This document shows, one piece after another, positions 1-64,000 of a DNA stretch of 64,000 nucleotides; position 1 is the stretch's first letter, and every line of letters starts with the position of its first letter. A model generated the notes under the pieces. That model made no database searches. It was not told where the DNA came from and was given only the letters and a program-made list of their open reading frames with translations. The stretch is from Nocardia vinacea. Its GTDB lineage: Bacteria; Actinomycetota; Actinomycetes; Mycobacteriales; Mycobacteriaceae. Both the position numbers and the translations under genes were made by a program. The stretch lies in assembly GCF_035920345.1 (NCBI RefSeq), contig NZ_CP109149.1, forward strand, positions 186,001 through 250,000. The letters are read 5' to 3'.

Positions 1-1
1 C

Positions 2-127
2 GGATTGCACTCCTTCGCCAGCGCCTTGGCTGATGGGGTCGGCCGGCATCTCGTCGCGCGAATCATAAAGCGACTGCTCGGGAACCGGTCCGCGAAAGTC
101 GCTCCGCCTCAGGTCTCGATCGTGTGA
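2..127 (+). CDS. C-terminal end of a gene entering from the left
   Basis: The frame starting at base 2 is open for 41 codons and ends in TGA at 125-127. Third codon positions are mostly G or C, as in the real genes of this window, whereas the other two forward frames stop early. The visible peptide is basic and ends in VSIV. No domain can be recognised from such a short tail. It precedes the membrane or secretion-like genes that begin near 480 and may belong with them. This is an inference from codon composition alone. Confidence 0.4.
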   Translation, partial: GLHSFASALADGVGRHLVARIIKRLLGNRSAKVAPPQVSIV

Positions 128-207
128 AGCCCAAGCTCAGCCACCTGTGCAGCCGATTCGGGCCTCCGTCTGCGGAGCGGAAGTGAAGGTCAAGTGCCCA
201 CGAACAG

Positions 208-261
208 TTGCAAACACTGTTAGCAAACAAGTATCGTGCGAATTGCGAACAATGTTCACAA
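208..261 (+). promoter_or_regulatory. Promoter with paired palindromic operators, copy 1
   Basis: Two 19-bp imperfect palindromes lie 35 bp apart at 208-226 and 243-261. Both fit TTGCRAACNNNGTTNRCAA, where the left half is TTGC(A/G)AAC. The first overlaps a -35-like TTGCAA (208-213). An 18-bp spacer leads to a -10-like TATCGT at 232-237, and the second palindrome covers the likely transcription start. A strong AGGAGG follows at 263-268, then a GTG at 274. Near-identical cassettes occur at 5797-5851 (opposite strand) and 12123-12175, the last next to a TetR gene, so TetR binding is inferred. Confidence 0.75.
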
Positions 262-273
262 TAGGAGGTCTTG

Positions 274-479
274 GTGGGCTGTTGTCGACGATCCATGGTC
301 GTCGTGGGAGGAGCCGGTTCCACTCACCTGGCCGTGCCCGCGGAGGCGCTCAGCCGCTGCGTCGTGGTCGATCCGCTCGGGCTGAGTTCGTGCGGAATGT
401 CCGAACTGACTTGGTGGCCACGGAGCCGCAGGTGTTCTGAACCGGGTTCGCCTGGTCCACGACCTCTGGGTGGGCATCG
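274..479 (+). pseudogene. Decayed gene start behind operator copy 1
   Basis: After AGGAGG comes GTG GGC TGT TGT. Compared with the leader of copy 2 (ATG GCT GTC GTC on the minus strand at 5785), this copy has one extra G just after the start codon. Removing it restores a start reading VAVVDD, parallel to MAVVDA in copy 2. As it stands the frame gives a 69-residue Arg/Ser-rich peptide without recognisable features. I read the stretch as the shifted remnant of a gene once driven by the upstream promoter. No other gene is visible before 480. Confidence 0.35.
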
Positions 480-1124
480 ATGAGGTCGTGGATTTCGCGG
501 TGCCGGCTTTCGTTGCCGACGTGGGAGTCGGTGTTGACGGCCCTTGCCGAGTGGCACCCCAGCATGCTCAGCCGACAGATTCCGGCGTGGGTTCGCGCCT
601 CGCGGCGGCGGACCAGGATCGTGTGGTTCATCGTTTTGGCCTTCGTGCTGGTTGTTTGGCCCGGCTTACTCGGCGCGGTCGCCATGGCGCAAATCGATAC
701 TGTGTCGGACGGACCGCCCGGGATCGCAGGAGTGGGCTGGATGAATGGTCTGCCGCCAGAGGAGACCGGTCTGCCGCCAGAGGATCGGGGGGCTCCGCAA
801 GAAGTAACCGGTGAGCAAGGTTTGAGTGACCTCGGTTTGACTCCAGGAGATGTGGACACTGGCTCGTCGGATTCGACAACGCCATCCAACCCACTGGCGC
901 CGCCTCCGCAGACGGGACAACCGGCAGCCGGTTCGGCGCCCCCTCCGAGTCAATCGGTTGTAGCCCCCAGCGGCACGTCCGCAGCGCCCGCGGACAACGG
1001 GATGTCGCCGCGGGCGCCTGGCACTGACGGGGCCGTCGACTGTATCTTCCCGGACGGGGAGACTCAGAAGGTCCCGGTGGTGGCAGCTCTGGGACTCACT
1101 GCTCCCGTATCGATCGACATATAG
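480..1124 (+). CDS. Membrane-anchored or secreted Pro-rich protein
   Basis: The 214-residue product is not of a family I recognise. A basic stretch (ASRRRTR, about residues 40-46) is followed by one hydrophobic segment ending in AVAMAQ, which looks like a signal peptide or anchor. The rest is a low-complexity Pro/Ser/Gly linker that includes a short tandem GLPPE repeat, and two cysteine-free stretches flank a single late Cys. The start is uncertain, since the in-frame ATG at 564 would place the signal nearer the N-terminus. It lies 13 bp upstream of a polytopic membrane gene and probably shares its operon. The next protein has a very similar Arg-rich hydrophobic N-terminus, which suggests a joint envelope apparatus. 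Confidence 0.6.
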   Translation: MRSWISRCRLSLPTWESVLTALAEWHPSMLSRQIPAWVRASRRRTRIVWFIVLAFVLVVWPGLLGAVAMAQIDTVSDGPPGIAGVGWMNGLPPEETGLPPEDRGAPQEVTGEQGLSDLGLTPGDVDTGSSDSTTPSNPLAPPPQTGQPAAGSAPPPSQSVVAPSGTSAAPADNGMSPRAPGTDGAVDCIFPDGETQKVPVVAALGLTAPVSIDI

Positions 1125-1137
1125 GACGCGGGCGGCG

Positions 1138-2481
1138 ATGGCGATCTGGATACGGCGGGTGCGGTTTCGGCGGCCGCCCGCCGTGGTGCCGCCGAGTGGA
1201 TGTGGTCGGAAGCTGGTATGGACGGTGAGAGGGCCTCAGGGCAGGCGTAGGTGCTCGTCGGTATTGGAGCCGGAGGAGTTCTGGAATCCGGAGCGGTGGC
1301 GGCCGGGTGCCGTGGCAGGACGCTGCTTCGTATGGATCAATTCCGGTCGGCGTCGGCGTCGGGTGGTCTGGATCTTGATTGCTGTTGTTGTGTTCCTGGC
1401 TATACCAGGGATCTTTGATGGAATGGCACGCGGGCAGACCGGGACTGGGGGCGGTGGCGGCTCCGGCATCGACGTACTCGATTGGATGGATATCCGGGAC
1501 TCCGAGGGTGTGCCGGCGACGAGTTATCAGATCTCGACAGATGATGGAGGCCTTTTTCACCCGGGCGACACGGTGAGATCTGCCGTGCTCAATTTGGAGG
1601 TCCAGATCTGGCTGTTCCTGCAGATTCCCGCGTGCGAGTTCGTGGGCTTTTCGGCTGGTTACGAATGGCTGGACCCGTTTCATCGTGCTTTGACCGGTGT
1701 TGCGGAGAATCTTACCAGGCAGGTTGCCACACCGCAGGTGCTTTTCACTGCGGCAGCGATAGGCTCTTTAATTGTTGCACTGTTCGTTGTGCGGGGCTAT
1801 TTTGCTCGGGCTACGACGCAGGTGTGTTTCATGCTGTTGGTGGCAGTGTTGGGTCCGGTATTTCTTGCGGAGCCTCTAGCCGAAGTGCTGGCTCCGAACG
1901 GTCTCCTGGCTCAAGGGCGTGATCTCGGTATCTCGGTGGCGGCCGGTCTCAACGGTGATGCTGACCCGAATCCGGCCGATCAGGTGGAAGTCATGCAGGC
2001 TGGTTTGGTCGACAACCTGCTGCGGCATCCGCTGCAGGTATTGAATTTCGGTCACGTCGTCGATCGGTCGCCGGCCTGTCGTGATGCTTGGTCGACCGCG
2101 GTTCTCTCGGGCGATGATTCCGATATCAGGGAAGCAATGCGTGACTGCGGCGACTCGGCCGCTTATGAGAGGGCTTCCGAGCCGACCTGGGGACAGGTGG
2201 GGTCCGGTTTGGTGATCATTTTTCTGTCCCCACTTGCATCGCTGGTATTGATAATGGTCTCATTCATGATTATCCGAGACGGTTGTTATGCTATCTATCA
2301 CGGTTTCATGACAATTTTTGGTTTTGCTGCAGGCGGATTCATTTACGGACCGACGCAAACTTTTCTGATAAGGAATGTGGTGGATGCGTTTATAGCTGCC
2401 GGTCGAATGGCCGCATACACCATATTTCTCGGCGTATACACACTTTTTCTCAACAATATGTTTCTGCAGGCAGGCGGCTAG
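1138..2481 (+). CDS. Polytopic membrane protein, TrbL/VirB6-like
   Basis: The 447-residue protein begins with a basic leader. A signal-like segment follows (RRRRVVWILIA, about residues 65-75), then a Gly-rich linker, and then several hydrophobic stretches: near 200-260 two or three helices, and near 345-445 a C-terminal cluster of about four. A large polar loop with several Cys residues separates the groups. This layout resembles the TrbL/VirB6-like channel proteins of actinobacterial conjugative elements, but the assignment rests on topology only. The stop codon TAG abuts the start of the next gene, so the two are almost certainly co-transcribed. Confidence 0.65.
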   Translation: MAIWIRRVRFRRPPAVVPPSGCGRKLVWTVRGPQGRRRCSSVLEPEEFWNPERWRPGAVAGRCFVWINSGRRRRRVVWILIAVVVFLAIPGIFDGMARGQTGTGGGGGSGIDVLDWMDIRDSEGVPATSYQISTDDGGLFHPGDTVRSAVLNLEVQIWLFLQIPACEFVGFSAGYEWLDPFHRALTGVAENLTRQVATPQVLFTAAAIGSLIVALFVVRGYFARATTQVCFMLLVAVLGPVFLAEPLAEVLAPNGLLAQGRDLGISVAAGLNGDADPNPADQVEVMQAGLVDNLLRHPLQVLNFGHVVDRSPACRDAWSTAVLSGDDSDIREAMRDCGDSAAYERASEPTWGQVGSGLVIIFLSPLASLVLIMVSFMIIRDGCYAIYHGFMTIFGFAAGGFIYGPTQTFLIRNVVDAFIAAGRMAAYTIFLGVYTLFLNNMFLQAGG

Positions 2482-3726
2482 GTGATGGAAATATTGTTCC
2501 TCTGCGCTGTTGTGAACGTGGTCGCAATCTTCCAGGTCCGCAACCTGAGTCGGGCAATGCGAGGTGGTAGTGACTGGATCGCCAACCGGCTCGGGCTCGC
2601 GGCGCAGGGTTCCTCGAGCCCAGGCCATGGTGGCGGAGGCGGTTCTCGCGCCTTGGGGATGGGCGTGGTCGGTGCTGCCCAGTCCATGCCGGCCCATGTA
2701 CTTGCCGGGTTCGCTGCGGCGAGTACAGTCAACAGTTCGCCCATCGCCGAATGGCTTTTCGGCGGGCGAGGTCGGCCGCTCAGTTCCGATGCGAAGCGTA
2801 GGCGCAGGGTGGAGAAGAAGACGTTGTCGGGGTGGGATGAAATAGCGGCTGAGTGGGCCAATTCGTATCAGCCTATTCGGCAGTTCAATAATGCTGGTCT
2901 CCGTGCGTTTCGTGATCCGGATCATTTCGCCGCCAACGTCGGTCGTATTGTCGGGCACCGCAATGTCCGGTCGGTAATCGGTCGAGGCGGTGTAAACTCT
3001 GCGAGAGGAGCATCGGCGATCATCGAAGGCGTGATCTGGGATGGCGCTGGGTCGGCAGAAAGGGCCCGCGGCGCCATGTTGGCTGCAGGCTACACCGATG
3101 AAAGGGTAATAGAAGCGGCCATCGCGGCTCGCAGCCATGTCGGCGGACGTGTCAAGTCTGAGCCATGGCAGAACGATGAATTGTCGATGTACATGGCTGC
3201 GTTGCGGAACTTTCAAGACGATCGGACTGCGGCGAACCTCGCGGAGGTCGAGACCTTCGCACTCAGATATCGCAATACGCACCGCGGGGGTGTGTCTTTC
3301 GATGATCCGGAACATGAGCGGCTTGCTCGGCATTACTTTGAGAACCCCGATCCTGATTCATGGCGGCAACTCCGAGATATAGCGGATGGCTTTGACCCTT
3401 CAGGGGAGCGAAAACCCGAAAATGTTGTGCCAGCGAATGCCCGTATACCGATCAATTTGGGTACCGGACTTGTGATGGTGAACAGAGAAGAGGCACAGCG
3501 CATTACAAGCTGGGTCGGCAACGAGCACCCACGGCAGATTGTGGAGTCGCTCGACAGGGTCATGGACTTGCCCGAGGGCGAGTTGCATTCAGACCGAGCC
3601 GACCGGCTGATCGCAGACCTACGCTGGCATAGCGTCCGTGCGAGCAACGACGACGTCAGGGCTGCCGGGCTGCACAGGAGCCCGTGGAGCCCGCCGCCCC
3701 CGCGGCCGTCCAGCCGGACACCGTGA
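2482..3726 (+). CDS. Hypothetical protein of a putative transfer operon
   Basis: The 414-residue protein starts with GTG directly after the TAG of the preceding gene (an in-frame ATG follows at 2485). The first 15 residues are hydrophobic (FLCAVVNVVAIF) and may insert in the membrane. A Gly/Ser-rich stretch follows near residue 50, and the remainder is polar and mostly helical with no motif I can name. Tight coupling to the TrbL-like gene suggests it belongs to the same apparatus. The last 22 residues are Pro/Arg-rich. A change to the third frame near 3660 would instead give an acidic tail ending at 3761, so a late frameshift is possible. Confidence 0.6.
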   Translation: MMEILFLCAVVNVVAIFQVRNLSRAMRGGSDWIANRLGLAAQGSSSPGHGGGGGSRALGMGVVGAAQSMPAHVLAGFAAASTVNSSPIAEWLFGGRGRPLSSDAKRRRRVEKKTLSGWDEIAAEWANSYQPIRQFNNAGLRAFRDPDHFAANVGRIVGHRNVRSVIGRGGVNSARGASAIIEGVIWDGAGSAERARGAMLAAGYTDERVIEAAIAARSHVGGRVKSEPWQNDELSMYMAALRNFQDDRTAANLAEVETFALRYRNTHRGGVSFDDPEHERLARHYFENPDPDSWRQLRDIADGFDPSGERKPENVVPANARIPINLGTGLVMVNREEAQRITSWVGNEHPRQIVESLDRVMDLPEGELHSDRADRLIADLRWHSVRASNDDVRAAGLHRSPWSPPPPRPSSRTP

Positions 3727-3893
3727 CAGCAGAAGACTCGAATGCCGAAGACGGGCTGTAGCCGTCGTCAATCAATCCCATCACCTAATCCGAAAATGAT
3801 GGTGACCCCAGCCTGTCGCTGGATCTCTCGGGTATGTTTGCGCGTGATGGCTCACTGCGGCAAACGCTGGTTGGCGGGAGCTCGCCCAACGGT

Positions 3894-4730
3894 CTAATGC
3901 GGTCTCGCAGTGGACGATTGACGGTCGCGAGGGTGTACTTGTCGCACAATGGTGGCGATGAAATGTCGGCTTATAGTTCGGGGGGCGTAGCGGAAGGCGA
4001 CGGTGGTGGCGCGATTGATGGCACCCGGAACTATGATCGCTCGTCCGCGCCGGTAGCCGCGCCAGCCGATTCGAGCGACAGTGTCGGCGCTCATCCAGGA
4101 CATGCGGGGCAGGCCGCTCGCATCGACGCCCGCCGCATCCTGTAATTCGGTCCGGGTGTACCCGGGACAGAGGCAGCTCACCCGGACACCGAAGGGTTTG
4201 ACTTCGTGATGGACCGACTCGCTGAGGGTGATCAGCGCCGCCTTGCTGGCGCTGTATGCGGCCAGACCTGGGCTTGCTTGTAGTCCGGCGGTGGAAGCGA
4301 TGTTGAGCACGCCGCCGCTGCCCTGCTGCACCAGCTGCGGCAGTAGGGCACGCATCAGGCGCATCGGGACCGCGGTATGTAACGCCAATTGTGCTACCGC
4401 CCGGTCGATTTCACTGTTGGCGAAGAAGGTGTAGTCGGTGACGCCAGCATTGTTGACCAGGTGCTGGATGGGCTCGGCCCGACTTCGCAACCGATCCTCC
4501 ACCCGCCGCACATCACTGTCGTTCTGCAGATCGGCGACGAGGACCTCGATGTTCGTTCCCGTGTCCTGCAGCTGTTCGGCCAGCTCGTCGAGCCGGTCGG
4601 CGCGCCGGGCGACCACGATCAGGTCGTGGCCGCTGCCGGCGAGCATCCGGGCGAACGCCGACCCGATTCCGCTGCTGGCTCCCGTAATCAGGACCCCGCC
4701 CCGCCGTGTTGTTTCCACGTGCACCACCAC
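3894..4730 (-). CDS. Short-chain dehydrogenase/reductase
   Basis: This is a classical SDR of about 278 residues, an NAD(P)-dependent oxidoreductase. The cofactor loop TGASSGIG lies near the N-terminus, the NNAG motif follows, and the catalytic Ser and YSASK are intact. I chose the GTG at 4730 because AGAGGA sits 9 bp upstream. Two further GTG codons follow directly, so the exact start is soft. It lies 40 bp downstream of the methyltransferase gene and is probably transcribed with it from the operator-controlled promoter at 5797-5851. The substrate is unknown. The pairing with an O-methyltransferase suggests modification of a small hydroxylated or acyl compound. Confidence 0.9.
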   Translation of the reverse strand: MVVHVETTRRGGVLITGASSGIGSAFARMLAGSGHDLIVVARRADRLDELAEQLQDTGTNIEVLVADLQNDSDVRRVEDRLRSRAEPIQHLVNNAGVTDYTFFANSEIDRAVAQLALHTAVPMRLMRALLPQLVQQGSGGVLNIASTAGLQASPGLAAYSASKAALITLSESVHHEVKPFGVRVSCLCPGYTRTELQDAAGVDASGLPRMSWMSADTVARIGWRGYRRGRAIIVPGAINRATTVAFRYAPRTISRHFIATIVRQVHPRDRQSSTARPH

Positions 4731-4770
4731 TAGCGACAGTCCTCTCTGTGCCGTAGTCGCGAATCGCCGG

Positions 4771-5595
4771 TCAGAAGCTCCAGCGGCCGATCGTGGCAAG
4801 CCGGCGCAACCCTGGAATGTACCGGGTCATCGCGAATTGCAGTCGTACACTGCGGGACAGTCCGGACTTCTGCCCCTCAGGCGTCCGGGGGTCGAACCAG
4901 TCGGAGGCGGCGAGGCACGCGGTCGTGCGATAGCCGAGTTGATCGAGTTCGGTTGGGTCGTCGATGCCCCAGTGCAATGTCGAACCGGTGTTGCGGGTGA
5001 TCGGTGTGGCCTTCTGCATCTTGACGCCGAGCTTGCTGAGCATGTCGGCGATCAGCTCGCCCGATGGGAACTTGCGGGCGAGCTGTCGCAGTAGTTCACC
5101 GCCTGCTTCCGGCTTCAGGTACACGAGCAGCCCTTCGGCCAGGAGGAGTGCGGGGCGATCGGAGGGGATGCGGTCGAGCCAGGCGAGGTCGGTGATCGGT
5201 GTGCCGATGAGGTGGTAGTTGGCGCGCTGCGGATAGATACGGGTACGCAGGTCGATCACCTCGGGATAGTCGATGTCGAACCATTGCACCGATGGTGGCG
5301 GGTCGAGCCGGAAGACTCGGCTGTCCATACCGCAGCCCAGGTGCAGCACGATAGCCTCGGTGTGGTCGTGCAGGTACTGCGCGGCCCAGTCGTCGATGAC
5401 CTTCGCGCGGGCCGCGATTCCCTCAGCGGAAGCCGCTGTGACACCGAGTCTTTGGAAGTCGTAGTCGATGTGCTCGAGAGCGTCCTCAGCTGCTTGATCG
5501 CCAAGGATCGGGTTCGCCAACCGGTTGTCGAGCACTTTGCTGTAGAGCGTCGCGAGCATGGTCGCCTTTTCCTCGGTGAAAGTGACCTTTTCCAT
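4771..5595 (-). CDS. SAM-dependent methyltransferase, LCM/TcmP type
   Basis: The 274-residue protein has the hallmarks of the leucine-carboxymethyltransferase-like class I methyltransferases common in Nocardia and Streptomyces. These are a SAM-binding LHLGCGMDSR motif near residue 85, an acidic VQWFDIDYPEVI strand end, and AEGLLVYL further on. Such enzymes O-methylate small molecules, carboxylates or polyketides, and the substrate here cannot be read from the sequence. The start at 5595 is supported by GGAGG 8 bp upstream. The gene sits 200 bp downstream of operator cassette copy 2 and upstream of an SDR, so TetR-controlled expression of a two-gene operon is likely. Confidence 0.9.
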   Translation of the reverse strand: MEKVTFTEEKATMLATLYSKVLDNRLANPILGDQAAEDALEHIDYDFQRLGVTAASAEGIAARAKVIDDWAAQYLHDHTEAIVLHLGCGMDSRVFRLDPPPSVQWFDIDYPEVIDLRTRIYPQRANYHLIGTPITDLAWLDRIPSDRPALLLAEGLLVYLKPEAGGELLRQLARKFPSGELIADMLSKLGVKMQKATPITRNTGSTLHWGIDDPTELDQLGYRTTACLAASDWFDPRTPEGQKSGLSRSVRLQFAMTRYIPGLRRLATIGRWSF

Positions 5596-5650
5596 CTGAA
5601 CCCTCCTCGAAACATCGGAACGGACCCGAACTTGTTGTCGGACAAGCCCT

Positions 5651-5785
5651 TCAGCACAGCAACCAAATTCCGTCAGGCACTCGACCGTCCTGACGTGATC
5701 TCGATGGCTGGACAGTGCAGCCGCCTCGGCGGACCGGATGTGGTCTCACCACACAACTCGATGCGTCGGCGTCGACGACAGCCAT
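5651..5785 (-). CDS. Short ORF or decayed gene start behind operator copy 2
   Basis: GGAGG is followed 5 bp later by an ATG that opens a 44-codon frame beginning MAVVDADASS and ending 56 bp before the methyltransferase start. The Shine-Dalgarno, spacing and MAVVD start are nearly the same as in operator copy 1, so the two derive from one ancestral gene 5' end. It could now serve as a translated leader for the methyltransferase operon or be a plain remnant. No family is recognisable. Confidence 0.35.
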   Translation of the reverse strand: MAVVDADASSCVVRPHPVRRGGCTVQPSRSRQDGRVPDGIWLLC

Positions 5786-5796
5786 TGAGACCTCCA

Positions 5797-5851
5797 TTGT
5801 GAACAATGTTCGCAATTCCGCACGATACTTGTTTGTTAACGACGTTCGCAA
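5797..5851 (-). promoter_or_regulatory. Promoter with paired palindromic operators, copy 2
   Basis: This minus-strand copy contains palindromes at 5833-5851 (TTGCGAACGTCGTTAACAA read on the minus strand) and 5797-5815 (TTGCGAACATTGTTCACAA), 36 bp apart. The -35-like TTGCGA lies at 5851-5846 and the -10-like TATCGT at 5827-5822. Some 45 of about 50 bases match copy 1, including the bases between the palindromes. It points towards the methyltransferase-SDR operon. Confidence 0.8.
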
Positions 5852-6038
5852 GTTGTCGGTGGTGCTTGGTCTCCGCTCCCGCAGCGCAGTCACAGGCCCT
5901 GGATCAGCTAAACGGCTTGCGGGGTTTGGTCGACCACAGAACCACCCGGCGACCGGTGTGCGCCGGACCGGCGAGCGGGTGCTGACTCGCTATCGAGAGA
6001 GCGGTGGTCGAGCAGACGGATCAGCGCGCCTTTCCTGG

Positions 6039-6066
6039 TTTACAATACGGATCAGATCTGTATTAT
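6039..6066 (+). promoter_or_regulatory. Promoter and operator of the downstream TetR gene
   Basis: TTTACA (6039-6044) and TATTAT (6061-6066) form a near-consensus promoter with a 16-bp spacer. The spacer is filled by a 21-bp palindrome at 6044-6064, AATACGGATC-A-GATCTGTATT, with 9 of 10 paired positions matching. Initiation about 7-8 bp after the -10 box would fall on the ATG at 6074, so the transcript would be leaderless. The operator placement is that expected for autorepression by the TetR protein. Confidence 0.75.
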
Positions 6067-6073
6067 AAGTGCC

Positions 6074-6709
6074 ATGAGTGCCGATGATCGTGCTCCTGGC
6101 CGTCCTCGGAGCAGGGAGGCCGATGCCGCTATCTTGAACGCCGCGCTGGAGCTGTTGATCGAACGCGGCGCCGAGGCGACCAGCATCGAGCTGGTTGCCC
6201 GGCGCGCCGGAGTCACCCGGGCAACTGTGTACCGGCGGTTCCCGGACAAGACTCGGCTGTTGATCGCGGCGATTGAGACAGCCTACAGCGACCCTCCGCG
6301 CACGCCGGAGATCCGCGACATCGAACACTTTTTGGCCGGTTCTGCATACGTCCTCGCCAACGCGCGCCTCCGCCGCCTCTTGCGGCGCCTCTACGACGCG
6401 ATCGATGACTATCCCGAGCTCGCTCGTGCCTACCACGACCTGTTCGGCCAGCATCGTGACCGGGCGCGCAAGGACGTGTTCGAGCGGGCCCGTGATCGCG
6501 GGCAGCTACCCGCGGACACTGACCCTGACGTGCTGCTGGACCTGCTCACCGGAGCGGTCTGGCAACACTTGGCCACCCGGCCGGACACCAGCACGGCCAA
6601 TGAAATCGAGCAGTACCTGCGCGCTGTGCTCCACCAGGCCGGCTACCGGCCCGACGCACATCAGCAACAACCTGTCGAGGACGGCAAACAGAGCCGGCCG
6701 ACTCAATGA
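6074..6709 (+). CDS. TetR/AcrR family transcriptional regulator
   Basis: The 211-residue repressor has an N-terminal helix-turn-helix (about residues 13-58: AILNAALELL, GVTRATVYRRFPDK) and an all-helical ligand domain of the C-terminal type often seen with YLRAVL near the end. It most likely binds the 21-bp palindrome in its own promoter. The start at 6074 is fixed by the promoter, and no Shine-Dalgarno is visible, in keeping with a leaderless message. The gene 13 bp downstream (6723) begins a small membrane protein later split by a transposon, so that protein was probably its co-transcribed target. Confidence 0.92.
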   Translation: MSADDRAPGRPRSREADAAILNAALELLIERGAEATSIELVARRAGVTRATVYRRFPDKTRLLIAAIETAYSDPPRTPEIRDIEHFLAGSAYVLANARLRRLLRRLYDAIDDYPELARAYHDLFGQHRDRARKDVFERARDRGQLPADTDPDVLLDLLTGAVWQHLATRPDTSTANEIEQYLRAVLHQAGYRPDAHQQQPVEDGKQSRPTQ

Positions 6710-6722
6710 GAGGAGCAGCAAT

Positions 6723-6812
6723 ATGTCAACCGCCAGCGTCGAGGCGCACGAACGTACTCGGGCGTTCGCCCGCGTCATCGGTCCCTATATCGGCACGTGG
6801 GACTGGATCTGA
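6723..6812 (+). pseudogene. 5' fragment of a split small membrane protein gene
   Basis: GAGAGGAG lies 7 bp before the ATG. The frame reads MSTASVEAHERTRAFARVIG and then PYIGT before running into foreign sequence and a TGA at 6810-6812. The 3' part of the same kind of gene resumes at about 10750 with AYIATFTTVYAIR. The sequence CCTATATCG occurs at both break points (6784 and 10750 regions). The whole gene would encode a protein of about 150 residues with four hydrophobic helices. It sits directly behind the TetR gene, as a target gene would. Confidence 0.75.
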
Positions 6813-6887
6813 GAAATCTGGCGCTTAGTGACCACCAGGGAACTCGACGTCGAACCACATGATGCGTTTCGGCCCTCGCGCGGTCGC

Positions 6888-7802
6888 TCAGGTGTCGATC
6901 TCGCCGACCCAGGTGTACTTCAGGAGCGCGGTGGGCAGGTACTCGGATTCGATGTCGATGGGGAAGCCGGCGTCGTGGGCAAGGCACGCGATGGCGAGCA
7001 GGTCGAGGGCGACGAGACCTCCCGAGCTGATGGCCCGATCCTCGGTCTCGGTCCAGTACTCCTTGTGCCACCGCAGCGCATCGGCCAGCGCGCTGTTGAA
7101 TTCCTCATGGTCCTGCTGGAGATAGCGATAGAAGAGAATGATCGGCGGATAGATGACCTTCAACAGGGCCTCCTTATCCTCCTTGCCGACAACCGGAGCC
7201 GCCTCCTCGTTGGGGCCGTCGAACCGAGCAGTTTGCGGGTCGGTGCCGTCGACTGCGGCGACCAGCTTGTCGCACATGTCTGGCCGGCCGAGCCAGAAGC
7301 TCTGCAGGGTCTCCACCCAGGAGTAGATGTACTCGAGAAGCACCGCACCCGACCCCAGCGACTCGCGCAACAGGGAGACAGGTACCTGCGCCAACTTCTC
7401 CAGGCGCTCGGTCTCCCGACAGATCAACGCGAGGTAGAAGGAGGTGACCCACGCCTCCGCGTTCACACAGAACTCTGGGCCGATCGCGGGCAGGGATCGC
7501 TCCTGCTCCTTGATCCGGACCGTTACAGTGCTGTCTTCGGCCGCGGTGGCCGCGGCGAACAGCGCGGAGCCGGTCTGCATGGCCGTGACCCACGCTTCCC
7601 ACGTCTCGAACTTCACCGCTTCCGGGTCCGTTGCACATCGCGACTGCGCCAGGGTCAGAGTCATGTTCAGGGCCTGGGCTCGTCTGACGCCCTTCGGCTT
7701 GTCGAGCCCGGCGATGACCCAGCTCGCGTTCTCCTTGAGCCCTGCTAGGCTCTCAGCCTCGTTGTCTATGGCACAGTCGTGGCGAGGAATGCTCGTGACC
7801 AC
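6888..7802 (-). CDS. Imm49 family immunity protein
   Basis: The 304-residue protein matches the actinobacterial Imm49 pattern as I know it. It opens IPRHD, has TWEAWVTAMQ.GSALF in the first third, FYLALICRE and YIYSWVETLQ.FW in the middle, and IYPPIILFYRYL and LRWHKEYW in the last third, with WVGE at the end. Imm49 proteins protect against polymorphic toxins, usually from a neighbouring gene. No toxin lies beside this one, because the upstream DNA is an IS5 remnant, so it is an orphan carried on the transposon. The GTG start at 7802 has AGGAG 6 bp upstream. The gene appears intact while all its neighbours are broken. Confidence 0.85.
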   Translation of the reverse strand: MVTSIPRHDCAIDNEAESLAGLKENASWVIAGLDKPKGVRRAQALNMTLTLAQSRCATDPEAVKFETWEAWVTAMQTGSALFAAATAAEDSTVTVRIKEQERSLPAIGPEFCVNAEAWVTSFYLALICRETERLEKLAQVPVSLLRESLGSGAVLLEYIYSWVETLQSFWLGRPDMCDKLVAAVDGTDPQTARFDGPNEEAAPVVGKEDKEALLKVIYPPIILFYRYLQQDHEEFNSALADALRWHKEYWTETEDRAISSGGLVALDLLAIACLAHDAGFPIDIESEYLPTALLKYTWVGEIDT

Positions 7803-7824
7803 GTGCTCTCCTGGTGGATCTCAA

Positions 7825-8150
7825 AGTTGCTCCAGCGAAGCACCAGCATAGGCACCACATCAGGCGCGACACGAGCGGGCAGTTCGGCCCGTCATCATGC
7901 GCCAGTAGCGGGACCGCGCCATCGCGGTCCTGTGTGCTGGCAGCGGTGACCACGACCGTCAGCAGCAGACCCATGGTGTCGGTGGCGATATGGCGTTTGC
8001 GGCCGCCGACTTTCTCAGCCGCCCCATCTCGTCCTCCCCGGTCGTTGCAGCCCGGCCCGCAGTACAACCGCATGATCGGACTGTCTTCGTCAGGGATGTT
8101 GAACGCCGGCCGGTGCTCCGGGGGCGTCGGGCGCAGATCGCAGAGCGCAT
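7825..8150 (-). pseudogene. IS5-family transposase remnant
   Basis: On the minus strand a frame reads GGRKRHIATDTMGLLLTVVV followed by TAASTQDRDGA, the highly conserved stretch around the second catalytic Asp of IS5-group DDE transposases. The sequence upstream and downstream is out of frame and shortened, with neither the first Asp region nor the C-terminal Glu region intact. It ends just before the Imm49 gene, whose own promoter may have come from this element. Confidence 0.75.
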
Positions 8151-8229
8151 CCGATGCGATTCAGCGGCGGGTCTCGACTGGTAGGGGCCAGTATTCGAGT
8201 GTTCTGTATTCCTGTCTCAGTGACGGTGA

Positions 8230-8947
8230 TCAGCGACTGTGATCGCCGGGTGCGTAGCTTTTCCAGTTTCCCCCGGAGTCGGTCCAGATACGGTTCATGT
8301 GGTGGGCGGAGAAGCCGAGGGCTTCGGCGATCACAGGAGCGGGGGCCTGCAGGACGAGCTGGCGCAGGGTTGCTGCCCGGGTGGCTCCGGTCGGCAGGCC
8401 GAGATCATCGCGAAGATGTTCGAGCATGGTGCTGAAGTGCAGGGGCTGTCCTGCTCGCCGCCCTGGGAACAGCCAGCGGCTGCCCGCGTTGACGGTGTTC
8501 ATGTTCTGGCGGTTGCCAACAAGTTTGAGCAGCAGCCCGCCGAGGGGCTCGGGAACGGGCGAGAGTGGCGTGCCGAGCCGGATGAGGACCTGATCACCAT
8601 GGGTGATGACGTCCTCGACGGTGAGGCGGACGAGACGGGTGGCGGGTTGACCGTAGAGCAGCATCAGCGCGGCCGCGACCCGTGACCGGATCGGTGGCCG
8701 ATCGTCAGTGAGCACCCGACGTAACAGGGCGAGCCGTCGCGACTGGGTGATGGGCTGACCGGCGCCGGTGCGGAGGGTTGGCAGGATCAGTTTCGGCATG
8801 TGACCAGCGTTCATTGCCCAGGTCAAGAAGGGGCGCAACGCCTTCTTGCAGTGATCGAGCGCGTCAGCATGCCAGGCATCGAAATCGGCTTGCGTGCATC
8901 CAGCGAGCCCGCAATCGCGCTGGTCGAGCCAGGACAGGAACCGTTCG
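8230..8947 (-). pseudogene. 5'-truncated site-specific integrase
   Basis: The frame is open from the junction with the Tn3 transposase remnant near 8947 (SWLDQRDCGLAGCTQADFDAW) through FLTWAMNAG and on to the stop at 8230. It corresponds to the C-terminal two thirds of the long actinobacterial tyrosine-recombinase-like integrases with RLALLRRVLTDD and ALMLLYGQPATRLVRLT motifs. An ATG at 8838 could give a 202-residue product, but the N-terminal DNA-binding part is missing. The join to the Tn3 fragment shows that one mobile element inserted into, or recombined with, another. Confidence 0.7.
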
Positions 8948-10660
8948 GCCTGGTCCCTCCCCCAGATACGCGGCCAGCTCCCGGTAAGCGCCGTCGAGGC
9001 TTTGGGCCAGCTCGCCCAGCATCGTGCGTGGGTTGCCCGGCAGGCCGAGCGCGTTCATGCCCCGGTCGCGGGCTTCTTCCCACGCCATACCGGACAGCAG
9101 GTGCGCGCGGGGGTCACGCCATTTGGAGGAGTGCTCGGCGAAGATGTTGCGGTGCTTGAGATGCCGATGAAACTGCTCTAGCAGGCACAGGGTGCAGGCG
9201 CGGCGGTCAACGGTCTGTTCCGGCCGCTCGGGTAGGTACACGAGGCGCTGCCAGCCACCTCCGACCAGGGCGTGATCCACGCGACGGGCATCGAGCCACC
9301 GCGCCGGCAACCCGCCCCGGCCACTTCGTTGCGGAGAGATCATATCCGCCAGCGCAGCAACAGCTTTCAACACCGGCGCGGCATCGGCCGTGGCACCGAA
9401 GTCGATGTTGCGCATCATCGCGGGCAGGAACCCCCGCACCGTGGCGTACCGGTTGGCCAGCTCTCGAGCCGCTCCGAATCGCACTCCGGATCGGCTTGGG
9501 GCACCAGCTCATCGATCGCCGCGAGCGCGGCCCGCAGCTCGGCCCTGGACACGGTGTTCTCGATCAGATCCCACACCAATTCCAGCGACAACCCCGGTTC
9601 GCTCTCGCTCATCTCCAACAGCACTCGCACCGCCTGGGCCAGCTTGCCGGCGTTGCGGCTCACCCGCGGGTAGCGCTTGAGTTTCTCGTCCTTGGACTGG
9701 CGTTCGGCCTTGGCCATCAAGTCGGTGACCATCAGCCGGTCGAACAACTCCAGCACGTCATCGATCGCCTTGGCGCGCAAAGTGAACACCGTCGCGGTAA
9801 GCAGCGCCAGCAGCCGCTCCCGCTGGGATTTCATCCGCCGCAGATGCGCAGTCTTGCCGGTCAACCCGTGCGTGGCCAGGGCGATCACCCGGCGCGCCGG
9901 CACCGCCGTGACGTCCACCGACGCCGGGACGACCGCGTTCACACCCCGCCCCCGCGCCAATGCGTTCTGCATGCCCATCGGCGACGGGGTGAACGCGCCC
10001 CTACGCAACTGCTCCAGCTCGACATACCGGCGGCGGTTCTCCTCCCGGGTGTCCAGCAGCCCCAGCAGCTGCCCAGCCTCCCCGCCGGTCAGCTGGCTGA
10101 CCAGCTGCGCCCATAGTCGCTGGTCGGCGTCCTGTTTGCCGTCGGTGATCAGCCGTTCCAGGGTGGTGATGCCCGGTAGCAGAGCATTGTGTTCTCGCAG
10201 CCAGCCCACCGCGCCGGAGAGCGAGGCCTTCGGTCCGTCGCCGGTCATCCACGCTTGATCAGTGATCCACGCCAGCAGTTCGGCCTCGACCTGCGCGAAC
10301 GAGATCAACCCTTCCTTGCGCTGGATCTCCCACGCATGTTCGAACCTGGTCTTCTCCCGGTCGGTGTAGGACTTCACGCACGACGGATCCGCGATCTCGA
10401 GCTGCTCAGCCAGATAATCGACCAACTCACCCGGAACATCGAGCGGATCCGGCAGAAACACCCCAAGTAGCGGACCGTGACCAGCTGCAAAGCGAATCCA
10501 AGCCGATTCGAATCCCGTCGCCGGACCGCGATCAGCTCCCGATCGGTGTCATTGGACCGTTCCCGGTTCAGCTCGACTCGCGACAGCACACCGAACTGGC
10601 CGTACCCGACCCCGCCCTCATCACCCACAAACCGACATGCAACCACCACACGCCCACCAG
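8948..10660 (-). pseudogene. Tn3-family transposase, frameshifted and truncated
   Basis: Reading leftwards, 10650-10465 encodes YGQFGVLSRVEL and NRLGFALQLVTVRYLG, the N-terminal DUF4158 region. A frame change near 10460 leads into FLPDPLDVPGELVDYLAEQL and a long central part (10461-9480). A second frame change near 9480 leads into RYATVRGFLPAMMRNIDFGA and the C-terminal region. The homology then ends near 8950, before the usual C-terminus, where integrase sequence takes over. Full-length relatives are about 1000 residues, so this copy is inactive. Its 5' end faces the right inverted repeat near 10740, the usual arrangement. Confidence 0.85.
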
Positions 10661-10748
10661 CATCCGCCAATCCAGCGAATCAACCTCCACAGCAAACGTT
10701 TCGGTCACAACACTCGCTAACGCCAGTTTCCGGTCAACTGGACCCCAC

Positions 10749-11140
10749 ATGCCTATATCGCAACCTTCACGACCGTCTACGCGATCCGTCTGCCCAGCCT
10801 GGACATCGACCTGTTCGCCGAGCCCGTCCATGTGTGGTTTGTCGGATCCCTGATGCTCTGCGGAGGGCTTGTCATCATCGGCGGTCACCGCAGCTGGCGC
10901 GGACCGCTCGCGGTTACCGTGTCGCTGTTCGGCTGGTTCGTCGCGCTACGGGGATTCCTCTTGATCGCCAACCCGGAAGCAGCCGAGTCGGGCGTCGACA
11001 GCACCATGCAATCACCGACGGCAACGCTCGTGGCCCGCATCTTTTTCGGCGTCTTGGCCGTGATCGGCCTGCTGCTGACCTACGCCGGCTGGTTCACCAG
11101 GCCAGTCACCGCGCAGCAATCAGCGCCCACGACTATGTGA
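10749..11140 (+). pseudogene. 3' fragment of the split small membrane protein gene
   Basis: From CCTATATCG onward the frame reads AYIATFTTVYAIRLPSLDID and continues through GGLVIIGGHRSWRG, FGWFVALRGFLL and GVLAVIGLLLTYAGW to TGA at 1138-1140 of the 11-kb block. Hydrophobic segments suggest three helices, with the first supplied by the piece at 6723. An internal ATG at 10832 could still be used for a 102-residue product. The intact family has the HxxWRG and ALRG motifs seen here, and its function is unknown to me. Confidence 0.75.
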
Positions 11141-11381
11141 GTGCCACCCACAACTCGCCATCGCCCACCGCTTCGTTGGCGACCGATCCCGGCATGCGTC
11201 GGTGCTCCACCAGGCCGGGTACCGGCCCGCACATTTGCGCAAAGTATCGGTGCCTACCGCGAATGTCGCGACGGCCAGAAAGCAATTCGCTTGGCAGAAG
11301 CGTCCGCGAATTCTCCTCTTGCACACGAGCCATGGTGGCGCCCAGTGCGATCAACCACCCGCGGGTGATCACAAGCGTGCC

Positions 11382-12107
11382 CTAGCCCTCGCTCGGCCGA
11401 CCACTGCCCGGGATGATGCCGAACAGTAGTGCTTCGACTCCCGCCCGGAACACCGCATCATTGTCGACTGGTGCAGTCGCGGACTCGGTAGTGGTTAGCA
11501 GCGCGGTCAGATGCGGGTAGTCACCATGGGCCAGCATTGTCGGAAGGTGGTCGGACTCACCCATGGTGGAGGCGGAAAACCCCGCTGCTTCCAGCCCGGC
11601 GAAGGTACGTACCCAACCCGACAACAGGCTGATACCCATCATGGTCGCGTTCGCGTCCAGTCCCGCTTGGGCCAAAGCGCCGGCCATGTGGTCGAGGTAT
11701 CGCATCGAATTCCGACCGAGGTTCAACGAAACGGCCTCGCCTAACCCCTCCCTCAACCATGGGTGCCGTCGATGCAACGCCTGCGCCTGCTCCAGCATCG
11801 CGAAGACGTCGGTGCGTACGTTCCCGATCAGGGGCGGGTAGTCGTATTCCGCGGCGACGTGGTTCACCATGAGCGCGAGTAGGTCGTTTTTGCCGTCGAC
11901 GTACCGATAGAGCGAGGCTGCGGCGGTCCCGAGGTCCTCCGCAATGCGACGCATCGATAGCGCGGGCAGCCCTTCCGCGTCGGCGATACGGACACACACG
12001 TCCGCGAGCTGGTCCAGGGTGTAGGTGCGACGCGGCCCCGGTTTGGGATCGGCGCCTCGCAACCACAACGAGGTCGAGGAAGCCGTGGGTGTCATGCCAG
12101 TCAGCAT
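11382..12107 (-). CDS. TetR/AcrR family regulator, likely repressor of the paired operators
   Basis: The 241-residue protein has a TetR helix-turn-helix at about residues 32-75 (GLPALSMRRIAEDLGTAAAS, then LYRYVDGKNDLLALM). Its large C-terminal helical domain is of the type that follows LYRYV.GK..L. The start codon is only 15 bp from the palindrome at 12123-12141, so any promoter for this gene overlaps that operator. The divergent gene is the MmpL transporter at 12535. The same double palindrome stands before the methyltransferase-SDR operon at 5.8 kb, so this protein is the best candidate for controlling all three sites. Binding itself is inferred. Confidence 0.88.
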   Translation of the reverse strand: MLTGMTPTASSTSLWLRGADPKPGPRRTYTLDQLADVCVRIADAEGLPALSMRRIAEDLGTAAASLYRYVDGKNDLLALMVNHVAAEYDYPPLIGNVRTDVFAMLEQAQALHRRHPWLREGLGEAVSLNLGRNSMRYLDHMAGALAQAGLDANATMMGISLLSGWVRTFAGLEAAGFSASTMGESDHLPTMLAHGDYPHLTALLTTTESATAPVDNDAVFRAGVEALLFGIIPGSGRPSEG

Positions 12108-12122
12108 GCCACTACCCGAGCG

Positions 12123-12175
12123 TTGCGAACCCCGTTAGCAAACATCTATCCTGCAACTGCGAACGTTGTTCACAA
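12123..12175 (+). promoter_or_regulatory. Promoter with paired palindromic operators, copy 3
   Basis: Palindromes at 12123-12141 (TTGCGAACCCCGTTAGCAA) and 12157-12175 (CTGCGAACGTTGTTCACAA) lie 34 bp apart. A -35-like TTGCGA (12123-12128) and a -10-like TATCCT (12147-12152) have an 18-bp spacer. The first palindrome covers the -35 box and the second the probable start point, exactly as in copies 1 and 2. It stands between the TetR gene (leftward) and MmpL (rightward). Confidence 0.82.
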
Positions 12176-12534
12176 TTAACGAGAGGTTTGGTGGCCGTGA
12201 TCAAAGCCGCTGGCACTTACCAGGCGATATAGCTCAGGCGCTCTATCGGCCGGAGTGGATTGCGGATGCTCGTCGGTCATGTCCATGCCCTGTGCGGACC
12301 GAACAGTTCGAGCGAGACTCCACGGTGCGAATGCTGGCAACATTCCTGCGTCCGATCCGTCGGCCGCGGCCCGGATCGGCAACCTGCGGGTGGTGCCCAA
12401 CTTGCCTTCTGATCGCGAAATCCCTTCGGTGCGGGCCGTCAGCCTCGAGTTCGATGCCACCGAACCCGAGTTCGCGAGACCACGAAATCTGAATTACCCC
12501 AGCTCATTACGAATCCGGAAAGGATTTTGCGCAG
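12176..12534 (+). pseudogene. Decayed coding stretch between operator and mmpL
   Basis: GAGAGG is followed by GTG GCC GTG ATC, a frame that stops after 13 residues (MAVIKAAGTYQAI). Further on, a frame from about 12320 to 12480 reads DPSAAARIGNLRVVPNLPSD and VRAVSLEFDATEPEF with GC-rich third positions, which looks like true coding sequence that has lost its start. I cannot name the family. The MmpL ribosome site is GAAAGGA at about 12518. The stretch may be the remains of a gene that once followed the promoter. Confidence 0.35.
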
Positions 12535-14751
12535 ATGTTCGCACGACTTGGGGCCGTGGTGGTCCACAATCCGTGGAAGGTGATCGGCATGTGGATGCTG
12601 CTCGCCATCGCGGTGGTGATCTCGGCACCGGAACTCAAATCAACGACCGACCAATCCGCTTTTCTGCCTTCGCATTACGAGTCGATCCAGGCGTTGGAGA
12701 TGCAGCAGGAGGCATTTTCGCAGAGCTCAGCGCCTGCGGCGATCATTGTGTTCGCCCGGCAAGACGGGGCGCCGCTGACCGAGGGTGATTCGGCGTCGGT
12801 GGTATCGATCGGCACCGGGCTGCTGGGTGCGCGGATCACCGACGTCACCGCGATCCAGCCGGTGCCGCCGTCAGAGAACCGGCTGATCCAGATCTTTGCG
12901 GTGCAGATGACCAAGGTGACCAGTCCGAGTGACGCTACCCAACGCGATGCGGTCAAGTCGCTGCGCGCGGAACTGAAGCAATGCGTGGCGGGTACAGAGC
13001 TGAAGGCCGGCATCACCGGTCAGGCGGCTCAGGCGCTGGACCAGCAGGAATCCAGCGAAAAGGGCATGGCGATCATCGGCGTTGCTACCATCGTGCTGAT
13101 TCTGGTGCTGCTGATGGTCATCTTCCGCAGCGCGGTGATCGCGTTGCTGCCGATCGTCGTGATCGGCGCGATCTCCAGTATGGTCGATGGGTTGATCGCC
13201 ATGGTGGCCAAGGCATTCGACTTGCAGATCGACGCGTCGATCAGCGCTATCCTGCTGGTCGTGCTGTTCGGCGTCGGCACCGATTACATCCTGTTTTTGA
13301 TGTTCCGCTACCGCGAGCGGCTGCGTGCGGGCGAAGATCCGAAGATCGCCATGGTCAGTGCCGTCACCCGCGTCGGTGCGGCCATCACCTCCGCGGCGGG
13401 CGCGGTGATCATCGCGTTCATGGCACTGGTTTTGTCCACGCTCGGCATGTTCCGCGCGCTGGGGCCGGCATTGGCGATCGCGGTGGCCGTGGCGCTGGTG
13501 GCTGGGCTGACGCTGGTGCCAGCGGTAGTTTCGCTGCTGGGCACCAAGGTGTTCTGGCCGTCCAAGGCTTGGCGGACCGAGCCAAGAGGTGTGCGTTTCG
13601 CCGCCGGCAACTCGCTCGGTCGGCGGCCCGGTGTCTTCGCGGTGATCTCCGGTGGGGTGCTGGTCGCGCTAGGGGTGTTCGCGTTCGGTTTCCACCCGAC
13701 CTTCGACCTCAGCTCCGGCTCGACCTCGCAGGCATCCGAATCCATGGTCTACAGCAAGGAATTGGTGAAGGGTATGCCCGCGGGGACGGCGCAGCCTTCG
13801 GATGTCCTGCTGCGTTCCGGCGGTAGCGAGTTGACCGATGAACAGCTCAACGCCTACCGAAACGCGCTGGCCGCGGTGCCCGGCGTCGGCCAGGTGGCCG
13901 AACCGAAGCGGTCCGCGGACAACACGATCGCCGATTTCGTGGTGACACTGACCGACGTGCCGGAATCGGACGCCGCTCTGGACACTGTCAAAGGGCCGCT
14001 GCGGGACGTCGCGCACTCGGCCGCACCCGTCGGCACCACTGCGGCGGTAGGCGGGATGACCTCGGTCTTCGTCGACTTCCAGGATGCGATGGCCCGCGAC
14101 TACGCGATCGTGTTCCCGGTGGCGGCGGTCCTGATCATGATCGTGCTCGGGTTGCTGCTGCGCAGCCTGGTCGCGCCGTGGTACCTGATGGCGTCGGTAT
14201 TCCTCGGGTTCGCCGCCACGCTCGGCGCCGCGGTACTGGTGTTCCAGCACATCCAAGGAGAATCCGGCCTGATGTTTACGCTGCCGGTGATCATGTATCT
14301 GTTCGTGGTCGCGCTCGGCACCGACTACAACATCCTCATGGTCGCCCGGCTGCGGGAGGAAGCACACGCGGGCAATGAACCGAAACAAGCCGCCGCACTA
14401 GCAGTCCGGCACACCGGACCCACCATCGCGGCGGCCGGCGTGATCCTGGCGGGCACGTTCGCGTCGATGATGCTCTCGGGCAACAACGCGCTCGCACAGA
14501 TGGGCTTCGCCATCTCGGTTGGTATCGGAATCGCCGCGTTCGTCATGGCGATGTTCTTCACACCCGCACTCACGGCGATGATCGGGCATAAAGCATGGTG
14601 GCCCGGGCACGGTGGCCATAGGGTCGATGGCGCCGGATCGGGTGTGCCGCGGTGGGGCAAGTCCGATGATTTCGCCTACTTCCACGACGCCGAGCAAACC
14701 CTGGCCGCGAAGAGCGAGTCCCGCCGGGAGTGGTCGAACACCGGCGATTGA
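12535..14751 (+). CDS. MmpL-type RND transporter
   Basis: The 738-residue inner-membrane protein has the MMPL layout. There is one helix near the N-terminus (VIGMWMLLAIAVVI), a periplasmic domain, five helices around residues 180-335, a second helix-domain-helix repeat starting near 370, and a final five-helix bundle. The conserved GVGTDYILFL and ALGTDYNILMVARLREE motifs carry the Asp-Tyr pairs of the proton relay. MmpL proteins export lipids or small molecules with the proton gradient, and the cargo here is unknown. It is longer-spaced from its promoter than usual. Control by the divergent TetR through copy 3 is likely, and a strong terminator follows. Confidence 0.93.
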   Translation: MFARLGAVVVHNPWKVIGMWMLLAIAVVISAPELKSTTDQSAFLPSHYESIQALEMQQEAFSQSSAPAAIIVFARQDGAPLTEGDSASVVSIGTGLLGARITDVTAIQPVPPSENRLIQIFAVQMTKVTSPSDATQRDAVKSLRAELKQCVAGTELKAGITGQAAQALDQQESSEKGMAIIGVATIVLILVLLMVIFRSAVIALLPIVVIGAISSMVDGLIAMVAKAFDLQIDASISAILLVVLFGVGTDYILFLMFRYRERLRAGEDPKIAMVSAVTRVGAAITSAAGAVIIAFMALVLSTLGMFRALGPALAIAVAVALVAGLTLVPAVVSLLGTKVFWPSKAWRTEPRGVRFAAGNSLGRRPGVFAVISGGVLVALGVFAFGFHPTFDLSSGSTSQASESMVYSKELVKGMPAGTAQPSDVLLRSGGSELTDEQLNAYRNALAAVPGVGQVAEPKRSADNTIADFVVTLTDVPESDAALDTVKGPLRDVAHSAAPVGTTAAVGGMTSVFVDFQDAMARDYAIVFPVAAVLIMIVLGLLLRSLVAPWYLMASVFLGFAATLGAAVLVFQHIQGESGLMFTLPVIMYLFVVALGTDYNILMVARLREEAHAGNEPKQAAALAVRHTGPTIAAAGVILAGTFASMMLSGNNALAQMGFAISVGIGIAAFVMAMFFTPALTAMIGHKAWWPGHGGHRVDGAGSGVPRWGKSDDFAYFHDAEQTLAAKSESRREWSNTGD

Positions 14752-14770
14752 CGCGGGCAAGTTGAGCGAG

Positions 14771-14809
14771 GGCTGTGCACTCGGAACCTATCGAGCGCAC
14801 AGCCTTTTT
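14771..14809 (+). terminator. Rho-independent terminator after mmpL
   Basis: GGCTGTGC-A-CTCG pairs with CGAG-C-GCACAGCC around an 8-base loop (14771-14804) and is followed by five T. It lies 20 bp after the mmpL stop. Confidence 0.85.
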
Positions 14810-14930
14810 CGCAGCGGAATACTGGCCGCGTAGGCATGATTCGCGTCAGCTTCGCCGGGGTCTGGGCGGCGGCGTCGGCTGTGCAGAAACGCCCGGCTGG
14901 TCACCACGAACTCACGAATGGAACTCACGA

Positions 14931-15038
14931 ATGATTACGCGATCTCACCAGTACGGTCCTCATTGCTGGGAGGTCCGCGGTGCCGGTCCGGGGGATGCCG
15001 AGAACCTGAACCTCGACCGTCTGCAACAGGTAGCTTGA
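14931..15038 (+). CDS. Small ORF overlapping the next gene start
   Basis: A 35-codon frame starting ATG at 14931 includes PHCWEVRGAGPGDAE and ends QQVA with TGA overlapping the ATG of the following gene (TGATGG). The frame is open further upstream without a better start, so this could be the tail of a decayed gene. Stop-start overlap suggests it was once translated together with the next ORF. No family is recognised. Confidence 0.3.
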   Translation: MITRSHQYGPHCWEVRGAGPGDAENLNLDRLQQVA

Positions 15039-15766
15039 TGGAGATCAACATGTTGGAGGAGCCGGCCGATCCCACGCCAGCGCCGTCCCCGGGACCGGCG
15101 CCTACCCCACCCAAGCCGGAGCCCAAGGGCTGGCAGGTGCCGCTCGACCCGCCACCCCAGGCATCGAAAGCCCTGGCCGACTATGTAGTCGATGCCCGAG
15201 ACATTTTCCAGGATTTGGCCGATACCCTAGGTACCCCGGAATACGCGGTATCTCCGCCCGTGGCTCCGCCCCTGCTGCCTGCCGACAAGGCCGCCGGTCT
15301 TGCCGGATTCGCCACCGAATCGTATTCGACCTCCCAAAATGTTCTACAAGGTCATCAGACGGTGTGGCATGGCGCCGACGGCGCGGCCGTCACCATCGCG
15401 CAACGAGCCGCCACCGTGGGTTCGACGGCCTTGCAACAACTCCAGGACCTGGTCTATCGATTGCAGGAAATGTTGATCGCGGCCAATCTGGATCGAACGG
15501 TGCCTGCCTCCTACACCGAACGCCCTTCAGCCGGTGGTGGTCTTGCGTCGTATGCCGAATACAGGCTTGCCGTCACCATCGAGCGAACACTTATGCAAGC
15601 CTACGATGTCGTCGCCAGTGCACAGGCGGAATTGGGCTTTCTCGACACGGCCCCATGGCTGGTGCCGCAGTTTCCGACTGTCCCTAAGGGGATTGTGCCG
15701 CCCCAACCTGTCCCCATGCCTGAGCGACAGCGGCATCCGCAAAGTCCCGGGACGCTCGAAGTATGA
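15038..15766 (+). CDS. Hypothetical Pro-rich helical protein
   Basis: The product is about 242 residues. The first 40 are a Pro/Ala-rich linker. Then comes a predominantly helical domain (ALADYVVDARDIFQDLADTL, then VWHGADGAAVTIAQRAATVG), and the end is again Pro-rich. No transmembrane helix or signal peptide is visible. The W-x-G-like HGADG turn between two helices is loosely reminiscent of type VII secretion substrates, but this is weak. It stands between the mmpL terminator and an IS630 remnant and is not clearly part of an operon. The next intact coding gene on the same strand is 1.1 kb away. Confidence 0.45.
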   Translation: MEINMLEEPADPTPAPSPGPAPTPPKPEPKGWQVPLDPPPQASKALADYVVDARDIFQDLADTLGTPEYAVSPPVAPPLLPADKAAGLAGFATESYSTSQNVLQGHQTVWHGADGAAVTIAQRAATVGSTALQQLQDLVYRLQEMLIAANLDRTVPASYTERPSAGGGLASYAEYRLAVTIERTLMQAYDVVASAQAELGFLDTAPWLVPQFPTVPKGIVPPQPVPMPERQRHPQSPGTLEV

Positions 15767-16099
15767 CGTCCGACCGGATGCAGGAAGTAGCCATCGCTGC
15801 ACGTGCGCCGTCGAGCGCCTCGAGTCCGGCTTCATCCGTGATGAGGCCGGACTCGACGAGCGGCCACCGGCCCCCAGAGCGCACTGTCGGCAGGACGTCG
15901 CTCGCCCATTTCAGCGGATTCGATGTCGTCTGCCTCGTCGGCGACGGCAGCCCGCCGCGATCCGCTCGACCGAAAGGCCGGGCGCCTGGTCGGAATCGTC
16001 GTGGCGACGATGGTGTCGATCCTGAAATCCGTTGGTTAATTGTAGGATTCGCCGGAGGCGAAGACTGGGTCGCCGAAAGTCGACCGAGTTGGCGGTGAC

Positions 16100-16530
16100 C
16101 GTGGCTCAGGGGCGGAAGTTGGTGCGGGGTGCGCGGGCGGCGACGTCGACGCAGGCGTATGCGTCGCGGTGCCGGATCGCAATGGTCTGCGCCGAGCCGG
16201 GCGCGTTCAATACCCATATCGCATCCCAGTTGGGGGTGTCGCCGCCGACGGTGGCCAAGTGGCGGTGCCGGTTCGTCGAGTGCGGGGCGGCTGGCATGGC
16301 CGACGAGCCTCGCCAGCCGCCGTCGATCTTGCTGGATCAGGTGAAACAATTGGACGAATTGACGTTGCAGGTGCCGTTCGATGCCACGCACGGGTCGCGG
16401 TCGTCGATGGCCGAACGGACCGGGATGTCCGAAATCGACGATTGGGCGGGCCTGGCGGCGGTTCGAGCTGAAACCGCACCTGAGCGATGGTTTCAAAGAT
16501 CTGAAGACGAACGAATACCAGTCTCCGGAA
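16100..16530 (+). pseudogene. IS630-family transposase N-terminal remnant
   Basis: The plus strand encodes ATSTQAYASRCRIAMVCAEP followed by LGVSPPTVAKWRCRFVECG and MADEPRQPP, the helix-turn-helix and linker of IS630-group transposases. A frame change near 16440 continues with GRAWRRFELKPHLSDGFK. The DDE domain that should follow is absent. The region 15767-16099 just upstream holds no gene I can support. Confidence 0.75.
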
Positions 16531-16646
16531 AGTACATCCGCCCCGAGTTGGTACGTCACACCGGGCTGGCCGCCGCCGGCGCCCGCGGATGCACCTGCGG
16601 CCAGAAACCTGAACTCGCTCCAGCGAGAGGTCTTGCCCTTTCAGCC

Positions 16647-16800
16647 AGGTCAGGAACTCGCTGCCCGCATGACCTGGTCAGGCGACTCCAGCGCAGCCAC
16701 CACCCGCAGCCGCACTACCTCCTGGGCGGCAGGCGACAACCGCCGCGCGTCCGACTCGCTCACGCACCGTCGACGAGCAAGGCAAACAAGAAGTTTCGGT
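16647..16800 (-). pseudogene. Second IS630-type transposase fragment, opposite strand
   Basis: On the minus strand the frame reads DARRLSPAAQEVVRLRVVAA followed by LES, the start of another IS630 helix-turn-helix type (SPAAQEVVRLRVVAALESG), and is lost after about 45 residues. It is of a different subgroup from the plus-strand fragment 120 bp to the left, so the two came from separate insertions. Confidence 0.6.
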
Positions 16801-16859
16801 TCAAATAAGCGCGGGGTTATCTTGATGGTGTGGCCCGAGAGCAAGGAGCTCCACTGTCC

Positions 16860-17243
16860 ATGTACGACGACGCCGATAACGCATCCGATTTCATATCCAG
16901 GATCGCCGAGCGCTTCCCTCGGTTGGCCGAGGACCTCGAGTGCCATATCGAGAACGACGGCGGGCCGCTCGCCCACGTATTCCTCGGTATGTATGTAACT
17001 CCCGCAGTGGTTTCCGCATTTCTCGGCGAGGACGGCGAGTTCAAAGACCTCAACTGGCAAGGACTGATCCACTTCCTGTCCACCGAGTTCGAGAAGACCC
17101 CGCTCGGCGGGGAGGTCAGGGCCGCTATCGGCACGTCCTTCCTCATGCACCTGCCATGGCCCTCCGACCCCGGCTATCATGTCGTCGATCGCCTTGGTCC
17201 GACCCTACGCGAGAAGTTCGACGAGCTCAGGCCAGCTGGCTGA
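16860..17243 (+). CDS. Small acidic hypothetical protein
   Basis: The product is 127 residues if translation starts at the ATG at 16860, where AAGGAG lies 11 bp upstream. A GTG at 16830 would add ten. It is acidic and helical, with FPRLAEDLE near the start, GPLAHVFLGMYV in the middle and REKFDELRP at the end, and has no signal or membrane segment. Small proteins like this often occur as immunity or orphan accessory genes in mobile regions, and it sits among transposase fragments. I do not recognise the family with certainty. Confidence 0.6.
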   Translation: MYDDADNASDFISRIAERFPRLAEDLECHIENDGGPLAHVFLGMYVTPAVVSAFLGEDGEFKDLNWQGLIHFLSTEFEKTPLGGEVRAAIGTSFLMHLPWPSDPGYHVVDRLGPTLREKFDELRPAG

Positions 17244-17349
17244 TTTGGTTGTGTCTCCTTTGCTGCGCCACGCAAGATGACACGCCATAGGGATCGGGGC
17301 CGCGGGCGTGATTGCTGGGAGGCGGTGTGATCGAGAGCCGTTTAGGGGC

Positions 17350-17940
17350 TGGTTTGTGGATGTTCTCGACAGATTTCGGTTGGATGCTCCCGTTGCGCAA
17401 GCGGGGATGGGCAACATCGCTGGCGGTTGACTGGCAGCGATGTTGCCGGTGCGGGTGGGCTGGGAACTATCGGTCTGCTGCCTCCGGGCGAGTTGCGTGT
17501 CGCGATCGGCAGGTCCGTGAAGAAGCTCCCGATCGAACAGTTGCGGTCAACTTGTTGATGCCGGTCGCGCGCCGACACCATGTCCAGGTCTGTCTGCGGG
17601 AACGCGTTGACGTCGTGGTCCTCGCTTTCGGTGGCAACCGGACCATCGTGCGGGAACTCCGGGACGCTGGTGTGTCCGTTCTCGTCCTGGTCGGAACCGA
17701 GGACCAGGCTTGTGCCGCGGTGGAGTGGGGTGCCGACGGACTGATTGCTCAAGGCCGCGAAGCGGGCGGCCATCTGGTGGGAACTGTTGCAGCGCTGGAG
17801 TTTTTGCCGCGGGTATTGCCGATCGCGGGCTCTCGTCCGGTGCTGCTGGCCGGAGGTATTGCCGACGCAACTGACACTGCCGCCGCATTGGCCGAGGGCG
17901 CGGCCGCAGTGGTGGCGGGCACCGGTTCTTGTTGACCGAG
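17350..17940 (+). pseudogene. Nitronate monooxygenase-like gene with frameshifts
   Basis: Pieces in different frames read VDVLDRFRLDAPVAQAGMGN followed by IAGG, then VAGAGGLGTIGLLPPGELR, then HHVQVCLRERVDVVVLAFGG and a longer stretch VLVGTEDQACAAVEWGADGL. It ends with RPVLLAGGI and RFLLTEESG. In this order they match the FMN-binding barrel of nitronate monooxygenases (2-nitropropane dioxygenase family). At least two frame changes (near 17430 and 17530) and a third near 17925 disable it. The expected C-terminal 100 residues are replaced by a TetR fragment. Confidence 0.75.
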
Positions 17941-17945
17941 GAGTC

Positions 17946-18074
17946 CGGAGTCTGCGTGCCGTGGCCACAGCCACAGGAATCAGCGAGGCATTGATCTTTC
18001 ACCACTTCGGCAGCAAGGACGGGCTGCGAACCGCCTGCGATGAGCACGTTCTGACCGGCCGGGCTGTAGGTTAG
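17946..18074 (+). pseudogene. TetR helix-turn-helix fragment
   Basis: The frame reads LRAVATATGISEALIFHHFG followed by SKDGLRTACDEHVLTGRAVG to a TAG at 18072-18074. This is helix 2 to helix 4 of a TetR-type DNA-binding domain. Helix 1 and the ligand domain are missing. The fragment is fused directly to the end of the nitronate monooxygenase remnant, which shows deletion of everything between two formerly separate genes. Confidence 0.7.
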
Positions 18075-18339
18075 CATCCGCCATAGAGGTTCGATCAGTA
18101 ACAACCACAATGGATTTCGAAGGCGCTGATACCACTACCTTCTTTCATGGCTGGGACCTCCGGGGAATGCTTTCGGCGCTTGTCCTTCGAGGACTGAAAT
18201 GAGACGGCGTCCTCGGGGGTTTTAGCTGGAGGCGAGTCGTCTTTGAGGGTGTCGTCCCGGCGAGGACTGGTTTATCAGCACGACGCAAAGCCTTCTGCTC
18301 CAGTCGTTTCCGATAGGACCGTGAGAGGAGCCGGGTTTC

Positions 18340-18480
18340 TTGTTGGCGGTGGGTACCGATTGGGCCGAGTCGTTTCACGACGTGGCCCTGGGCCGACCGG
18401 GCGAAGGGGTGGTCGAACAGTTCCGTTTCGATCACACCGCGGCCGGAATCGAACGGCTCGTGGCGTTGTCTCCCTCATCA
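18340..18480 (+). pseudogene. IS110-family transposase N-terminal remnant
   Basis: A frame starting TTG at 18340 reads AVGTDWAESFHDVALGRPGE and then FRFDHTAAGIERLVAL, the first DEDD motif region of IS110 transposases, with the catalytic Asp in GTDWA. Homology stops after about 45 residues. The stretch 18480-18835 that follows shows no supportable gene. Confidence 0.7.
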
Positions 18481-18837
18481 GTATTGCTGCTGGTCACGAG
18501 CCAGGTTGAAGTCACGCGGCACCCTAATCACGGGACTCGAAGGTCCGACATCTCATTAGCCGTCCGTGACTCCAGCGCACCGCAGGACCCCATGCTGTCG
18601 AAGAGCTCAAAGGCTCGCGAAGACATCGAAGAGGTCACCCCTGCAGCGGGCTCGAGCAACGGAATCCCACCACCACACAGGTTGGTCTGCCGTCAGGCGC
18701 GCCGTTCTTTCAGAAGGCATTCCAACACCGGGAGGACAAGGGGCGTCACCCGACGACAGACCAACCACAGGAACAAGAACCACGGCCAACGGCCGTGCAA
18801 CCCCGTCCCTACTAACTGATTAGGAGAGATCGCTAGT

Positions 18838-19093
18838 ATTCAGCGGGAACGGCATAGGTCAGATCGGTAGGCCCTGGGCAGGTGCCCGGAATGTCGGCGG
18901 CTGCTTCGGCGATGGCTTTGTTCGGGTCGCCATCCACACCGATATCTAGGATGCCGAACACGCTCACCCCACCCGCAACCACGCGGATTAGGGAGCCTAT
19001 TTCGGGACTCCACAGCTGCGAGAAATATCGAACAGCGGGGGCAGGTCGGTCGATTGCGGTGTGCGGATTTCTGCAGGCTTCTCCGTGCGAGGT
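18838..19093 (-). other. Coding-like extension in frame after the stop of the zinc-ribbon gene
   Basis: Directly after the TGA of the gene at 19094, the same frame stays open for about 85 codons. It includes RYFSQLWSPEIGSLIRVVAG and a Cys-containing tail TCPGPTDLTYAVPAEY, ending TAG at 18838. It may be a separate short gene with a GTG start inside, or a lost 3' extension. Evidence is limited to the open frame and reasonable composition. Confidence 0.3.
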
Positions 19094-19702
19094 TCAGGCG
19101 TTTGCGTAGCCACCGGCGTTCCGCACGTGCCAGCGGAACTGCTGCGGCGCGAGAGCCTGCCGGGAGGGGATACCCGGCGCTGGTGAGTAGGGCCAAAACG
19201 CAAAGCCGCACCGATGGCAATAGAAACCGGCTCGCCACACCGTATGCGCCTTGCGCCGACCTCGTACGACTTTGCCGTTGCGACGAATACGGCACACCGC
19301 AATGGTGAGCGGGACGGCCCCGGGCGCCGCCAGCATCGCGAAGAAGACGACCATCGCTAGCGCGGTGATCCATCGCGACTCCCCAGGAGCCGGATTGACG
19401 ATCGAGATGAGTGCCGTCCCTACCCAGCACATTGCTGGCAAGAGCAACACCAGCGCGATGAAGGTCAGGAGCCCTGCCGGGGTACGGGCTGGCTCTCGCG
19501 ACAGACTCGCTGCGAGTGCTGTTGTGTGAGTGCGCTCTACGGTGGCAGTGCCGAACACCGGAACCAGGCCAGTCGAAGTTACCCCGACCCCGGAATAGCT
19601 GTTCGTCCCGGAACTGGTCGACACACCGTCGGCATGCAGGGCCGGCACACTCTGCACCAAGTCGAGTTGGTTGCAGTGCGGACACGTCAGATCGATGTCC
19701 AT
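19094..19702 (-). CDS. Zinc-ribbon membrane protein
   Basis: The 202-residue protein starts at the ATG at 19702, with GGAGGGGG 7 bp upstream. An N-terminal CPHC pair (TCPHCNQLDLVQSVPALHAD) is followed by a Ser/Gly/Thr-rich stretch. Two transmembrane helices follow (LLTFIALVLLLPAM and ALAMVVFFAMLAAPG), then a basic loop and a second CHRCGFAFW pair near the C-terminus. Paired CxxC motifs on both sides of two helices suggest one zinc ribbon or rubredoxin-like knuckle brought together on the cytoplasmic face. Similar uncharacterised proteins are common in Streptomyces and related genera. There is no operon partner on this strand nearby. Confidence 0.75.
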   Translation of the reverse strand: MDIDLTCPHCNQLDLVQSVPALHADGVSTSSGTNSYSGVGVTSTGLVPVFGTATVERTHTTALAASLSREPARTPAGLLTFIALVLLLPAMCWVGTALISIVNPAPGESRWITALAMVVFFAMLAAPGAVPLTIAVCRIRRNGKVVRGRRKAHTVWRAGFYCHRCGFAFWPYSPAPGIPSRQALAPQQFRWHVRNAGGYANA

Positions 19703-19988
19703 GCAGACAACCCCCTCCAAAGCCGTTGCGCTGTAGCGGCGCGTCTGTGGTGCTGGTACCTGCAACGAAAGCTCTGATGGGTATCCAACACCGTCCGTGA
19801 CCTGCTGTCGAGAGATATTCGCGAGCTTCTGCATCGATGTCCCCTTCTCAAGGGTTGTTGGTAGTTGGAGTCAGGGGATCCAGTTGCAACAGCCTCAGTC
19901 CGGGCCAAGTCAGCGCATTTGTGGCTTGCGTCCCGCTCGTAGAGGAGTTGAAGTCGATTGGACCGCAATTGGGCAGGGCGTCCGGACG

Positions 19989-20942
19989 TCAGCTGCAGGC
20001 ACTGCTTTGAATGGTCGCTGGAACCGAAAGTTGGGCGGATGGGCCTCGGATGTGTCGGGGATCGCCTGCGGAGAATCCGGGTACTGTCGGCGCGGTCGCA
20101 GGTGATGACGCCGTCGTTTCGTGGGTGCTGAAGGTTGCTGCGTCGCTGAGTATTCGGCTGATGGTGGACCGGCTTTTGTTCAGTTCGTTGGCGATACGGG
20201 TCGGGTTCCAGCCATCGAGGTGATGGTGTGCCAGGGCTTGGGCGACGAGTTCGGGGTCGCGACGCCGTGCGGGATCGCGTGCGCACAAGCGCCGCGCCAG
20301 ATCGGAAAGGTCTTGGCGGGCATCGACTGCAGTGTGTGATGGCGTGTGCACGGCGCGTATCGCGTTCGGTGCCATCGGCGCAGTGTTAGCCGTATTTTCA
20401 GCGATTGCTCGGTCGATGTGCCGGGAGGGGGAGTCGTCAGCTACGTGGTGGTCTGCAGCGTGCCGATGCTCGCCACCGTGAGCGGAATGGGCGAGCGCCA
20501 ACAGCGCGACGGTGGACTGTGCCATCGACCCTTCGATGATCAACGGCCACAGCCACGCTTCACCGTGCGGGACACCGGCGGTGATCGCCAGCGACCGCAG
20601 GGCGGTGAACGATAGCCAGAACGCCCCGATGGCAATGAATGCGGTCATCGCGGTCGCGACCATGTGGGTGCCGCGGGCTCCGGCGTGCGCACGCAGCAGG
20701 ATCGAGACCCCGTGCACCGCGGCCAGCAGCGCCAGCGGCGGGATGACCGCGACCGCCGCGGCGACTGCGGGCAGCGCGGTGTCGTGCAGGAGGGCTTGGG
20801 TGGCGTTGCCTGTGATGCTCACGATGGCCGCTGCGGTGAGCACGGTCCAGAAGAACGCGTGCGCACGCGGCTTGCGGGCGGTCGGTGCGGGCCGTGCGGT
20901 GTGCACGCCGCCGTGAGGTGAGTCGATGGATTCCTCAGGCAT
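19989..20942 (-). CDS. DUF2637-type membrane protein with C-terminal HTH
   Basis: The product is about 317 residues, starting at the ATG at 20942 (AAGGA 9-13 bp upstream). Four hydrophobic segments between residues 35 and 165 (FFWTVLTAAAIVSITGNATQ, ALLAAVHGVSILL, FIAIGAFWLSFTALRSLAI, WLWPLIIEGSMAQSTVALLA) match the DUF2637/SpdB-like membrane proteins of actinobacterial plasmids and integrative elements. The C-terminal third contains a helix-turn-helix (WNPTRIANELNKSRSTISRI). Such proteins are typically linked to plasmid spread or replication functions. It lies 180 bp downstream of the integrase gene on the same strand, which supports an integrative-element module. Confidence 0.8.
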   Translation of the reverse strand: MPEESIDSPHGGVHTARPAPTARKPRAHAFFWTVLTAAAIVSITGNATQALLHDTALPAVAAAVAVIPPLALLAAVHGVSILLRAHAGARGTHMVATAMTAFIAIGAFWLSFTALRSLAITAGVPHGEAWLWPLIIEGSMAQSTVALLALAHSAHGGEHRHAADHHVADDSPSRHIDRAIAENTANTAPMAPNAIRAVHTPSHTAVDARQDLSDLARRLCARDPARRRDPELVAQALAHHHLDGWNPTRIANELNKSRSTISRILSDAATFSTHETTASSPATAPTVPGFSAGDPRHIRGPSAQLSVPATIQSSACS

Positions 20943-21125
20943 GGAACAGCTTCCTTGTGCGACGTGGTCAGCGTGCGGACGAGGCATGTGTGCTCGGCTG
21001 GTGTGCGGATACCTCGGTTGAGATGGATCGCGAGTTGCAACCCAGGCGCTTTGACTTGGGCACTACCGACCGGAAAGAGCTCCACATGAGCTGGATGCCG
21101 ACCCGGCGCCCTTTCCGAGACCGCG

Positions 21126-22178
21126 CTATTCGTTGGGCTGGCTGCCGTAGTCGGCAGATGGGGCCAGGGGATGTTGTTCACCGGTGAGCCAAGACAACGC
21201 TTCGGCGACTTCGCTGGTGCTGGCGCGGGTGTAGATCGTGGTAGCGCCGTCGCGATGGCTGTCGGCATGTCCGGCATAGGCTTTGGCGACCGATAATCCG
21301 AAGTTGCGTTCGACCCATTTCAGGGTGGTGTGGCGCAGCCAGTAGATGCTGATGCCGCGCACGGTGATGTCAGGGATGTAGCGCGACATGCGGACGAACA
21401 TGTTTTCGTAGCGGCGACGACGGACCGGGCGGCCGCCACGCTTGGATCGCAACAGTGGTTCGTCTGGGGCGACCGGGCGGTCGGCGGCGTGGCGCAGCAG
21501 CGCGTCCATCAGGCTGGGGGAGACGGGCTGCCAGCGCTCGGTGTTGCCTTTCTCGCGCAGGCGGATCAGGCATTGGGTGGTGTCGAGATCGATGCGGCGC
21601 AGCGACATCGCACCGATAGGCCGACATGCGGTTTCGGTGTGTAGCCGCAGCAACAAAAGGTCGAGTTCGGGGTCCTGACCGGTGGTCGCCGCGATGTCGT
21701 ACATCTGCCGCAGAATCTCGTCGGGGATCTTGTCGCGGGTGGAGGGCTGCTGGCGGGGCAGTCGTAACCGCTGGGCGGGGTTGTCGGTCGCGTCGATGAG
21801 GCGATCGTCGACCGCGCTCTGGTACAGGCGGCGTAGTGCGACGACGGCATGGATGCGCACGGAGTAGCCGTTGCGATCGTTGCGGCGCACCTTACGTTGG
21901 GTCTGGAGCAGCTCGATGGCCAGTTGGAGGTCGGTGACGGTGACTTCGTCGAGACGCCGATCGGCCCAGCCGTCGAGTTCGAGCAGGCGGCGCCAATATC
22001 CCAGGTAGGCGTCACGGGTGAGCGTGGCAGGCAGGGATGCGTAGACGCGGGGGATGTATTCGGCGAAAGTCGGTAGTGGAGGGCGAGTGCTCAGTCCTTT
22101 CAAGTCCTCTGCGGACACACCGAGGCTCTGTAGCACGGTCAGGGCGGTGGCGATCTTGTCAGGTGCTGGGGGAGTCAT
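21126..22178 (-). CDS. Tyrosine site-specific recombinase (integrase)
   Basis: The 350-residue protein has an N-terminal SAM-like core-binding domain (residues about 35-150) and a C-terminal catalytic domain. Visible catalytic residues are the first Arg in HTETACRPIGAM, the His/Arg box in YWLRHTTLKWVE, and the nucleophile in GATTIYTRAS near the C-terminus. The Arg box is slightly unusual (WLRHT instead of HDLRHT), but Arg-His are present. It overlaps the preceding AbrB-like gene by 4 bp. A candidate attachment site is the tRNA 3' end at 27329-27357, some 5 kb away. The gene appears intact. Confidence 0.9.
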   Translation of the reverse strand: MTPPAPDKIATALTVLQSLGVSAEDLKGLSTRPPLPTFAEYIPRVYASLPATLTRDAYLGYWRRLLELDGWADRRLDEVTVTDLQLAIELLQTQRKVRRNDRNGYSVRIHAVVALRRLYQSAVDDRLIDATDNPAQRLRLPRQQPSTRDKIPDEILRQMYDIAATTGQDPELDLLLLRLHTETACRPIGAMSLRRIDLDTTQCLIRLREKGNTERWQPVSPSLMDALLRHAADRPVAPDEPLLRSKRGGRPVRRRRYENMFVRMSRYIPDITVRGISIYWLRHTTLKWVERNFGLSVAKAYAGHADSHRDGATTIYTRASTSEVAEALSWLTGEQHPLAPSADYGSQPNE

Positions 22179-22642
22179 GCCGGTCCCTTCTCGGTGAGGG
22201 CGGTGAACAGCGGTGCGGTCAGCTCGTCTATGAGTGGTCGGGGGAGTACGAGCAGCGTTTCGCTGGGTAGGTGGGCGGCCAGGAGGACGCGCTGCCCGGC
22301 GCCGATGCGCAGCGCACGGCGGATCGCCGCGGGCAGATGCAAGCTGCCCTGGTTATCGATGCGGGCGTGTTCACCGGGGCAGGTGACCACGACGAAGCCC
22401 GCGCGCAGCCGGATTCGCACCCGCGTGCCGGGGGACCAGCTCAGGGTGCGGAACATGACTGCGTCGCTGATCCGGCCTTTGACATCGATGGAGCCGACGC
22501 CGTAGAGAGTTGTGTTCGCTGGCAGTTCGCTGACCGGTGCTAACGGCGGTGCGGGGGGACGCGGTGTGCGTCGCGTGGAACCAGGTTCTCTACTGTCTGC
22601 GCGGCTCGGCGGGATCAGTGGTCGCACTGTGTCAGAAGACAC
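22175..22642 (-). CDS. AbrB/SpoVT-like DNA-binding protein
   Basis: The 155-residue protein starts with GTG. After a Pro/Arg-rich disordered N-terminus it has a swapped-hairpin AbrB-type domain at about residues 90-140 (ARIDNQGSLHLPAAIRRALR, IGAGQRVLLAAHLPSETLLV). Proteins of this class bind DNA as dimers and often act as small regulators beside integrase genes. Its stop overlaps the integrase start by 4 bp, so the two are translationally coupled, which suggests control of the integrase or of excision. Confidence 0.75.
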   Translation of the reverse strand: MSSDTVRPLIPPSRADSREPGSTRRTPRPPAPPLAPVSELPANTTLYGVGSIDVKGRISDAVMFRTLSWSPGTRVRIRLRAGFVVVTCPGEHARIDNQGSLHLPAAIRRALRIGAGQRVLLAAHLPSETLLVLPRPLIDELTAPLFTALTEKGPA

Positions 22643-23041
22643 GGCTGTCGGCCTCTGCCAGCGCTATCGATCAGCGAACTAGGCGGTAGGGTGTTCCGGC
22701 GGCGTACCGACACCTGGGCAGTAGTGAGTTCGCAACGAGTTCGCGTCACTGTTCCGTTACTGACACGCGAACTGGGATATCTGCTCGTCTGCTTCTTTGC
22801 TGAAACAGCGAACGGTTGTGGTGTCGAAACAGGCTGACTGTGGAACCCAGTGCCATGCTTGGCTTCTCGCGGAGGCGGAATCGGGGTCACGGGCCGTGGA
22901 GCCGCGAAAGTGCATCGGTGCCGCTGAAGCCAGTGCGAAACCGGACCGGCGCAGTACAGCGGATTTCGCAGGTGTGCCGGGCGCGGGATATGTTGGTGTC
23001 GTCAATCACTGAGCGATCGGTTGGTAGGCGCGAACACCCCT

Positions 23042-23083
23042 GAATGAGCCTCGAACCGTCGCAGACCGGTCCGGGGCTCATTC
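23042..23083. terminator. Long hairpin in a gene-poor stretch
   Basis: GAATGAGCC (23042-23050) pairs perfectly with GGCTCATTC (23075-23083), with further partial pairing of ACCG and CGGT inside. No T-run follows on either strand, so it may be a factor-dependent terminator or an element end. The surrounding region 22643-23587 contains no gene I can support on either strand. Confidence 0.45.
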
Positions 23084-23629
23084 GGATTCCGCGGTCGGGC
23101 AGGTGTCGACACTCTCATGACGCGGTGGCCAATCGCAAATGCCGAAAGAATAGTCTGGCTGGGCGGAATCTTTACGACACGCCGAATAAGTTGGTGCCCA
23201 GACTATCACGCGTCTGTCGACGCTCTTCGAATTCAGCTGCCGTTGACAGGTTCCGATCGTCGAGGGCGCATACACAGGATCGCTATCCGGATATGAGGCA
23301 GGAAAGATGGTGTTGGGCGCTGGAGAGCCGGGCCGCGGAGGGTGCGCGACATCGAATGTGGATGTTCGGAGGCGGTGATCGGGTACTGGTGTCGGAGTCT
23401 TCACCTCTCCATTCTTGTGGGGGTTCAAGTCCGGACAGGGAACTGACCCATACCCCCAACCTGGTGTATGCCGCGGACCTGCAACTTTCTTGACACTAGT
23501 AGTCCGGTGATCTCCATTGAGAAGTACCCCTGTCTCCTCATTCCCGAACTCAGGTAAATCCTTTGCTGTAGTTTCCGATTCGCTGCCCTAGAACTCGGAT
23601 CTATGAGCCGCAAATTCCGAGGCGATTGC

Positions 23630-24075
23630 TACAGTCAGTGCTCGCCATGACTGCTGGAATTTGCAACACCATGTCGTTCCAATTCCGCCCCGACTTCCTT
23701 CATGTCGACGCCCAGTGCAGCAAGCTGTTCGAATACCCGGCGCGCGTCCTCGTACCGGCCGGTCACCTGGTCGCCGTGATCGACGACAGCCCGTCAGCGT
23801 CGGCTGCGGCAGTATGTTCACGGTGCCGGGTGCCACGAGCTCGATCACATAGCGGGTGTCTTCGTATGCTGGATCCTTGACCCCGGTTGATGCCCACAAC
23901 GGTCGATGTGAGCGGGCATCGGCCGCGGCCAGCACCGCCCAGCGCTCGATGCGCAAAGTGCGCTTGTACGCTTCGTAGGCGAGGATCGCGTCCGCGATCG
24001 CTGCCTTGCCGCGCAACGATCGTGGTTGTTCCGTGCCGAGCATATCCAGTCGTTCGTCCACCTCGGTGTCCGACG
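23630..24075 (-). pseudogene. Transaldolase 3' fragment with frameshift
   Basis: The minus strand encodes TEVDERLDMLG, then SLRGKAAIADAILAYEAYKR, and LLWASTGVKDPAYEDTRYVI-like text (RPLWASTGVKDPAYEDTRYV), ending IELVAPGTVNILPQPTL. This is the central and C-terminal part of a TalB-type transaldolase. A frame change near 23815 continues with VTGRYEDARRVFEQLAALGV and NFQQSWRAL. About the first 170 residues, including the catalytic Lys region upstream, are absent. It abuts a DoxX fragment on the other strand at 24076. Confidence 0.8.
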
Positions 24076-24243
24076 ATGCACAACTTCTGGACCCAGACCG
24101 AGCCGATGCTCAGGCAGAACGATCGGATCCACTTCAACAAGAACGTCGAGCTCGCCGTAGCCTCGTTCATGCTCTTCGCCTTCTTCGCGTACACGCCGGA
24201 CCTCGGGCTGACGTTGATCGGCCCGCTGTTCTCCCTGAATTGA
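24076..24243 (+). pseudogene. DoxX-family membrane protein 3' fragment
   Basis: The frame reads MHNFWTQTEPMLRQNDRIHF, NKNVELAVASFMLFAFFAYT and a Gly-Leu-rich end GLTLIGPLFSLN. This is the C-terminal third of a DoxX-type four-helix membrane protein, with the NFW...NDR...HF.KN motif. The N-terminal helices are missing. The break with the transaldolase remnant is at the first codon. Confidence 0.75.
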
Positions 24244-24308
24244 GTGCGGTTCCATTGGGCGGATCGCCGATGGTCCGCCGAATTCGCTTATGTGGCAACA
24301 CTGGACCG

Positions 24309-24692
24309 ATGAAGAGCGATTCGAAGGTGTTGGACGCCGATCGAGCCCGGCGGGCGGCCATGGTCGGGGCAGACATCGGCGTGTTGGAACAGTTGCTGGC
24401 CGACGATCTCGTATTGGTCCATGCCTCGGCGCGCGTGGATACCAAGGAGACATTGCTGTCTGCGATCAAATCGGGAGCGGTGAACTACCTGTCGATCGAT
24501 ACCAGTGACGAGAGCTGCCGATACCTCGGAGACAACGTTGCTGTCCTGAGCGGTGTCTCCGCCGTGTCGGCCGAGGTCGACGGTTCGGTCCTGGCCCTTA
24601 CCAACCGGTTCGTCATCGCATGGCATCGAACCGAAAAGGGTTGGCAGGCTGTGCATTGGCAGTCGACCGGTTTGCGCCAAAAACCGCGGTAG
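24309..24692 (+). CDS. SnoaL/DUF4440-like NTF2-fold protein
   Basis: The 127-residue protein has the cone-like NTF2 fold pattern of DUF4440/SnoaL proteins: an N-terminal helix with RRAAMVGADIGVLEQLLADD, the L.LVHA.ARVDTKE strand-turn, a central VAVLSGVSAVSAEVDG hairpin, and the closing WQAVHWQSTG strand. Such proteins bind or isomerise small molecules, and no catalytic set can be assigned. It starts at the ATG at 24309 with only a weak ribosome site. It stands alone between fragments and seems intact. Confidence 0.75.
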   Translation: MKSDSKVLDADRARRAAMVGADIGVLEQLLADDLVLVHASARVDTKETLLSAIKSGAVNYLSIDTSDESCRYLGDNVAVLSGVSAVSAEVDGSVLALTNRFVIAWHRTEKGWQAVHWQSTGLRQKPR

Positions 24693-24764
24693 TCGACCGG
24701 ACGGCGGATAGTTCCGGTAGGCGGGACGGACGGCTTCACTTGATTCCTCCACGGGCTACAAGCT

Positions 24765-26600
24765 GTGGGCATCAAAACGGGATTTGTCGGCTTCGCGGCG
24801 ATGACCCGCTCGAGGAAAGGAAAACTGCAGAAGACGGTAATCGGCGCGACGACGATGGCCTACCGGCACGACGCATCAGGTCAGCTGGAGGCGGAGAACA
24901 CCTCGAGGTCGTTCGCGTCGGACCACGCGGGCCGGTTGAGCCGGTTTACTGTGAGGGCCGGCGCAGGTCCCGCGTCAGTCGTGGCCCGTTACCTCTACGA
25001 CGCGTCCGGCCAGCGGGTGAAGAAGCTTGTCCGTAAGGCAGGTGGCGATGAAAGCACGGTGTACATCGACGGCTTGTTCGAGCACCTGCGCAGCGGCGGA
25101 GCAGAGCAGTGCGTGCTCCACATCATGGATGACGAGCGCCGAATCGCAGTAATGAAGATCGGTGCCCCGCTCCCGGGCGACGGTGCCAGCGATAAGCCGG
25201 TGCAGTACCACCTCGGAGATCACCTCGACAGCAGTGACCTCGTAATCGGCGGAGCCAGCGCAGCAGACGCATCACTGATCCGACGCGAGGAGTACACGCC
25301 ATACGGCGTGACCAGCTTCGGCAGCTACGGCCGTAAGCGTTACCGCTACACCGCAAAAGAATGCGACGAGGAGAGCGGTCTCTACTATGTGGGCGCGCGC
25401 TACTACGCGCCGTGGCTGGCCCGGTGGACCAGTTGCGATCCGACCGGCCTCGCCGCTTACACCAACCTCTTTGTCCTTCGCCGACAACAATCCCATGACG
25501 TTGCGCGACGACGACGGCGCAGATCCGAGGCCTCCACCGGGCGCACGGGTTCACGTGTTCCACCAGAAGGGCAACGACAAGGACGCCCACGGCCAACAAT
25601 TGGAGGGTTACTCAAGGGTCGTGCGCGCGCCCGGCGGTAAACCCGCCGCTCAAGGGGTCAGTGACCCAGGCGGGAGTGCGCCGCCGCGCGGCTCGCCCGG
25701 AGAAAGTCGCGGCGCCGGCGACGGCAAAGGTGCCATGACGACACCTGGCGCCGAGACTGGGGCCGTGGGTGGGATGTCTGGCGGCATCGGCACTGAACGC
25801 GGCGACGCCATCGGGAACCGTCCCGGCGGCGCCGAAGGCGGCGCAGGCGGGTCACCTGCCGGTGTCAGTTCGAGCGGCTCCACCCAGGGCTCGCCGACCG
25901 GCTCGGCGGCCTCTAACGGTGGCTCTATCAACGGCACCGACGACCCGAGCCTGCACAAGAAGGCGTCGGGGGAGGGTGGAACGGGGATTACCGGCAAGGG
26001 CACGGGCACGCTTAGTCAAATGGATCTCGCCGTCGCGATCGCCAACGTTGCATCGGATCCGTTGGCAGCCGCGGCCGAAGGTAATGCGCCGCAGAGCGGT
26101 ACCTCGGGCGGGCTGCCGGAAGGGACTCACCGAACGCCAAGGGAAACGAGGCCGTTCAAGCACTCTATGTCGCGGCGAAAGCCGTGAAGGCGATCGTAGG
26201 CGTCGCCGTTGGCGCGGTTGTTTCGGGCGCCAAAGGTGGCGCTCAGGCGATACAGGTCGGGACCGGAAAAGCCTATTCGGTGCTGTACCGCTTCAAGCTG
26301 AAGCCAAGGTCGGGTCTGCTCCACTTGAAACCGGAAGAGATACGGCAGATCCACGTGAAGGCGGCATGGCGACGGCTCAACAACTCGATGAAGAGGAACC
26401 CGGTGTTGCGCCAAGCAGTCCAACAAGAAATGGCCCAAGGTCAATGGGTGTGGCACCATGCACCGGAGCGCGGTGTGATGGAGCTCGTACCTGCGGTGCA
26501 GCATCGATCCGGACTTATCAGAAGTATGTTCCATCCATTCAAGTCGGCTAAGGGCCGCGCCGCAGGTGGTTTCTACCAATGGGGCCGCTTCTTCGGATAA
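24765..26600 (+). pseudogene. RHS-core/WHH nuclease toxin C-terminus with two frameshifts
   Basis: The first part (24765-25470) carries the RHS-associated core: YLYDASGQRVKK, YHLGDHLDSSDLVI, EEYTPYGVTSFGS, and ESGLYYVGARYYAPWLARW, then DPTGLAAYTNL. An extra G near 25472 shifts the frame, and the second part reads SFADNNPMTLRDDDG followed by a Gly/Ser-rich linker to about 26110. A missing G near 26115 restores the first frame into NEAVQALYVAAKAVKAIVGV. The C-terminal WHH-type HNH/Endo VII nuclease follows (WVWHHAPERGVMELVPAVQH). The long N-terminal half of the toxin is absent. No immunity gene follows directly. Confidence 0.8.
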
Positions 26601-26679
26601 GTGCACCAAAGACTCCGCGCACCCTCCGACGACTAGATTGAAGTTTCGGCGCGAACTACTCGCACTTATTCGCTCATAC

Positions 26680-26958
26680 CCGCGAATCAGCGACTATATC
26701 TTCTGGGACAATTCCAACCCCACGCCGTCGTGGACCTGCGTGGAGCAGGTGGCCGTCCAGGCGCAGCAGGACTCTCTGACCGGCGAGTGCGGATCCGGTC
26801 TTGACACGATATTTGCCGAGTCTCGTTGTGCCGCTGGTATCGACGGCCCGTTCCAGTTCGATGACCGCGCCGGCGGGGAGTTCGTCGACGTGTCGAGCTG
26901 CGGTTGCGGCCGGTGGCGGGCCAGCGGGCCGAGTGCCACGCATGGTCAGCAGGGCCAT
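26680..26958 (-). pseudogene. IS481-type transposase C-terminal remnant
   Basis: The minus strand reads RHVDELPAGAVIELERAVDT, then SGTTRLGKYRVKTGSALAGQ and RVLLRLDGHLLH, the C-terminal beta-rich region found after the integrase core in IS481-like transposases. The frame is then lost. The catalytic DDE core is absent. It has been left behind after the RHS gene, on the opposite strand. The stretch 26959-27325 shows no gene. Confidence 0.65.
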
Positions 26959-27328
26959 GGACCCACTGTCTCCTGTAGCTAAAAGTTAGCTGTCGCCGAA
27001 AATGTTTGCGTGTTGGATTGGCGACACGCCGACTTTCGATTCGTTTCTGCACAGCGGTGATCGGATTTGGTCTGGCCCGCTGGCTCGTAATGAACGGGTT
27101 GTGCTCCCCCGATCTTCACTTGTCGATCGCTTCGGCCCGGGGGAGTGTCGGCGATGGGCGACGCGATTCCGTCATTCGATCCGTCCCACCAAAATCTCAC
27201 ACTTTTGATGGGAATTGCCCGGATCCGATAGGACATGACGGGCAGGTCGCCCGACGCGAAAAGAGTGCTTGACCAGGCATGATGAGGTCTGCTGAGGCAC
27301 GTCGATGAAACTAGAACCTGTGTCAGGT

Positions 27329-27357
27329 GGTCGCAGGTTCAAATCCTGTCAGCCCGA
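27329..27357 (+). tRNA. Truncated tRNA 3' end, Pro-like, candidate attachment site
   Basis: GCAGG-TTCAAAT-CCTGT forms a T-arm and is followed by CAGCCCG-A, the 3' acceptor strand expected for an actinobacterial tRNA-Pro beginning CGGGCTG. No anticodon arm or 5' half precedes it. A 3' tRNA end without its gene is the usual mark of the far attachment site of an integrated element. It shares the 20-base core around GGTTCAAATCC with the fragment at 59144-59188, but the acceptor differs. Confidence 0.7.
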
Positions 27358-27366
27358 CGCATGAGA

Positions 27367-27400
27367 AACCCCTTCCGACCAGCATCGGAAGGGGTTTTGT
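27367..27400 (+). terminator. Terminator behind the tRNA fragment
   Basis: AACCCCTTCCGA (27367-27378) and TCGGAAGGGGTT (27385-27396) form a perfect 12-bp stem with a 6-base loop, followed by TTGT. Such hairpins usually follow tRNA genes and would be part of the duplicated tRNA 3' segment. Confidence 0.85.
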
Positions 27401-27709
27401 CATTCGCCGACCACCCGCAAAACGGGACCAGCACGGGACCGAATGTGCTCCGAGAGCTTGTCTCCAGCACCGGTGATCTCGCGGCGGTCCGGATGCAAAT
27501 ACCAGAGTGCGTGCCCGCTCGACTCGTCGCCGTCAGGACGCGCCGAACCTGCAGGGGAAGGGAAGTCACCAGATACGTGGGTTGCCGCCCGCAGCGCGCT
27601 AGTCTCTCACTGCGCAGTATTCCGCGGCGAGCATGTACCAGTTCTGATCCGGTCGACCCACTCACGGAGGGTCGGAAATGGCGGAATTCAACGAAGCGCT
27701 TTGGATGTC

Positions 27710-28108
27710 ATGCTGTGCAATCGCGCCGTGATCGCCCTGGCCAACGCCGTCACTGCTCCGCGAGTCACCATCGTCATGGCTCGAATCCGTGAGATCCGTG
27801 AGGACGTGCCCGGTCTATTTCCGGTCTTGATGCGGTGCGCGCGCCTGATTTTGGTCACCGCGCTGATCAGCCTCATCGGTACGGTCTATCTGCTCGCCGT
27901 GTCGCTGGTGTGGCTCGCGCAAAAGGTCGACTACGTGGCACCACTGGTCGCGGCTGTTGTCACCACAGTCGCGCTGGCCCTCGTTTTCATACAGGTCGTT
28001 GCCGCTGAAGCCTTCCTGGTTTTCTCGCCCTGGGCAACGACGGCTGACCTACTGGCTACTTCCCGACTGCAATCCACCGACGAGCCACCTACCTCGAGCG
28101 GCGAATAG
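27710..28108 (+). CDS. Small two-helix membrane protein
   Basis: The product is about 132 residues if it starts at the ATG at 27710. An ATG at 27776 gives MARIREIREDVPGLFPVLMR. Two long hydrophobic segments follow (ARLILVTALISLIGTVYLLA and APLVAAVVTTVALALVFIQV), then a short polar Ser/Thr-rich tail. No family is recognised. A separate good ribosome site (GGAGG, ATG at 27678) opens another frame for only 17 codons, so the 5' end may be damaged by a frameshift. It stands alone. Confidence 0.5.
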   Translation: MLCNRAVIALANAVTAPRVTIVMARIREIREDVPGLFPVLMRCARLILVTALISLIGTVYLLAVSLVWLAQKVDYVAPLVAAVVTTVALALVFIQVVAAEAFLVFSPWATTADLLATSRLQSTDEPPTSSGE

Positions 28109-28372
28109 TCGGGTCGAACCTACGCCGGAGGCGCAAAACTACTGACGCAGACGGAATCACTCTCGGGCGGTGCGAGTCGGTTGCGGTCGTCCGATGCTTC
28201 CACGGACAGCCAGAGGGGAACGGGAAATTTCGAAACAGAGTGAACCATCATGTGGTGCACAGCGTTTCTTCTCGTAAGCCCTCGACGGTGTGTCAATAGC
28301 GTCGAGCGCCGTTCGGAGATCTTGCGCTACCCGCGTACGCGAGACTGCACGTCAAGAAGAAGAGGTTTCTAC

Positions 28373-28777
28373 GTGATCAACGCCAAGAAGACAATTGCCG
28401 TGTGTGCGAGCGTAATCGGAATCACTGCCGGGATGGCGGTATTCCTCCCCGCGACGGCATCCGCGGCAACCTACGGTGGTCAGTGCGGTAAGGGATATGA
28501 CGTGATCGATTCGCACGACATCGTCGGTGGCACCGCCTTTCTGACCTACAACGGTAAGAACAATTGCGTTGTCACCGTCCGGGACCAGCCGGGGAAACCC
28601 GTGCGGATGGGCGCCGGGCTCCGGCGGTCAGGGGATAGTCGCGCCGTAGTCGTCGACGACGCCGAATACACCGAGTTCGCGGGTCCGGTGAAGGTCGAGG
28701 CAAAGGGCGAATGCATCGACTGGGGCGGCCTCATCGGTGATGACGAGTGGCAGGTATTCAAAGTGCACTGCGGCTGA
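28373..28777 (+). CDS. Spore-associated protein A-like secreted protein
   Basis: The GTG at 28373 (AGAAGAGG 7-14 bp upstream) opens a 134-residue preprotein. The signal peptide INAKKTIAVCASVIGITAGM continues to PATASA, and the mature part begins with ATYGGQCGKGYDVIDSHDI. The pattern GGTAFLTYN, KNCVVTVRD-like NNCVVTVRDQPGKPV, YTEFAGPV and ECIDWGG..GDDEW...HCG matches the SapA family of Streptomyces. SapA-type proteins are small, Cys-containing extracellular proteins found on spores and aerial hyphae, and their exact function is unknown. The four Cys residues could form two disulphides. No operon partners are nearby. Confidence 0.88.
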   Translation: MINAKKTIAVCASVIGITAGMAVFLPATASAATYGGQCGKGYDVIDSHDIVGGTAFLTYNGKNNCVVTVRDQPGKPVRMGAGLRRSGDSRAVVVDDAEYTEFAGPVKVEAKGECIDWGGLIGDDEWQVFKVHCG

Positions 28778-28974
28778 ACGGCACGTGCCCGTACCTGCTC
28801 ATACCAGGCCGGTACGGGCTCGTGCGCAGGGGTCTGGCGGCAGCACCGATGCGTACTAGCGCCACACACGGACATACTCAATTCCGCATGTGCCTGCTTC
28901 GCCGGAGCTGGCTCTGGCAGTGTCCGAGATCGGTTGGCGGACAACCGCTCCACGGGTGCGTGTGAGTGTGCGCT

Positions 28975-29420
28975 TTGTCGTCCTCGAGCCTGCAGGGTGC
29001 GATGGCGAACGCCATCAGTCGAGCGCATGGCGCGTTTGAATCGAGTTACGGTCAGGATCCGAACTGGCTGTATCTCCGGCCTGCGGCGCTGATGGGTATG
29101 ACCGGCTGGGCGTACGTGCGGATCGGTGACCATCACACGGCGACCACGTACCTGAAAGCGGCGGTCGACGGTACGGCGTCACGGCCACGGGGGAAATGTC
29201 GGCTGGCGAATCAAGTTGGCAGAGAATCACATTCAGGGTGGAGAGATTGCCGGGGGTTGCCAGGTGCTGATCGATGACTTCGAGCAGATCAGCGACCTGG
29301 CGTCGACGCCGTTGCAATTCATCCTCGACGGCATCGTGGGGGACATCTACCTCATGCTGTGGTTCCTGAAGTTCGGGAGCTCTTCGATTCGGTAATGGCT
29401 CTGGAGGCGTGCGTACGACG
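28975..29420 (+). pseudogene. XRE/TPR-type regulator C-terminal remnant
   Basis: The first frame reads YGQDPNWLYLRPAALMGMTG followed by WAYVRIGDHHTATTYLKAAV, the TPR-like region of actinobacterial XRE regulators. A frame change near 29205 continues with ENHIQGGEIAGGCQVLIDDF and EQISDLAST. A further shift gives [12 protein letters not shown] at the end. The DNA-binding N-terminus is missing. Confidence 0.65.
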
Positions 29421-29594
29421 CGATGGTGCGAATCCTGTACTTGCATAGCCAGCTACATCTGGTGCGCAAGTACGGTGGGTCATGTCAACGGCAAGCGAAT
29501 CGTGGATCTGGCACAGACTTGGCGATTGACCCGTTCGGGATGCGAAGGGGCGGTTGATAGTTCATCATGTCGCGGGTGTTCTGATCTTGAACTG

Positions 29595-30150
29595 ATGAGG
29601 GTGCTGTTCCCGCATCTGGACGGTCTGCGGATCGAGGCGATCCGCGCGGCGGGGTCAACAGTGCGGATCGAGGCCGCCACCGGTGAGGATCCGGTCGTGT
29701 GTTCGGGCTGGGGGATGCTGTCCAGGCGGGTCCATAGCCGTTACCGGCGACGGTTGTCCGATGCCTCGATCACCGGCCGCGAGGTCCTGATCGGTTTACA
29801 GGTCCGCAGACTGTTCTGCGACAACTCCGAGTGCGGCAAAACAACTTTCACCGAACAAGTGCCGCAGCTGGCGGCCAAGTATGCCCGCCGCACATTGACC
29901 CTGCAGCGTGCGTTGTGCGCGGTCGCGCTGGCGCTGGGCGGCCGCGCCGGAGCGCGGCTGACTCGACAGCTGGCCGCCACAGTGAGCCGGATGACGTTGC
30001 TGCGCCAGATCCGAGCATTGCCCGATCTGCAGCACCCGATCCCGCGGGTATTGGGAGTCGACGACTTCGCCCTGCGCCGCGGGCACCATTACGGAACGAT
30101 CCTGATCGATATGCAGACTCGCCGTCCGATCGAGGTTCTCGACGAGATCG
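29595..30150 (+). pseudogene. ISL3-family transposase, 3' truncated
   Basis: From the ATG at 29595 the frame reads [20 protein letters not shown], then a zinc-finger-like Cys set (CSGWGMLS where the family usually has CSGCG, and [14 protein letters not shown]). The start of the DDE domain ([20 protein letters not shown], then [11 protein letters not shown]) follows. The family continues for another 200 or more residues, but here it ends at about 30150. Loss of one zinc Cys and of the other catalytic residues makes it inactive. Confidence 0.85.
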
Positions 30151-30250
30151 GGACAAGTTCCAGCGAACACTGTTCTCCTACACCGGATACATTGTGCTGA
30201 TCGCCCCGATACTCGCCTGGCTGCTGATCGTCGTCCCGACCTCCACGTAA
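30147..30250 (+). pseudogene. C-terminal fragment of a membrane protein
   Basis: In another frame the bases after the ISL3 break encode [20 protein letters not shown] and AWLLIVVPTST before a TAA. One hydrophobic helix is clear. It seems to be the surviving tail of a membrane protein into which the ISL3 copy inserted. The rest of that gene is not visible upstream. Confidence 0.4.
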
Positions 30251-30399
30251 CTCGAACCGGGGCTTACTGCCATAGCGCGAACGCATTGCGCGGATGGTCG
30301 GCAACAACGTCAAACCTCCGCCGGCCGCAGCGACCGGGTCGGAATGGGGGAATGCGTGACATGCGTTGACATGAAGCGTAAACGAAGCGTCCGTACTGG

Positions 30400-30699
30400 C
30401 TGAACCTACGGGACCCCAGGATTCCCGGGGCATCCGCGCCGTCGGAGTCAACCGGTTGAAGACCTCGATCATGACCTTGTACCGGCATTTTGGGTCGAAG
30501 GAGGCCCTGGTCGAGGCCTTCCTGATCGACCGGGATCAGCGACTCCGCGCCAAGTTCGAGCGCGAGGTCGAACGGCCTGGCGATTCCGGCAGGGAACGCG
30601 TACTTGCCGTATTCGACTTCCTCGGGCGTGACCGCAGACCCCGAATGCCGAGGCTGCACGTTCATCGAGCACACCGGTCCCGAGTCTGCTGCCTCCTGA
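30400..30699 (+). pseudogene. TetR regulator remnant
   Basis: The frame encodes IRAVGVNRLKTSIMTLYRHF and GSKEALVEAFLIDRDQRLRA, the second half of a TetR DNA-binding domain, then part of the ligand domain. After a frame change near 30630 it reads DPECRGCTFIEHTGPESAAS up to a TGA. The first helix and most of the C-terminal domain are missing. The region 30251-30399 holds nothing recognisable. Confidence 0.65.
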
Positions 30700-30764
30700 C
30701 ATGCTTATGAGCCTCAATCCCGGTCTGTTGGTCGGGTATGCATGTAGCACAGAGAGGGCCGAGT

Positions 30765-31406
30765 GTGAGCGAGGGTGAGCTGGAGTGGGTTGATCTGGGC
30801 GAGGTTCCATATCTCGAGGCCGTCGCGCAGATGGAAATCTGGGTTCGAGAGCGGCGGGAGGGGCTGATTGCGGATCGGCTGGTATTGCTCACTCATCCCG
30901 CAGTGATCACCTATGGTGTCCGGACCCCCCGTCATGAATTGCCGCTGCAGACCGAGATTCCTCTGGTTGAGGTGAACAGAGGAGGGCAAGCGACCTACCA
31001 CGGACCGGGGCAGCTGATGGGTTATCTGGTGGTCGATCTCCGTCAGCGCGGCCCCGGGGATATCGTGCGCTGGCTGGAGCAAGGCTTGATCAGTGCCTTG
31101 GATTCGCTTGGCCTGCGGGCTGTTCGACGTGACACGCCGGCCAAGGCTCAGAGCCTGGTCGGAGTCTGGACGTTGGAGCACAAGAAGGTTGCCTCGATCG
31201 GTATGCGGATTCGCGGCGGCGTGACGAGCCATGGGTTTGCTCTGAATATCGCGCCAGACCTGGCCGCGTTTTCGGCATTCACGGCCTGCGGGCTGCCGGA
31301 GGTGGCGATGACCTCAATCGCGGAGATGGCCGCTGCCATGGGAATGCCCACCCCTTCAGAAGGGGCGGTACGAGCGGCCGTAGCCGCAGCGCTCGGAGCA
31401 GTTTGA
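30765..31406 (+). CDS. lipB: Octanoyltransferase (lipoate-protein ligase B)
   Basis: The 213-residue enzyme moves octanoyl groups from acyl carrier protein to lipoyl domains, the first step of lipoate synthesis. The signature NRGGQATYHGPGQLMGY is complete, the catalytic Lys is in EHKKVASIGMRIRGGVT, and the catalytic Cys is in FTACGLPEVAMTSI. I prefer the GTG at 30765, with AGAGAGG 7 bp upstream, over the ATG at 30738. No lipA gene follows, although lipB is usually beside lipA, so this may be a second, stand-alone copy. Neighbours on both sides are unrelated. Confidence 0.93.
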   Translation: MSEGELEWVDLGEVPYLEAVAQMEIWVRERREGLIADRLVLLTHPAVITYGVRTPRHELPLQTEIPLVEVNRGGQATYHGPGQLMGYLVVDLRQRGPGDIVRWLEQGLISALDSLGLRAVRRDTPAKAQSLVGVWTLEHKKVASIGMRIRGGVTSHGFALNIAPDLAAFSAFTACGLPEVAMTSIAEMAAAMGMPTPSEGAVRAAVAAALGAV

Positions 31407-31524
31407 CGTTGGCAAACCGGTGTGGCCGACAGGCCCTCGCTCGCCCCAGCCACGGAACAACTCCGTTGCTGCGTCGATAGTGAACGGTCGGCTGTAGCAG
31501 TTCGGTCGAGGATAGTGTGCAGAT

Positions 31525-32766
31525 ATGGAGGCGCTGGAGCCGGCTGACGGTGCGGAGGCTGGAAGGGGTATTGCTGCGTATTTTCTGGCTAATGTGTCCA
31601 GCCTGGCCGACGACATGCAGAGGTACATAGTCGAGCGGGTACCGGAGGTCGCTGGGGATGCTGAGCTTCGCGGCCTGACCTTGGGATCGTGCTCGTCGAA
31701 TCTCGAAGCGGTACTTTCGATGGTTCGTCATGGGATCGATATAGCGGCTGTGGAGGCGCCGGTAACGGCGCTCGAACACGCGCGAGCAATGGCATCACGG
31801 GGGCACAGCGTGGATGTGATGCTGCGGTTCTATCGGTTGGGACATGAGTTCTTCACCGAGAAGCTTTCCGAAGCGCTGACTGACTCGATCGACGACCCCG
31901 CTGTCGCGTTGCGGACGTTTGTCGATCTCGAGCGGTTCGGGTTTCGATACATCGACCGCATCTCCAGTCTTGTAGCTGCCGAGTACGTCGCTGAGCTCGA
32001 CCGACGCCAGAACCAGGCAAGGGCCGAGCGCGCCGATGTCGTGCGGGCCTTGCTCGCTGGGGAACGTGTCGACATCGCTCGGGCCGAACGTGTGCTCGGC
32101 CACCGGCTCACCGGTCGGCAGATCGGCTTCGTGTGCTGGGTCGACGACCGCGGCGTCGACCTCGAGGGATTCGCTCGGCAGGTTGGAAGGTTCCTTGGGG
32201 CGGGTCACTCGCTCGTCGTGGCGGACGGTCCACTCGCGGTGTGGGGATGGGCATCGATCACGGGGGAGGTGAGGACCTCGCTCACGGGCATGGCGACGGA
32301 GTTTCCCGGCGAAAGTAAAAACGTTCATATCGCGGTGGGCTCTCCCTATCCGGGGGCTGCCGGCTTCCGTACCTCCCACCTGGAGGCTCTACGCACTCGC
32401 CGCGTCATCGAACTGTCCGGTCGCGCGGCGCCATCGATTACTCAGTTCAGCGATGTCGCGTTGGTGGATGCCATCTCGCGCGACCTGGATGCGGCGCGAG
32501 CCTTCGTCGCCGCTCAGCTCGGCGCTCTCGCACGGGACGACGCGAAAGAGCGCGGCGAGCGCGCCGCACTCCTGGCTGTGCTCGACGCGCAAGGGAGTCT
32601 GGCGATCGCAGCACGCACCTTGGGAATCCACCGGAACACGGTCCTGCAAAGGGTGCGTCGTGCCGAAGAGCGCAGGGGCCGGCCCGCAACTGTCAAGATC
32701 GCCGAACTGCATGCCGCCCTCCTCGTCTGCGACGTGCTGGGGGCCTCGGTTTTGCGCGAGTCATAG
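31525..32766 (+). CDS. PucR/CdaR family transcriptional regulator
   Basis: The 413-residue protein has the PucR layout. There is an N-terminal helical sensor region (residues 1-160, with HSVDVMLRFYRLGHEFF), a central GGDEF-like divergent domain, and a C-terminal helix-turn-helix (GSLAIAARTLGIHRNTVLQR followed by VRRAEE). It lies 134 bp upstream of the desaturase-reductase fusion on the same strand and is its likely regulator. A second PucR protein of similar build is at 50523, at the other end of the lipid block. Confidence 0.9.
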   Translation: MEALEPADGAEAGRGIAAYFLANVSSLADDMQRYIVERVPEVAGDAELRGLTLGSCSSNLEAVLSMVRHGIDIAAVEAPVTALEHARAMASRGHSVDVMLRFYRLGHEFFTEKLSEALTDSIDDPAVALRTFVDLERFGFRYIDRISSLVAAEYVAELDRRQNQARAERADVVRALLAGERVDIARAERVLGHRLTGRQIGFVCWVDDRGVDLEGFARQVGRFLGAGHSLVVADGPLAVWGWASITGEVRTSLTGMATEFPGESKNVHIAVGSPYPGAAGFRTSHLEALRTRRVIELSGRAAPSITQFSDVALVDAISRDLDAARAFVAAQLGALARDDAKERGERAALLAVLDAQGSLAIAARTLGIHRNTVLQRVRRAEERRGRPATVKIAELHAALLVCDVLGASVLRES

Positions 32767-32900
32767 CCGCACCGACGGACGCCGAGCGTGCCGGGATGTG
32801 CTCGCAGCACACCGGAGAGGGCTGAGATGGCCTTGTCGACCGATACCGGTCGTTAATAGGTTGTGAGGCATCTCATCCCGAAGCGCGAAGGAGGAGTCCG

Positions 32901-34910
32901 ATGTCGACGACGACTCGACACCCCCAACCCCCAGCAGCCGCCTCGCAGCACGCCTTGCCTGATCCGGGCGAGCAAGTTCCTACGCTGTCCTGGCCGATAG
33001 TCGGCATCTTCACATTTGCGCTTGCGCTCTTCGGCGCCTCGACCTGGGCCGCGCTCACCGACGCTTTGCCTGCGATCGCCACCATCGCCGCGAGCTCCGC
33101 GGCAATCTTCGTCCTGTTCACCGTGTTGCACGACGCCTCGCATTACTCGATCAGCTCCCATCGCTGGGTCAACGTCGCCTTCGGTCGCGTGGCAATGTTC
33201 TTCGTCTCGCCGCTGATCTCATTCAAGTCGTTCGCGTTCATCCATATCGAGCACCACCGCAACACCAATGACGGTGAGTTCGATCCCGATCACTTCGTCA
33301 GCGCCGCACCCTGGTGGCAGCTGCCCATCCGTTTCCCGGCAATGGACCTGCCGTATATCGGTTTCTTGGTGCGTAACCTGCGCCGGCGCCCACGCGCCGA
33401 GGTCCTGGAAACGGCGGCGTTGATGACCTTTTCGGTGACGGTGATCGTGGCGGCCGCTTTCGCCGGATATCTGTGGACGCTCGCGGTGATCTGCCTGATT
33501 CCCGGGCGGGTGGCGATGTTCGTGCTCGCATGGTGGTTCGACTGGCTACCCCACCACGACCTGGAAGACACCCAACGCGAGAACCGCTATCGCGCGACCC
33601 GCAACCGCGTCGGCTCGGAGTGGATCCTGACTCCTCTGCTCTTGTCGCAGAACTACCACCTGGTCCACCACTTGCATCCCTCCATTCCCTTCTACCGCTA
33701 CGTCGCGGTCTGGCGACGCAATGAGGCCGCCTACCTAGAGCGCGACTCGGCAATAGGCACCGTCTTCGGGCAGCAGCTCGACGCCACGCAGTACCGCGAG
33801 TGGAAACGCCTCAACGGCAAACTAGCCGCACTGCTCCCGGTTCGGATACCGCGTTCCTCCGCGGCACGCCATGCCAGCGCCCACCCGATCCCCGTCACAA
33901 GCGTCGAGCCCCTGACTCCGGACAGCGTCAAAGTCACTTTCGACGTTCCCGATCACCTCAGCGATCAGTTCCAATTCCAGGCGGGCCAACACCTGACCGT
34001 TCGACGCCGCATCGGTGGGCGGGAGGTGCGGCGAAACTACTCGATCTGCACCTCGGCCACATCGGGAGAACTGGCGATCGGAGTACGGCACATCGCGGGC
34101 GGGATGTTCTCGACCTTCGCGGTCGAAACGCTGCGAGCCGGTGATGTCCTGGAGCTGATGACGCCCACGGGTAGCTTCGGCGCACCCCTTGATCCACTCG
34201 CTCGGCGCGACTATGTCGCGGTGGCGGCAGGGAGCGGCATCACGCCCATCCTGTCGATCATGCGCACCACGATGGAGATCGAGACCGAGAGCCGTTTCAT
34301 CCTCTTCTACGGCAACAGAACCGCAGAGTCGACCATGTTCGCCTCCGAACTCGATGAGCTCGAATCTCGATATGCAGACCGGTTACGCATATTCCACATC
34401 CGCTCAGGTGAGGCGCACCACCCCGCCGCTGTTCGTGGCCGTATCGACCTGGCGATGGTTCAACAGTTGCTCGCCAGCGATGTCACTTCGATCGACCGGT
34501 GGTACCTGTGCGGCCCGAGCGATCTCGTCACGACAATGCGCGAGGACCTCGCATCTGAAGGAGTGCCGACCGAGCGGATACACCTCGAACTGTTCCGCGG
34601 CACGAACCGATCCACACACGTCGATGCCTTCCGCAAGTCCGAAGTGACCATCACTCTGTCCGGCGCGCATCACACCGTGGAACTCGCTGCGGGCGAGACC
34701 GTCCTCGAATCCGCGCTGAAAAGCAACATCGATGCGCCGTATGCCTGTCTCGGCGGCGCGTGTGGCACTTGCAAAGCCAGAATCACAACAGGAGCGGTAT
34801 CGATGGAGCAAAACTTTGCGCTTACCCCAGCCGAGGTCGACGCCGGCTTCGTACTGACCTGTCAATCTCATCCCACCACCCCGACGGTCGCAGTCGACTA
34901 CGACAGCTGA
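32901..34910 (+). CDS. Fatty acid desaturase/hydroxylase fused to FNR-ferredoxin
   Basis: The 669-residue protein joins two complete modules. Residues 1-310 are a membrane di-iron desaturase or carotenoid-hydroxylase-like domain with helices near 30-50, 60-75, 170-200 and the His boxes H77DASH81, H115IEHH119, H218H and H253LVHHLH259. Residues about 325-570 are a ferredoxin reductase (RRNYSICTS for FAD, GSGITPILSIMRT for NAD(P)). Residues 585-669 are a plant-type 2Fe-2S ferredoxin with Cys616, Cys621, Cys624 and Cys654. The enzyme should be self-sufficient with NAD(P)H and oxygen. The substrate is unknown, though the setting suggests acyl chains. The start is supported by GAAGGAGG upstream. 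Confidence 0.93.
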   Translation: MSTTTRHPQPPAAASQHALPDPGEQVPTLSWPIVGIFTFALALFGASTWAALTDALPAIATIAASSAAIFVLFTVLHDASHYSISSHRWVNVAFGRVAMFFVSPLISFKSFAFIHIEHHRNTNDGEFDPDHFVSAAPWWQLPIRFPAMDLPYIGFLVRNLRRRPRAEVLETAALMTFSVTVIVAAAFAGYLWTLAVICLIPGRVAMFVLAWWFDWLPHHDLEDTQRENRYRATRNRVGSEWILTPLLLSQNYHLVHHLHPSIPFYRYVAVWRRNEAAYLERDSAIGTVFGQQLDATQYREWKRLNGKLAALLPVRIPRSSAARHASAHPIPVTSVEPLTPDSVKVTFDVPDHLSDQFQFQAGQHLTVRRRIGGREVRRNYSICTSATSGELAIGVRHIAGGMFSTFAVETLRAGDVLELMTPTGSFGAPLDPLARRDYVAVAAGSGITPILSIMRTTMEIETESRFILFYGNRTAESTMFASELDELESRYADRLRIFHIRSGEAHHPAAVRGRIDLAMVQQLLASDVTSIDRWYLCGPSDLVTTMREDLASEGVPTERIHLELFRGTNRSTHVDAFRKSEVTITLSGAHHTVELAAGETVLESALKSNIDAPYACLGGACGTCKARITTGAVSMEQNFALTPAEVDAGFVLTCQSHPTTPTVAVDYDS

Positions 34911-35254
34911 GCCAACACATGCGCGAACTCCGCCAGAAGACCGCACTCGTCCGCATCGCCTCGATGGGCATCGGCAATCGCCAGGGCACTAGCGGCCTTG
35001 CTCGCTCGCCAATGGTCTCGGTGGTCCAACCGCCCGCGAACGCCCCAACGCGTGATCACCGGGCTCGGGATCATCGTCGGTCCCCCTCGTCTCGGTAGCC
35101 AAAACCATCTACCAGAGACCTCATCCATTCCCGGTCAACGAAACACCCTGCACGACAAACACTTTCGCGCCAGCACCGCGGGCACGGAACTACTTCTCGA
35201 ACACGGCCTGATTCCGTCGCCGAAGGCGTGACGGAACTCCTCAGAGGTAACCAG

Positions 35255-36658
35255 ATGTCTATACCGACTACCGCACCAGCGGTCTCCAATTTGCCCGACA
35301 TCCCCGATGCGATGGCACGGGTTCGCCGCGAGTTCGCCTCGGGCCGGACCCGAGACCGCACTTGGCGTGCGGAGCAGTTGCGGAACGTGATCCGGCTGCT
35401 TGATGAGCAGGAGGATCAGATCGTAGCCGCGCTGGCTAGTGATCTTGGACGCAGCCGGGCCGAAGCCTGGATGGGCGATATATCGTCCACCAGGGGTGAG
35501 GCCGTGTTCGCCCTGAAACACCTGCGGCGGTGGATGCGCCGGCGGCGGCAGCCGCTGTCGCTGGTGCAGTATCCGGGTTCGGCCTGGGTGCAGTACGAGC
35601 CGCTCGGCGTCGTTCTGGTCATCGGCCCGTGGAATTACCCGGTGTACCTGACTCTTTCGCCGCTGGTGGCCGCGCTGGCCGCGGGCAACTGCGCGATACT
35701 CAAGCCGTCCGAGTTGGCGCCGGCCACGTCGGCCCTGCTGGCTCGGCTGGTTCCGGAATACCTGGACTCCGAGGCGGTCGTCGTGGTCGAGGGCGACGCC
35801 CCGGTCACCCAGGAGCTGCTGGCGCAGGGTTTCGACCACGTACTGTTCACCGGCGGCGACCAAATCGGAAGGAAGATCATGGCCGCGGCCGCGGCGACGC
35901 TGACTCCGGTGACCTTGGAGCTCGGCGGTAAAAGCCCGGTAATCGTGACCGCCGACGCCGACATCGCTATCGCGGCCCGCCGGATCGCCTGGGTCAAGTG
36001 CGTGAACTCGGGACAGACCTGCATCGCGCCGGACTACGTGCTGGCCGATCACCGTATCCGGGATCTGCTGGTGGACGAGATCGTAGCGGCGATCGAGCAA
36101 TTCGAGGGGGAGGGAGGCGCAGACGGCCGCCGGATCGTCAACGAGCGCCAATTCGCGCGACTGGCTACCTATCTCGCGCAGACGCGCGGCACGATCGCGC
36201 TGGGCGGACGGGTCACCGAGGCGTCGTTGTCGATCGAGCCGACCGTGATCGTCGACCCGGATCCCGACGATGCGGTCATGCAGGAGGAGATCTTCGGACC
36301 TATCCTGCCGGTGTTGTCGTACGAAAGCCTCGACGATGCGATCTCATTCGTGAACTCCCGGCCGAAACCACTTGCCGGGTACTACTTCACGAAATCGGCG
36401 GCGGTGGGCGAGCGCCTGGTGGACGAGATCCCGTCCGGCGGTGCGGTGATCAACCATGTCGCCATGCACTGCCTGGTGCCGCAGCTTCCGTTCGGCGGTG
36501 TCGGCGCCAGTGGCATGGGCGCCTACCACGGCCGCTGGGGGTTCGAAGCACTCAGTCACCGGAAAGCGGTGTTGCGCAAGACCTTCCACCCGGACCTGCA
36601 GCTGATCTATCCCCCGTACAGCAAACGGGCGCTGCAGATCCTACGAAAGATCTTCTAG
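35255..36658 (+). CDS. Aldehyde dehydrogenase, ALDH3-like
   Basis: The 467-residue protein is an NAD(P)-dependent aldehyde dehydrogenase that oxidises aldehydes to acids. Visible motifs are IGPWNYPVYL, LKPSELAP, FTGGDQIGRKIM, the general-base Glu in LELGGKSPVIV, and the nucleophilic Cys in NSGQTCIAPDYVL. The short C-terminus and LSHRKAVL-type ending match the class 3 fatty-aldehyde group. The start at 35255 has AGAGG 8 bp upstream, with an alternative GTG at 35228. The last 63 bases are repeated exactly at 38939-39001. It follows the desaturase fusion by 345 bp of non-coding sequence and precedes the sterol oxidase. Confidence 0.93.
   Translation: MSIPTTAPAVSNLPDIPDAMARVRREFASGRTRDRTWRAEQLRNVIRLLDEQEDQIVAALASDLGRSRAEAWMGDISSTRGEAVFALKHLRRWMRRRRQPLSLVQYPGSAWVQYEPLGVVLVIGPWNYPVYLTLSPLVAALAAGNCAILKPSELAPATSALLARLVPEYLDSEAVVVVEGDAPVTQELLAQGFDHVLFTGGDQIGRKIMAAAAATLTPVTLELGGKSPVIVTADADIAIAARRIAWVKCVNSGQTCIAPDYVLADHRIRDLLVDEIVAAIEQFEGEGGADGRRIVNERQFARLATYLAQTRGTIALGGRVTEASLSIEPTVIVDPDPDDAVMQEEIFGPILPVLSYESLDDAISFVNSRPKPLAGYYFTKSAAVGERLVDEIPSGGAVINHVAMHCLVPQLPFGGVGASGMGAYHGRWGFEALSHRKAVLRKTFHPDLQLIYPPYSKRALQILRKIF
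36590..36658 (+). repeat. Direct repeat, copy A (ALDH 3' end)
   Basis: Bases 36596-36658 are identical to 38939-39001, and the match extends to 36590/38933 with one mismatch. In this copy it encodes the last 20 or so residues of the aldehyde dehydrogenase (LQLIYPPYSKRALQILRKIF). Confidence 0.97.
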
Positions 36659-36935
36659 CTACTTACCCCTGAAATTCGCCCTGGGAAGGGATCTCTGAGA
36701 TTCCGAGACTCCCGCCGATGACCGGGACCCAAACCGACAATCCTCGTGCCGCTGTTCGGGCTGATCCTGTCCCCGCTCCTGATACCCACAGCGATAGAAA
36801 TCGCTGGGCGTGTGCAGGACAGGCTACAAGTGAAAGAACCGTGACCGCCTACCGTCGCGAGACCATCGGTTCGAATCCCTCCGACTTCCGGATGACCTCG
36901 GTCGCCTGAACGCGATCCTGAAAGGCAAGGTGCCC

Positions 36936-38801
36936 ATGACTTTCGATTACGACGTCATAGTCGTCGGCTCGGGCTTCGGTGGCAGCGTGAGCGCGCTGCG
37001 CCTGACCGAGAAAGGTTACCGCGTCGGTGTTTTCGAGGCCGGCCGCCGGTTCGCCGACGACGAGTTCCCGCAAACCTCGTGGCGTATCCGGCGCTACCTA
37101 TGGGCACCGGCGCTGGGCTGCTACGGAATTCAGCGGATGACGCTACTCAAGGACACTTTTGTGCTGGCCGGAGCCGGGGTGGGCGGCGGCTCCCTGGTAT
37201 ACGCAAACACCCTGTACGAGCCGCCGGATACCTTCTTCGCCGACGGCCAGTGGGCGCATATTACCGACTGGAAGGCCGAGCTGGCCGCGCATTACGACCA
37301 GGCGAAGCGCATGCTGGGTGTCACTGTCAATCCGGCGATCACGCCTGCGGACCGCGTCATCGCGGAGGTCGCGGAGGACATGGGAATCGCCGATACCTAC
37401 CAGCGCACACCGGTGGGTGTGTTCTTCGGCGGGCCCGGGCGCCGGCCGGGCGAGGATGTACCCGACCCGTACTTCGGCGGCGCCGGGCCGGACCGGCGCG
37501 CCTGCACCCACTGCGGCGAATGTATGACCGGCTGCCGGCACAACGCCAAGAACACGCTGGTGAAGAACTACCTCTATCTGGCCGAGCAGGCCGGCGCCAC
37601 CGTGCATCCGCTGACGACAGTGACCGATGTCCGCCCACTGCCGGACGGCGGTTACCAGGTCACCACGGTCCGCACCGGCCGGTGGATGCGCAAGCGGCGG
37701 CATCGATTCACCGCCGAGCAGGTCGTGTTCGCCGCCGCTGCGCTGGGCACCCAGCAGCTGCTGCACCGGCTGCGCGACCGGGGCTCGCTCCCCGACCTGT
37801 CCGCCCGGCTCGGGTATCTGACCCGGACCAATTCCCAGGAGCTGCTGGCGGTTCGCAGCCGAGACAAGTCCCGCGACTTCACCAAGGGCATCGCGATCAC
37901 CTCCTCCGTCCACCCGGATCCGGACACGCACGTGGAACCGTTGCGATACGGCAAAGGCAGCAACGTCATATCACTGCTGACCACCGTGATGGTCAGCGGC
38001 GACGGCCCGCGCGGACTGGGCTGGCTGCGTGAACTCGGCCGGAGCCGCCGGGATCTGGTCCGGATCCACAATCCGCGTCGCTGGTCGGAACAGACGATCG
38101 GCCTGCTGGTGATGCAGTCGGCGGACAACTCGCTCACCGCCTACACCCGGCGCAGCCTGTTCGGCCGACGCATGACCACCAAACAGGGTGAGGGACAACC
38201 GAATCCGGCCTGGATCCCGGCCGGCCACGAGATCGCGCGGCGGCTGGCCGAGAAGATCGACGGTGTTCCCGCGGCGGCCACCAGCAGCAGCGTCTTCAAC
38301 ATTCCGATGACCGGGCACTTCATCGGCGGCTGCGCTATCGGCGACAGCGCAGAGACGGGCGTCGTGGACCCCTACCACCGGCTGTTCGGCTATCCCGGCC
38401 TGCACGTCGTCGACGGATCGACCATCTCGGCGAATCTGGGCGTGAACCCCTCGCTCACCATTACCGCACTGGCTGAACGTGCGATGTCGTTATGGCCCAA
38501 CCGCGGTCACGCCGATCCGCGCCCCGCACCGGGTGCGGCGTACGAGCGGGTCGCGTCGGTCGCGCCCGCGCACCCGGTAGTGCCGCCTGCCGCGCCGGCC
38601 GCCCTCCGGCTGCCCATCGTCGGCATCACCAACGGAGACACCGATCGTCGAGCCGACTGGCCGGATGCAGCGTTCGGTGCCGCCACCACGAGCAATTCCG
38701 GTAGGAAGCTGCAGGGCCGACCAGGGCCGGTACTGGACGACGACAGCCCGGCCCGGCCATCGAACTGGACTGCACATTCCGACAAGGAGATTCACCGGTG
38801 A
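36936..38801 (+). CDS. choD: FAD-dependent GMC oxidoreductase, ChoD-like sterol oxidase
   Basis: The 621-residue flavoprotein closely follows the pattern of mycobacterial ChoD. It has the FAD loop GSGFGGSVSALRLTEKGYRV, the GAGVGGGSLVYANTLYEPPD motif, a Cys cluster CTHCGECMTGCRHNAKNTLV that could hold an iron-sulphur-like or metal site, and the end motif VVDGSTISANLGVNPSLTIT. A Pro/Ala-rich tail of about 110 residues follows LWPN. ChoD was named a cholesterol oxidase, but sterol oxidation by it is debated, so the substrate is best left open. The start chosen is the ATG at 36936 (GTG at 36930 also possible). Its TGA overlaps a small downstream ORF. Confidence 0.88.
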   Translation: MTFDYDVIVVGSGFGGSVSALRLTEKGYRVGVFEAGRRFADDEFPQTSWRIRRYLWAPALGCYGIQRMTLLKDTFVLAGAGVGGGSLVYANTLYEPPDTFFADGQWAHITDWKAELAAHYDQAKRMLGVTVNPAITPADRVIAEVAEDMGIADTYQRTPVGVFFGGPGRRPGEDVPDPYFGGAGPDRRACTHCGECMTGCRHNAKNTLVKNYLYLAEQAGATVHPLTTVTDVRPLPDGGYQVTTVRTGRWMRKRRHRFTAEQVVFAAAALGTQQLLHRLRDRGSLPDLSARLGYLTRTNSQELLAVRSRDKSRDFTKGIAITSSVHPDPDTHVEPLRYGKGSNVISLLTTVMVSGDGPRGLGWLRELGRSRRDLVRIHNPRRWSEQTIGLLVMQSADNSLTAYTRRSLFGRRMTTKQGEGQPNPAWIPAGHEIARRLAEKIDGVPAAATSSSVFNIPMTGHFIGGCAIGDSAETGVVDPYHRLFGYPGLHVVDGSTISANLGVNPSLTITALAERAMSLWPNRGHADPRPAPGAAYERVASVAPAHPVVPPAAPAALRLPIVGITNGDTDRRADWPDAAFGAATTSNSGRKLQGRPGPVLDDDSPARPSNWTAHSDKEIHR

Positions 38802-38890
38802 GGACGTCGCTTCGATCCGCCGCCGCGATCGCCGACCGGGCCGCCGAGACCGTCCGTGCCGTAGCGACAGAAATAGATCTTCGATGTTGA
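38798..38890 (+). CDS. Small ORF coupled to the oxidase gene
   Basis: AAGGAG lies 8-13 bp before a GTG at 38798 whose bases overlap the TGA of the oxidase gene. The frame runs 30 codons (RTSLRSAAAIADRAAETVRA and on to ATEIDLRC) and stops. It looks like the intact start of a gene, helical and Ala/Arg-rich, that has been cut off just before the repeated ALDH end at 38933. No function can be given. Confidence 0.4.
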   Translation: MRTSLRSAAAIADRAAETVRAVATEIDLRC

Positions 38891-38932
38891 AATCCCGGCT
38901 CACCGAGGAATTCGAGGAGGGCGACCTCGACG

Positions 38933-39001
38933 CCGGATCTGCAGCTGATCTATCCCCCGTACAGCAAACGGGCGCTGCAGATCCTACGAAAGATCTTCTA
39001 G
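38933..39001 (+). repeat. Direct repeat, copy B (stray ALDH 3' end)
   Basis: This is the second copy of the ALDH terminus, 2343 bp downstream of the first, with 63 identical bases. The stop codon and last 20 codons are preserved, but no ALDH body precedes them. Overlapping ORFs read it in a different frame. It lies 145 bp before the mce operon. Confidence 0.97.
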
Positions 39002-39145
39002 GAGGCCGCTGAATTAGCAGTTTTCTGGGTCATCGGTTCGGTGAGTTGTCCGGTGCGGTTCGCGGCGGGCGGATATGGCCAGCGACTTCAGCACGGTGTG
39101 ATCGCGGTCCGGTCAATCGGTTTCAGATTTCTGAAAGGTTCAACG

Positions 39146-39943
39146 ATGGTGGATTCCGGCGAGATCTCCTCGCCTGCCCGCTGGGACAGAACACGGTCCG
39201 CCGCGGAGGTCGTCCCACGTGCGGTGGGAGAGTTTTTCGGCACCACGCTGGATACCCTGCGGACGCTGCCCCGGCGGCCCTTCCAATTTCGGGAGTTCGT
39301 TCATCAGGCGTGGTTCATCGCAAATGTATCGATTGTGCCGACCTTGCTGATCGCGATCCCGTTCTGCGTCATGGTGATCTTCCAGATCAATGTGCTGCTC
39401 AACGAGATCGGAGCCATCGACCTGTCCGGGGCTGGCGCCGGAATCGCTGTGATTCGCGAGATCGGTCCGGTAGCAACAGTTTTGGTGGTGGCGGGTGCAG
39501 GCGCGACGGCGATCTGTGCGGACCTGGGCGCACGGACCATCCGCGAGGAGATCGACGCGATGCGGGTGCTGGGCATCGACCCGATACATCGGCTCGTCGT
39601 GCCCAGGGTGCTCGCCTCCACGGTCGTCGCGCTGTTCTTGAACGGACTGGTCACCGCGGTCGGCCTGGCCGGTGGCTACCTCTACGCGGTCTATCTCCAG
39701 GGCGCGACGCCAGGCCAGTTCATTACCGCGATTCCGCTGTTGACCGGGATACCGGATCTGCTGGTCAGCGAGCTCAAAGCCGGGATATTCGGGCTGCTGG
39801 CCGCACTGGTGGCGTGTCATCTGGGTCTGCATGCGAAGGGCGGCCCGAAAGGGGTCGGGGACGCCGTCAATCAGACCGTCGTTTTCAGCTTCGTCTTGTT
39901 ATTCCTGGCCAACTCCATCATCACCACCCTGTGGCTGCAATGA
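39146..39943 (+). CDS. Mce-system permease YrbEA (MlaE family)
   Basis: The 265-residue inner-membrane protein is the first permease of the mce transporter. It has five to six hydrophobic helices (NVSIVPTLLIAIPFCVMVIF, VATVLVVAGAGATAICADLG, LVVPRVLASTVVALFLNGLV, FVLLFLANSIITTLW) and the conserved EEIDAMRVLGIDPIHRLVVP loop, which contacts the MceG-type ATPase. It starts at the ATG at 39146, with GAAAGG 8 bp upstream. The mce operon has no ATPase gene of its own in the window, as usual for mycolic actinomycetes, so it must use a shared one. The second permease starts 10 bp downstream. Confidence 0.95.
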   Translation: MVDSGEISSPARWDRTRSAAEVVPRAVGEFFGTTLDTLRTLPRRPFQFREFVHQAWFIANVSIVPTLLIAIPFCVMVIFQINVLLNEIGAIDLSGAGAGIAVIREIGPVATVLVVAGAGATAICADLGARTIREEIDAMRVLGIDPIHRLVVPRVLASTVVALFLNGLVTAVGLAGGYLYAVYLQGATPGQFITAIPLLTGIPDLLVSELKAGIFGLLAALVACHLGLHAKGGPKGVGDAVNQTVVFSFVLLFLANSIITTLWLQ

Positions 39944-39953
39944 ACGGACCGAT

Positions 39954-40841
39954 ATGACCATCACCAGCCAACAGCCGTCCGTGGCCGAGCTGCTACGACG
40001 GAAGTCGTGGGGGCGCAGGCTAACCGCCGCCGCTGCGCGCCCCGGCGACGCCGTCGGCGGCCTCGGCCACCAACTGTCGTTTCACTTGCACGGACTCGGT
40101 TGGATTCCACGCACACTGCGCCGCTATCGCGGTGAGGTGGTCCGCTTGATCGCCGAGGTCAGTCTGGGATCCGGTGCGCTCGCGGTGATCGGCGGCACCG
40201 TCGTTGTCGTCGGATTCCTCACCGCCGCTGCCGGTTACGAGGTCGGCCAGCAGGGAGCTACCTCGCTCGGCCGCGTCGGGGTCGAAGCGATGTCCGGATT
40301 CATTTCCGCATTCTTCAATACCCGTGAGGCCATTCCGGTAGTGGCCGGTGTCGCGTTGACCGCAACCGTGGGCGCTGGGTTCACCGCGCAGTTGGGTGCG
40401 ATGCGGGTGAGCGAGGAGATCGACGCACTCGAGGTGATGTCGATTCCCTCGGTTCCGTATCTGGTGACAACCCGGATCCTGGCCGGGCTGCTCGCGATTA
40501 TCCCGCTTTATGGCATCGCGCTTTTCATGGGCTACGCCTCGACCCAGTTCGTGAGCATCGTGCTGTCCGGACAGTCACCGGGCACCTACGACCATTACTT
40601 CAACGTCTTCCTGGTGCCCACCGACGTGCTGTGGTCGCTGGCGAAAGTCATTGTGTTCTCGGTGGTCATCATGTCTGTGCACTGCTACCACGGCTACCAC
40701 GCCGCAGGCGGTCCCGCAGGTGTCGGGGTGGCGGTGGGCCGGGCGGTGCGTACCTCGTTGATCGCGATCATGATCATCGACCTGATCATCGGAGTCGCCG
40801 TCTACGGCGGCGTCCACTCGACCGTTCGGGTGTCCGGATGA
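39954..40841 (+). CDS. Mce-system permease YrbEB (MlaE family)
   Basis: The 295-residue second permease has a longer N-terminal cytoplasmic segment and the same EEIDALEVMSIPSVPYLVTT loop as the first. Helices include GGTVVVVGFLTAAAGYEVG, VVAGVALTATVGAGFTAQLG, LAGLLAIIPLYGIALFMGYA and LIAIMIIDLIIGVAVYGGVH. With YrbEA it forms the membrane channel through which a lipid is moved. The ATG at 39954 is 10 bp after the YrbEA stop. Its stop overlaps the mceA start (ATGA), so the genes are translationally coupled. Confidence 0.95.
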   Translation: MTITSQQPSVAELLRRKSWGRRLTAAAARPGDAVGGLGHQLSFHLHGLGWIPRTLRRYRGEVVRLIAEVSLGSGALAVIGGTVVVVGFLTAAAGYEVGQQGATSLGRVGVEAMSGFISAFFNTREAIPVVAGVALTATVGAGFTAQLGAMRVSEEIDALEVMSIPSVPYLVTTRILAGLLAIIPLYGIALFMGYASTQFVSIVLSGQSPGTYDHYFNVFLVPTDVLWSLAKVIVFSVVIMSVHCYHGYHAAGGPAGVGVAVGRAVRTSLIAIMIIDLIIGVAVYGGVHSTVRVSG

Positions 40842-42004
40842 CCCTGGAAGTCTCCCGGCGCCGCGCCCTGCTGCTCGGCATCAGCGCCATCGCCGTCTTC
40901 GTACTTGCCTGGACCGGCGCAATCGCCTCCTGCAGTGGCGAATTCGTCGCCAGCACCCGGGTCTACCTGCTCGCCGACCGGGCCGGGCTGCTGATGGGGC
41001 CCGGATCAGATGTCAAGGTGCGCGGCGTGGTCATCGGGCGGGTCAGCGCCGTCGAGGTCGACAACGATCGGGCGAAGCTGACCTTGGACCTGAATCCCGG
41101 CCAGGCGCGGCGGATTCCGGCGAACGTCGGCGCCGAGATCGCCCCGACCACCCTGTTCGGGCGCAAATTCGTCACCCTGGTCTGGCCAGCTGAACCGGCA
41201 GCAACGACACTCGGTGCGGGCTCGACGATCGATGGGTCGAAGGTGAGCGTCGAAGTGAACGACGTCTTCGACACACTGCTCACTCTACTGAAAACCGTTG
41301 AGCCGCAAAAGGTCAACGCGACACTGACCGCGCTCGGCACCGCCCTGGACGGGCACGGCGCGCGGTTCGGCGACCTGCTGGTGTCCACCGATCGCTACCT
41401 CGGGCAGTTCAACGAGGCGATACCGACATTGCGGCGCGACGTGCCACTGCTGGCCGACAATCTCGACACCTTGGCAGCGGTCACACCGGATGTCATGGCC
41501 ACGCTGAAGAATCTGTCGACGACCGGCACTACCCTCGTCGAGAAGCAGGCGAGCCTGAGCGCCTTCCTGCTCTCGTTCACCCAATTCGGCAATACCGGAG
41601 CCGCATTCACGAGCGCTTCGTCCGCGCCGTTGATCGGTGCCGCCGACGCACTGGAACCGACCACCGGGGTGCTCGCGGAACAGTCTCCGTCGTTCACCTG
41701 CTTGCTGTCGGCTCTCGATCACGATCGCGGGTTCCTCGAGAACGCGCTCGGCGGTGGGCGGCCCGGCTTGAACATCTTGAGCACCCTCTTGCTGGGCGAC
41801 GCGCCCTACCGCTATGACAAGGATCTGCCCGTGAACGGTGCCAACGGCGCTCCCTCCTGTTATGGATACCCCTACACGAAGGAGAGCCCACCTGCGGGCC
41901 ATATCGACTTCGACACCGGCACAACGGTATACGGGCCGATTCGCGGTCCGGAGGATCTGCTGGGTAACCCGTTCGCCGCACTGATCTACGGACTGACACG
42001 ATGA
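40838..42004 (+). CDS. mceA: MceA subunit (MlaD-domain substrate-binding protein)
   Basis: The 388-residue protein has an N-terminal anchor (LLLGISAIAVFVLAWTGAIA). It is followed by the MlaD/Mce domain at about residues 35-110 (TRVYLLADRAGLLMGPGSDV, VRGVVIGRV) and a long helical tail with DVFDTLLTLLKTVEPQKVNA and NLDTLAAVTPDVMATLKNLS. MceA to MceF form a hexameric, needle-like tunnel across the periplasm that carries hydrophobic cargo from the outer lipid layer to the YrbE permeases. A C-terminal Cys/Pro-rich end (PSCYGYPYTK) is typical. Start and stop overlap the neighbouring genes by 4 bp. Confidence 0.94.
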   Translation: MTLEVSRRRALLLGISAIAVFVLAWTGAIASCSGEFVASTRVYLLADRAGLLMGPGSDVKVRGVVIGRVSAVEVDNDRAKLTLDLNPGQARRIPANVGAEIAPTTLFGRKFVTLVWPAEPAATTLGAGSTIDGSKVSVEVNDVFDTLLTLLKTVEPQKVNATLTALGTALDGHGARFGDLLVSTDRYLGQFNEAIPTLRRDVPLLADNLDTLAAVTPDVMATLKNLSTTGTTLVEKQASLSAFLLSFTQFGNTGAAFTSASSAPLIGAADALEPTTGVLAEQSPSFTCLLSALDHDRGFLENALGGGRPGLNILSTLLLGDAPYRYDKDLPVNGANGAPSCYGYPYTKESPPAGHIDFDTGTTVYGPIRGPEDLLGNPFAALIYGLTR

Positions 42005-43020
42005 CCGCCCGCCACGCCGGACTCAAGCTGATGATCTTCCTGGTCATCACTACGGTCATCTCGGCCATGCTCGTCGTGGTCGTCGGCGAATTGCGCTTCG
42101 TGCCGACCCACACCTACCGTGCGCTGTTCACCTCGGCCTCGGGCATGAAATCCGGCGATGACGTCAAGCTCGCCGGAGTGCCGGTCGGCAAGGTGAAAGC
42201 CGTCGAATTCGCCCACGATCGGCTCGTGGAAGTGACATTCACCGTCGACCGTGAGGTCGATGTACTCACCAGTTCCACCGCTGCGATTCGATACAAGAAT
42301 CTGGTCGGCGACCGCTACCTGGAGTTGACCGTCGAACCCGACGGTTCAGGCGTGCGTTCCGAGCAGGATCCCATTCCCGTTACCCAGACTGCTCCGGCGC
42401 TCGACATCGACAGTCTCGTCAATGGTTTCAAGCCGCTCCTGCAGGGATTGGACCCGGACCAGGCCAACAGGCTGTCGGGGTCGTTGATCGCGGTGCTCAA
42501 CGGCCAGGAGCAGAATATCGCCGCGTTCGTGGAGCAGATCGGCTCACTGGGCAATGCGCTGGCCGATCGCGACCAGGTCATCGGATCGACGATCGACAAC
42601 CTCGGCGCGGCGCTTGCGGTAATCGATCAGCGCGGCAAGCAATTCGACACATTGGTCGTCGACTTGCAACAGCTCGTCAGCGGTCTCAATGCGGATCGAG
42701 ACACCATCACCGCGGGTCTGACGGGCATCGACGCGGGCACCGCCGAGATCGCCGGACTACTGCGCGACGACCGCCCCGCCATCGCCGGTGACGTCGCACA
42801 GCTGCGACAGCTGGCGGGCAACCTCGATGCCCATTCCGACTCGCTGTCGCTGTTGCTCGCGAAGCTGCCTGTTACGTATCGCCTGGCGGGGCGGGCCAGC
42901 AGCTACGGCAGTTTCGTCAACTTCTTCCTCTGTGGTCTCACGATCCGGTACCCGGCCGTCGGTGGCTCCGGCTACCAGGACTCGCCGACGTTCACCGTCC
43001 CGGCCGAAAGGTGCAAGTGA
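42001..43020 (+). CDS. mceB: MceB subunit
   Basis: The 339-residue second Mce subunit has an N-terminal helix (LMIFLVITTVISAMLVVVVG), the Mce domain at about residues 35-115 (TSASGMKSGDDVKLAGVPVG, KNLVGDRYLELTVEPDGSG), and helical repeats in the tail (RDQVIGSTIDNLGAALAVID). The end carries two Cys (FFLCGL and AERCK). It begins inside the mceA stop (ATGA overlap) and is followed 7 bp later by mceC, so stoichiometric synthesis is likely. Confidence 0.94.
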   Translation: MTARHAGLKLMIFLVITTVISAMLVVVVGELRFVPTHTYRALFTSASGMKSGDDVKLAGVPVGKVKAVEFAHDRLVEVTFTVDREVDVLTSSTAAIRYKNLVGDRYLELTVEPDGSGVRSEQDPIPVTQTAPALDIDSLVNGFKPLLQGLDPDQANRLSGSLIAVLNGQEQNIAAFVEQIGSLGNALADRDQVIGSTIDNLGAALAVIDQRGKQFDTLVVDLQQLVSGLNADRDTITAGLTGIDAGTAEIAGLLRDDRPAIAGDVAQLRQLAGNLDAHSDSLSLLLAKLPVTYRLAGRASSYGSFVNFFLCGLTIRYPAVGGSGYQDSPTFTVPAERCK

Positions 43021-43027
43021 CGCCGCA

Positions 43028-44017
43028 ATGAAACCCTTCTCCGAACGTAACCCCGTACGAATGGGCTTGGTGGGCACCGGCATTGCCGTTGCCCTGCTCG
43101 TCGGCGCGTTCAACTACCAGCGCATCCCCGGGCTGCCGGGACATCAGACGATGGTGGCCGAGTTCGCCGATGCCAGCGGCCTGAACGCCGGAGACACCGT
43201 GCAGATTTCGGGCATCAAGGTAGGTACGGTCGACCGCATCACGCTGGGCGGCGACCACGTCGATATCGCCCTGCGGGTGGACACCCATGATCAGCGTCTG
43301 GGTACTCGCACGACCGCCGCGATCAAGGTCGAAACGGTGCTCGGCCCCCGCTATGTCGAGTTGCGGCCGGACGGCGACGGCACCATTGGTGATCGAATTC
43401 CGTTGGACCACACAATTTCCGGCTACGACCTCACCGAATCGCTGAACCAGCTCACGTCGAAGTTGGCCGACACCGACAAGGCCCAGCTGGCCGATGCCGT
43501 GGACAGTGTCTCGAAGGTGCTCGCCGCGTTGCCCGCGAACCTGCGCCCCGCACTGGACGGGGTGTCGCGGCTGTCGCAAACGATCGCCTCCCGCGACGGC
43601 GCATTGCGCGATCTGCTCGACCACACCGGCAGCGTGACCGGGATTCTCGCCCAACGCAATCAGAACCTCACGACTCTGGTCACCGATGGCGGTTCACTGT
43701 TCGCGGCACTCAACGACCGTGCCGCCACGATCCGCGCACTGCTGGTCGATGTTCGCGATGTCAGTACCGAACTGCATGGGCTGGCTCAGGACAACAAGCA
43801 GGCACTCGCGCCCATGCTGGCCAACCTCGATCGCGTCTTGGGGCTGCTGAACTCCAACTACGACAACATCAACTCCGCGATCTCCGGTTTGCGGCCGTAC
43901 GTGACCCAAATGGGTGAGGTCGTCGGCAGCGGACCGTTCTTCGGTGTGCTCCTGCACAACATCACGCCCGCGAACCTCAATGGACAGCAGCCCGGCAGCC
44001 CGGGAGGAGGACGATGA
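43028..44017 (+). CDS. mceC: MceC subunit
   Basis: The 329-residue third Mce subunit starts at the ATG at 43028. It shows the anchor GLVGTGIAVALLVGAFNYQR, the Mce domain (FADASGLNAGDTVQISGIKV, VLGPRYVELRPDGDG) and a helical barrel tail with TDKAQLADAVDSVSKVLAAL. The tail ends in a Gly/Pro-rich stretch (NGQQPGSPGGGR). Its stop overlaps the mceD start. Its position and length match the third gene of mycobacterial mce operons, and the cargo specificity cannot be judged. Confidence 0.93.
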   Translation: MKPFSERNPVRMGLVGTGIAVALLVGAFNYQRIPGLPGHQTMVAEFADASGLNAGDTVQISGIKVGTVDRITLGGDHVDIALRVDTHDQRLGTRTTAAIKVETVLGPRYVELRPDGDGTIGDRIPLDHTISGYDLTESLNQLTSKLADTDKAQLADAVDSVSKVLAALPANLRPALDGVSRLSQTIASRDGALRDLLDHTGSVTGILAQRNQNLTTLVTDGGSLFAALNDRAATIRALLVDVRDVSTELHGLAQDNKQALAPMLANLDRVLGLLNSNYDNINSAISGLRPYVTQMGEVVGSGPFFGVLLHNITPANLNGQQPGSPGGGR

Positions 44018-45210
44018 TGACCGCACTGCGCGCGGGCTGGTCCCGCATCCCCACGCCCGGACGGATTCTCGCCGCGCTGCTCGTCGCTGCGCTGATCAGT
44101 ACCGGTGTCACCTTCGGGCTCACCCGCAACGCGACCAGCCGCGTCACCGCGTACTTCGGCAACTCGGCCGGTCTGTATACCGGAGACCGCGTCACGCTGC
44201 GCGGCGTGCCGATCGGCGCGGTCGACGACATCACGCCCGCGGGTGACCGCGTCCGTGTCACCCTGCATTTCGACTCGGCACACCCGGTGAGCGCCGACAC
44301 CCACGCCGTGATCGTGGCCCCCACCCTGGTGTCGGGCCGCTACATCCAGCTCATTCCGAAACGCGGTTCGGAGCCCGAACTTCAAGACGGCGCGGTGATT
44401 CCACTCGAACGCACCGCCGTCCCGGTACCGTTCGACGAGATCAAAAAGCAGGTCACCGACCTGGCCACCCAGCTCGGACCGGAATCCGGCGACCCGATCG
44501 GCCCGCTGGCCCGATTCACTGACGCCACCGCGAGCGCGCTACGAGGCAATGGCGCAACGCTGAACGACACACTGGTCAACCTGTCCAAGGCGATGCAAAC
44601 GCTCGCCGATGGCGGCCCCGACCTGTTTGCTACCGTGCGGAACCTGCAAACCGTGATCTCGGCGCTCGCCGCCAACGACGGACAGGTCCGTACTTTCGTC
44701 GACCAGCTGGCCGGAGTGTCGAATCTGTTGAACGACAACCGGACTCAACTCGACGCGGCGCTGCACGCGGTTCAGGCGATGCTGCCTGAGATCCGTACCC
44801 TCGTCGCCGACAATCGCGACGCACTGAAATCCGATGTCACCTCGCTGACCCGGATCACCGCACTGCTGGTCGACCGCGAGGACGACCTCGCCCAGATCCT
44901 GCATAGCGCGCCGACCGTCGTCGACGATCTCTACAACATCTATGATCCGGCCTCGAAGTCGGCCACCGCCAACGCCAATATCCCGGACTTTCCGGATCCG
45001 ATGTCGCTGATCTGCGCGCTGCTCACCACAGTCGACGCCCCACCGTCCGAATGTTCGCGCGCCAGTGCGCAATTCGGTGACCTCTTCGGCGCCGCCGTAC
45101 GCGCCGCCACGGGCGCGGGCTCGTCACCCGCCCCCGCCCCCGCCCCCGGCCCGCCCGCGCTGCCGGTCATCCCCGGACTGTCCGATCTCCTCGTCCCCGG
45201 AGCCCGCTGA
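44014..45210 (+). CDS. mceD: MceD subunit
   Basis: The 398-residue fourth Mce subunit has an anchor (ILAALLVAALISTGVTFGLT), the Mce domain at about residues 40-110 (YTGDRVTLRGVPIGAVDDIT, IVAPTLVSGRYIQLIPKRGS), long helices with repeated DN-R-D-L patterns, and a Cys pair near 335-350. The C-terminal tail is Pro/Ala-rich (APAPAPGPPALPVIPGLSDL), as is common for MceD. An adjacent ATG at 44017 is an equally good start. Its TGA shares its final A with the first base of the mceE start. Confidence 0.93.
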   Translation: MMTALRAGWSRIPTPGRILAALLVAALISTGVTFGLTRNATSRVTAYFGNSAGLYTGDRVTLRGVPIGAVDDITPAGDRVRVTLHFDSAHPVSADTHAVIVAPTLVSGRYIQLIPKRGSEPELQDGAVIPLERTAVPVPFDEIKKQVTDLATQLGPESGDPIGPLARFTDATASALRGNGATLNDTLVNLSKAMQTLADGGPDLFATVRNLQTVISALAANDGQVRTFVDQLAGVSNLLNDNRTQLDAALHAVQAMLPEIRTLVADNRDALKSDVTSLTRITALLVDREDDLAQILHSAPTVVDDLYNIYDPASKSATANANIPDFPDPMSLICALLTTVDAPPSECSRASAQFGDLFGAAVRAATGAGSSPAPAPAPGPPALPVIPGLSDLLVPGAR

Positions 45211-46337
45211 TGAAACCCTCTGCAAGACTGAGCATCGGCGGTGTGCTGCTGATCGCGGCACTGCTGACCGCCGGCTGCCGTTTCGACGGCGCCAATTCGA
45301 TCCCGTTGCCGGGCAATACGATTCACCACGGTTCCTACACCATTCAAGTTCAACTGCGCGACACTCAAAACCTGATAGCCAACTCCTTCGTCAAGGCCGA
45401 CGACGTCACCGTCGGTACCATCACCGCGATCACCGTCCGCGACTACCACGCCGACATCACCCTCGCGATCGACAAGAGCGTTCGGCTGCCCGCGAACACC
45501 ACCGCGCGGCTGGCGCAGACCAGTGTGCTCGGCGCCCAATACCTCGAGCTGATCTCGCCGTCGCAGAGTAAGTCGGACCGGCTGCTGCGCGACGGCGACA
45601 TGATTCCACTGGCGGCGACCTCGGAGTACCCGGCGACCGAGAACGTACTCGCGGCCCTGTCGTTGGTGCTCAACGGCAGTGGGCTGGAACAGATCCGGAC
45701 CATCCTTGCCGAACTGAACCAGGCATTCGGCGGTCGGGAGGAGGCGATCAACCGATCCTTCGAACGGCTCGCCACCTTCGCCAACGGGCTGGACAGTCAG
45801 CGCGACAATATCGTGCGCGCCATCGACAGCCTCGACGCGCTGGCGAAAGAGCTTGCCGCGCAGAAGGACACACTCGGCACCGGCATCGAGCAGATCCAAC
45901 CGGCGTTGGCAGTACTCGACGAGCAGAAGACGCAGCTCACGACCATGCTCGACAGCACCGGGAAATTCGGCGCGCAAGCCGCGGCGGTGCTGCACGACAG
46001 CCGCGACAACCTCACCGCCGACCTGCACAACTTGCAGCCCACCCTGACCCAGCTCGCCGCGGCCGGTTCCGATCTCAGTGGGGCACTGCTGCTCGCCCTC
46101 AGCTTCCCGTTCCCGGTAACGGTGGCCGAGCGGGCCATCAAGGGCGACTACCTCAACCTGTTCCTCACCCTCGACCTCACCGTCGAAGGCATCCAGAACA
46201 AGGTCCTCGGCAGTATTCCGTTCAACCGCCTGGTCCCGATGTCCAATCGCGCCGTGAATCCGCTCATCGCACCGACCCTGCCGACAGCTGCCGATGGAAT
46301 GGCGCCGGCGGCCGACCCGAGCGGGGGAGCGCGATGA
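45210..46337 (+). CDS. mceE: MceE lipoprotein subunit (LprK-like)
   Basis: The 375-residue fifth Mce subunit is, as usual, a lipoprotein. A short signal ends in the lipobox LLTAGC, with Cys at residue 22. The Mce domain follows (residues about 40-115, with FVKADDVTVGTITAITVRDY and LAQTSVLGAQYLELISPSQS), then helical repeats (DSQRDNIVRAIDSLDALAKE, LDEQKTQLTTMLDSTGKFGA). Lipid anchoring in the outer leaflet of the inner membrane fits the hexamer model. Its stop overlaps the mceF start. Confidence 0.95.
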   Translation: MKPSARLSIGGVLLIAALLTAGCRFDGANSIPLPGNTIHHGSYTIQVQLRDTQNLIANSFVKADDVTVGTITAITVRDYHADITLAIDKSVRLPANTTARLAQTSVLGAQYLELISPSQSKSDRLLRDGDMIPLAATSEYPATENVLAALSLVLNGSGLEQIRTILAELNQAFGGREEAINRSFERLATFANGLDSQRDNIVRAIDSLDALAKELAAQKDTLGTGIEQIQPALAVLDEQKTQLTTMLDSTGKFGAQAAAVLHDSRDNLTADLHNLQPTLTQLAAAGSDLSGALLLALSFPFPVTVAERAIKGDYLNLFLTLDLTVEGIQNKVLGSIPFNRLVPMSNRAVNPLIAPTLPTAADGMAPAADPSGGAR

Positions 46338-47785
46338 AGACCCGTCTGGTCAGGGGCCAACTCGTGGCGTTCACGCTGCTCGCCGTGGTGAGCCTGCTCT
46401 ACGGTCTGGTCCACTACGTAGGCATCCAGCGGATCACCGGACTCGGAACATACACGGTGACAGCGGATTTCGAGAACGGGAGCGGGCTGTATGAATCCGG
46501 GGCGGTCACCTATCGCGGGGTAGAGGTCGGCCGCGTCGCCGGCATCGACCTCCAGGGTGATCTCGTGCGTGTGCGCATGCAACTGCGCAACGGCTACCAA
46601 ATCCCGGCCTCGGCGGGAGCTGCCATCAAGAGCATGTCCGCGATCGGTGAACAGTATGTGGATCTGATCCCGTCCGATGACAAGGGGCCCTACCTCCGGG
46701 ACGGCAGCGCCATCGCTCGGTCGAAGACCAGTGTGCCGATACCCACCGCGCGAGTGCTGGATCAAACACAGACACTGCTGAAGAGCGTATCCACCGACTC
46801 GCTGCGGACCGCGACCGACGAAACCTTCCAGGCCGTCAACGGCGCCGGTCCCGCGCTGGCCACGCTGATCGACGCCTCCGCCGATCTGCTCGCCCTCGCG
46901 CAAGCCGATATCGGCCCGACGCTCACCCTGCTGTCCGATGCCGAGCCGCTGCTGCGCACCGGAAACTCGGTCCGGACCGAAATCCATTCTGCGACAAGCG
47001 ATCTAGCCTCATTCACGCAGCAGTTGGCGCAGAGCGATGCGCAAGTGCGGGAGGTGCTCGAGCAGGGCCCCGTCACCGCCGACACCATCTCCGGCACGCT
47101 CGCCGACCTCACCACACCACTTCCGGTGCTACTGGCCGACCTGCAGACCGTGGGACAGGTGCTGCGGGTCAATATCGCGGGCCTTCGACAGATCCTCGTC
47201 GTATATCCGGCGCTGGCAACCGCGTTGAACTCCAGCTTCGTCGGCGGTGGATTCCAGACGAACGGCGACACCATGGGCGCGCAGATCCCACTGGACGTCA
47301 AACTGGGAAACACCGAGAACTCGCCACCGTGCACGGAGGGCTACCAGGGCACCGTCCGCCGCGACCCATCGGATACCGGCCCCGCGCAGGTTCCGGCCGA
47401 CAACTATTGCCGTATTTCCCCCGATAACCCGAAGGTGGTCCGCGGCGCCCGAAACCTCCCGTGCGCCAGCGATCCCTCGGTCCGTACCGCCGAGGTGGCG
47501 AATTGCCCAGGCGGACTGCCCTCGACCTGGCCGGGGATGCTCGCACATCCCGGTGATCCCGCACCGGGCGCGGCTCCGCCACTCTCCGATCCCGGCAAAG
47601 CCGCGCCGACCGTTCCCGCCCCGATGCCACCCCCTTCGACCCCTGCGGCGATCACCACCCCGTATGCGGAATACGACGGGACTTTCCGTGGACCGGACGG
47701 GATCACCTATGTCCTTGGGCAATCGGCCCAATCGGTCACCCAAGCAAAGGAGTACCAGGGATGGCAATCACTGCTGATCAAGTAG
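46334..47785 (+). CDS. mceF: MceF subunit
   Basis: The 483-residue last Mce subunit has an anchor (LVAFTLLAVVSLLYGLVHYV), the Mce domain (FENGSGLYESGAVTYRGVEV, KSMSAIGEQYVDLIPSDDKG), helical repeats and a long Pro-rich C-terminal tail with several Cys (PPCTEGYQGTVRRDP, NYCRISPD, ANCPGGLPSTWPGML). Such extended tails are typical of MceF and may reach the cell envelope. Its last 25 bases overlap the next gene, whose AAGGAG lies inside the mceF coding region. Confidence 0.94.
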   Translation: MKTRLVRGQLVAFTLLAVVSLLYGLVHYVGIQRITGLGTYTVTADFENGSGLYESGAVTYRGVEVGRVAGIDLQGDLVRVRMQLRNGYQIPASAGAAIKSMSAIGEQYVDLIPSDDKGPYLRDGSAIARSKTSVPIPTARVLDQTQTLLKSVSTDSLRTATDETFQAVNGAGPALATLIDASADLLALAQADIGPTLTLLSDAEPLLRTGNSVRTEIHSATSDLASFTQQLAQSDAQVREVLEQGPVTADTISGTLADLTTPLPVLLADLQTVGQVLRVNIAGLRQILVVYPALATALNSSFVGGGFQTNGDTMGAQIPLDVKLGNTENSPPCTEGYQGTVRRDPSDTGPAQVPADNYCRISPDNPKVVRGARNLPCASDPSVRTAEVANCPGGLPSTWPGMLAHPGDPAPGAAPPLSDPGKAAPTVPAPMPPPSTPAAITTPYAEYDGTFRGPDGITYVLGQSAQSVTQAKEYQGWQSLLIK

Positions 47786-48324
47786 ACGTGGCCGAGGTCG
47801 CGTCCGACTCCGAAGCGGGCGAACGGCAGTCACGTCCGGGTCCGCCATGGCGGATATGGGCTATCGCCGCTCTCGCCGCGGCCGTGGTGGCGTTGGGCGG
47901 TGTCAGCATGCAGCTGTGGCTCGATGTCCGGCACAACCAACAGGACGACAGCCGCGACCATGCCGTACTCGACACTGCCCGCCGCACTGCCGTTCAGTTG
48001 ATCACGCTCGATCATGCGTCAGCAGAAAAGAATCTCGGCGCGATCGCCGCCGATTCGACCGGATCGTTCCGGGACCAATGGGACAAGGTCTCCGGCAATT
48101 TCGTCACGGTGCTGCGCAACGGCAACGTCGAATCCAGCGGGGAGGTCAAGGAAGCCGGGATCGTCACGATCAATGACAGCCAGGCCACCGTGCTGACAGC
48201 GGTTACTTCCACGGTCAAGAACACCGAAGCCCCAGAGGGACAGCAGCGGGTCTACCGCATGAAGATGACCCTCGACCACACCGGCGGCCGATGGCTCGTC
48301 TCGAACGTGGAGTTCGTCGCATGA
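47761..48324 (+). CDS. Mce-associated membrane protein 1
   Basis: The 187-residue protein has a single transmembrane helix at about residues 33-55 (IWAIAALAAAVVALGGVSMQ) and an extracytoplasmic domain with the pattern of Mas/VirB8-like proteins (DKVSGNFVTVLRNGNVESSG, WLVSNVEFV at the end). Mas proteins accompany Mce complexes and stabilise them. The ATG at 47761 has AAGGAG 10 bp upstream. The gene overlaps mceF at its start and the second Mas gene at its stop (ATGA). Confidence 0.92.
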   Translation: MAITADQVDVAEVASDSEAGERQSRPGPPWRIWAIAALAAAVVALGGVSMQLWLDVRHNQQDDSRDHAVLDTARRTAVQLITLDHASAEKNLGAIAADSTGSFRDQWDKVSGNFVTVLRNGNVESSGEVKEAGIVTINDSQATVLTAVTSTVKNTEAPEGQQRVYRMKMTLDHTGGRWLVSNVEFVA

Positions 48325-48956
48325 CCGCCGGCGCCACCGACACCGCAGTCGATGTCGATGTAGAAGAACTCGACCTGGAAGAAGAACTCGACAGCGCCGA
48401 GCCGTCAGCAGAAGTGGGCGGGTCGCGACAGCGCCTCCCACAACGATGGTTCCGCCGCCTGTCGACGATGAACAAGCGGACGACCATCACCACCATTGTG
48501 GTACTGGCGCTGCTGCTGGGCGCGGCGATCACCACGACGGTTGTCTTCGGACGCAGCGTTTCGCAGCACAAAGCGACGACGGCCGCCGCGCAGTCCGCTC
48601 AGGAATCGGCGCGATCGAAGATCCCCACCGTGCTGTCGTACAACTTCAACACGATCGACACCGAATTCCCCAGGGTCACAGACAATCTGACCGGCAAGTT
48701 CCGGAGTGATTTCGCCGAACTCAGCGCGAAGGTGATCATCCCCATCGCCCACCGAGATTCGATCATCACCACAGCGAAGGTGGTCGAATCATCGATCGTC
48801 GCTGCGAATGTCGACAAGGTGACGGTGCTGCTGTTTCTTGACCAAGAAACCTCGAGCACCAAATATCAAGGACCTCGCCTGGACGGCAGCCGAATTCGAG
48901 TGGGCATTACCAAGGTCGACGGCCAATGGCTGATCTCCGACATCACGCCCGTCTGA
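48321..48956 (+). CDS. Mce-associated membrane protein 2
   Basis: The 211-residue second Mas-type protein starts at the ATG overlapping the previous stop. An acidic N-terminus (VDVEELDLEEELDSAE) precedes a helix at about residues 55-75 (TTITTIVVLALLLGAAITTT). The extracytoplasmic domain has the VirB8-like fold pattern (YNFNTIDTEFPRVTDNLTGK, WLISDITPV at the end). Two Mas genes at the end of an mce operon are the usual arrangement. The acyl-CoA synthetase follows after 22 bp and is probably part of the same transcript. Confidence 0.92.
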   Translation: MTAGATDTAVDVDVEELDLEEELDSAEPSAEVGGSRQRLPQRWFRRLSTMNKRTTITTIVVLALLLGAAITTTVVFGRSVSQHKATTAAAQSAQESARSKIPTVLSYNFNTIDTEFPRVTDNLTGKFRSDFAELSAKVIIPIAHRDSIITTAKVVESSIVAANVDKVTVLLFLDQETSSTKYQGPRLDGSRIRVGITKVDGQWLISDITPV

Positions 48957-48978
48957 TATCCAAAGAAAGAAACAACTG

Positions 48979-50460
48979 ATGAACCTCGCTGAAAATCTTG
49001 TGATCACCGCGCGCAACCACTCGGCTCAAATCGCGATTCGACTCGATGAAGTAGCCATCTCGTACGCGCAACTGGAAGCGCTCAGTCAGCGAGTTTCCGG
49101 GCTACTGGCCGAATACGATGTCGCGGTGGGGGATCGGGTCGCGATCATGCTCCCGAACGTCCCGCAGTTCGCCGCTCTCTACTACGGCATCCTGCGCGCC
49201 GGGGCAGTCGTCGTGCCGATGAACCCATTGCTCAAAGAGCGTGAAGTCGCCTACTACCTGCGCGATTCCGGTGCCAAGATCATTTTCGTCTGGCAGGGCT
49301 TCGACCTCGAAGCCTCCGCAGGTGCCGAGCGGACCGGCGCTAGCGTGATCACGGTTGATCCGATTGCGTTTCTTGATCGGGTGATGGCAACCGAACCGCG
49401 CGACATCATGGTCGATCGCCAACCCGATGACACCGCGGTAATCCTGTACACCTCGGGCACCACCGGTCAGCCGAAGGGAGCGGAGCTGACTCACTCCAAC
49501 CTCGCGGGCAATGTAGACGTGTGCGCCGAGACACTGCTGCACGCGCGTTCCGAGGACGTCATCTTCGGTGGGCTCCCGCTGTTCCACGTGTTCGGGCAGA
49601 CGTGTGGGTTGAACGTCGCTGTGCGGGTGGGCGCGACGCTGACGCTGCTGCCGAGGTTCGACCCGGCCAAAGTGCTGGAAATTCTCGTCCGGGATGGGGT
49701 GACGATCCTCGGGGGAGTGCCGACGATGTACTCGGCGTTGCTGAACCAACCGAGCGCGGCCGAGGTCGATCTCGGCGCGCTGCGCATCTGTGTCAGCGGC
49801 GGATCCGCACTGCCGGTTGAGGTTTTGCACGCATTCGAGAAGCAGTTCGGGTGTGTTCTGCTCGAAGGATACGGGCTGTCGGAGACTTCGCCCGCCGCTT
49901 GTTTCGCTCACCCCGACAGGACCCGTGTCCCCGGTTCCATCGGAACTCCGGTCCGAGGTGTCGAGTTGAAGGTGGTCGACAACGATGGCCGCGCCGTAGC
50001 AGACGGTGCGATCGGTGAGATCGTGATCCGTGGCGACAACATCATGAAGGGTTATTGGAACAAGCCCGAGGAGACAGCCGAGACCATCATCGACGGCTGG
50101 TTCCACACGGGCGATCTCGGTCGGGTAGACGAGAACGGCAACTACTTCATCGTCGACCGCAAAAAGGACATGATCATTCGGGGCGGCTACAACGTGTATC
50201 CACGTGAAATCGAAGAGGTGCTCTACGAGCACCCCGATATCGCCGAGGCGGCGGTTCTCGGTGTGGCTCATGGCGAACTCGGCGAGGAAGTCGGTGCCGC
50301 CGTCGCCCTCAAACCCGGTGCCACCGTTACCGCTGAAGAATTGCGCGACTTCGTCAAGGAGCGCGTTGCCGCATACAAATACCCGCGCCAGGTCCACATC
50401 GTAGACGCACTGCCGAAGGGCCCGACCGGGAAAATCCTCAAGCGCGAAATCACCCTCTGA
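48979..50460 (+). CDS. fadD: Long-chain acyl-CoA synthetase (FadD type)
   Basis: The 493-residue adenylate-forming enzyme activates carboxylic acids, here presumably a fatty acid or sterol side chain, with ATP and CoA. The AMP-binding signature TAVILYTSGTTGQPKGAEL, the GYGLSETSP motif, the WFHTGDLGRVDENGNYFIVD hinge region, and the catalytic Lys in KGPTGKILKREI at the C-terminus are all present. AAAGAAAG precedes the ATG at 48979. Position 22 bp after the Mas genes ties it to lipid uptake by the mce complex, since imported acids would need CoA activation. Confidence 0.95.
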   Translation: MNLAENLVITARNHSAQIAIRLDEVAISYAQLEALSQRVSGLLAEYDVAVGDRVAIMLPNVPQFAALYYGILRAGAVVVPMNPLLKEREVAYYLRDSGAKIIFVWQGFDLEASAGAERTGASVITVDPIAFLDRVMATEPRDIMVDRQPDDTAVILYTSGTTGQPKGAELTHSNLAGNVDVCAETLLHARSEDVIFGGLPLFHVFGQTCGLNVAVRVGATLTLLPRFDPAKVLEILVRDGVTILGGVPTMYSALLNQPSAAEVDLGALRICVSGGSALPVEVLHAFEKQFGCVLLEGYGLSETSPAACFAHPDRTRVPGSIGTPVRGVELKVVDNDGRAVADGAIGEIVIRGDNIMKGYWNKPEETAETIIDGWFHTGDLGRVDENGNYFIVDRKKDMIIRGGYNVYPREIEEVLYEHPDIAEAAVLGVAHGELGEEVGAAVALKPGATVTAEELRDFVKERVAAYKYPRQVHIVDALPKGPTGKILKREITL

Positions 50461-50470
50461 AAGGAAAAAT

Positions 50471-50515
50471 ATGCCGCCGGCCGTCGTCACCGCCTTCCAG
50501 TCGGCCGAGCGCTGA
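50471..50515 (+). CDS. Very short ORF after fadD
   Basis: AAGGA is followed by an ATG opening 14 codons (PPAVVTAFQSAER) and TGA, ending 8 bp before the PucR gene. It might be a leader peptide coupled to the regulator or the stump of a lost gene. There is no other support for it. Confidence 0.25.
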   Translation: MPPAVVTAFQSAER

Positions 50516-50522
50516 TCAGTTG

Positions 50523-51794
50523 ATGCAAAACGGATCGCTGGACCTAGAGGCGCTGACCGCAACTTGCGTGGCAGCTGTCGGCGAGGAGCTCAGCCACGAC
50601 CGTGGAACCTTGGTTCGCAAGCTCTACCAACGGCTTTCGCGCGAGATCATGGAATTGCGCGGCGACGCGGGTCTCGACCGACTATTGATCGCGAGCATCG
50701 AGGGCAACGTCGAAACCGTGCTGCCTTTTCTTCAATACGGTGCCGACATCGGCGGGGCGGAGGCCCCGCCCGCAGCCACCGAGTACGCCCGTCGTCTTGC
50801 CCAGCACGGCATTCCGGTTCGGGCGCTCGTCCGTGCGTACCGGCTTGCCCAGGACACGGCTCTGCAGCATGCCTTGGCAATCGTCGAGACCAAGGTCAGT
50901 GACCCGCAACTGGTTGCCGCCGTCGCCCGGCGGCTCGCCACGGCGAACTTCGCCTACATCGACAGCGTGACCGAACAGGTTCTCGAAGCCTATGAAGAGG
51001 AACGCGATCGGTGGCTGCAGGACCGCAACGCGACGCGCGAGGCGCTCATCCACCAATTGCTCGACTCCGAGCCCGATGACCTCGCCGGCGTCGAAACCAC
51101 ACTCCGCTACCGCTTGTCACACCGCAGGCACCTATCCCTGATTGTCTGGTTCCCACGTGCCGAGCAGGCAGGCAAGTATGTCGCCAACCTGGCCCGATTC
51201 ACCAACGACCTCGCCGACGAGCTCGGCTGTCCCCAACGCCCTTTGTTCCTGCCACGTGATCAAGGAACCGGCTGGGCCTGGCTACCTCTCGCACACACCC
51301 CGACCCGTGGGAATCTGATGGAAGCGGTGCAAAAGCTCGCGGCGGGAATCTCAGTCGCGGCGGGAGAAGCAGGCATTGGTATCTCCGCATTCCGCCGGAG
51401 CCATCAGCAGGCGCGTCACGCATACAAGGTCATGCTCGCCGCGGCGGACGACGCGCCCATGGTGGCAACCTTCTCCGAGGTCGGCGCCATCGCTCCGCTC
51501 TGCGACGATCTCCCAGCCACAAAGGCGTGGGTAGCAGAGACGCTGGGCCGGCTCGCGCTCGATGATCCACCGCACGCCCGTCTTCGGGAAACGTTGCGTG
51601 TATTCCTCCTGAGCGGAAGCAGCTATACCGCCACGGCCCAGCAACTCGCCCTCCACCGCAATTCGGTGCTCTACCGGGTTCGCCGAGCCGAGGAGGAAAT
51701 CTGCCGCCGTACCGAATTACACCGGCTGGACATCGAAATCGCACTGCGGGCCTGCCACTGGCTCGGCAGATCCGTCCTGACCGAGCTTCCTTGA
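50523..51794 (+). CDS. PucR/CdaR family transcriptional regulator
   Basis: The 423-residue protein has a helical N-terminal sensor domain (residues 1-160, with HGIPVRALVRAYRLAQDTAL), a central divergent cyclase-like domain and a C-terminal helix-turn-helix (SYTATAQQLALHRNSVLYRV followed by RRAEEE). It is placed right after fadD and is a good candidate for control of the mce-fadD operon. The ATG at 50523 was preferred over TTG at 50520. It has the same architecture as the PucR protein at 31525 but is clearly divergent. Confidence 0.9.
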   Translation: MQNGSLDLEALTATCVAAVGEELSHDRGTLVRKLYQRLSREIMELRGDAGLDRLLIASIEGNVETVLPFLQYGADIGGAEAPPAATEYARRLAQHGIPVRALVRAYRLAQDTALQHALAIVETKVSDPQLVAAVARRLATANFAYIDSVTEQVLEAYEEERDRWLQDRNATREALIHQLLDSEPDDLAGVETTLRYRLSHRRHLSLIVWFPRAEQAGKYVANLARFTNDLADELGCPQRPLFLPRDQGTGWAWLPLAHTPTRGNLMEAVQKLAAGISVAAGEAGIGISAFRRSHQQARHAYKVMLAAADDAPMVATFSEVGAIAPLCDDLPATKAWVAETLGRLALDDPPHARLRETLRVFLLSGSSYTATAQQLALHRNSVLYRVRRAEEEICRRTELHRLDIEIALRACHWLGRSVLTELP

Positions 51795-51840
51795 CAGCCG
51801 AGAGGTTCAGGCGGGGCACATAAATCGCGGACCAGAGTTC

Positions 51841-51939
51841 GTGCGCCAACTCGAGCTGTACGCCGACGCCGGACATGGCGCCATCTTCCAGAATCGCGAA
51901 GTGTTGGTCACCGTGGCCCTGAAATTCCTCGGGCAATAG
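51841..51939 (+). pseudogene. Alpha/beta hydrolase C-terminal remnant
   Basis: The frame encodes RQLELYADAGHGAIFQNREV followed by LVTVALKFLGQ and TAG. This is the last 30 or so residues of an alpha/beta hydrolase, including the catalytic His in DAGHG. Everything upstream has been replaced by the end of the PucR gene. Confidence 0.6.
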
Positions 51940-51954
51940 GCCCTCCCAGTAGAG

Positions 51955-51985
51955 GACGCTGCCCGATCTGTGGCCGGGCAGCGTC
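51955..51985. terminator. Hairpin between convergent genes
   Basis: GACGCTGCCCG (51955-51965) pairs perfectly with CGGGCAGCGTC (51975-51985) around a 9-base loop. It sits between the rightward fadD-PucR unit and the leftward WS/DGAT-SDR operon and can serve both. A T-run is lacking. Confidence 0.7.
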
Positions 51986-51998
51986 CCGTCTCAACGGA

Positions 51999-53414
51999 CT
52001 ACTTCGCTTCCTGGAGTTCCGGTACGACGAGTCCGAGCATGGCCTCAATTTCATCCAACGCCTCGCCTGTGTAGACCGCGAGTCTTTGCATGTGCGGTAG
52101 CCGATCTCGGCAGCCGACGAACCCGACGTTGAATCGCCCGGCGCTGGAGAGCACGGTGATGTTGAGTGCCTGTCCGTGCGCCAGGAGCGAAATCGGATAG
52201 GTCTCCCGCACCTGTGCGCCGCACAGATACAACGGCGCGAGCGGACCTGGGACATTGGATATCACCAGATTGAAGGGTGGCCGGGAGCGGCCCGCAATTC
52301 CGATGATGTTCTGCAGGATAAAGGGACCGTTCGTCAATAGTCCGTAGTAATCGCCGACCACCTGGGGCAGATCGTAGAACTTCTGCTTGGCGAGCGTGGT
52401 CGACCGGCTGACCAGTTTGATCCGGTCGATCGGGTCGGCAATATCGGTGAACAGTTTCGCAATGACCATAGCGACCGCGTTACCGCGACCGTCCCCCGCG
52501 CGACGAACCGAGACCGGCGTTCCGGCCACGAGGCTCTCCTGCGGCACCTCATGGAATTCGCTGAGATAACGACGCAGAGCGCCGGCGCAGATTCCGATGA
52601 ACACATCGTTGACCGTTACCCCAAGGACTGTCGCCACCCGCTTGACTCGCTCGAGCGGGTAGGACTGGGTGGCAAATCGTCGTTCTCGGCAGATGCGTCC
52701 GTTGAGGACCTCCATTGTCGGTACGCGAAACGGCACCGCGACGGCCGGATCGCTTGGGCGGACCGCATCCTCGAGGATCCTGCCGACCGCGACTCCGAGT
52801 CCACCGGCCAGATCAAACCACCCCCGAACGCGCGACCTCAGCCCCGTCGTCGCTCGGATCCACTCAGTCGTCTCCGGTTCGGTCTGCCACACCGCGTGCA
52901 GCCGACTACTTTCCGGGTCGACATCGAACATCTTGGCAATGCGTCGAGTTCCGTTGACACCGTCCGTCACTGCGTGGTGGACCTTGACGTAGAGGGCGAA
53001 CCGGCCTTCGGACAGGCCTTCGATGAGGTGGCATTCCCAGAGTGGTCTGCTGCGGTCCAGTGGCAGGGAATGCAATCGGGATACAAGAACACCCAGTTCG
53101 CGTTGGCCACCGGGACTTGGCAGCGCCGAATGCCGGAAGTGGTAGTCGAGGTCGACCTCGTCGTCGGGTAGAACGTCCCATGTGGGCAGGATCTTTCGCA
53201 GCGGTGAACGCGAGAGTCGGTAATTGAATGGTGCGGTGAAGGTTGTGGCCTCCCGGAGTTGGGCAACCAAGTCGCGGATGAATTCAGGGCCCGCGTTCTC
53301 CGGTCGGGACAACGTGACCAGTATGCCTACGTGGGCGGAGACCTCGCGTGAGTCCAGGGTCAGGAAGGCCGCGTCCAGGACGCCGAGTGGCTTGCGTTTG
53401 GGCATCGCGCTCAC
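51999..53414 (-). CDS. Wax ester synthase/diacylglycerol acyltransferase
   Basis: The 471-residue acyltransferase makes wax esters or triacylglycerol from acyl-CoA. The catalytic HHAVTDG motif (HHxxxDG) is at residues 146-152. The usual second conserved region (NDVFIGICAGALRRYLSEF) and the PLAPLYLCGAQVRETYPIS stretch lie in the C-terminal half. The GTG at 53414 overlaps the TGA of the SDR gene (GTGA), so the pair is translationally coupled, with the ATG at 53405 as an alternative start. Together with fadD across the hairpin it suggests that activated acyl chains are directed to storage. Confidence 0.94.
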   Translation of the reverse strand: MSAMPKRKPLGVLDAAFLTLDSREVSAHVGILVTLSRPENAGPEFIRDLVAQLREATTFTAPFNYRLSRSPLRKILPTWDVLPDDEVDLDYHFRHSALPSPGGQRELGVLVSRLHSLPLDRSRPLWECHLIEGLSEGRFALYVKVHHAVTDGVNGTRRIAKMFDVDPESSRLHAVWQTEPETTEWIRATTGLRSRVRGWFDLAGGLGVAVGRILEDAVRPSDPAVAVPFRVPTMEVLNGRICRERRFATQSYPLERVKRVATVLGVTVNDVFIGICAGALRRYLSEFHEVPQESLVAGTPVSVRRAGDGRGNAVAMVIAKLFTDIADPIDRIKLVSRSTTLAKQKFYDLPQVVGDYYGLLTNGPFILQNIIGIAGRSRPPFNLVISNVPGPLAPLYLCGAQVRETYPISLLAHGQALNITVLSSAGRFNVGFVGCRDRLPHMQRLAVYTGEALDEIEAMLGLVVPELQEAK

Positions 53415-54388
53415 CGATTCCGTTCGTGGACAGACGCTTCGGCGCGACGCACCGCCGCGATCAGGTGGGTGAGCACCGCGTCGAGCGACGACAGCAGGCT
53501 ACGCACACGCGCTGCGGGCAGCACCCAGCCGGGAGCGCCGATCCGGCTGGAGCGTGCGGCGATGCCGTTGACGACCGCGCGCGCGGCTTGTCCGGCACTG
53601 ATCGGATTGGTGACGAATGCGGGCAGGGCTACGCGAATATCGTCGATGGGGTCCTTTGCGAGCACATCCCGCGCAAGGTCCGTGTCAACGAAGCCGAGAT
53701 ACGCCACACCCGCGGTGGTCTGATGGGGCGCGAGTTCGACCCGAAGTGCACGGACGAGTTGTTCGACACCGGCGTTGCTCGCGGCATACGACGCGTTGAG
53801 AAATCCGTTGATGAATGAATACACCGACGCGATAACCACGATGTGGCCACGTCGTTCGATGACATACGGGAGTGTTGCGCCCACGGTGCGCCACTGGCCG
53901 AGCAGATCGATATCCGCCGTCCGCTCGAATTCCGCCGGGTCGATGGTCAAGATGGAATCCGAGGGCGGCGCGATCCCGGCGTTGGCGATCACGATATCGA
54001 TGCCGCCGAATCGTTCAGCAGTTGCCTTGGCGGACTGGTGCAAGGCCTCGAAATCACTCACGTCGGCCTCGAAGGCCGCAGCACGGTCTCCGAGTTGTTC
54101 GGCCAACTCCTGGACGGGGGCGAGTCGGCGGCCGACGAGACTGACGGACGCACCCCGCGAGTAGCACTCCCGTGCGAATTCAGCACCCAGACCACGAGCT
54201 GCGCCGGTGATGAAGACGACGCGACCGTTGAGCGGAAGTCGTTCGCCGCGGCCAACGGCCCTTCTGGCGCGGTGTGCGAGTGTGCCTCCGATCGCGCGGG
54301 CCGCGCCGCGAAGGAGGTCAGAAGCGTTGAAGTCGGCCGTGCCGGATTCGGCGGCGTGCCGGGGCTGAGTTGAAGTCAAGTCGGTCAC
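53411..54388 (-). CDS. SDR-family protein lacking the catalytic lysine
   Basis: The 325-residue protein has a long N-terminal extension, the cofactor loop TGAARGLG (residues 61-68), ANAG at 135-138, Ser188 and Tyr201. The usual YxxxK reads YAASN, with Asn205 (codon AAC) in place of the catalytic Lys. The C-terminal 60 residues are hydrophobic to basic and may bind membranes (VRSLLSSLDAVLTHLIAAVR). It is the first gene of a two-gene operon with WS/DGAT. It may act on acyl intermediates or have lost redox activity and serve as a binding partner. The Asp/Arg pattern after beta-2 (GRR) suggests NADP. Confidence 0.9.
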   Translation of the reverse strand: MTDLTSTQPRHAAESGTADFNASDLLRGAARAIGGTLAHRARRAVGRGERLPLNGRVVFITGAARGLGAEFARECYSRGASVSLVGRRLAPVQELAEQLGDRAAAFEADVSDFEALHQSAKATAERFGGIDIVIANAGIAPPSDSILTIDPAEFERTADIDLLGQWRTVGATLPYVIERRGHIVVIASVYSFINGFLNASYAASNAGVEQLVRALRVELAPHQTTAGVAYLGFVDTDLARDVLAKDPIDDIRVALPAFVTNPISAGQAARAVVNGIAARSSRIGAPGWVLPAARVRSLLSSLDAVLTHLIAAVRRAEASVHERNR

Positions 54389-54849
54389 TCCGTGTGTCTT
54401 TCGGTACCGGCGGCATGACAGCCGCCGGGACAGGGGAGATCGCGTTTCTCGGCGTGTGCCGGAAACGTCCGTGGCTGCGCCTTCAGCGCCGGAGGTGCAG
54501 AAAGTGTCGAGTGGCTGGATCAGACTTGCGGCCGTGCAGAGAATCTCGCCGAGGCGATGGACACTGACCGGGGTGTCGTTGCGATCATCAGACGACGGAT
54601 GTCCGTGCGGGTCGCGAAGTGCATGAAGACGCTCCTTGAACGGGGGATATCCGCGTTGATGCGGCTCACCCTAAAGGCGTCGAAATGTCTCGGACAACGT
54701 TGCGACAGAATGAAAGCCGGGCCGCGATTCGTGCGGCGAGCACAAGTCTCCGACTGGGGCTGCGGCTCCGGGTCTCGGTCGAATCTGGTTGCGAAGGTAT
54801 GTCTTTACTCGAGCTCGTTGAGGCGCCTGCGGATGCTTCGTCGACGTGT

Positions 54850-55000
54850 CAGCCTCGAAGTGCGGGGCCGAGCAGGGCGAGGGTTTTCCGGATGCCTTGT
54901 TCGAGTACCGCATCGGCGAGCTGTTCGTCGGCCGGAGCGCGGGAAAGTTTCGGTGTGCCAACCATTGTGGCGAAACCGCCGAGGACTCGCATGCAAGAAT
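54850..55000 (-). pseudogene. TetR C-terminal fragment
   Basis: The minus strand encodes MRVLGGFATMVGTPKLSRAP followed by ADEQLADAVLEQGIRKTLAL, the last helices of a TetR-type ligand domain. It lies just below another TetR remnant in a different frame. The stretch 54389-54849 contains no gene I can support. Confidence 0.4.
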
Positions 55001-55051
55001 CAGGCTCGGCACACGCAATGGCGGCTCGACTGCCACACCGCAATGCCGCCG

Positions 55052-55520
55052 TCAACGTGCGGCGCGCAGCACGCTCCACCACACCTCGGTGATTCCGGCG
55101 ATGGCCGACGGGTCGTCAAGACCCGTTGTTCCGCGGACGACCTGCTGGTAGCACATGCGCTCGGTCATCCAGATCAGTGAGGTGGCAGTAGCCGCGGCTT
55201 CGGACTCGCTGAACCCCTCGACCCGGAGTCGCTCCCGCGCGATATCGACGAACCGGCCGAGAATTCCGTCCCAGTCAGCGGCGATGCCCTTATCGTATCC
55301 GGCCGCCTCGATGACGGCCCGCAACAGGGTGGCACGTTCGCGGAAGGTCGCGAGTATGCCCTGCACCGATGTCATGACCTGATCGCGCGTGATAGGGCCA
55401 TCGACCGCCAGGAACGGTGCGATAGCTACCAGCACCTCGTCGCCGCCCTTCTCGACGAGGGCCAGCAACAACTCGCGACGATCTTCGAAGTGCGCGTAGA
55501 ACACCGTCCGAGTACGGCCC
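55052..55520 (-). pseudogene. TetR regulator without its DNA-binding start
   Basis: The frame opens with RTRTVFYAHFEDRRELLLAL, the last helix of a TetR DNA-binding domain, and continues through the full ligand domain (FVDIARERLRVEGFSESEAA, WWSVLRAAR at the end). The first about 45 residues with most of the helix-turn-helix are missing, and a stop (TAA) lies upstream in frame. An ATG at 55504 could still give a 150-residue product that cannot bind DNA. Confidence 0.75.
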
Positions 55521-55560
55521 GCACGTTCCGTGCGCGCATGAGCGCATAGTTACGTGCAAG

Positions 55561-56034
55561 CTAACCGGCAGCGATGGGATCTGCTCGTAGTCCGGGCCCC
55601 GGCTGCAGGTCCACGTCGGTGTCGGCAACAGTCGCGCCGCACTGCTCGCAGACCAGCTCGGCGTGCAGCTGACCGCCGCATGCATTGTGCCGGGTCAGCC
55701 GCGGTAAGCCGTCCGGCCCCGCCAGGTGCCGGTCGCCCCAATGCATGAGCCCGACCACCGGCGTGCAGAGCTCGAGGCCGACCGCGGTCAGCCGGTACTC
55801 GAAGCGAGGGGGGTGCTGCTGATACTCGATGCGTTCCAGGACGCCCGCCTCGACCAACCGCTTGAGCCGGTCAGTGAGCACGTTGCGGGCGATGCCCAGG
55901 CTGCGCTGGAACTCGTCGAAGCGACTCAGGCCGAGCATCGCGTCGCGGACTATCAGCAGTGTCCATCGCTCGCCGAGAACTTCGAGCGTAGAAGCGATCG
56001 AGCACACCTGGCCGTCGTAAGTGCGGTTGAGCAT
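55561..56034 (-). CDS. HxlR family transcriptional regulator
   Basis: The 157-residue winged-helix protein has the HxlR core: CSIASTLEVLGERWTLLIVR, DAMLGLSRFDEFQRSLGIAR, LTDRLKRLVEAGVLER and the wing YQQHPPRFEYRLTAVG. The C-terminal extension carries an unusual two-Cys pair (LVCEQCGATVADTDVDLQPG) plus CGG, which suggests zinc binding or redox sensing. HxlR proteins respond to aldehydes or oxidative stress. It lies 9 bp downstream of the alpha/beta hydrolase stop on the same strand, so the two likely share a transcript. Confidence 0.9.
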   Translation of the reverse strand: MLNRTYDGQVCSIASTLEVLGERWTLLIVRDAMLGLSRFDEFQRSLGIARNVLTDRLKRLVEAGVLERIEYQQHPPRFEYRLTAVGLELCTPVVGLMHWGDRHLAGPDGLPRLTRHNACGGQLHAELVCEQCGATVADTDVDLQPGPGLRADPIAAG

Positions 56035-56043
56035 CCGCCGATT

Positions 56044-56910
56044 CTACGACGGTACGGTTGCGTGACAATACTCGGTAGTCATAAGGTCCGCGACCAGTTC
56101 GGGCTCGTCGACCTGGACGTAGTGCCCGGAGTTTTCGATCAGATGCAGGTTGTTGTTGGGGAACTGTCCGGCGAACCGCTTCGCCAACCGCGGATTGAGG
56201 AAAGGGTCGCTGACGCCGAAGATGATCCGTACGGGACGGTGGAAGTGCTGAAGCTGGCGGGCTTTCAGCCGCCGGGAAGCCAGTTGGCCGAGCATGCCGG
56301 AGGTGTGCCGCCAGAACGCCGGCCGTGAGGCGTGAAACTGCTCGAACAGCCGTGGGACGAGTTCGGCGCGTGCGTCGCCGTCGCGGATGAATGAGCCCAC
56401 CTGATAGTGGAAGAGGCGCTGCTCGAGGTCCGGGCGCATCGCCGACAGCTTACGGGCGATCGCATTGATCCCCGGGGTCGAGTACAGCACGATGGCATGT
56501 GGCCGTCGAAGCCCGATCGTCCATTCGTAGTAGGTGTTGAGCAGCACGAGCTCCTCGACCCGCTCCGGATTCCGCAGTGCCCAGTCGATGGCCGGCGGAC
56601 CGGACGCATCGTGCGCGACCAGGACTACTCGCTCGTCCGGCAAGCTGTTCACCACTGCGTCGATATCCCCCACCTGGTTGGTCGCGGTGTATGGGTAGCC
56701 GGTCGGCTTATCCGATTCCCCCCACCCGAGGAAGTCGAACCGCACCACGCGGCGGCGACCGACAAGGTGCGGCATGAGGCGGTCGTAGAGATGCATGCTG
56801 TCGGGAAAGCCATGCATGAGCACCAGCGGTGCTCCTGGCCCGTCCGTAACCTCAGCGTGTATCCGGTGCTGTCCTCGCCGGACTGAGAGCGGGTGGGTCG
56901 TCGTATCCAT
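56044..56910 (-). CDS. Alpha/beta hydrolase, epoxide hydrolase/dehalogenase-like
   Basis: The 288-residue protein has the oxyanion motif HGFPDS, the nucleophile elbow VAHDASG with Asp as nucleophile, an acidic residue in FGVSDPF and the catalytic His in NSGHYVQVDEPE. An Asp nucleophile with HGFPDS points to the epoxide hydrolase or haloalkane dehalogenase branch. The cap domain lies between residues 130 and 220. The substrate is unknown. It precedes the HxlR gene, which might control it. The region upstream to 57484 shows no gene I can support. Confidence 0.88.
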   Translation of the reverse strand: MDTTTHPLSVRRGQHRIHAEVTDGPGAPLVLMHGFPDSMHLYDRLMPHLVGRRRVVRFDFLGWGESDKPTGYPYTATNQVGDIDAVVNSLPDERVVLVAHDASGPPAIDWALRNPERVEELVLLNTYYEWTIGLRRPHAIVLYSTPGINAIARKLSAMRPDLEQRLFHYQVGSFIRDGDARAELVPRLFEQFHASRPAFWRHTSGMLGQLASRRLKARQLQHFHRPVRIIFGVSDPFLNPRLAKRFAGQFPNNNLHLIENSGHYVQVDEPELVADLMTTEYCHATVPS

Positions 56911-57484
56911 CGGGGTCTACTCCACATCGAGTTGAGTTTTTTCATGCAACTCGGTGACCTTAACATGAGTTGTGAAGAAACCAACCGTTGCAATTTGCCA
57001 AGTGAAGAGGACAATGCGCTACCTGGTGGACCCGTCCGGTTGGCTTGGCGGGTACGACGCCGCCAGCAACTCCTGTTCGCCAGTCGCTGCAACCGCTCGG
57101 CCAGCCGGGGGAAGCTGGTGATCGTTGCATGATCGGACTGCTTGCCGAACTACTCGGCAGTGCGACCGGCGGCGGCAGCGCCCATCGCTCAGCCGCGGTC
57201 CCATCCCGCACTCCGAGAAGGCCGGTGCTGCGGGTATCCGGACTCGCAATCTGGCGGGCCCATCGCCCTCCTTGCTCGATGTGGCTGGCATGGCGTGGCG
57301 CACCGCCTCTTCGGCTGCCAGGTCAGTTGCATCAGAAAACTGATCAGTTTAAGGTCGGGTGAAGCCGATCGGTTTTCAGTGAGAGTCGGGGAACCTACGA
57401 CGTCAACCTGATGTCGGCGTTGTCGACCAGGAGCGGTGCGGGCGGATTGACGTCCTACCCCAACCAGTCAGAGGAGACATACCA

Positions 57485-58458
57485 ATGCCAGAGCGCAATC
57501 CCATCCTGATCACCGGCGCCGCCGGCGAAGTCGGTGGTGTGAGCAGAACGATGGTCGAGATGCTGCTCGAGCAGGGTTATCCCGTGCGCGCGTTCGTGCG
57601 ACGGGACGACGAACGCGCGCACTCGCTGCGCCAGGCCGGGGCCGAGATCTTCGTCGGCGACCTACTCAACATCGCCGACGTGACGGCTGCTCTGAAGGGC
57701 TGCCGGCGTATCTACTTCAGCATGAGCCTGTCGCCCTACTACACAGACGCCGTCGCTCTGATGGCCGCGGCGGCACGGGCCCAGGGCGACATCGAGGTCT
57801 TCGTCAACATCTCCGAGTACGAGCAGTCGTTCATGACATTCGACAAGATGACCGCGCCGGAGGAAGAACGGCGTGCGTGGCTCGGCGGACTCATCGCAGA
57901 CTGGTCGCCGCAGCAGCGGGCGCACTGGGTCGCCGAGCAGGTGGGGACTGGTCCGGCGTCCCGACCGTCAACGTGCGAGCGGCCATGTTCGTCGAGAACC
58001 CCATCTTGACCTGGCTTGCGCTGGCCCCGTTGGGCAATGGTGAACTGCGCCTGCCCTTCGGCTACCAGCGGCTGGCGCCCCTCGCCGGCTACGATGTGGC
58101 GGAGGTGTGCGTGAAGATCCTCGTCGATCCGGCACCGCACCTCTCGAAGTCCTACGACCTCACCGGTCCGGAGCTGAAGGACATGCACGGGTTCGCACAG
58201 GACTACGCAGCCGTGCTGGGACGCCAGGTCACCTACGTTCCCGAAGACGTCGAAATCTGGAACGAGACCTACGTGGACAGTGCCCTGGCCGCGTTGCCGC
58301 ACACTGCGGAGCACCTCAAGACCCTGACCCGGCTGATGGGCGGCGGCGGGTACCGCGGCGTCACCGACCAGCTGGAAACCCTGCTCGGGCGTCGGCCGAA
58401 GACCGTGCGGTGGGCGCTGGAGAACAATCCGCGCCTACAGAAAGTGGCAGCTGGCTGA
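57485..58458 (+). pseudogene. NmrA/NAD(P)-binding protein interrupted by a frameshift
   Basis: The first part (57485-57945) reads LITGAAGEVGGVSRTMVEML, RAFVRRDDERAHSLRQAGAE, a Rossmann start, and ends with HWVAEQV. After a frame change near 57942, in a run of four G, the text continues with SGVPTVNVRAAMFVENPILT and ends LENNPRLQKVAAG at 58458. Adding one G restores a single frame of about 323 residues of the NmrA/SDR-like family. The RBS AGAGG fits the start. A true single-base deletion, a sequencing error in the G-run or slippage are all possible. Confidence 0.75.
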
Positions 58459-58551
58459 GCCGCTGAGCAAGGCGAGACAAGGCACTTTTAGCCGGACTCG
58501 GCGAGCGCCAAGGCCCTGGCGTAACGACATTCTTAAACAGCGAGGTGGAAT

Positions 58552-58839
58552 ATGATTTCAGTGATTGCTCAGGCGATCCTCAAGGACGGTAAAGGACCGG
58601 AATTCGAGTCGATTATTGCCCGTCTTGTGAAACAGGTAGCGGAACATGAGCCAGGAAACCTCACCTATCGCCTGGTGCGATCTCAGACCGATCCGAATGA
58701 CTATCGCTTCTTCGAATTGTATTCCGACCGCGTGGCCTTCGAATCGCACAGCCGGTCCGAGCATTTCCGATCAGCCTGGAAGCTGATGACGCCGCTAATG
58801 GCCAGTGCGCCGAAGATCGAACTATTCGACACAGTCTGA
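58552..58839 (+). CDS. Small ABM-type monooxygenase
   Basis: The 95-residue protein has the dimeric alpha+beta-barrel pattern of antibiotic-biosynthesis/YgiN monooxygenases: ISVIAQAILKDGKGPEFESI, EPGNLTYRLVRSQTDPNDYR, FFELYSDRVAFESHSRSEHF. The conserved Asn/His positions fit quinol or small polycyclic substrates and no cofactor is needed. AGGTGG stands 5 bp before the ATG at 58552. It lies 93 bp after the NmrA-like gene on the same strand, so both may belong to a quinone-detoxifying pair. Confidence 0.85.
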   Translation: MISVIAQAILKDGKGPEFESIIARLVKQVAEHEPGNLTYRLVRSQTDPNDYRFFELYSDRVAFESHSRSEHFRSAWKLMTPLMASAPKIELFDTV

Positions 58840-59103
58840 TCTGCGCTGAACGGTAGCCAAATCGGCCGATGGGCAGGCTGGGCATCCCCACCGGTCCGCC
58901 TTGGCGCATGGCGACGCAAGACCCAAGGGCTATTGGCTACTTCATCTCATCGCTGTAGTCAACAGCCCATTCGGAGCACGCCAGCACCTGATCTACCGGA
59001 CACGACGAACACGCCACCAGCCACATGCTGGGACGCCGCGAACACCCTGCGACGCTACCGAACCCATGAAACTGAGTTGGCCAATGATGCCAAGCGTGAC
59101 GCG

Positions 59104-59138
59104 AAAACGGCCCGGAACCATCAGGTTCCGGCCGTTTT
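59104..59138 (-). terminator. Terminator behind the second tRNA fragment
   Basis: AAAACGGCC and GGCCGTTTT with inner GGAACC/GGTTCC form a long stem around ATCA (59104-59138), readable on both strands. On the minus strand it follows the tRNA 3' end directly, as tRNA terminators do. Confidence 0.85.
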
Positions 59139-59143
59139 CCCTA

Positions 59144-59188
59144 GTAGCGGGGACAGGATTTGAACCTGCGACCGATGGGGTATGAGCC
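59144..59188 (-). tRNA. Truncated tRNA-Met-like 3' half, candidate attachment site
   Basis: Read on the minus strand, GGCTCATACCCC gives an anticodon loop with CAT. It is followed by GGTCGCAGGTTCAAATCC-TGTC, a complete T-arm, and CCCCGCTAC as the 3' acceptor strand, which fits an actinobacterial initiator tRNA-Met. The 5' half and the left side of the anticodon stem are absent. The bases before the loop match no tRNA. Confidence 0.7.
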
Positions 59189-59478
59189 AACGAGGACGGC
59201 CCCAGGCGGGTCGTGAGCGCAACGGAATCCCTTTGCGCTGGCCATCGGGGTGTCAGCCGTCCGCGCTGTCCAGGTTATTCCACCCGCCTCGGTGGATACC
59301 GCTGTTCGGTGGGGAAGCTCGGTTGCCGTTTCAGAGTTGGATAGCGTCAAATCCTTTGCGCTGCAAAATATTTCACGTGTCGATGTGTTCGGAGGGGCAC
59401 TTGACCACTATGCACACGTCTTCTATCAGCGGAAACAGTTCGGAATACATGGACACCGAACTGGCCGAGCGGGCGCTC

Positions 59479-60444
59479 CTACGGGTGATGGTCCTCGGAT
59501 AGTCCGCGATGTACGGAATTCGTTGCCGAGGCCAGGGTCGTGGCATGCACACGAAGCCGGACCGTCGCCGCACGCAAGAGCGGCGTCTGGAGCTCCAGCT
59601 GGTCAGCGGTCGTAAGGAGATTGCCGAGGATCGTCTCGACCTCAGTGCCTCTTCCGTCGACGAAGTCTCGGTACAGGGAGGTTGTGAACGGCGAGCCGGA
59701 CATGGTGAGCATGTTGGTCACGCGGGACATTGCTTCGGCGCGGACGGGGTGGCCGGATCGCTCGAATACTGCGGCGATTTCGGCGATAATCGCGGTGATC
59801 GCCCCCCTACCGTCGTCTTCGGCGACGATCCGGCCAACCGGTCCGCCGAGCAGGACGGTCGTGGTTGCGCCGGCGGCCATGAAGAACCATTTCTCCCACA
59901 TGTCCTGCTCGATCGTCGATGAGATGGCGTGGTCGATCTCGGCGGCCGAGAGTTCCGCTGCGATCCGGTCCAGCACCGGGGTGCGGTTTCCATCGAGCTC
60001 GCCGTATGTGATGTGCGCACCGGGGGCGAGCATCAGAATCCGCCCTCGCGCGTCCAGTTGAGTTGCGACGAGACCAACGCCGCCAAGGGCTGCCCGTTCA
60101 CCGAAGCGCTCGCGAATTGTTTCGATGTGACGAATGCCGTTGAGCAGCGGAAGGATCCTCGTGTGCTCCGCCACGGCGTGCGCGATGTCGTCCAGAGCTG
60201 GCACAAGCGCGTCTGCCTTCACCGCCAGCAGCACCAGATCGTAGGGCTCGGTGAGTTCAGCGGCTGTCAGCGCACGAACCCGCGTGGTCGTGGCCCCTTC
60301 CGGTCGCATGAGAGTCAACCCATGCGTTCGGAGCTGAGCGACGCGCTGGCCGCGTGCCAGAAAGTTTACGTCGCGCCCAGCGGCGACGAGTTCAGCGCCG
60401 AAATATCCGCCTACCGCGCCGACGCCGACGATAAGGATTCGCAT
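59479..60444 (-). CDS. 2-dehydropantoate 2-reductase family protein
   Basis: The 321-residue protein follows the PanE/ApbA pattern. It has the NADP loop ILIVGVGAVGGYFGAELVAA, the KADALVPALDDI Lys region near residue 75, LLNGIRHIETIRERFG with the conserved Asn, and the C-terminal helical domain with EKWFFMAAGATTTVLLGGPV. The family reduces ketopantoate in CoA biosynthesis, but many actinobacterial paralogues have other substrates. The stop of the MFS gene is 14 bp before its start on the same strand, so the two are probably one operon under the operators at 62.1-62.3 kb. Confidence 0.88.
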   Translation of the reverse strand: MRILIVGVGAVGGYFGAELVAAGRDVNFLARGQRVAQLRTHGLTLMRPEGATTTRVRALTAAELTEPYDLVLLAVKADALVPALDDIAHAVAEHTRILPLLNGIRHIETIRERFGERAALGGVGLVATQLDARGRILMLAPGAHITYGELDGNRTPVLDRIAAELSAAEIDHAISSTIEQDMWEKWFFMAAGATTTVLLGGPVGRIVAEDDGRGAITAIIAEIAAVFERSGHPVRAEAMSRVTNMLTMSGSPFTTSLYRDFVDGRGTEVETILGNLLTTADQLELQTPLLRAATVRLRVHATTLASATNSVHRGLSEDHHP

Positions 60445-60458
60445 GGATCGCTTCTCTC

Positions 60459-62069
60459 CTAAGGCGCGAAAGACTTTCCGGTCCCGGGATGGGCAGTCTT
60501 CGCGGTATCAATGTTCGTTGGTTCGGCCGGCCGGTGGCGGATGAACAACACGGTGGGTATCACGATGGCGGCAATTATGGTGGCGGTGACCAGGGCGCTC
60601 AGGTGGGATGCGTCTGTGAAGGCCCGTCGGGCGCTGTCTGCGACGAGTGATGCGAGTTCTGTTGGGAGACGGGCGGAATCGTGGTTGCCGCGCTGTGCCG
60701 CGTCGACCACGGAGTCGATCGTCTGCTGCGGGAGATGGTGCTCGGTCAGCCGCTCGCCGAGTTCGTCGCCAAATTTGGTGGTCAGGATGGTTCCGGTCAC
60801 GCTGGCGCCGAGCACGTTTCCGAGTTGGCGGAACATGTTGACCATCGCGCTGGCCATCCCTGCCTGGGACCGGTGGACGCTGATGACCGCGGCTGCGGTG
60901 GAGGGGGCTACGAGCAGTCCGGTCCCGATGCCGACAATGATGAGACCCGGCCATAGTCGGGAAGAATCCGGGCCTGCCTCGATCGCGCGCAGCGCGAAAA
61001 TCCCTGCGGCCATGACGATCAAGCCGACCGTCAATATGACCTTGAAACCGATCCTGTGCGCGATTTTGCCGGCGAGGGCGCTGATGAGGATGAACGGCAC
61101 GAACATGGCGAGCGCGCGGACACCCGCACCGAGCGGGGTGACACCCTGGACGTGCTGGCAGTAGAGGACCACGAGCAGGGATGTGCCGGTGAAGCCGAAC
61201 ATGGTGGTCGCGGCCACGGCCATGACCATGGTGAATGAACCCGATCGGAAGAGCTTGATGTCGATCATCGGATCGTGGTGCCGAGACTCGTACCAGGCGA
61301 AGATGACCAGCGAGACCGCGAAAGTGGTGTAGGCGCAAAGGATTTCGGTCGAGAAGTAGCCGAGTGTCTTGCCCTCGATAATGGCGAAAGCCAATGAGGC
61401 GACAGCGATCGTGCCCAGCATGAGGCCCACGGGGTCGAGCTTGCGGTCCGGTTGGCGACTCGCAGGCACGAAGAGAACGGCGCCGAGGAAGGCGATGACT
61501 CCGAGCACCATGTTGGTGACAAAGATCGAGTGCCAGGAATAGTGCTCCAGCAGCACGCCGGTCACGATCGGCCCGACGGCCAAGCCGAGGCCCGAGCTGC
61601 CCGCCCAGATGCTGACGGCCTCGGTGCGCTCGCGTGGGTCGGCGAACGTATGTGCCAGCACCGCCAGGCTGCTGGGCAGGATGGCCGCACCGCCGATACC
61701 GATGATCGCCTGGCCGACGATCAGCAATGCTGTGTCGTTCGCAGCGAGGGCGACGACGCTCCCGCCGGTGAAGAGCACGGCGCCGACCATGAAGACGACG
61801 CTGCGGCCCACGATATCGGCCAGTGTCCCGGCCGCCAGGATCAGGCTTGCGACGATGAGGCTGTAAGTACTTGTGATCCATACAGTTTCAGTCGGTGACG
61901 CGTGCAGCTCATCCTGGATCCGGGCTAGGCCGGTGATCGTCGAGGACACGTTGACGAAGGCCGTCATCGAGCCCACGCAGAGCACCGCCAGTGTGAACCA
62001 GCGTCTGACGTTCTGGCCCGATCGCCGCTCCTGCCTTCGTTCGACAAGAATCTCGATTTCTTCAACCAC
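60459..62069 (-). CDS. MFS transporter, DHA2 (14-helix) type
   Basis: The 536-residue transporter has the DHA2 drug:proton antiporter layout with about 14 helices. The conserved loop GTLADIVGRSVVFMVGAVLF, the LAVGPIVTGVLLEHYSWHSI motif C, and DPVGLMLG between the halves are visible. The N-terminal 25 residues are Arg/Glu-rich. It likely exports a drug or an endogenous compound. The start at 62069 has a weak GAA-GGAAC site. The palindrome at 62127-62150, 58 bp upstream, lies in the expected promoter region and suggests repression by a TetR-like protein. panE-like follows 14 bp later. Confidence 0.92.
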   Translation of the reverse strand: MVEEIEILVERRQERRSGQNVRRWFTLAVLCVGSMTAFVNVSSTITGLARIQDELHASPTETVWITSTYSLIVASLILAAGTLADIVGRSVVFMVGAVLFTGGSVVALAANDTALLIVGQAIIGIGGAAILPSSLAVLAHTFADPRERTEAVSIWAGSSGLGLAVGPIVTGVLLEHYSWHSIFVTNMVLGVIAFLGAVLFVPASRQPDRKLDPVGLMLGTIAVASLAFAIIEGKTLGYFSTEILCAYTTFAVSLVIFAWYESRHHDPMIDIKLFRSGSFTMVMAVAATTMFGFTGTSLLVVLYCQHVQGVTPLGAGVRALAMFVPFILISALAGKIAHRIGFKVILTVGLIVMAAGIFALRAIEAGPDSSRLWPGLIIVGIGTGLLVAPSTAAAVISVHRSQAGMASAMVNMFRQLGNVLGASVTGTILTTKFGDELGERLTEHHLPQQTIDSVVDAAQRGNHDSARLPTELASLVADSARRAFTDASHLSALVTATIIAAIVIPTVLFIRHRPAEPTNIDTAKTAHPGTGKSFAP

Positions 62070-62126
62070 GCGTGTTCCTTTGCTCGAACTTCGGAGGAAC
62101 GAAGTCGGGTGTCGACGTTACCACAG

Positions 62127-62150
62127 CTGACTATGGTGTAGGATAGTCAG
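62127..62150. promoter_or_regulatory. Palindromic operator near the MFS promoter
   Basis: CTGACTAT and ATAGTCAG form a perfect 8-bp inverted repeat with an 8-bp spacer. The site matches the 24 bases at 62306-62329 in 19 positions. It lies in the 5' region of the leftward MFS-panE operon. Confidence 0.75.
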
Positions 62151-62304
62151 GGTGGTTGTGTTGTGCGGTCATGACGCTAAGTCCGCGCCGCACAGTCCGT
62201 GTGGGACGCGACTGCTAGACCCGGGTACGCGTCAGCCTGTTTCTTTGTGGTGGGCGCTTCCTTCGTCGCCCGGCCTGTTGCGGGCATTGCAATATCAAGC
62301 GACT

Positions 62305-62330
62305 GCTAACTATGGTCTAACATAGTTAGC
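62305..62330. promoter_or_regulatory. Second palindromic operator of the same type
   Basis: GCTAACTATG and CATAGTTAGC form a perfect 10-bp inverted repeat around GTCTAA. It has the same geometry and the same inner GGT(G/C)TA as the site 179 bp to the left. No regulator gene is present in the window on either side. The stretch to the right seems to be decayed. Confidence 0.75.
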
Positions 62331-62539
62331 CGTGTAGTTCTGTGACGCCTGCGCCAAAGTCGCTGCTCGACGTCACCCGCGTCACCCGATCAACGGTCGC
62401 CCGTCCACCGCGTGCGGCTTCGATGTCCCGCCGAGGAGATGAGTGCATTGATCCCTGCCGACGAAACCTCCGACGGCACTTGGCCCTACATTGCGACGCA
62501 GGTTCCGATGGCTGCGCGACACCACTCTGATTCCTCATC

Positions 62540-62683
62540 GCACGATTCCCGCGTTCCGGCTCGCTTGCACCGGCGGCGACGGTCATCGAGATCTCCGAGG
62601 CCGGCCACTTCACTCCAGAGAACGCGCCCGAAATTGTTCTTGTCCTACTTCAACTCTTTCTTCAGACATTCGCTCGTGTCTGA
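62540..62683 (+). pseudogene. Alpha/beta hydrolase C-terminal remnant
   Basis: The frame encodes LAPAATVIEISEAGHFTPEN followed by APEIVLVLLQLFLQTFARV and TGA, the end of an alpha/beta hydrolase with the catalytic His in AGHF. The upstream part (62340-62540) has no continuous frame. The stretch 62684-63093 contains no gene. It is notably AT-rich from about 62915 to 63035 and may hold the promoter of the next gene. Confidence 0.55.
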
Positions 62684-63093
62684 TTGCAATCTCCGCTGAT
62701 GGGTGTGGTATCGGCAATGCCCGACAATTTTGTCGCACCACGTCCCGGACAAGAATCTCGGGATTCACACCGCCACCGAGGCGATGGCGATCGCGGTCGA
62801 ATTCGAGCCTGAAGGTGAAGTAGTCGACAGATCGATCTCGCATATATCGATCCCAGGTCGCGAGGATAAAGGTTGTATCTGATTGGTCCGCTGATCGAGA
62901 TCAGCGCGGCTTCTAATAGTCATGCCCTATTCGTAAAATGTAAAACATCGGATGATTTATAGCGGTGACATGATTCACAGATATATACCACTGCGGAAGG
63001 GGATTAATTGAAGTCGATTTATCGGTTATGGGATGGCGGACTCATTAAACAGAGTTGGCATCTCCGAATCCAGAATCGAGACAAAGGGCGGCA

Positions 63094-64000
63094 ATGACTT
63101 CCACATTCGACCTCGGTGCACCCGCCACCGAGAAAACAGACCCGGGCCGCCGCGGCTCGCATGCCTCACGCTGGTGGGTGCTCGTCGTACTGGGCGTTGC
63201 ACAGCTCATGGTCACCCTCGACGCTACCGTCGTGAACATCGCGCTGCCCGCAGCGCAACAGGACCTCGGTTTCAGCGACGGCAACCGGCAGTGGGTCATC
63301 ACCGGTTATGCGCTGGCATTCGGCAGCCTGCTGCTGCTCGGTGGCCGCCTCGGTGACCTGTTCGGCCGACGTACCACCTTCGTGATCGGCCTGATCGGCT
63401 TCGCGGGCGCATCCGTCGTCGGTGGCGCGGCCAACAGCTTCGAAATCCTCGTCGCGGCACGTGTCGGCCAGGGCGTCTTCGGTGCACTGCTGGCGCCCGC
63501 CGCGCTCTCGCTGCTCACCGTGACCTTCACCGAATCCTCCGAAAGGGCCAAGGCCTTCGGCATTTTCAGTGCGTTGTCCGGTGCGGGCGCCGCGACCGGG
63601 CTGCTGCTCGGCGGCATGCTCACCGAATGGGCGTCGTGGCGCTGGGTGATGTTCGTGAACGTCGGCTTCGCCGCCGTCGCCTTGGTCGGTGCGGTGCTGC
63701 TGCTGGCCAAGCATGTGGCTGCCGGGCGGCCCGAGATCGACATTCCGGGCACCCTCGTGGTGAGCGCCGCGCTGTTCGCCGTCGTCTACGGATTCGCGCA
63801 CGCCGAATCAACCAGCTGGACCAACCCGGTAACCCTCGGTTGCCTGATCGGCGGCGTGGTACTGCTCGCGGTGTTCGTATGGCTGGAGGCGCGGGTCGCG
63901 CATCCGCTGCTGCCGCTGCGACTCGTGCTGGACCGCACCCGCGGTGGTTCGTTCCTGGCGGTGTTCGTCATGGGCATGGGGATGTTTTCGATCTTCCTGT
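63094..64000 (+). CDS. MFS transporter, DHA2 type, running off the window
   Basis: The ATG at 63094 has AAAGGGCGG 4-12 bp upstream and opens a frame that stays open to the end of the window (302 codons). It starts with MTSTFDLGAPATEKTDPGRR, then helices WWVLVVLGVAQLMVTLDATV (the LDATVVNIALP motif D1), LGGRLGDLFGRRTTFVIGLI, and LLLGGMLTEWASWRWVMFVN. This is the N-terminal half of a 14-helix DHA2 drug exporter. It is only distantly similar to the transporter at 60459 and seems to have its own AT-rich promoter region. Confidence 0.92.
   Translation, partial: MTSTFDLGAPATEKTDPGRRGSHASRWWVLVVLGVAQLMVTLDATVVNIALPAAQQDLGFSDGNRQWVITGYALAFGSLLLLGGRLGDLFGRRTTFVIGLIGFAGASVVGGAANSFEILVAARVGQGVFGALLAPAALSLLTVTFTESSERAKAFGIFSALSGAGAATGLLLGGMLTEWASWRWVMFVNVGFAAVALVGAVLLLAKHVAAGRPEIDIPGTLVVSAALFAVVYGFAHAESTSWTNPVTLGCLIGGVVLLAVFVWLEARVAHPLLPLRLVLDRTRGGSFLAVFVMGMGMFSIFL

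What the first reader, a model, noticed from the sequence alone, without database searches (positions are those of the whole stretch)
208..12175. One promoter with paired palindromic operators present three times around a TetR gene
Cassettes at 208-261 (+), 5797-5851 (-) and 12123-12175 (+) each carry two 19-bp palindromes of the form TTGCRAACNNNGTTNRCAA at 34-36 bp spacing. A -35-like box sits inside the first and a TATC-type -10 box between them. Copies 1 and 2 are almost identical even outside the palindromes, and copy 3 is diverged but keeps the geometry. Copy 3 separates a TetR gene from an MmpL transporter, and copy 2 drives an LCM methyltransferase plus SDR. This looks like a small regulon linking synthesis or modification of a compound to its export, built by spread of one promoter. 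Seen: the repeats and layout. Inferred: that the TetR at 11382 binds all three.
Basis: partly seen in the sequence, partly recalled or inferred. Interest (0 to 1): 0.8.

Follow-up and report, generated by a model that had tools for sequence, protein, structure and literature searches.

The report
Copied pump-repressor promoter heads several genes
In this Nocardia genome, the switch that normally controls one export pump has been copied about nine times into one small stretch of the chromosome, where it now sits in front of a different pump and in front of modifying enzymes, which suggests a control circuit built by copying a promoter.

Summary
The three cassettes lie exactly where stated and are three of nine in the genome, all inside 89 kb of 10.36 Mb. 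In relatives the same cassette is the divergent promoter between this TetR gene and a DrrAB-type ABC exporter: 15 of 15 other Nocardia loci, 20 of 21 named loci. Distant TetR homologues also carry such sites upstream (50 of 58). TetR is therefore the likely binder; binding is not shown. The geometry resembles a SimR/ActR-type autoregulated pump repressor. Here drrAB is lost but for short stubs. An intact MmpL gene follows one cassette, an LCM methyltransferase plus SDR another; the 19 other loci fetched for LCM and the 19 for MmpL lack it. A decayed and an intact block repeat LCM, TetR and MmpL in the same order. "Small regulon built by promoter copying" is largely supported; "synthesis linked to export" is inference, and cassette 208 may be a relic. 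New variant of a known kind.

The parts
208..261 (+). Cassette c7: operator-like palindromes 208-226 and 243-261; putative -35 TTGCAA 208-213, -10 TATCGT 232-237
   Evidence: promoter boxes read by eye
480..3726 (+). Three open frames (480-1124, 1138-2481, 2482-3726), the first 219 bp after cassette c7; the middle one is 49% identical over 86% to a Nocardia plasmid protein
   Evidence: the fetched plasmid stretch L208 has no site with up to 4 mismatches; two terminator-like matches at 610-629 and 1025-1038
3894..4799 (-). SDR oxidoreductase; true start probably about 27 codons inside the listed frame
   Evidence: 95% and 75% homologues in Nocardia sp. CA-084685 and 2YAB30
4771..5595 (-). LCM-type class I SAM O-methyltransferase, overlapping the SDR frame
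   Evidence: PF04072; 89% homologue in Nocardia sp. 2YAB30
5797..5851 (-). Cassette c8: palindromes 5833-5851 (over the -35, 5851-5846) and 5797-5815; -10 TATCGT 5827-5822; leader of about 200 nt to the methyltransferase
   Evidence: promoter boxes read by eye
6041..6067 (.). Different palindrome TACAATACGGATCAGATCTGTATTATA before the TetR_C_11 gene 6074-6709; read as that regulator's own operator, not part of this set
   Evidence: sequence; promoter-like match 6039-6066; Pfam; function inferred
11382..12107 (-). TetR-family repressor of the SimR/ActR-like group (TetR_N + TetR_C_1), proposed binder of the cassettes
12123..12175 (+). Cassette c9, divergent promoter between TetR and MmpL: palindromes 12123-12141 and 12157-12175; -35 TTGCGA 12123-12128, -10 TATCCT 12147-12152
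   Evidence: promoter boxes read by eye
12191..12405 (+). Decayed 5' stub of drrA, frameshifted
   Evidence: tblastn, DrrA residues 24-68 in two frames; DNA homology to the N. araoensis locus up to +255 from the cassette start
12462..14820 (+). MmpL block; CDS 12535-14751; 85-89% DNA identity to six of seven fetched other Nocardia (79% to the seventh), homology starting at most 73 bp before the ATG

Best explanation
The cassette is the autoregulated divergent promoter of a SimR/ActR-like TetR repressor. One dimer binds each palindrome; the first palindrome covers the -35 box and the second the predicted start site, so bound repressor shuts both directions until a small molecule releases it. 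The ancestral module is TetR <- cassette -> DrrA-DrrB ABC exporter. In this Nocardia that module was copied within an 89-kb stretch that holds integrase genes, and the drrAB genes were lost. An MmpL pump took the exporter's place behind one cassette, and an LCM methyltransferase plus SDR stands behind another. The open TetR genes (197385, and an 80% copy at 115615) are thereby expected to co-repress MmpL and the LCM-SDR pair and to release them together on the same ligand. Shown: the repeats, their restriction to 89 kb, their co-conservation with TetR in relatives, the absence of drrAB, and the paralogous blocks. Inferred: binding, repression, ligand, the order of events, and that LCM-SDR and MmpL act on one compound.
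For: Nine cassettes in 89 kb; 16 of 38 genome sites there against 0.19 expected. TetR orthologues (E <= 1e-30) in 15 of 149 other genus genomes; in 15 of 15 fetched loci exactly one pair, right before TetR, with DrrA and DrrB on the other side. Named loci with 45% identity or more: 20 of 21 carry a pair, 21 of 21 have DrrA-DrrB divergent (partly the same genomes). L073 DrrA passes the TIGR01188 drrA cut-off. Loose-pair scan of 150 genus genomes: 15 besides this one hit, one place each, 13 at the TetR orthologue, 2 beside another TetR_C_1 regulator and an MFS pump; control 0. Distant TetR homologues (29-39%): 50 of 58 have a site within -200..+10 of the match start, with 3 sites in 678 kb elsewhere. 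Best DrrB and DrrA matches left in this genome: 36% and 49%. Fetched relatives of LCM and MmpL lack the cassette: 0 of 19 and 0 of 19. Three segments (LCM start with cassette; TetR with cassette; MmpL) repeat in the same order and orientation at 108.8-115.5 and 190.8-200.7 kb. In Nocardia sp. 2YAB30 the TetR (83%) and LCM (89%) are both listed with one contig of 41,452 bases. SimR is the closest solved structure, E 2.3e-21; a review says SimR binds two separate operators between simR and simX (PMC5812520, passages).
Against: No binding or expression data. Behind the six cassettes outside the window (c1-c6) I saw mainly truncated, frameshifted or unidentified frames, so much of the set may be decay. 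MmpL starts 360 bp after its cassette, beyond a frameshifted stub, and keeps up to 73 bp of its own upstream DNA, which may hold its own promoter. One search also shows matches between the two blocks that are out of order. In 2YAB30 the SDR is in a cluster of two contigs, the longest 205,126 bases, so its linkage to TetR there is not shown. The distant homologues were picked partly by a recognition-helix word and are among the best 80 of 108 loci, which favours a shared operator. The consensus scan found no sigma-70-like match at the cassettes, and two terminator-like matches lie after cassette 208.
Confidence: 0.72

Rival explanations
1. The extra cassettes are only fossils of segmental duplication. 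TetR controls its own promoter and perhaps MmpL; cassettes 208 and 5797 lie by chance before unrelated genes and do nothing.
For: The region is full of broken copies: TetR pieces, a truncated and frameshifted MmpL, LCM cut to 39 residues beside an integrase-core gene, an internally deleted LCM piece. One cassette has lost its second palindrome. Cassette 208 is followed by a decayed frame before the open frame at 480.
Against: In eight pairs, 14 of 16 arm positions of each palindrome are the same in 7 or 8 of 8 copies while the three central bases vary, and cassettes 208, 5797 and 12123 have 1-2 mismatches per palindrome. LCM and TetR each keep a cassette in both blocks and are apparently linked in 2YAB30.
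Confidence: 0.3
2. The cassette is a small mobile element (MITE-like) that spreads by itself and happens to carry a promoter.
For: Imperfect inverted-repeat shape; homology of c1, c7 and c8 to the relatives' module is confined to about -14..+60.
Against: The same sequence is a one-place TetR/drrAB promoter in other Nocardia genomes. Copies c3 and c9 carry the adjoining TetR and drrA ends and c4 the TetR end, as segmental copies would. Homology edges differ from copy to copy. Target-site duplications were not tested.
Confidence: 0.05
3. Another regulator, not this TetR, binds the palindromes.
For: Binding was not tested; one search lists 24 TetR-like places at E <= 0.001, 6 of them this TetR and its copies or pieces.
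Against: The sites follow this TetR subfamily across genera and down to 29% identity. Of nine own-genome paralogue loci scanned (9 of the 18 other places), none has a pair and two have one weak single site (L034, L038).
Confidence: 0.07

Closest known systems
SimR/SimX (simocyclinone exporter and its TetR repressor, Streptomyces)
   Same: Closest solved homologue by sequence (2y2z, with 2y30, 2y31, 3zql; E 2.3e-21). [quoted passage not shown]
   Different: SimX is an MFS pump. The review describes one intergenic region; here nine cassettes, several away from the repressor gene, and a swapped pump. Ligand unknown here.
ActR/actAB (actinorhodin export)
   Same: Second closest solved relative (2opt, E 6e-14). 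ActR binds its divergent intergenic region with three complexes and represses it 23-fold (PMC3511530, passages). The window MmpL's best NCBIfam model is TIGR00833 'actII', below its cut-off.
   Different: Operator sequence given for ActR (CCACCGTT repeats, PMC3511530) is not this one. In the same table SCO7222 has three TGGAACG/CGTTCCA palindromes, nearer in style but not the same.
TetR-DrrAB modules of Nocardia and Rhodococcus (e.g. N. araoensis, N. alba, R. aetherivorans loci)
   Same: Orthologous TetR (54-65% for the named full-length loci; 62% over residues 1-136 for N. araoensis) and the same cassette.
   Different: In the genus scan one place per genome with the loose pattern; in the fetched loci drrAB is present. 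Here drrAB is lost and cassettes have multiplied.
MAB_4384 / MmpS5-MmpL5 (Mycobacterium abscessus)
   Same: TetR repressor divergent to an MmpL pump, two dimers on the operator in the authors' model (PMC5895659, passages).
   Different: One 27-bp palindromic region with a 1-nt spacer; no cassette copies described in the passages read.

Membership tests
TetR-family repressor (TetR_N + TetR_C_1) | N-terminal TetR HTH and TetR_C_1 ligand domain above Pfam cut-offs | tested here: met
   TetR_N 30.0 vs 24; TetR_C_1 41.8 vs 21
SimR/ActR-like exporter repressor | Sequence relation to SimR and ActR beyond the HTH | tested here: met
   Match residues 24-231 to 2y2z and 29-239 to 2opt
SimR/ActR-like exporter repressor | Divergent exporter gene with two operator-like sites between | tested here: met
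   Relatives: DrrAB divergent, pair between. In the window the exporter side is MmpL behind a drrA stub
SimR/ActR-like exporter repressor | Operator binding released by the exported compound | not testable with these tools
   Needs EMSA and a ligand screen
DrrAB exporter operon | DrrA ATPase above the TIGR01188 cut-off plus ABC-2 permease | tested here: met
   In relative L073: DrrA 318.3 vs 312.45; permease PF01061 79.3 vs 26.9, though below the NCBIfam DrrB cut-offs
DrrAB exporter operon | Intact in this genome | tested here: not met
   Only short stubs after cassettes; best DrrB 36%, DrrA 49% elsewhere
MITE-like mobile element | Fixed ends shared by all copies | tested here: not met
   Homology edges differ by copy
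MITE-like mobile element | Target-site duplications | not tested
   -
Co-regulated regulon | Common regulator controls all cassette genes | not testable with these tools
   Needs footprint and transcript data

The most novel reading that the evidence does not exclude
A regulon caught being built by copying: an exporter's dual-operator promoter was duplicated with its repressor in an integrase-bearing region, the exporter was discarded, and the copied promoters took over a different pump (MmpL) and a tailoring pair (LCM methyltransferase, SDR). The result is a ligand-switched modify-and-export circuit with two closely related repressors sharing one operator set.
Probability: 0.35. Interest if true: 0.65.

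Novelty: new variant of a known kind. Interest (0 to 1): 0.47.

Why it matters
How a repressor with one target gains new ones can involve new sites arising by point change or copying of an existing promoter (general knowledge, no call). Here the likely ancestral one-cassette state is visible in relatives, and intact and decayed copies remain in one genome, so promoter copying as a route to new regulon members becomes testable. The operator found across this TetR subgroup (TTGCGAAC-N3-GTTCGCAA type) also lets targets of uncharacterised SimR/ActR-like repressors be predicted.

Tried and rejected
MmpL as the original partner of the cassette: rejected, because the 19 other MmpL loci fetched (82 genomes had a match) lack it and MmpL homology starts at most 73 bp before its ATG.

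LCM methyltransferase as the original partner: rejected for the same reason, 0 of 19 loci fetched (57 genomes had a match).

TetR at 6074 as the binder: set aside, because a different palindrome stands before it.

Plasmid-type genes as the source: the nearest plasmid relative stretch (L208) has no site with up to 4 mismatches; plasmid records hold only TetR matches below 60% identity.

Strict paired pattern over genus (2 of 148 genomes) and family (4 of 301) was too narrow: it missed relatives with GTTCCCAA ends. The looser pattern replaced it; that one still finds only 5 of the 9 cassettes here and misses two TetR-holding genomes (G111, G021) that one search covers. (397 genomes of the order) hit 5: this one, two already known, G175 (TetR 61% with DrrA/DrrB) and G681.

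Dropped before counts: L100 (C-terminal TetR piece of N. araoensis) from the distant group; L074 (other contig end of the same gene, no site) from the 15 loci.

Paper searches. None of the titles or abstract starts listed describes these cassettes; the search for the two literal octamers returned 709 papers, 15 listed, none about this regulator by title. Passages only were read in PMC4155686, PMC5895659, PMC10663510, PMC5812520 and PMC3511530. Subscription journals are mostly not covered, so absence from print is not claimed. The original SimR and ActR operator papers were not read.
Full report
What is there. The window is bases 186,001-250,000 of a single 10.36-Mb contig. The genus is Nocardia: several 'same genus' contigs have the lengths of named Nocardia contigs, and the closest named TetR proteins are from Nocardia. 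The window, however, cuts the set: a genome-wide search with up to 2 mismatches gives 38 distinct sites, 16 of them between 109,102 and 198,175. With one looser site added (123,245) these form nine cassettes: c1 109,102 (-), c2 111,358 (-), c3 113,103 (+), c4 115,582 (-, second palindrome destroyed), c5 123,245 (-), c6 183,563 (-), c7 186,208 (+, window 208), c8 191,797 (-, window 5797) and c9 198,123 (+, window 12123). Outside this stretch the nearest two sites are 39 kb apart, so there are no further pairs at that threshold.

Anatomy. First palindrome TTGCGAACNNNGTTAGCAA, spacer of 13-17 bp, second palindrome TTGCGAACNNNGTTCACAA. Across eight pairs, 14 of 16 arm positions in each palindrome are the same in 7 or 8 copies, while the three central bases vary. 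The first six bases of the first palindrome can serve as -35 and TATCGT/TATCCT as -10, with 18 bp between, which puts the start site in the second palindrome; this is read by eye, and the sigma-70 scan did not list it. A ribosome-binding-like GGAGG follows within a few bases in c1, c3, c4, c5, c7 and c8, six of nine.

Where it comes from. The 11382 TetR has orthologues (E <= 1e-30) in 15 of 149 other genus genomes. In all 15 fetched loci (L059-L073) one paired cassette lies directly before TetR, and on the other side two genes run away from it: a DrrA-type ATPase and a DrrB-type permease (families of one pair). A named set agrees: of 21 loci with 45% identity or more (Nocardia, Rhodococcus, Millisia), 20 have the pair, the Millisia locus has a single site, and 21 of 21 have DrrA-DrrB divergent (several of these are the same genomes as before). 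Turned round, a scan of 150 genus genomes for a loose pair hits 15 besides this one, one place each; 13 are these TetR-drrAB loci, and the other two (G022, G040) stand between a different TetR_C_1 regulator and an MFS pump. A third such case, G681, turned up among 397 genomes of the order (the pump there was recognised by its sequence only). Reversed-pattern controls were 0. Among distant TetR homologues (29-39% identity, 58 loci, one C-terminal fragment dropped), 50 have at least one site with up to 3 mismatches within -200..+10 of the match start, 70 sites in 12 kb, against 3 sites in 678 kb elsewhere. These loci are among the best 80 of 108 and were chosen partly by a conserved recognition-helix word, so the figure applies to that subgroup.

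What happened here. Around c9 and c3 the DNA matches the N. araoensis module on both sides of the cassette: TetR and the first 200 or so bases of drrA. c4 matches on the TetR side and, compared with c3, about 100 bases past the cassette start. c5 keeps the cassette and a short piece of drrA. The rest of drrAB is gone; nothing closer than 36% (DrrB) or 49% (DrrA) is left in the genome. In c9 a 2.36-kb MmpL block (12462-14820) follows the drrA stub; it is 85-89% identical to MmpL genes of six of seven fetched other Nocardia (79% to the seventh), and the own genome has another MmpL at 78%. c1, c7 and c8 match the relatives' module only over about -14..+60, and c2 and c6 over about -7..+55. Behind c8 stands an LCM methyltransferase overlapping an SDR; the 19 other LCM loci and 19 other MmpL loci fetched, with 1.5 kb on each side, have no cassette. 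Blocks at 108.8-115.5 kb and 190.8-200.7 kb repeat the order LCM <- cassette, TetR <- cassette -> MmpL in the same orientation, with other matches out of order. In the first block LCM is cut to 39 residues beside an integrase-core gene, TetR is broken, MmpL is truncated and frameshifted, and a second open TetR (115,615, 80% identical, identical recognition helix) lies at its end. I infer that TetR and LCM were linked before the blocks diverged. The link also appears in Nocardia sp. 2YAB30, where both proteins are listed with one contig of 41,452 bases; that this is the same contig is inferred from its length, and the 2YAB30 SDR is not shown to be on it. Nocardia sp. CA-084685 has the TetR (84%), the MmpL-TetR read-through frame also seen here, and the SDR (95%).

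How it most likely works. The nearest solved proteins are SimR and ActR. SimR binds two separate operators between simR and simX and is released by the antibiotic (PMC5812520, passages). In a study of nine Streptomyces TetR-family regulators, the five with under 200 bp to the divergent neighbour repressed it (PMC3511530, passages). By analogy, TetR dimers on both palindromes block both promoters. With the cassette copied, the same repressors should also hold down LCM-SDR and MmpL and free them together. This last step is inference. Weak points: MmpL begins 360 bp behind the cassette; c7 is followed by a decayed frame and two terminator-like matches in the plasmid-type genes; behind c1-c6 mainly broken or unidentified frames were seen.

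Verdict.

Noticed in passing
window 32901-53414: A lipid-handling run: fatty-acid desaturase/ferredoxin-reductase fusion, aldehyde dehydrogenase, GMC oxidoreductase, Mce/MlaD proteins (four scanned), AMP-binding ligase and a WS/DGAT.
   Followed up: partly
window 6888-7802 (-): An Imm49 immunity protein gene (PF15575, E 2e-66); a toxin partner was not looked for.
   Followed up: no
G000:C1:115060-116322 (L014 15060-16322): MmpL fragment read through in frame into a TetR gene; a protein of the same build is deposited from Nocardia sp. CA-084685 as an MMPL transporter (P0007).
   Followed up: partly
window 435-453: A weak single palindrome (3 mismatches) shortly after cassette 208, not counted as a cassette.
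   Followed up: no
L015 4422-8161: Two adjacent, overlapping frames with phage-integrase domains (948 and 416 aa) near cassette c5, a possible agent of the rearrangements.
   Followed up: no
G022 (L230), G040 (L231), G681 (L234): Other TetR-type regulators with almost the same paired operators before MFS-type pumps: the same operator style with a second pump type.
   Followed up: partly
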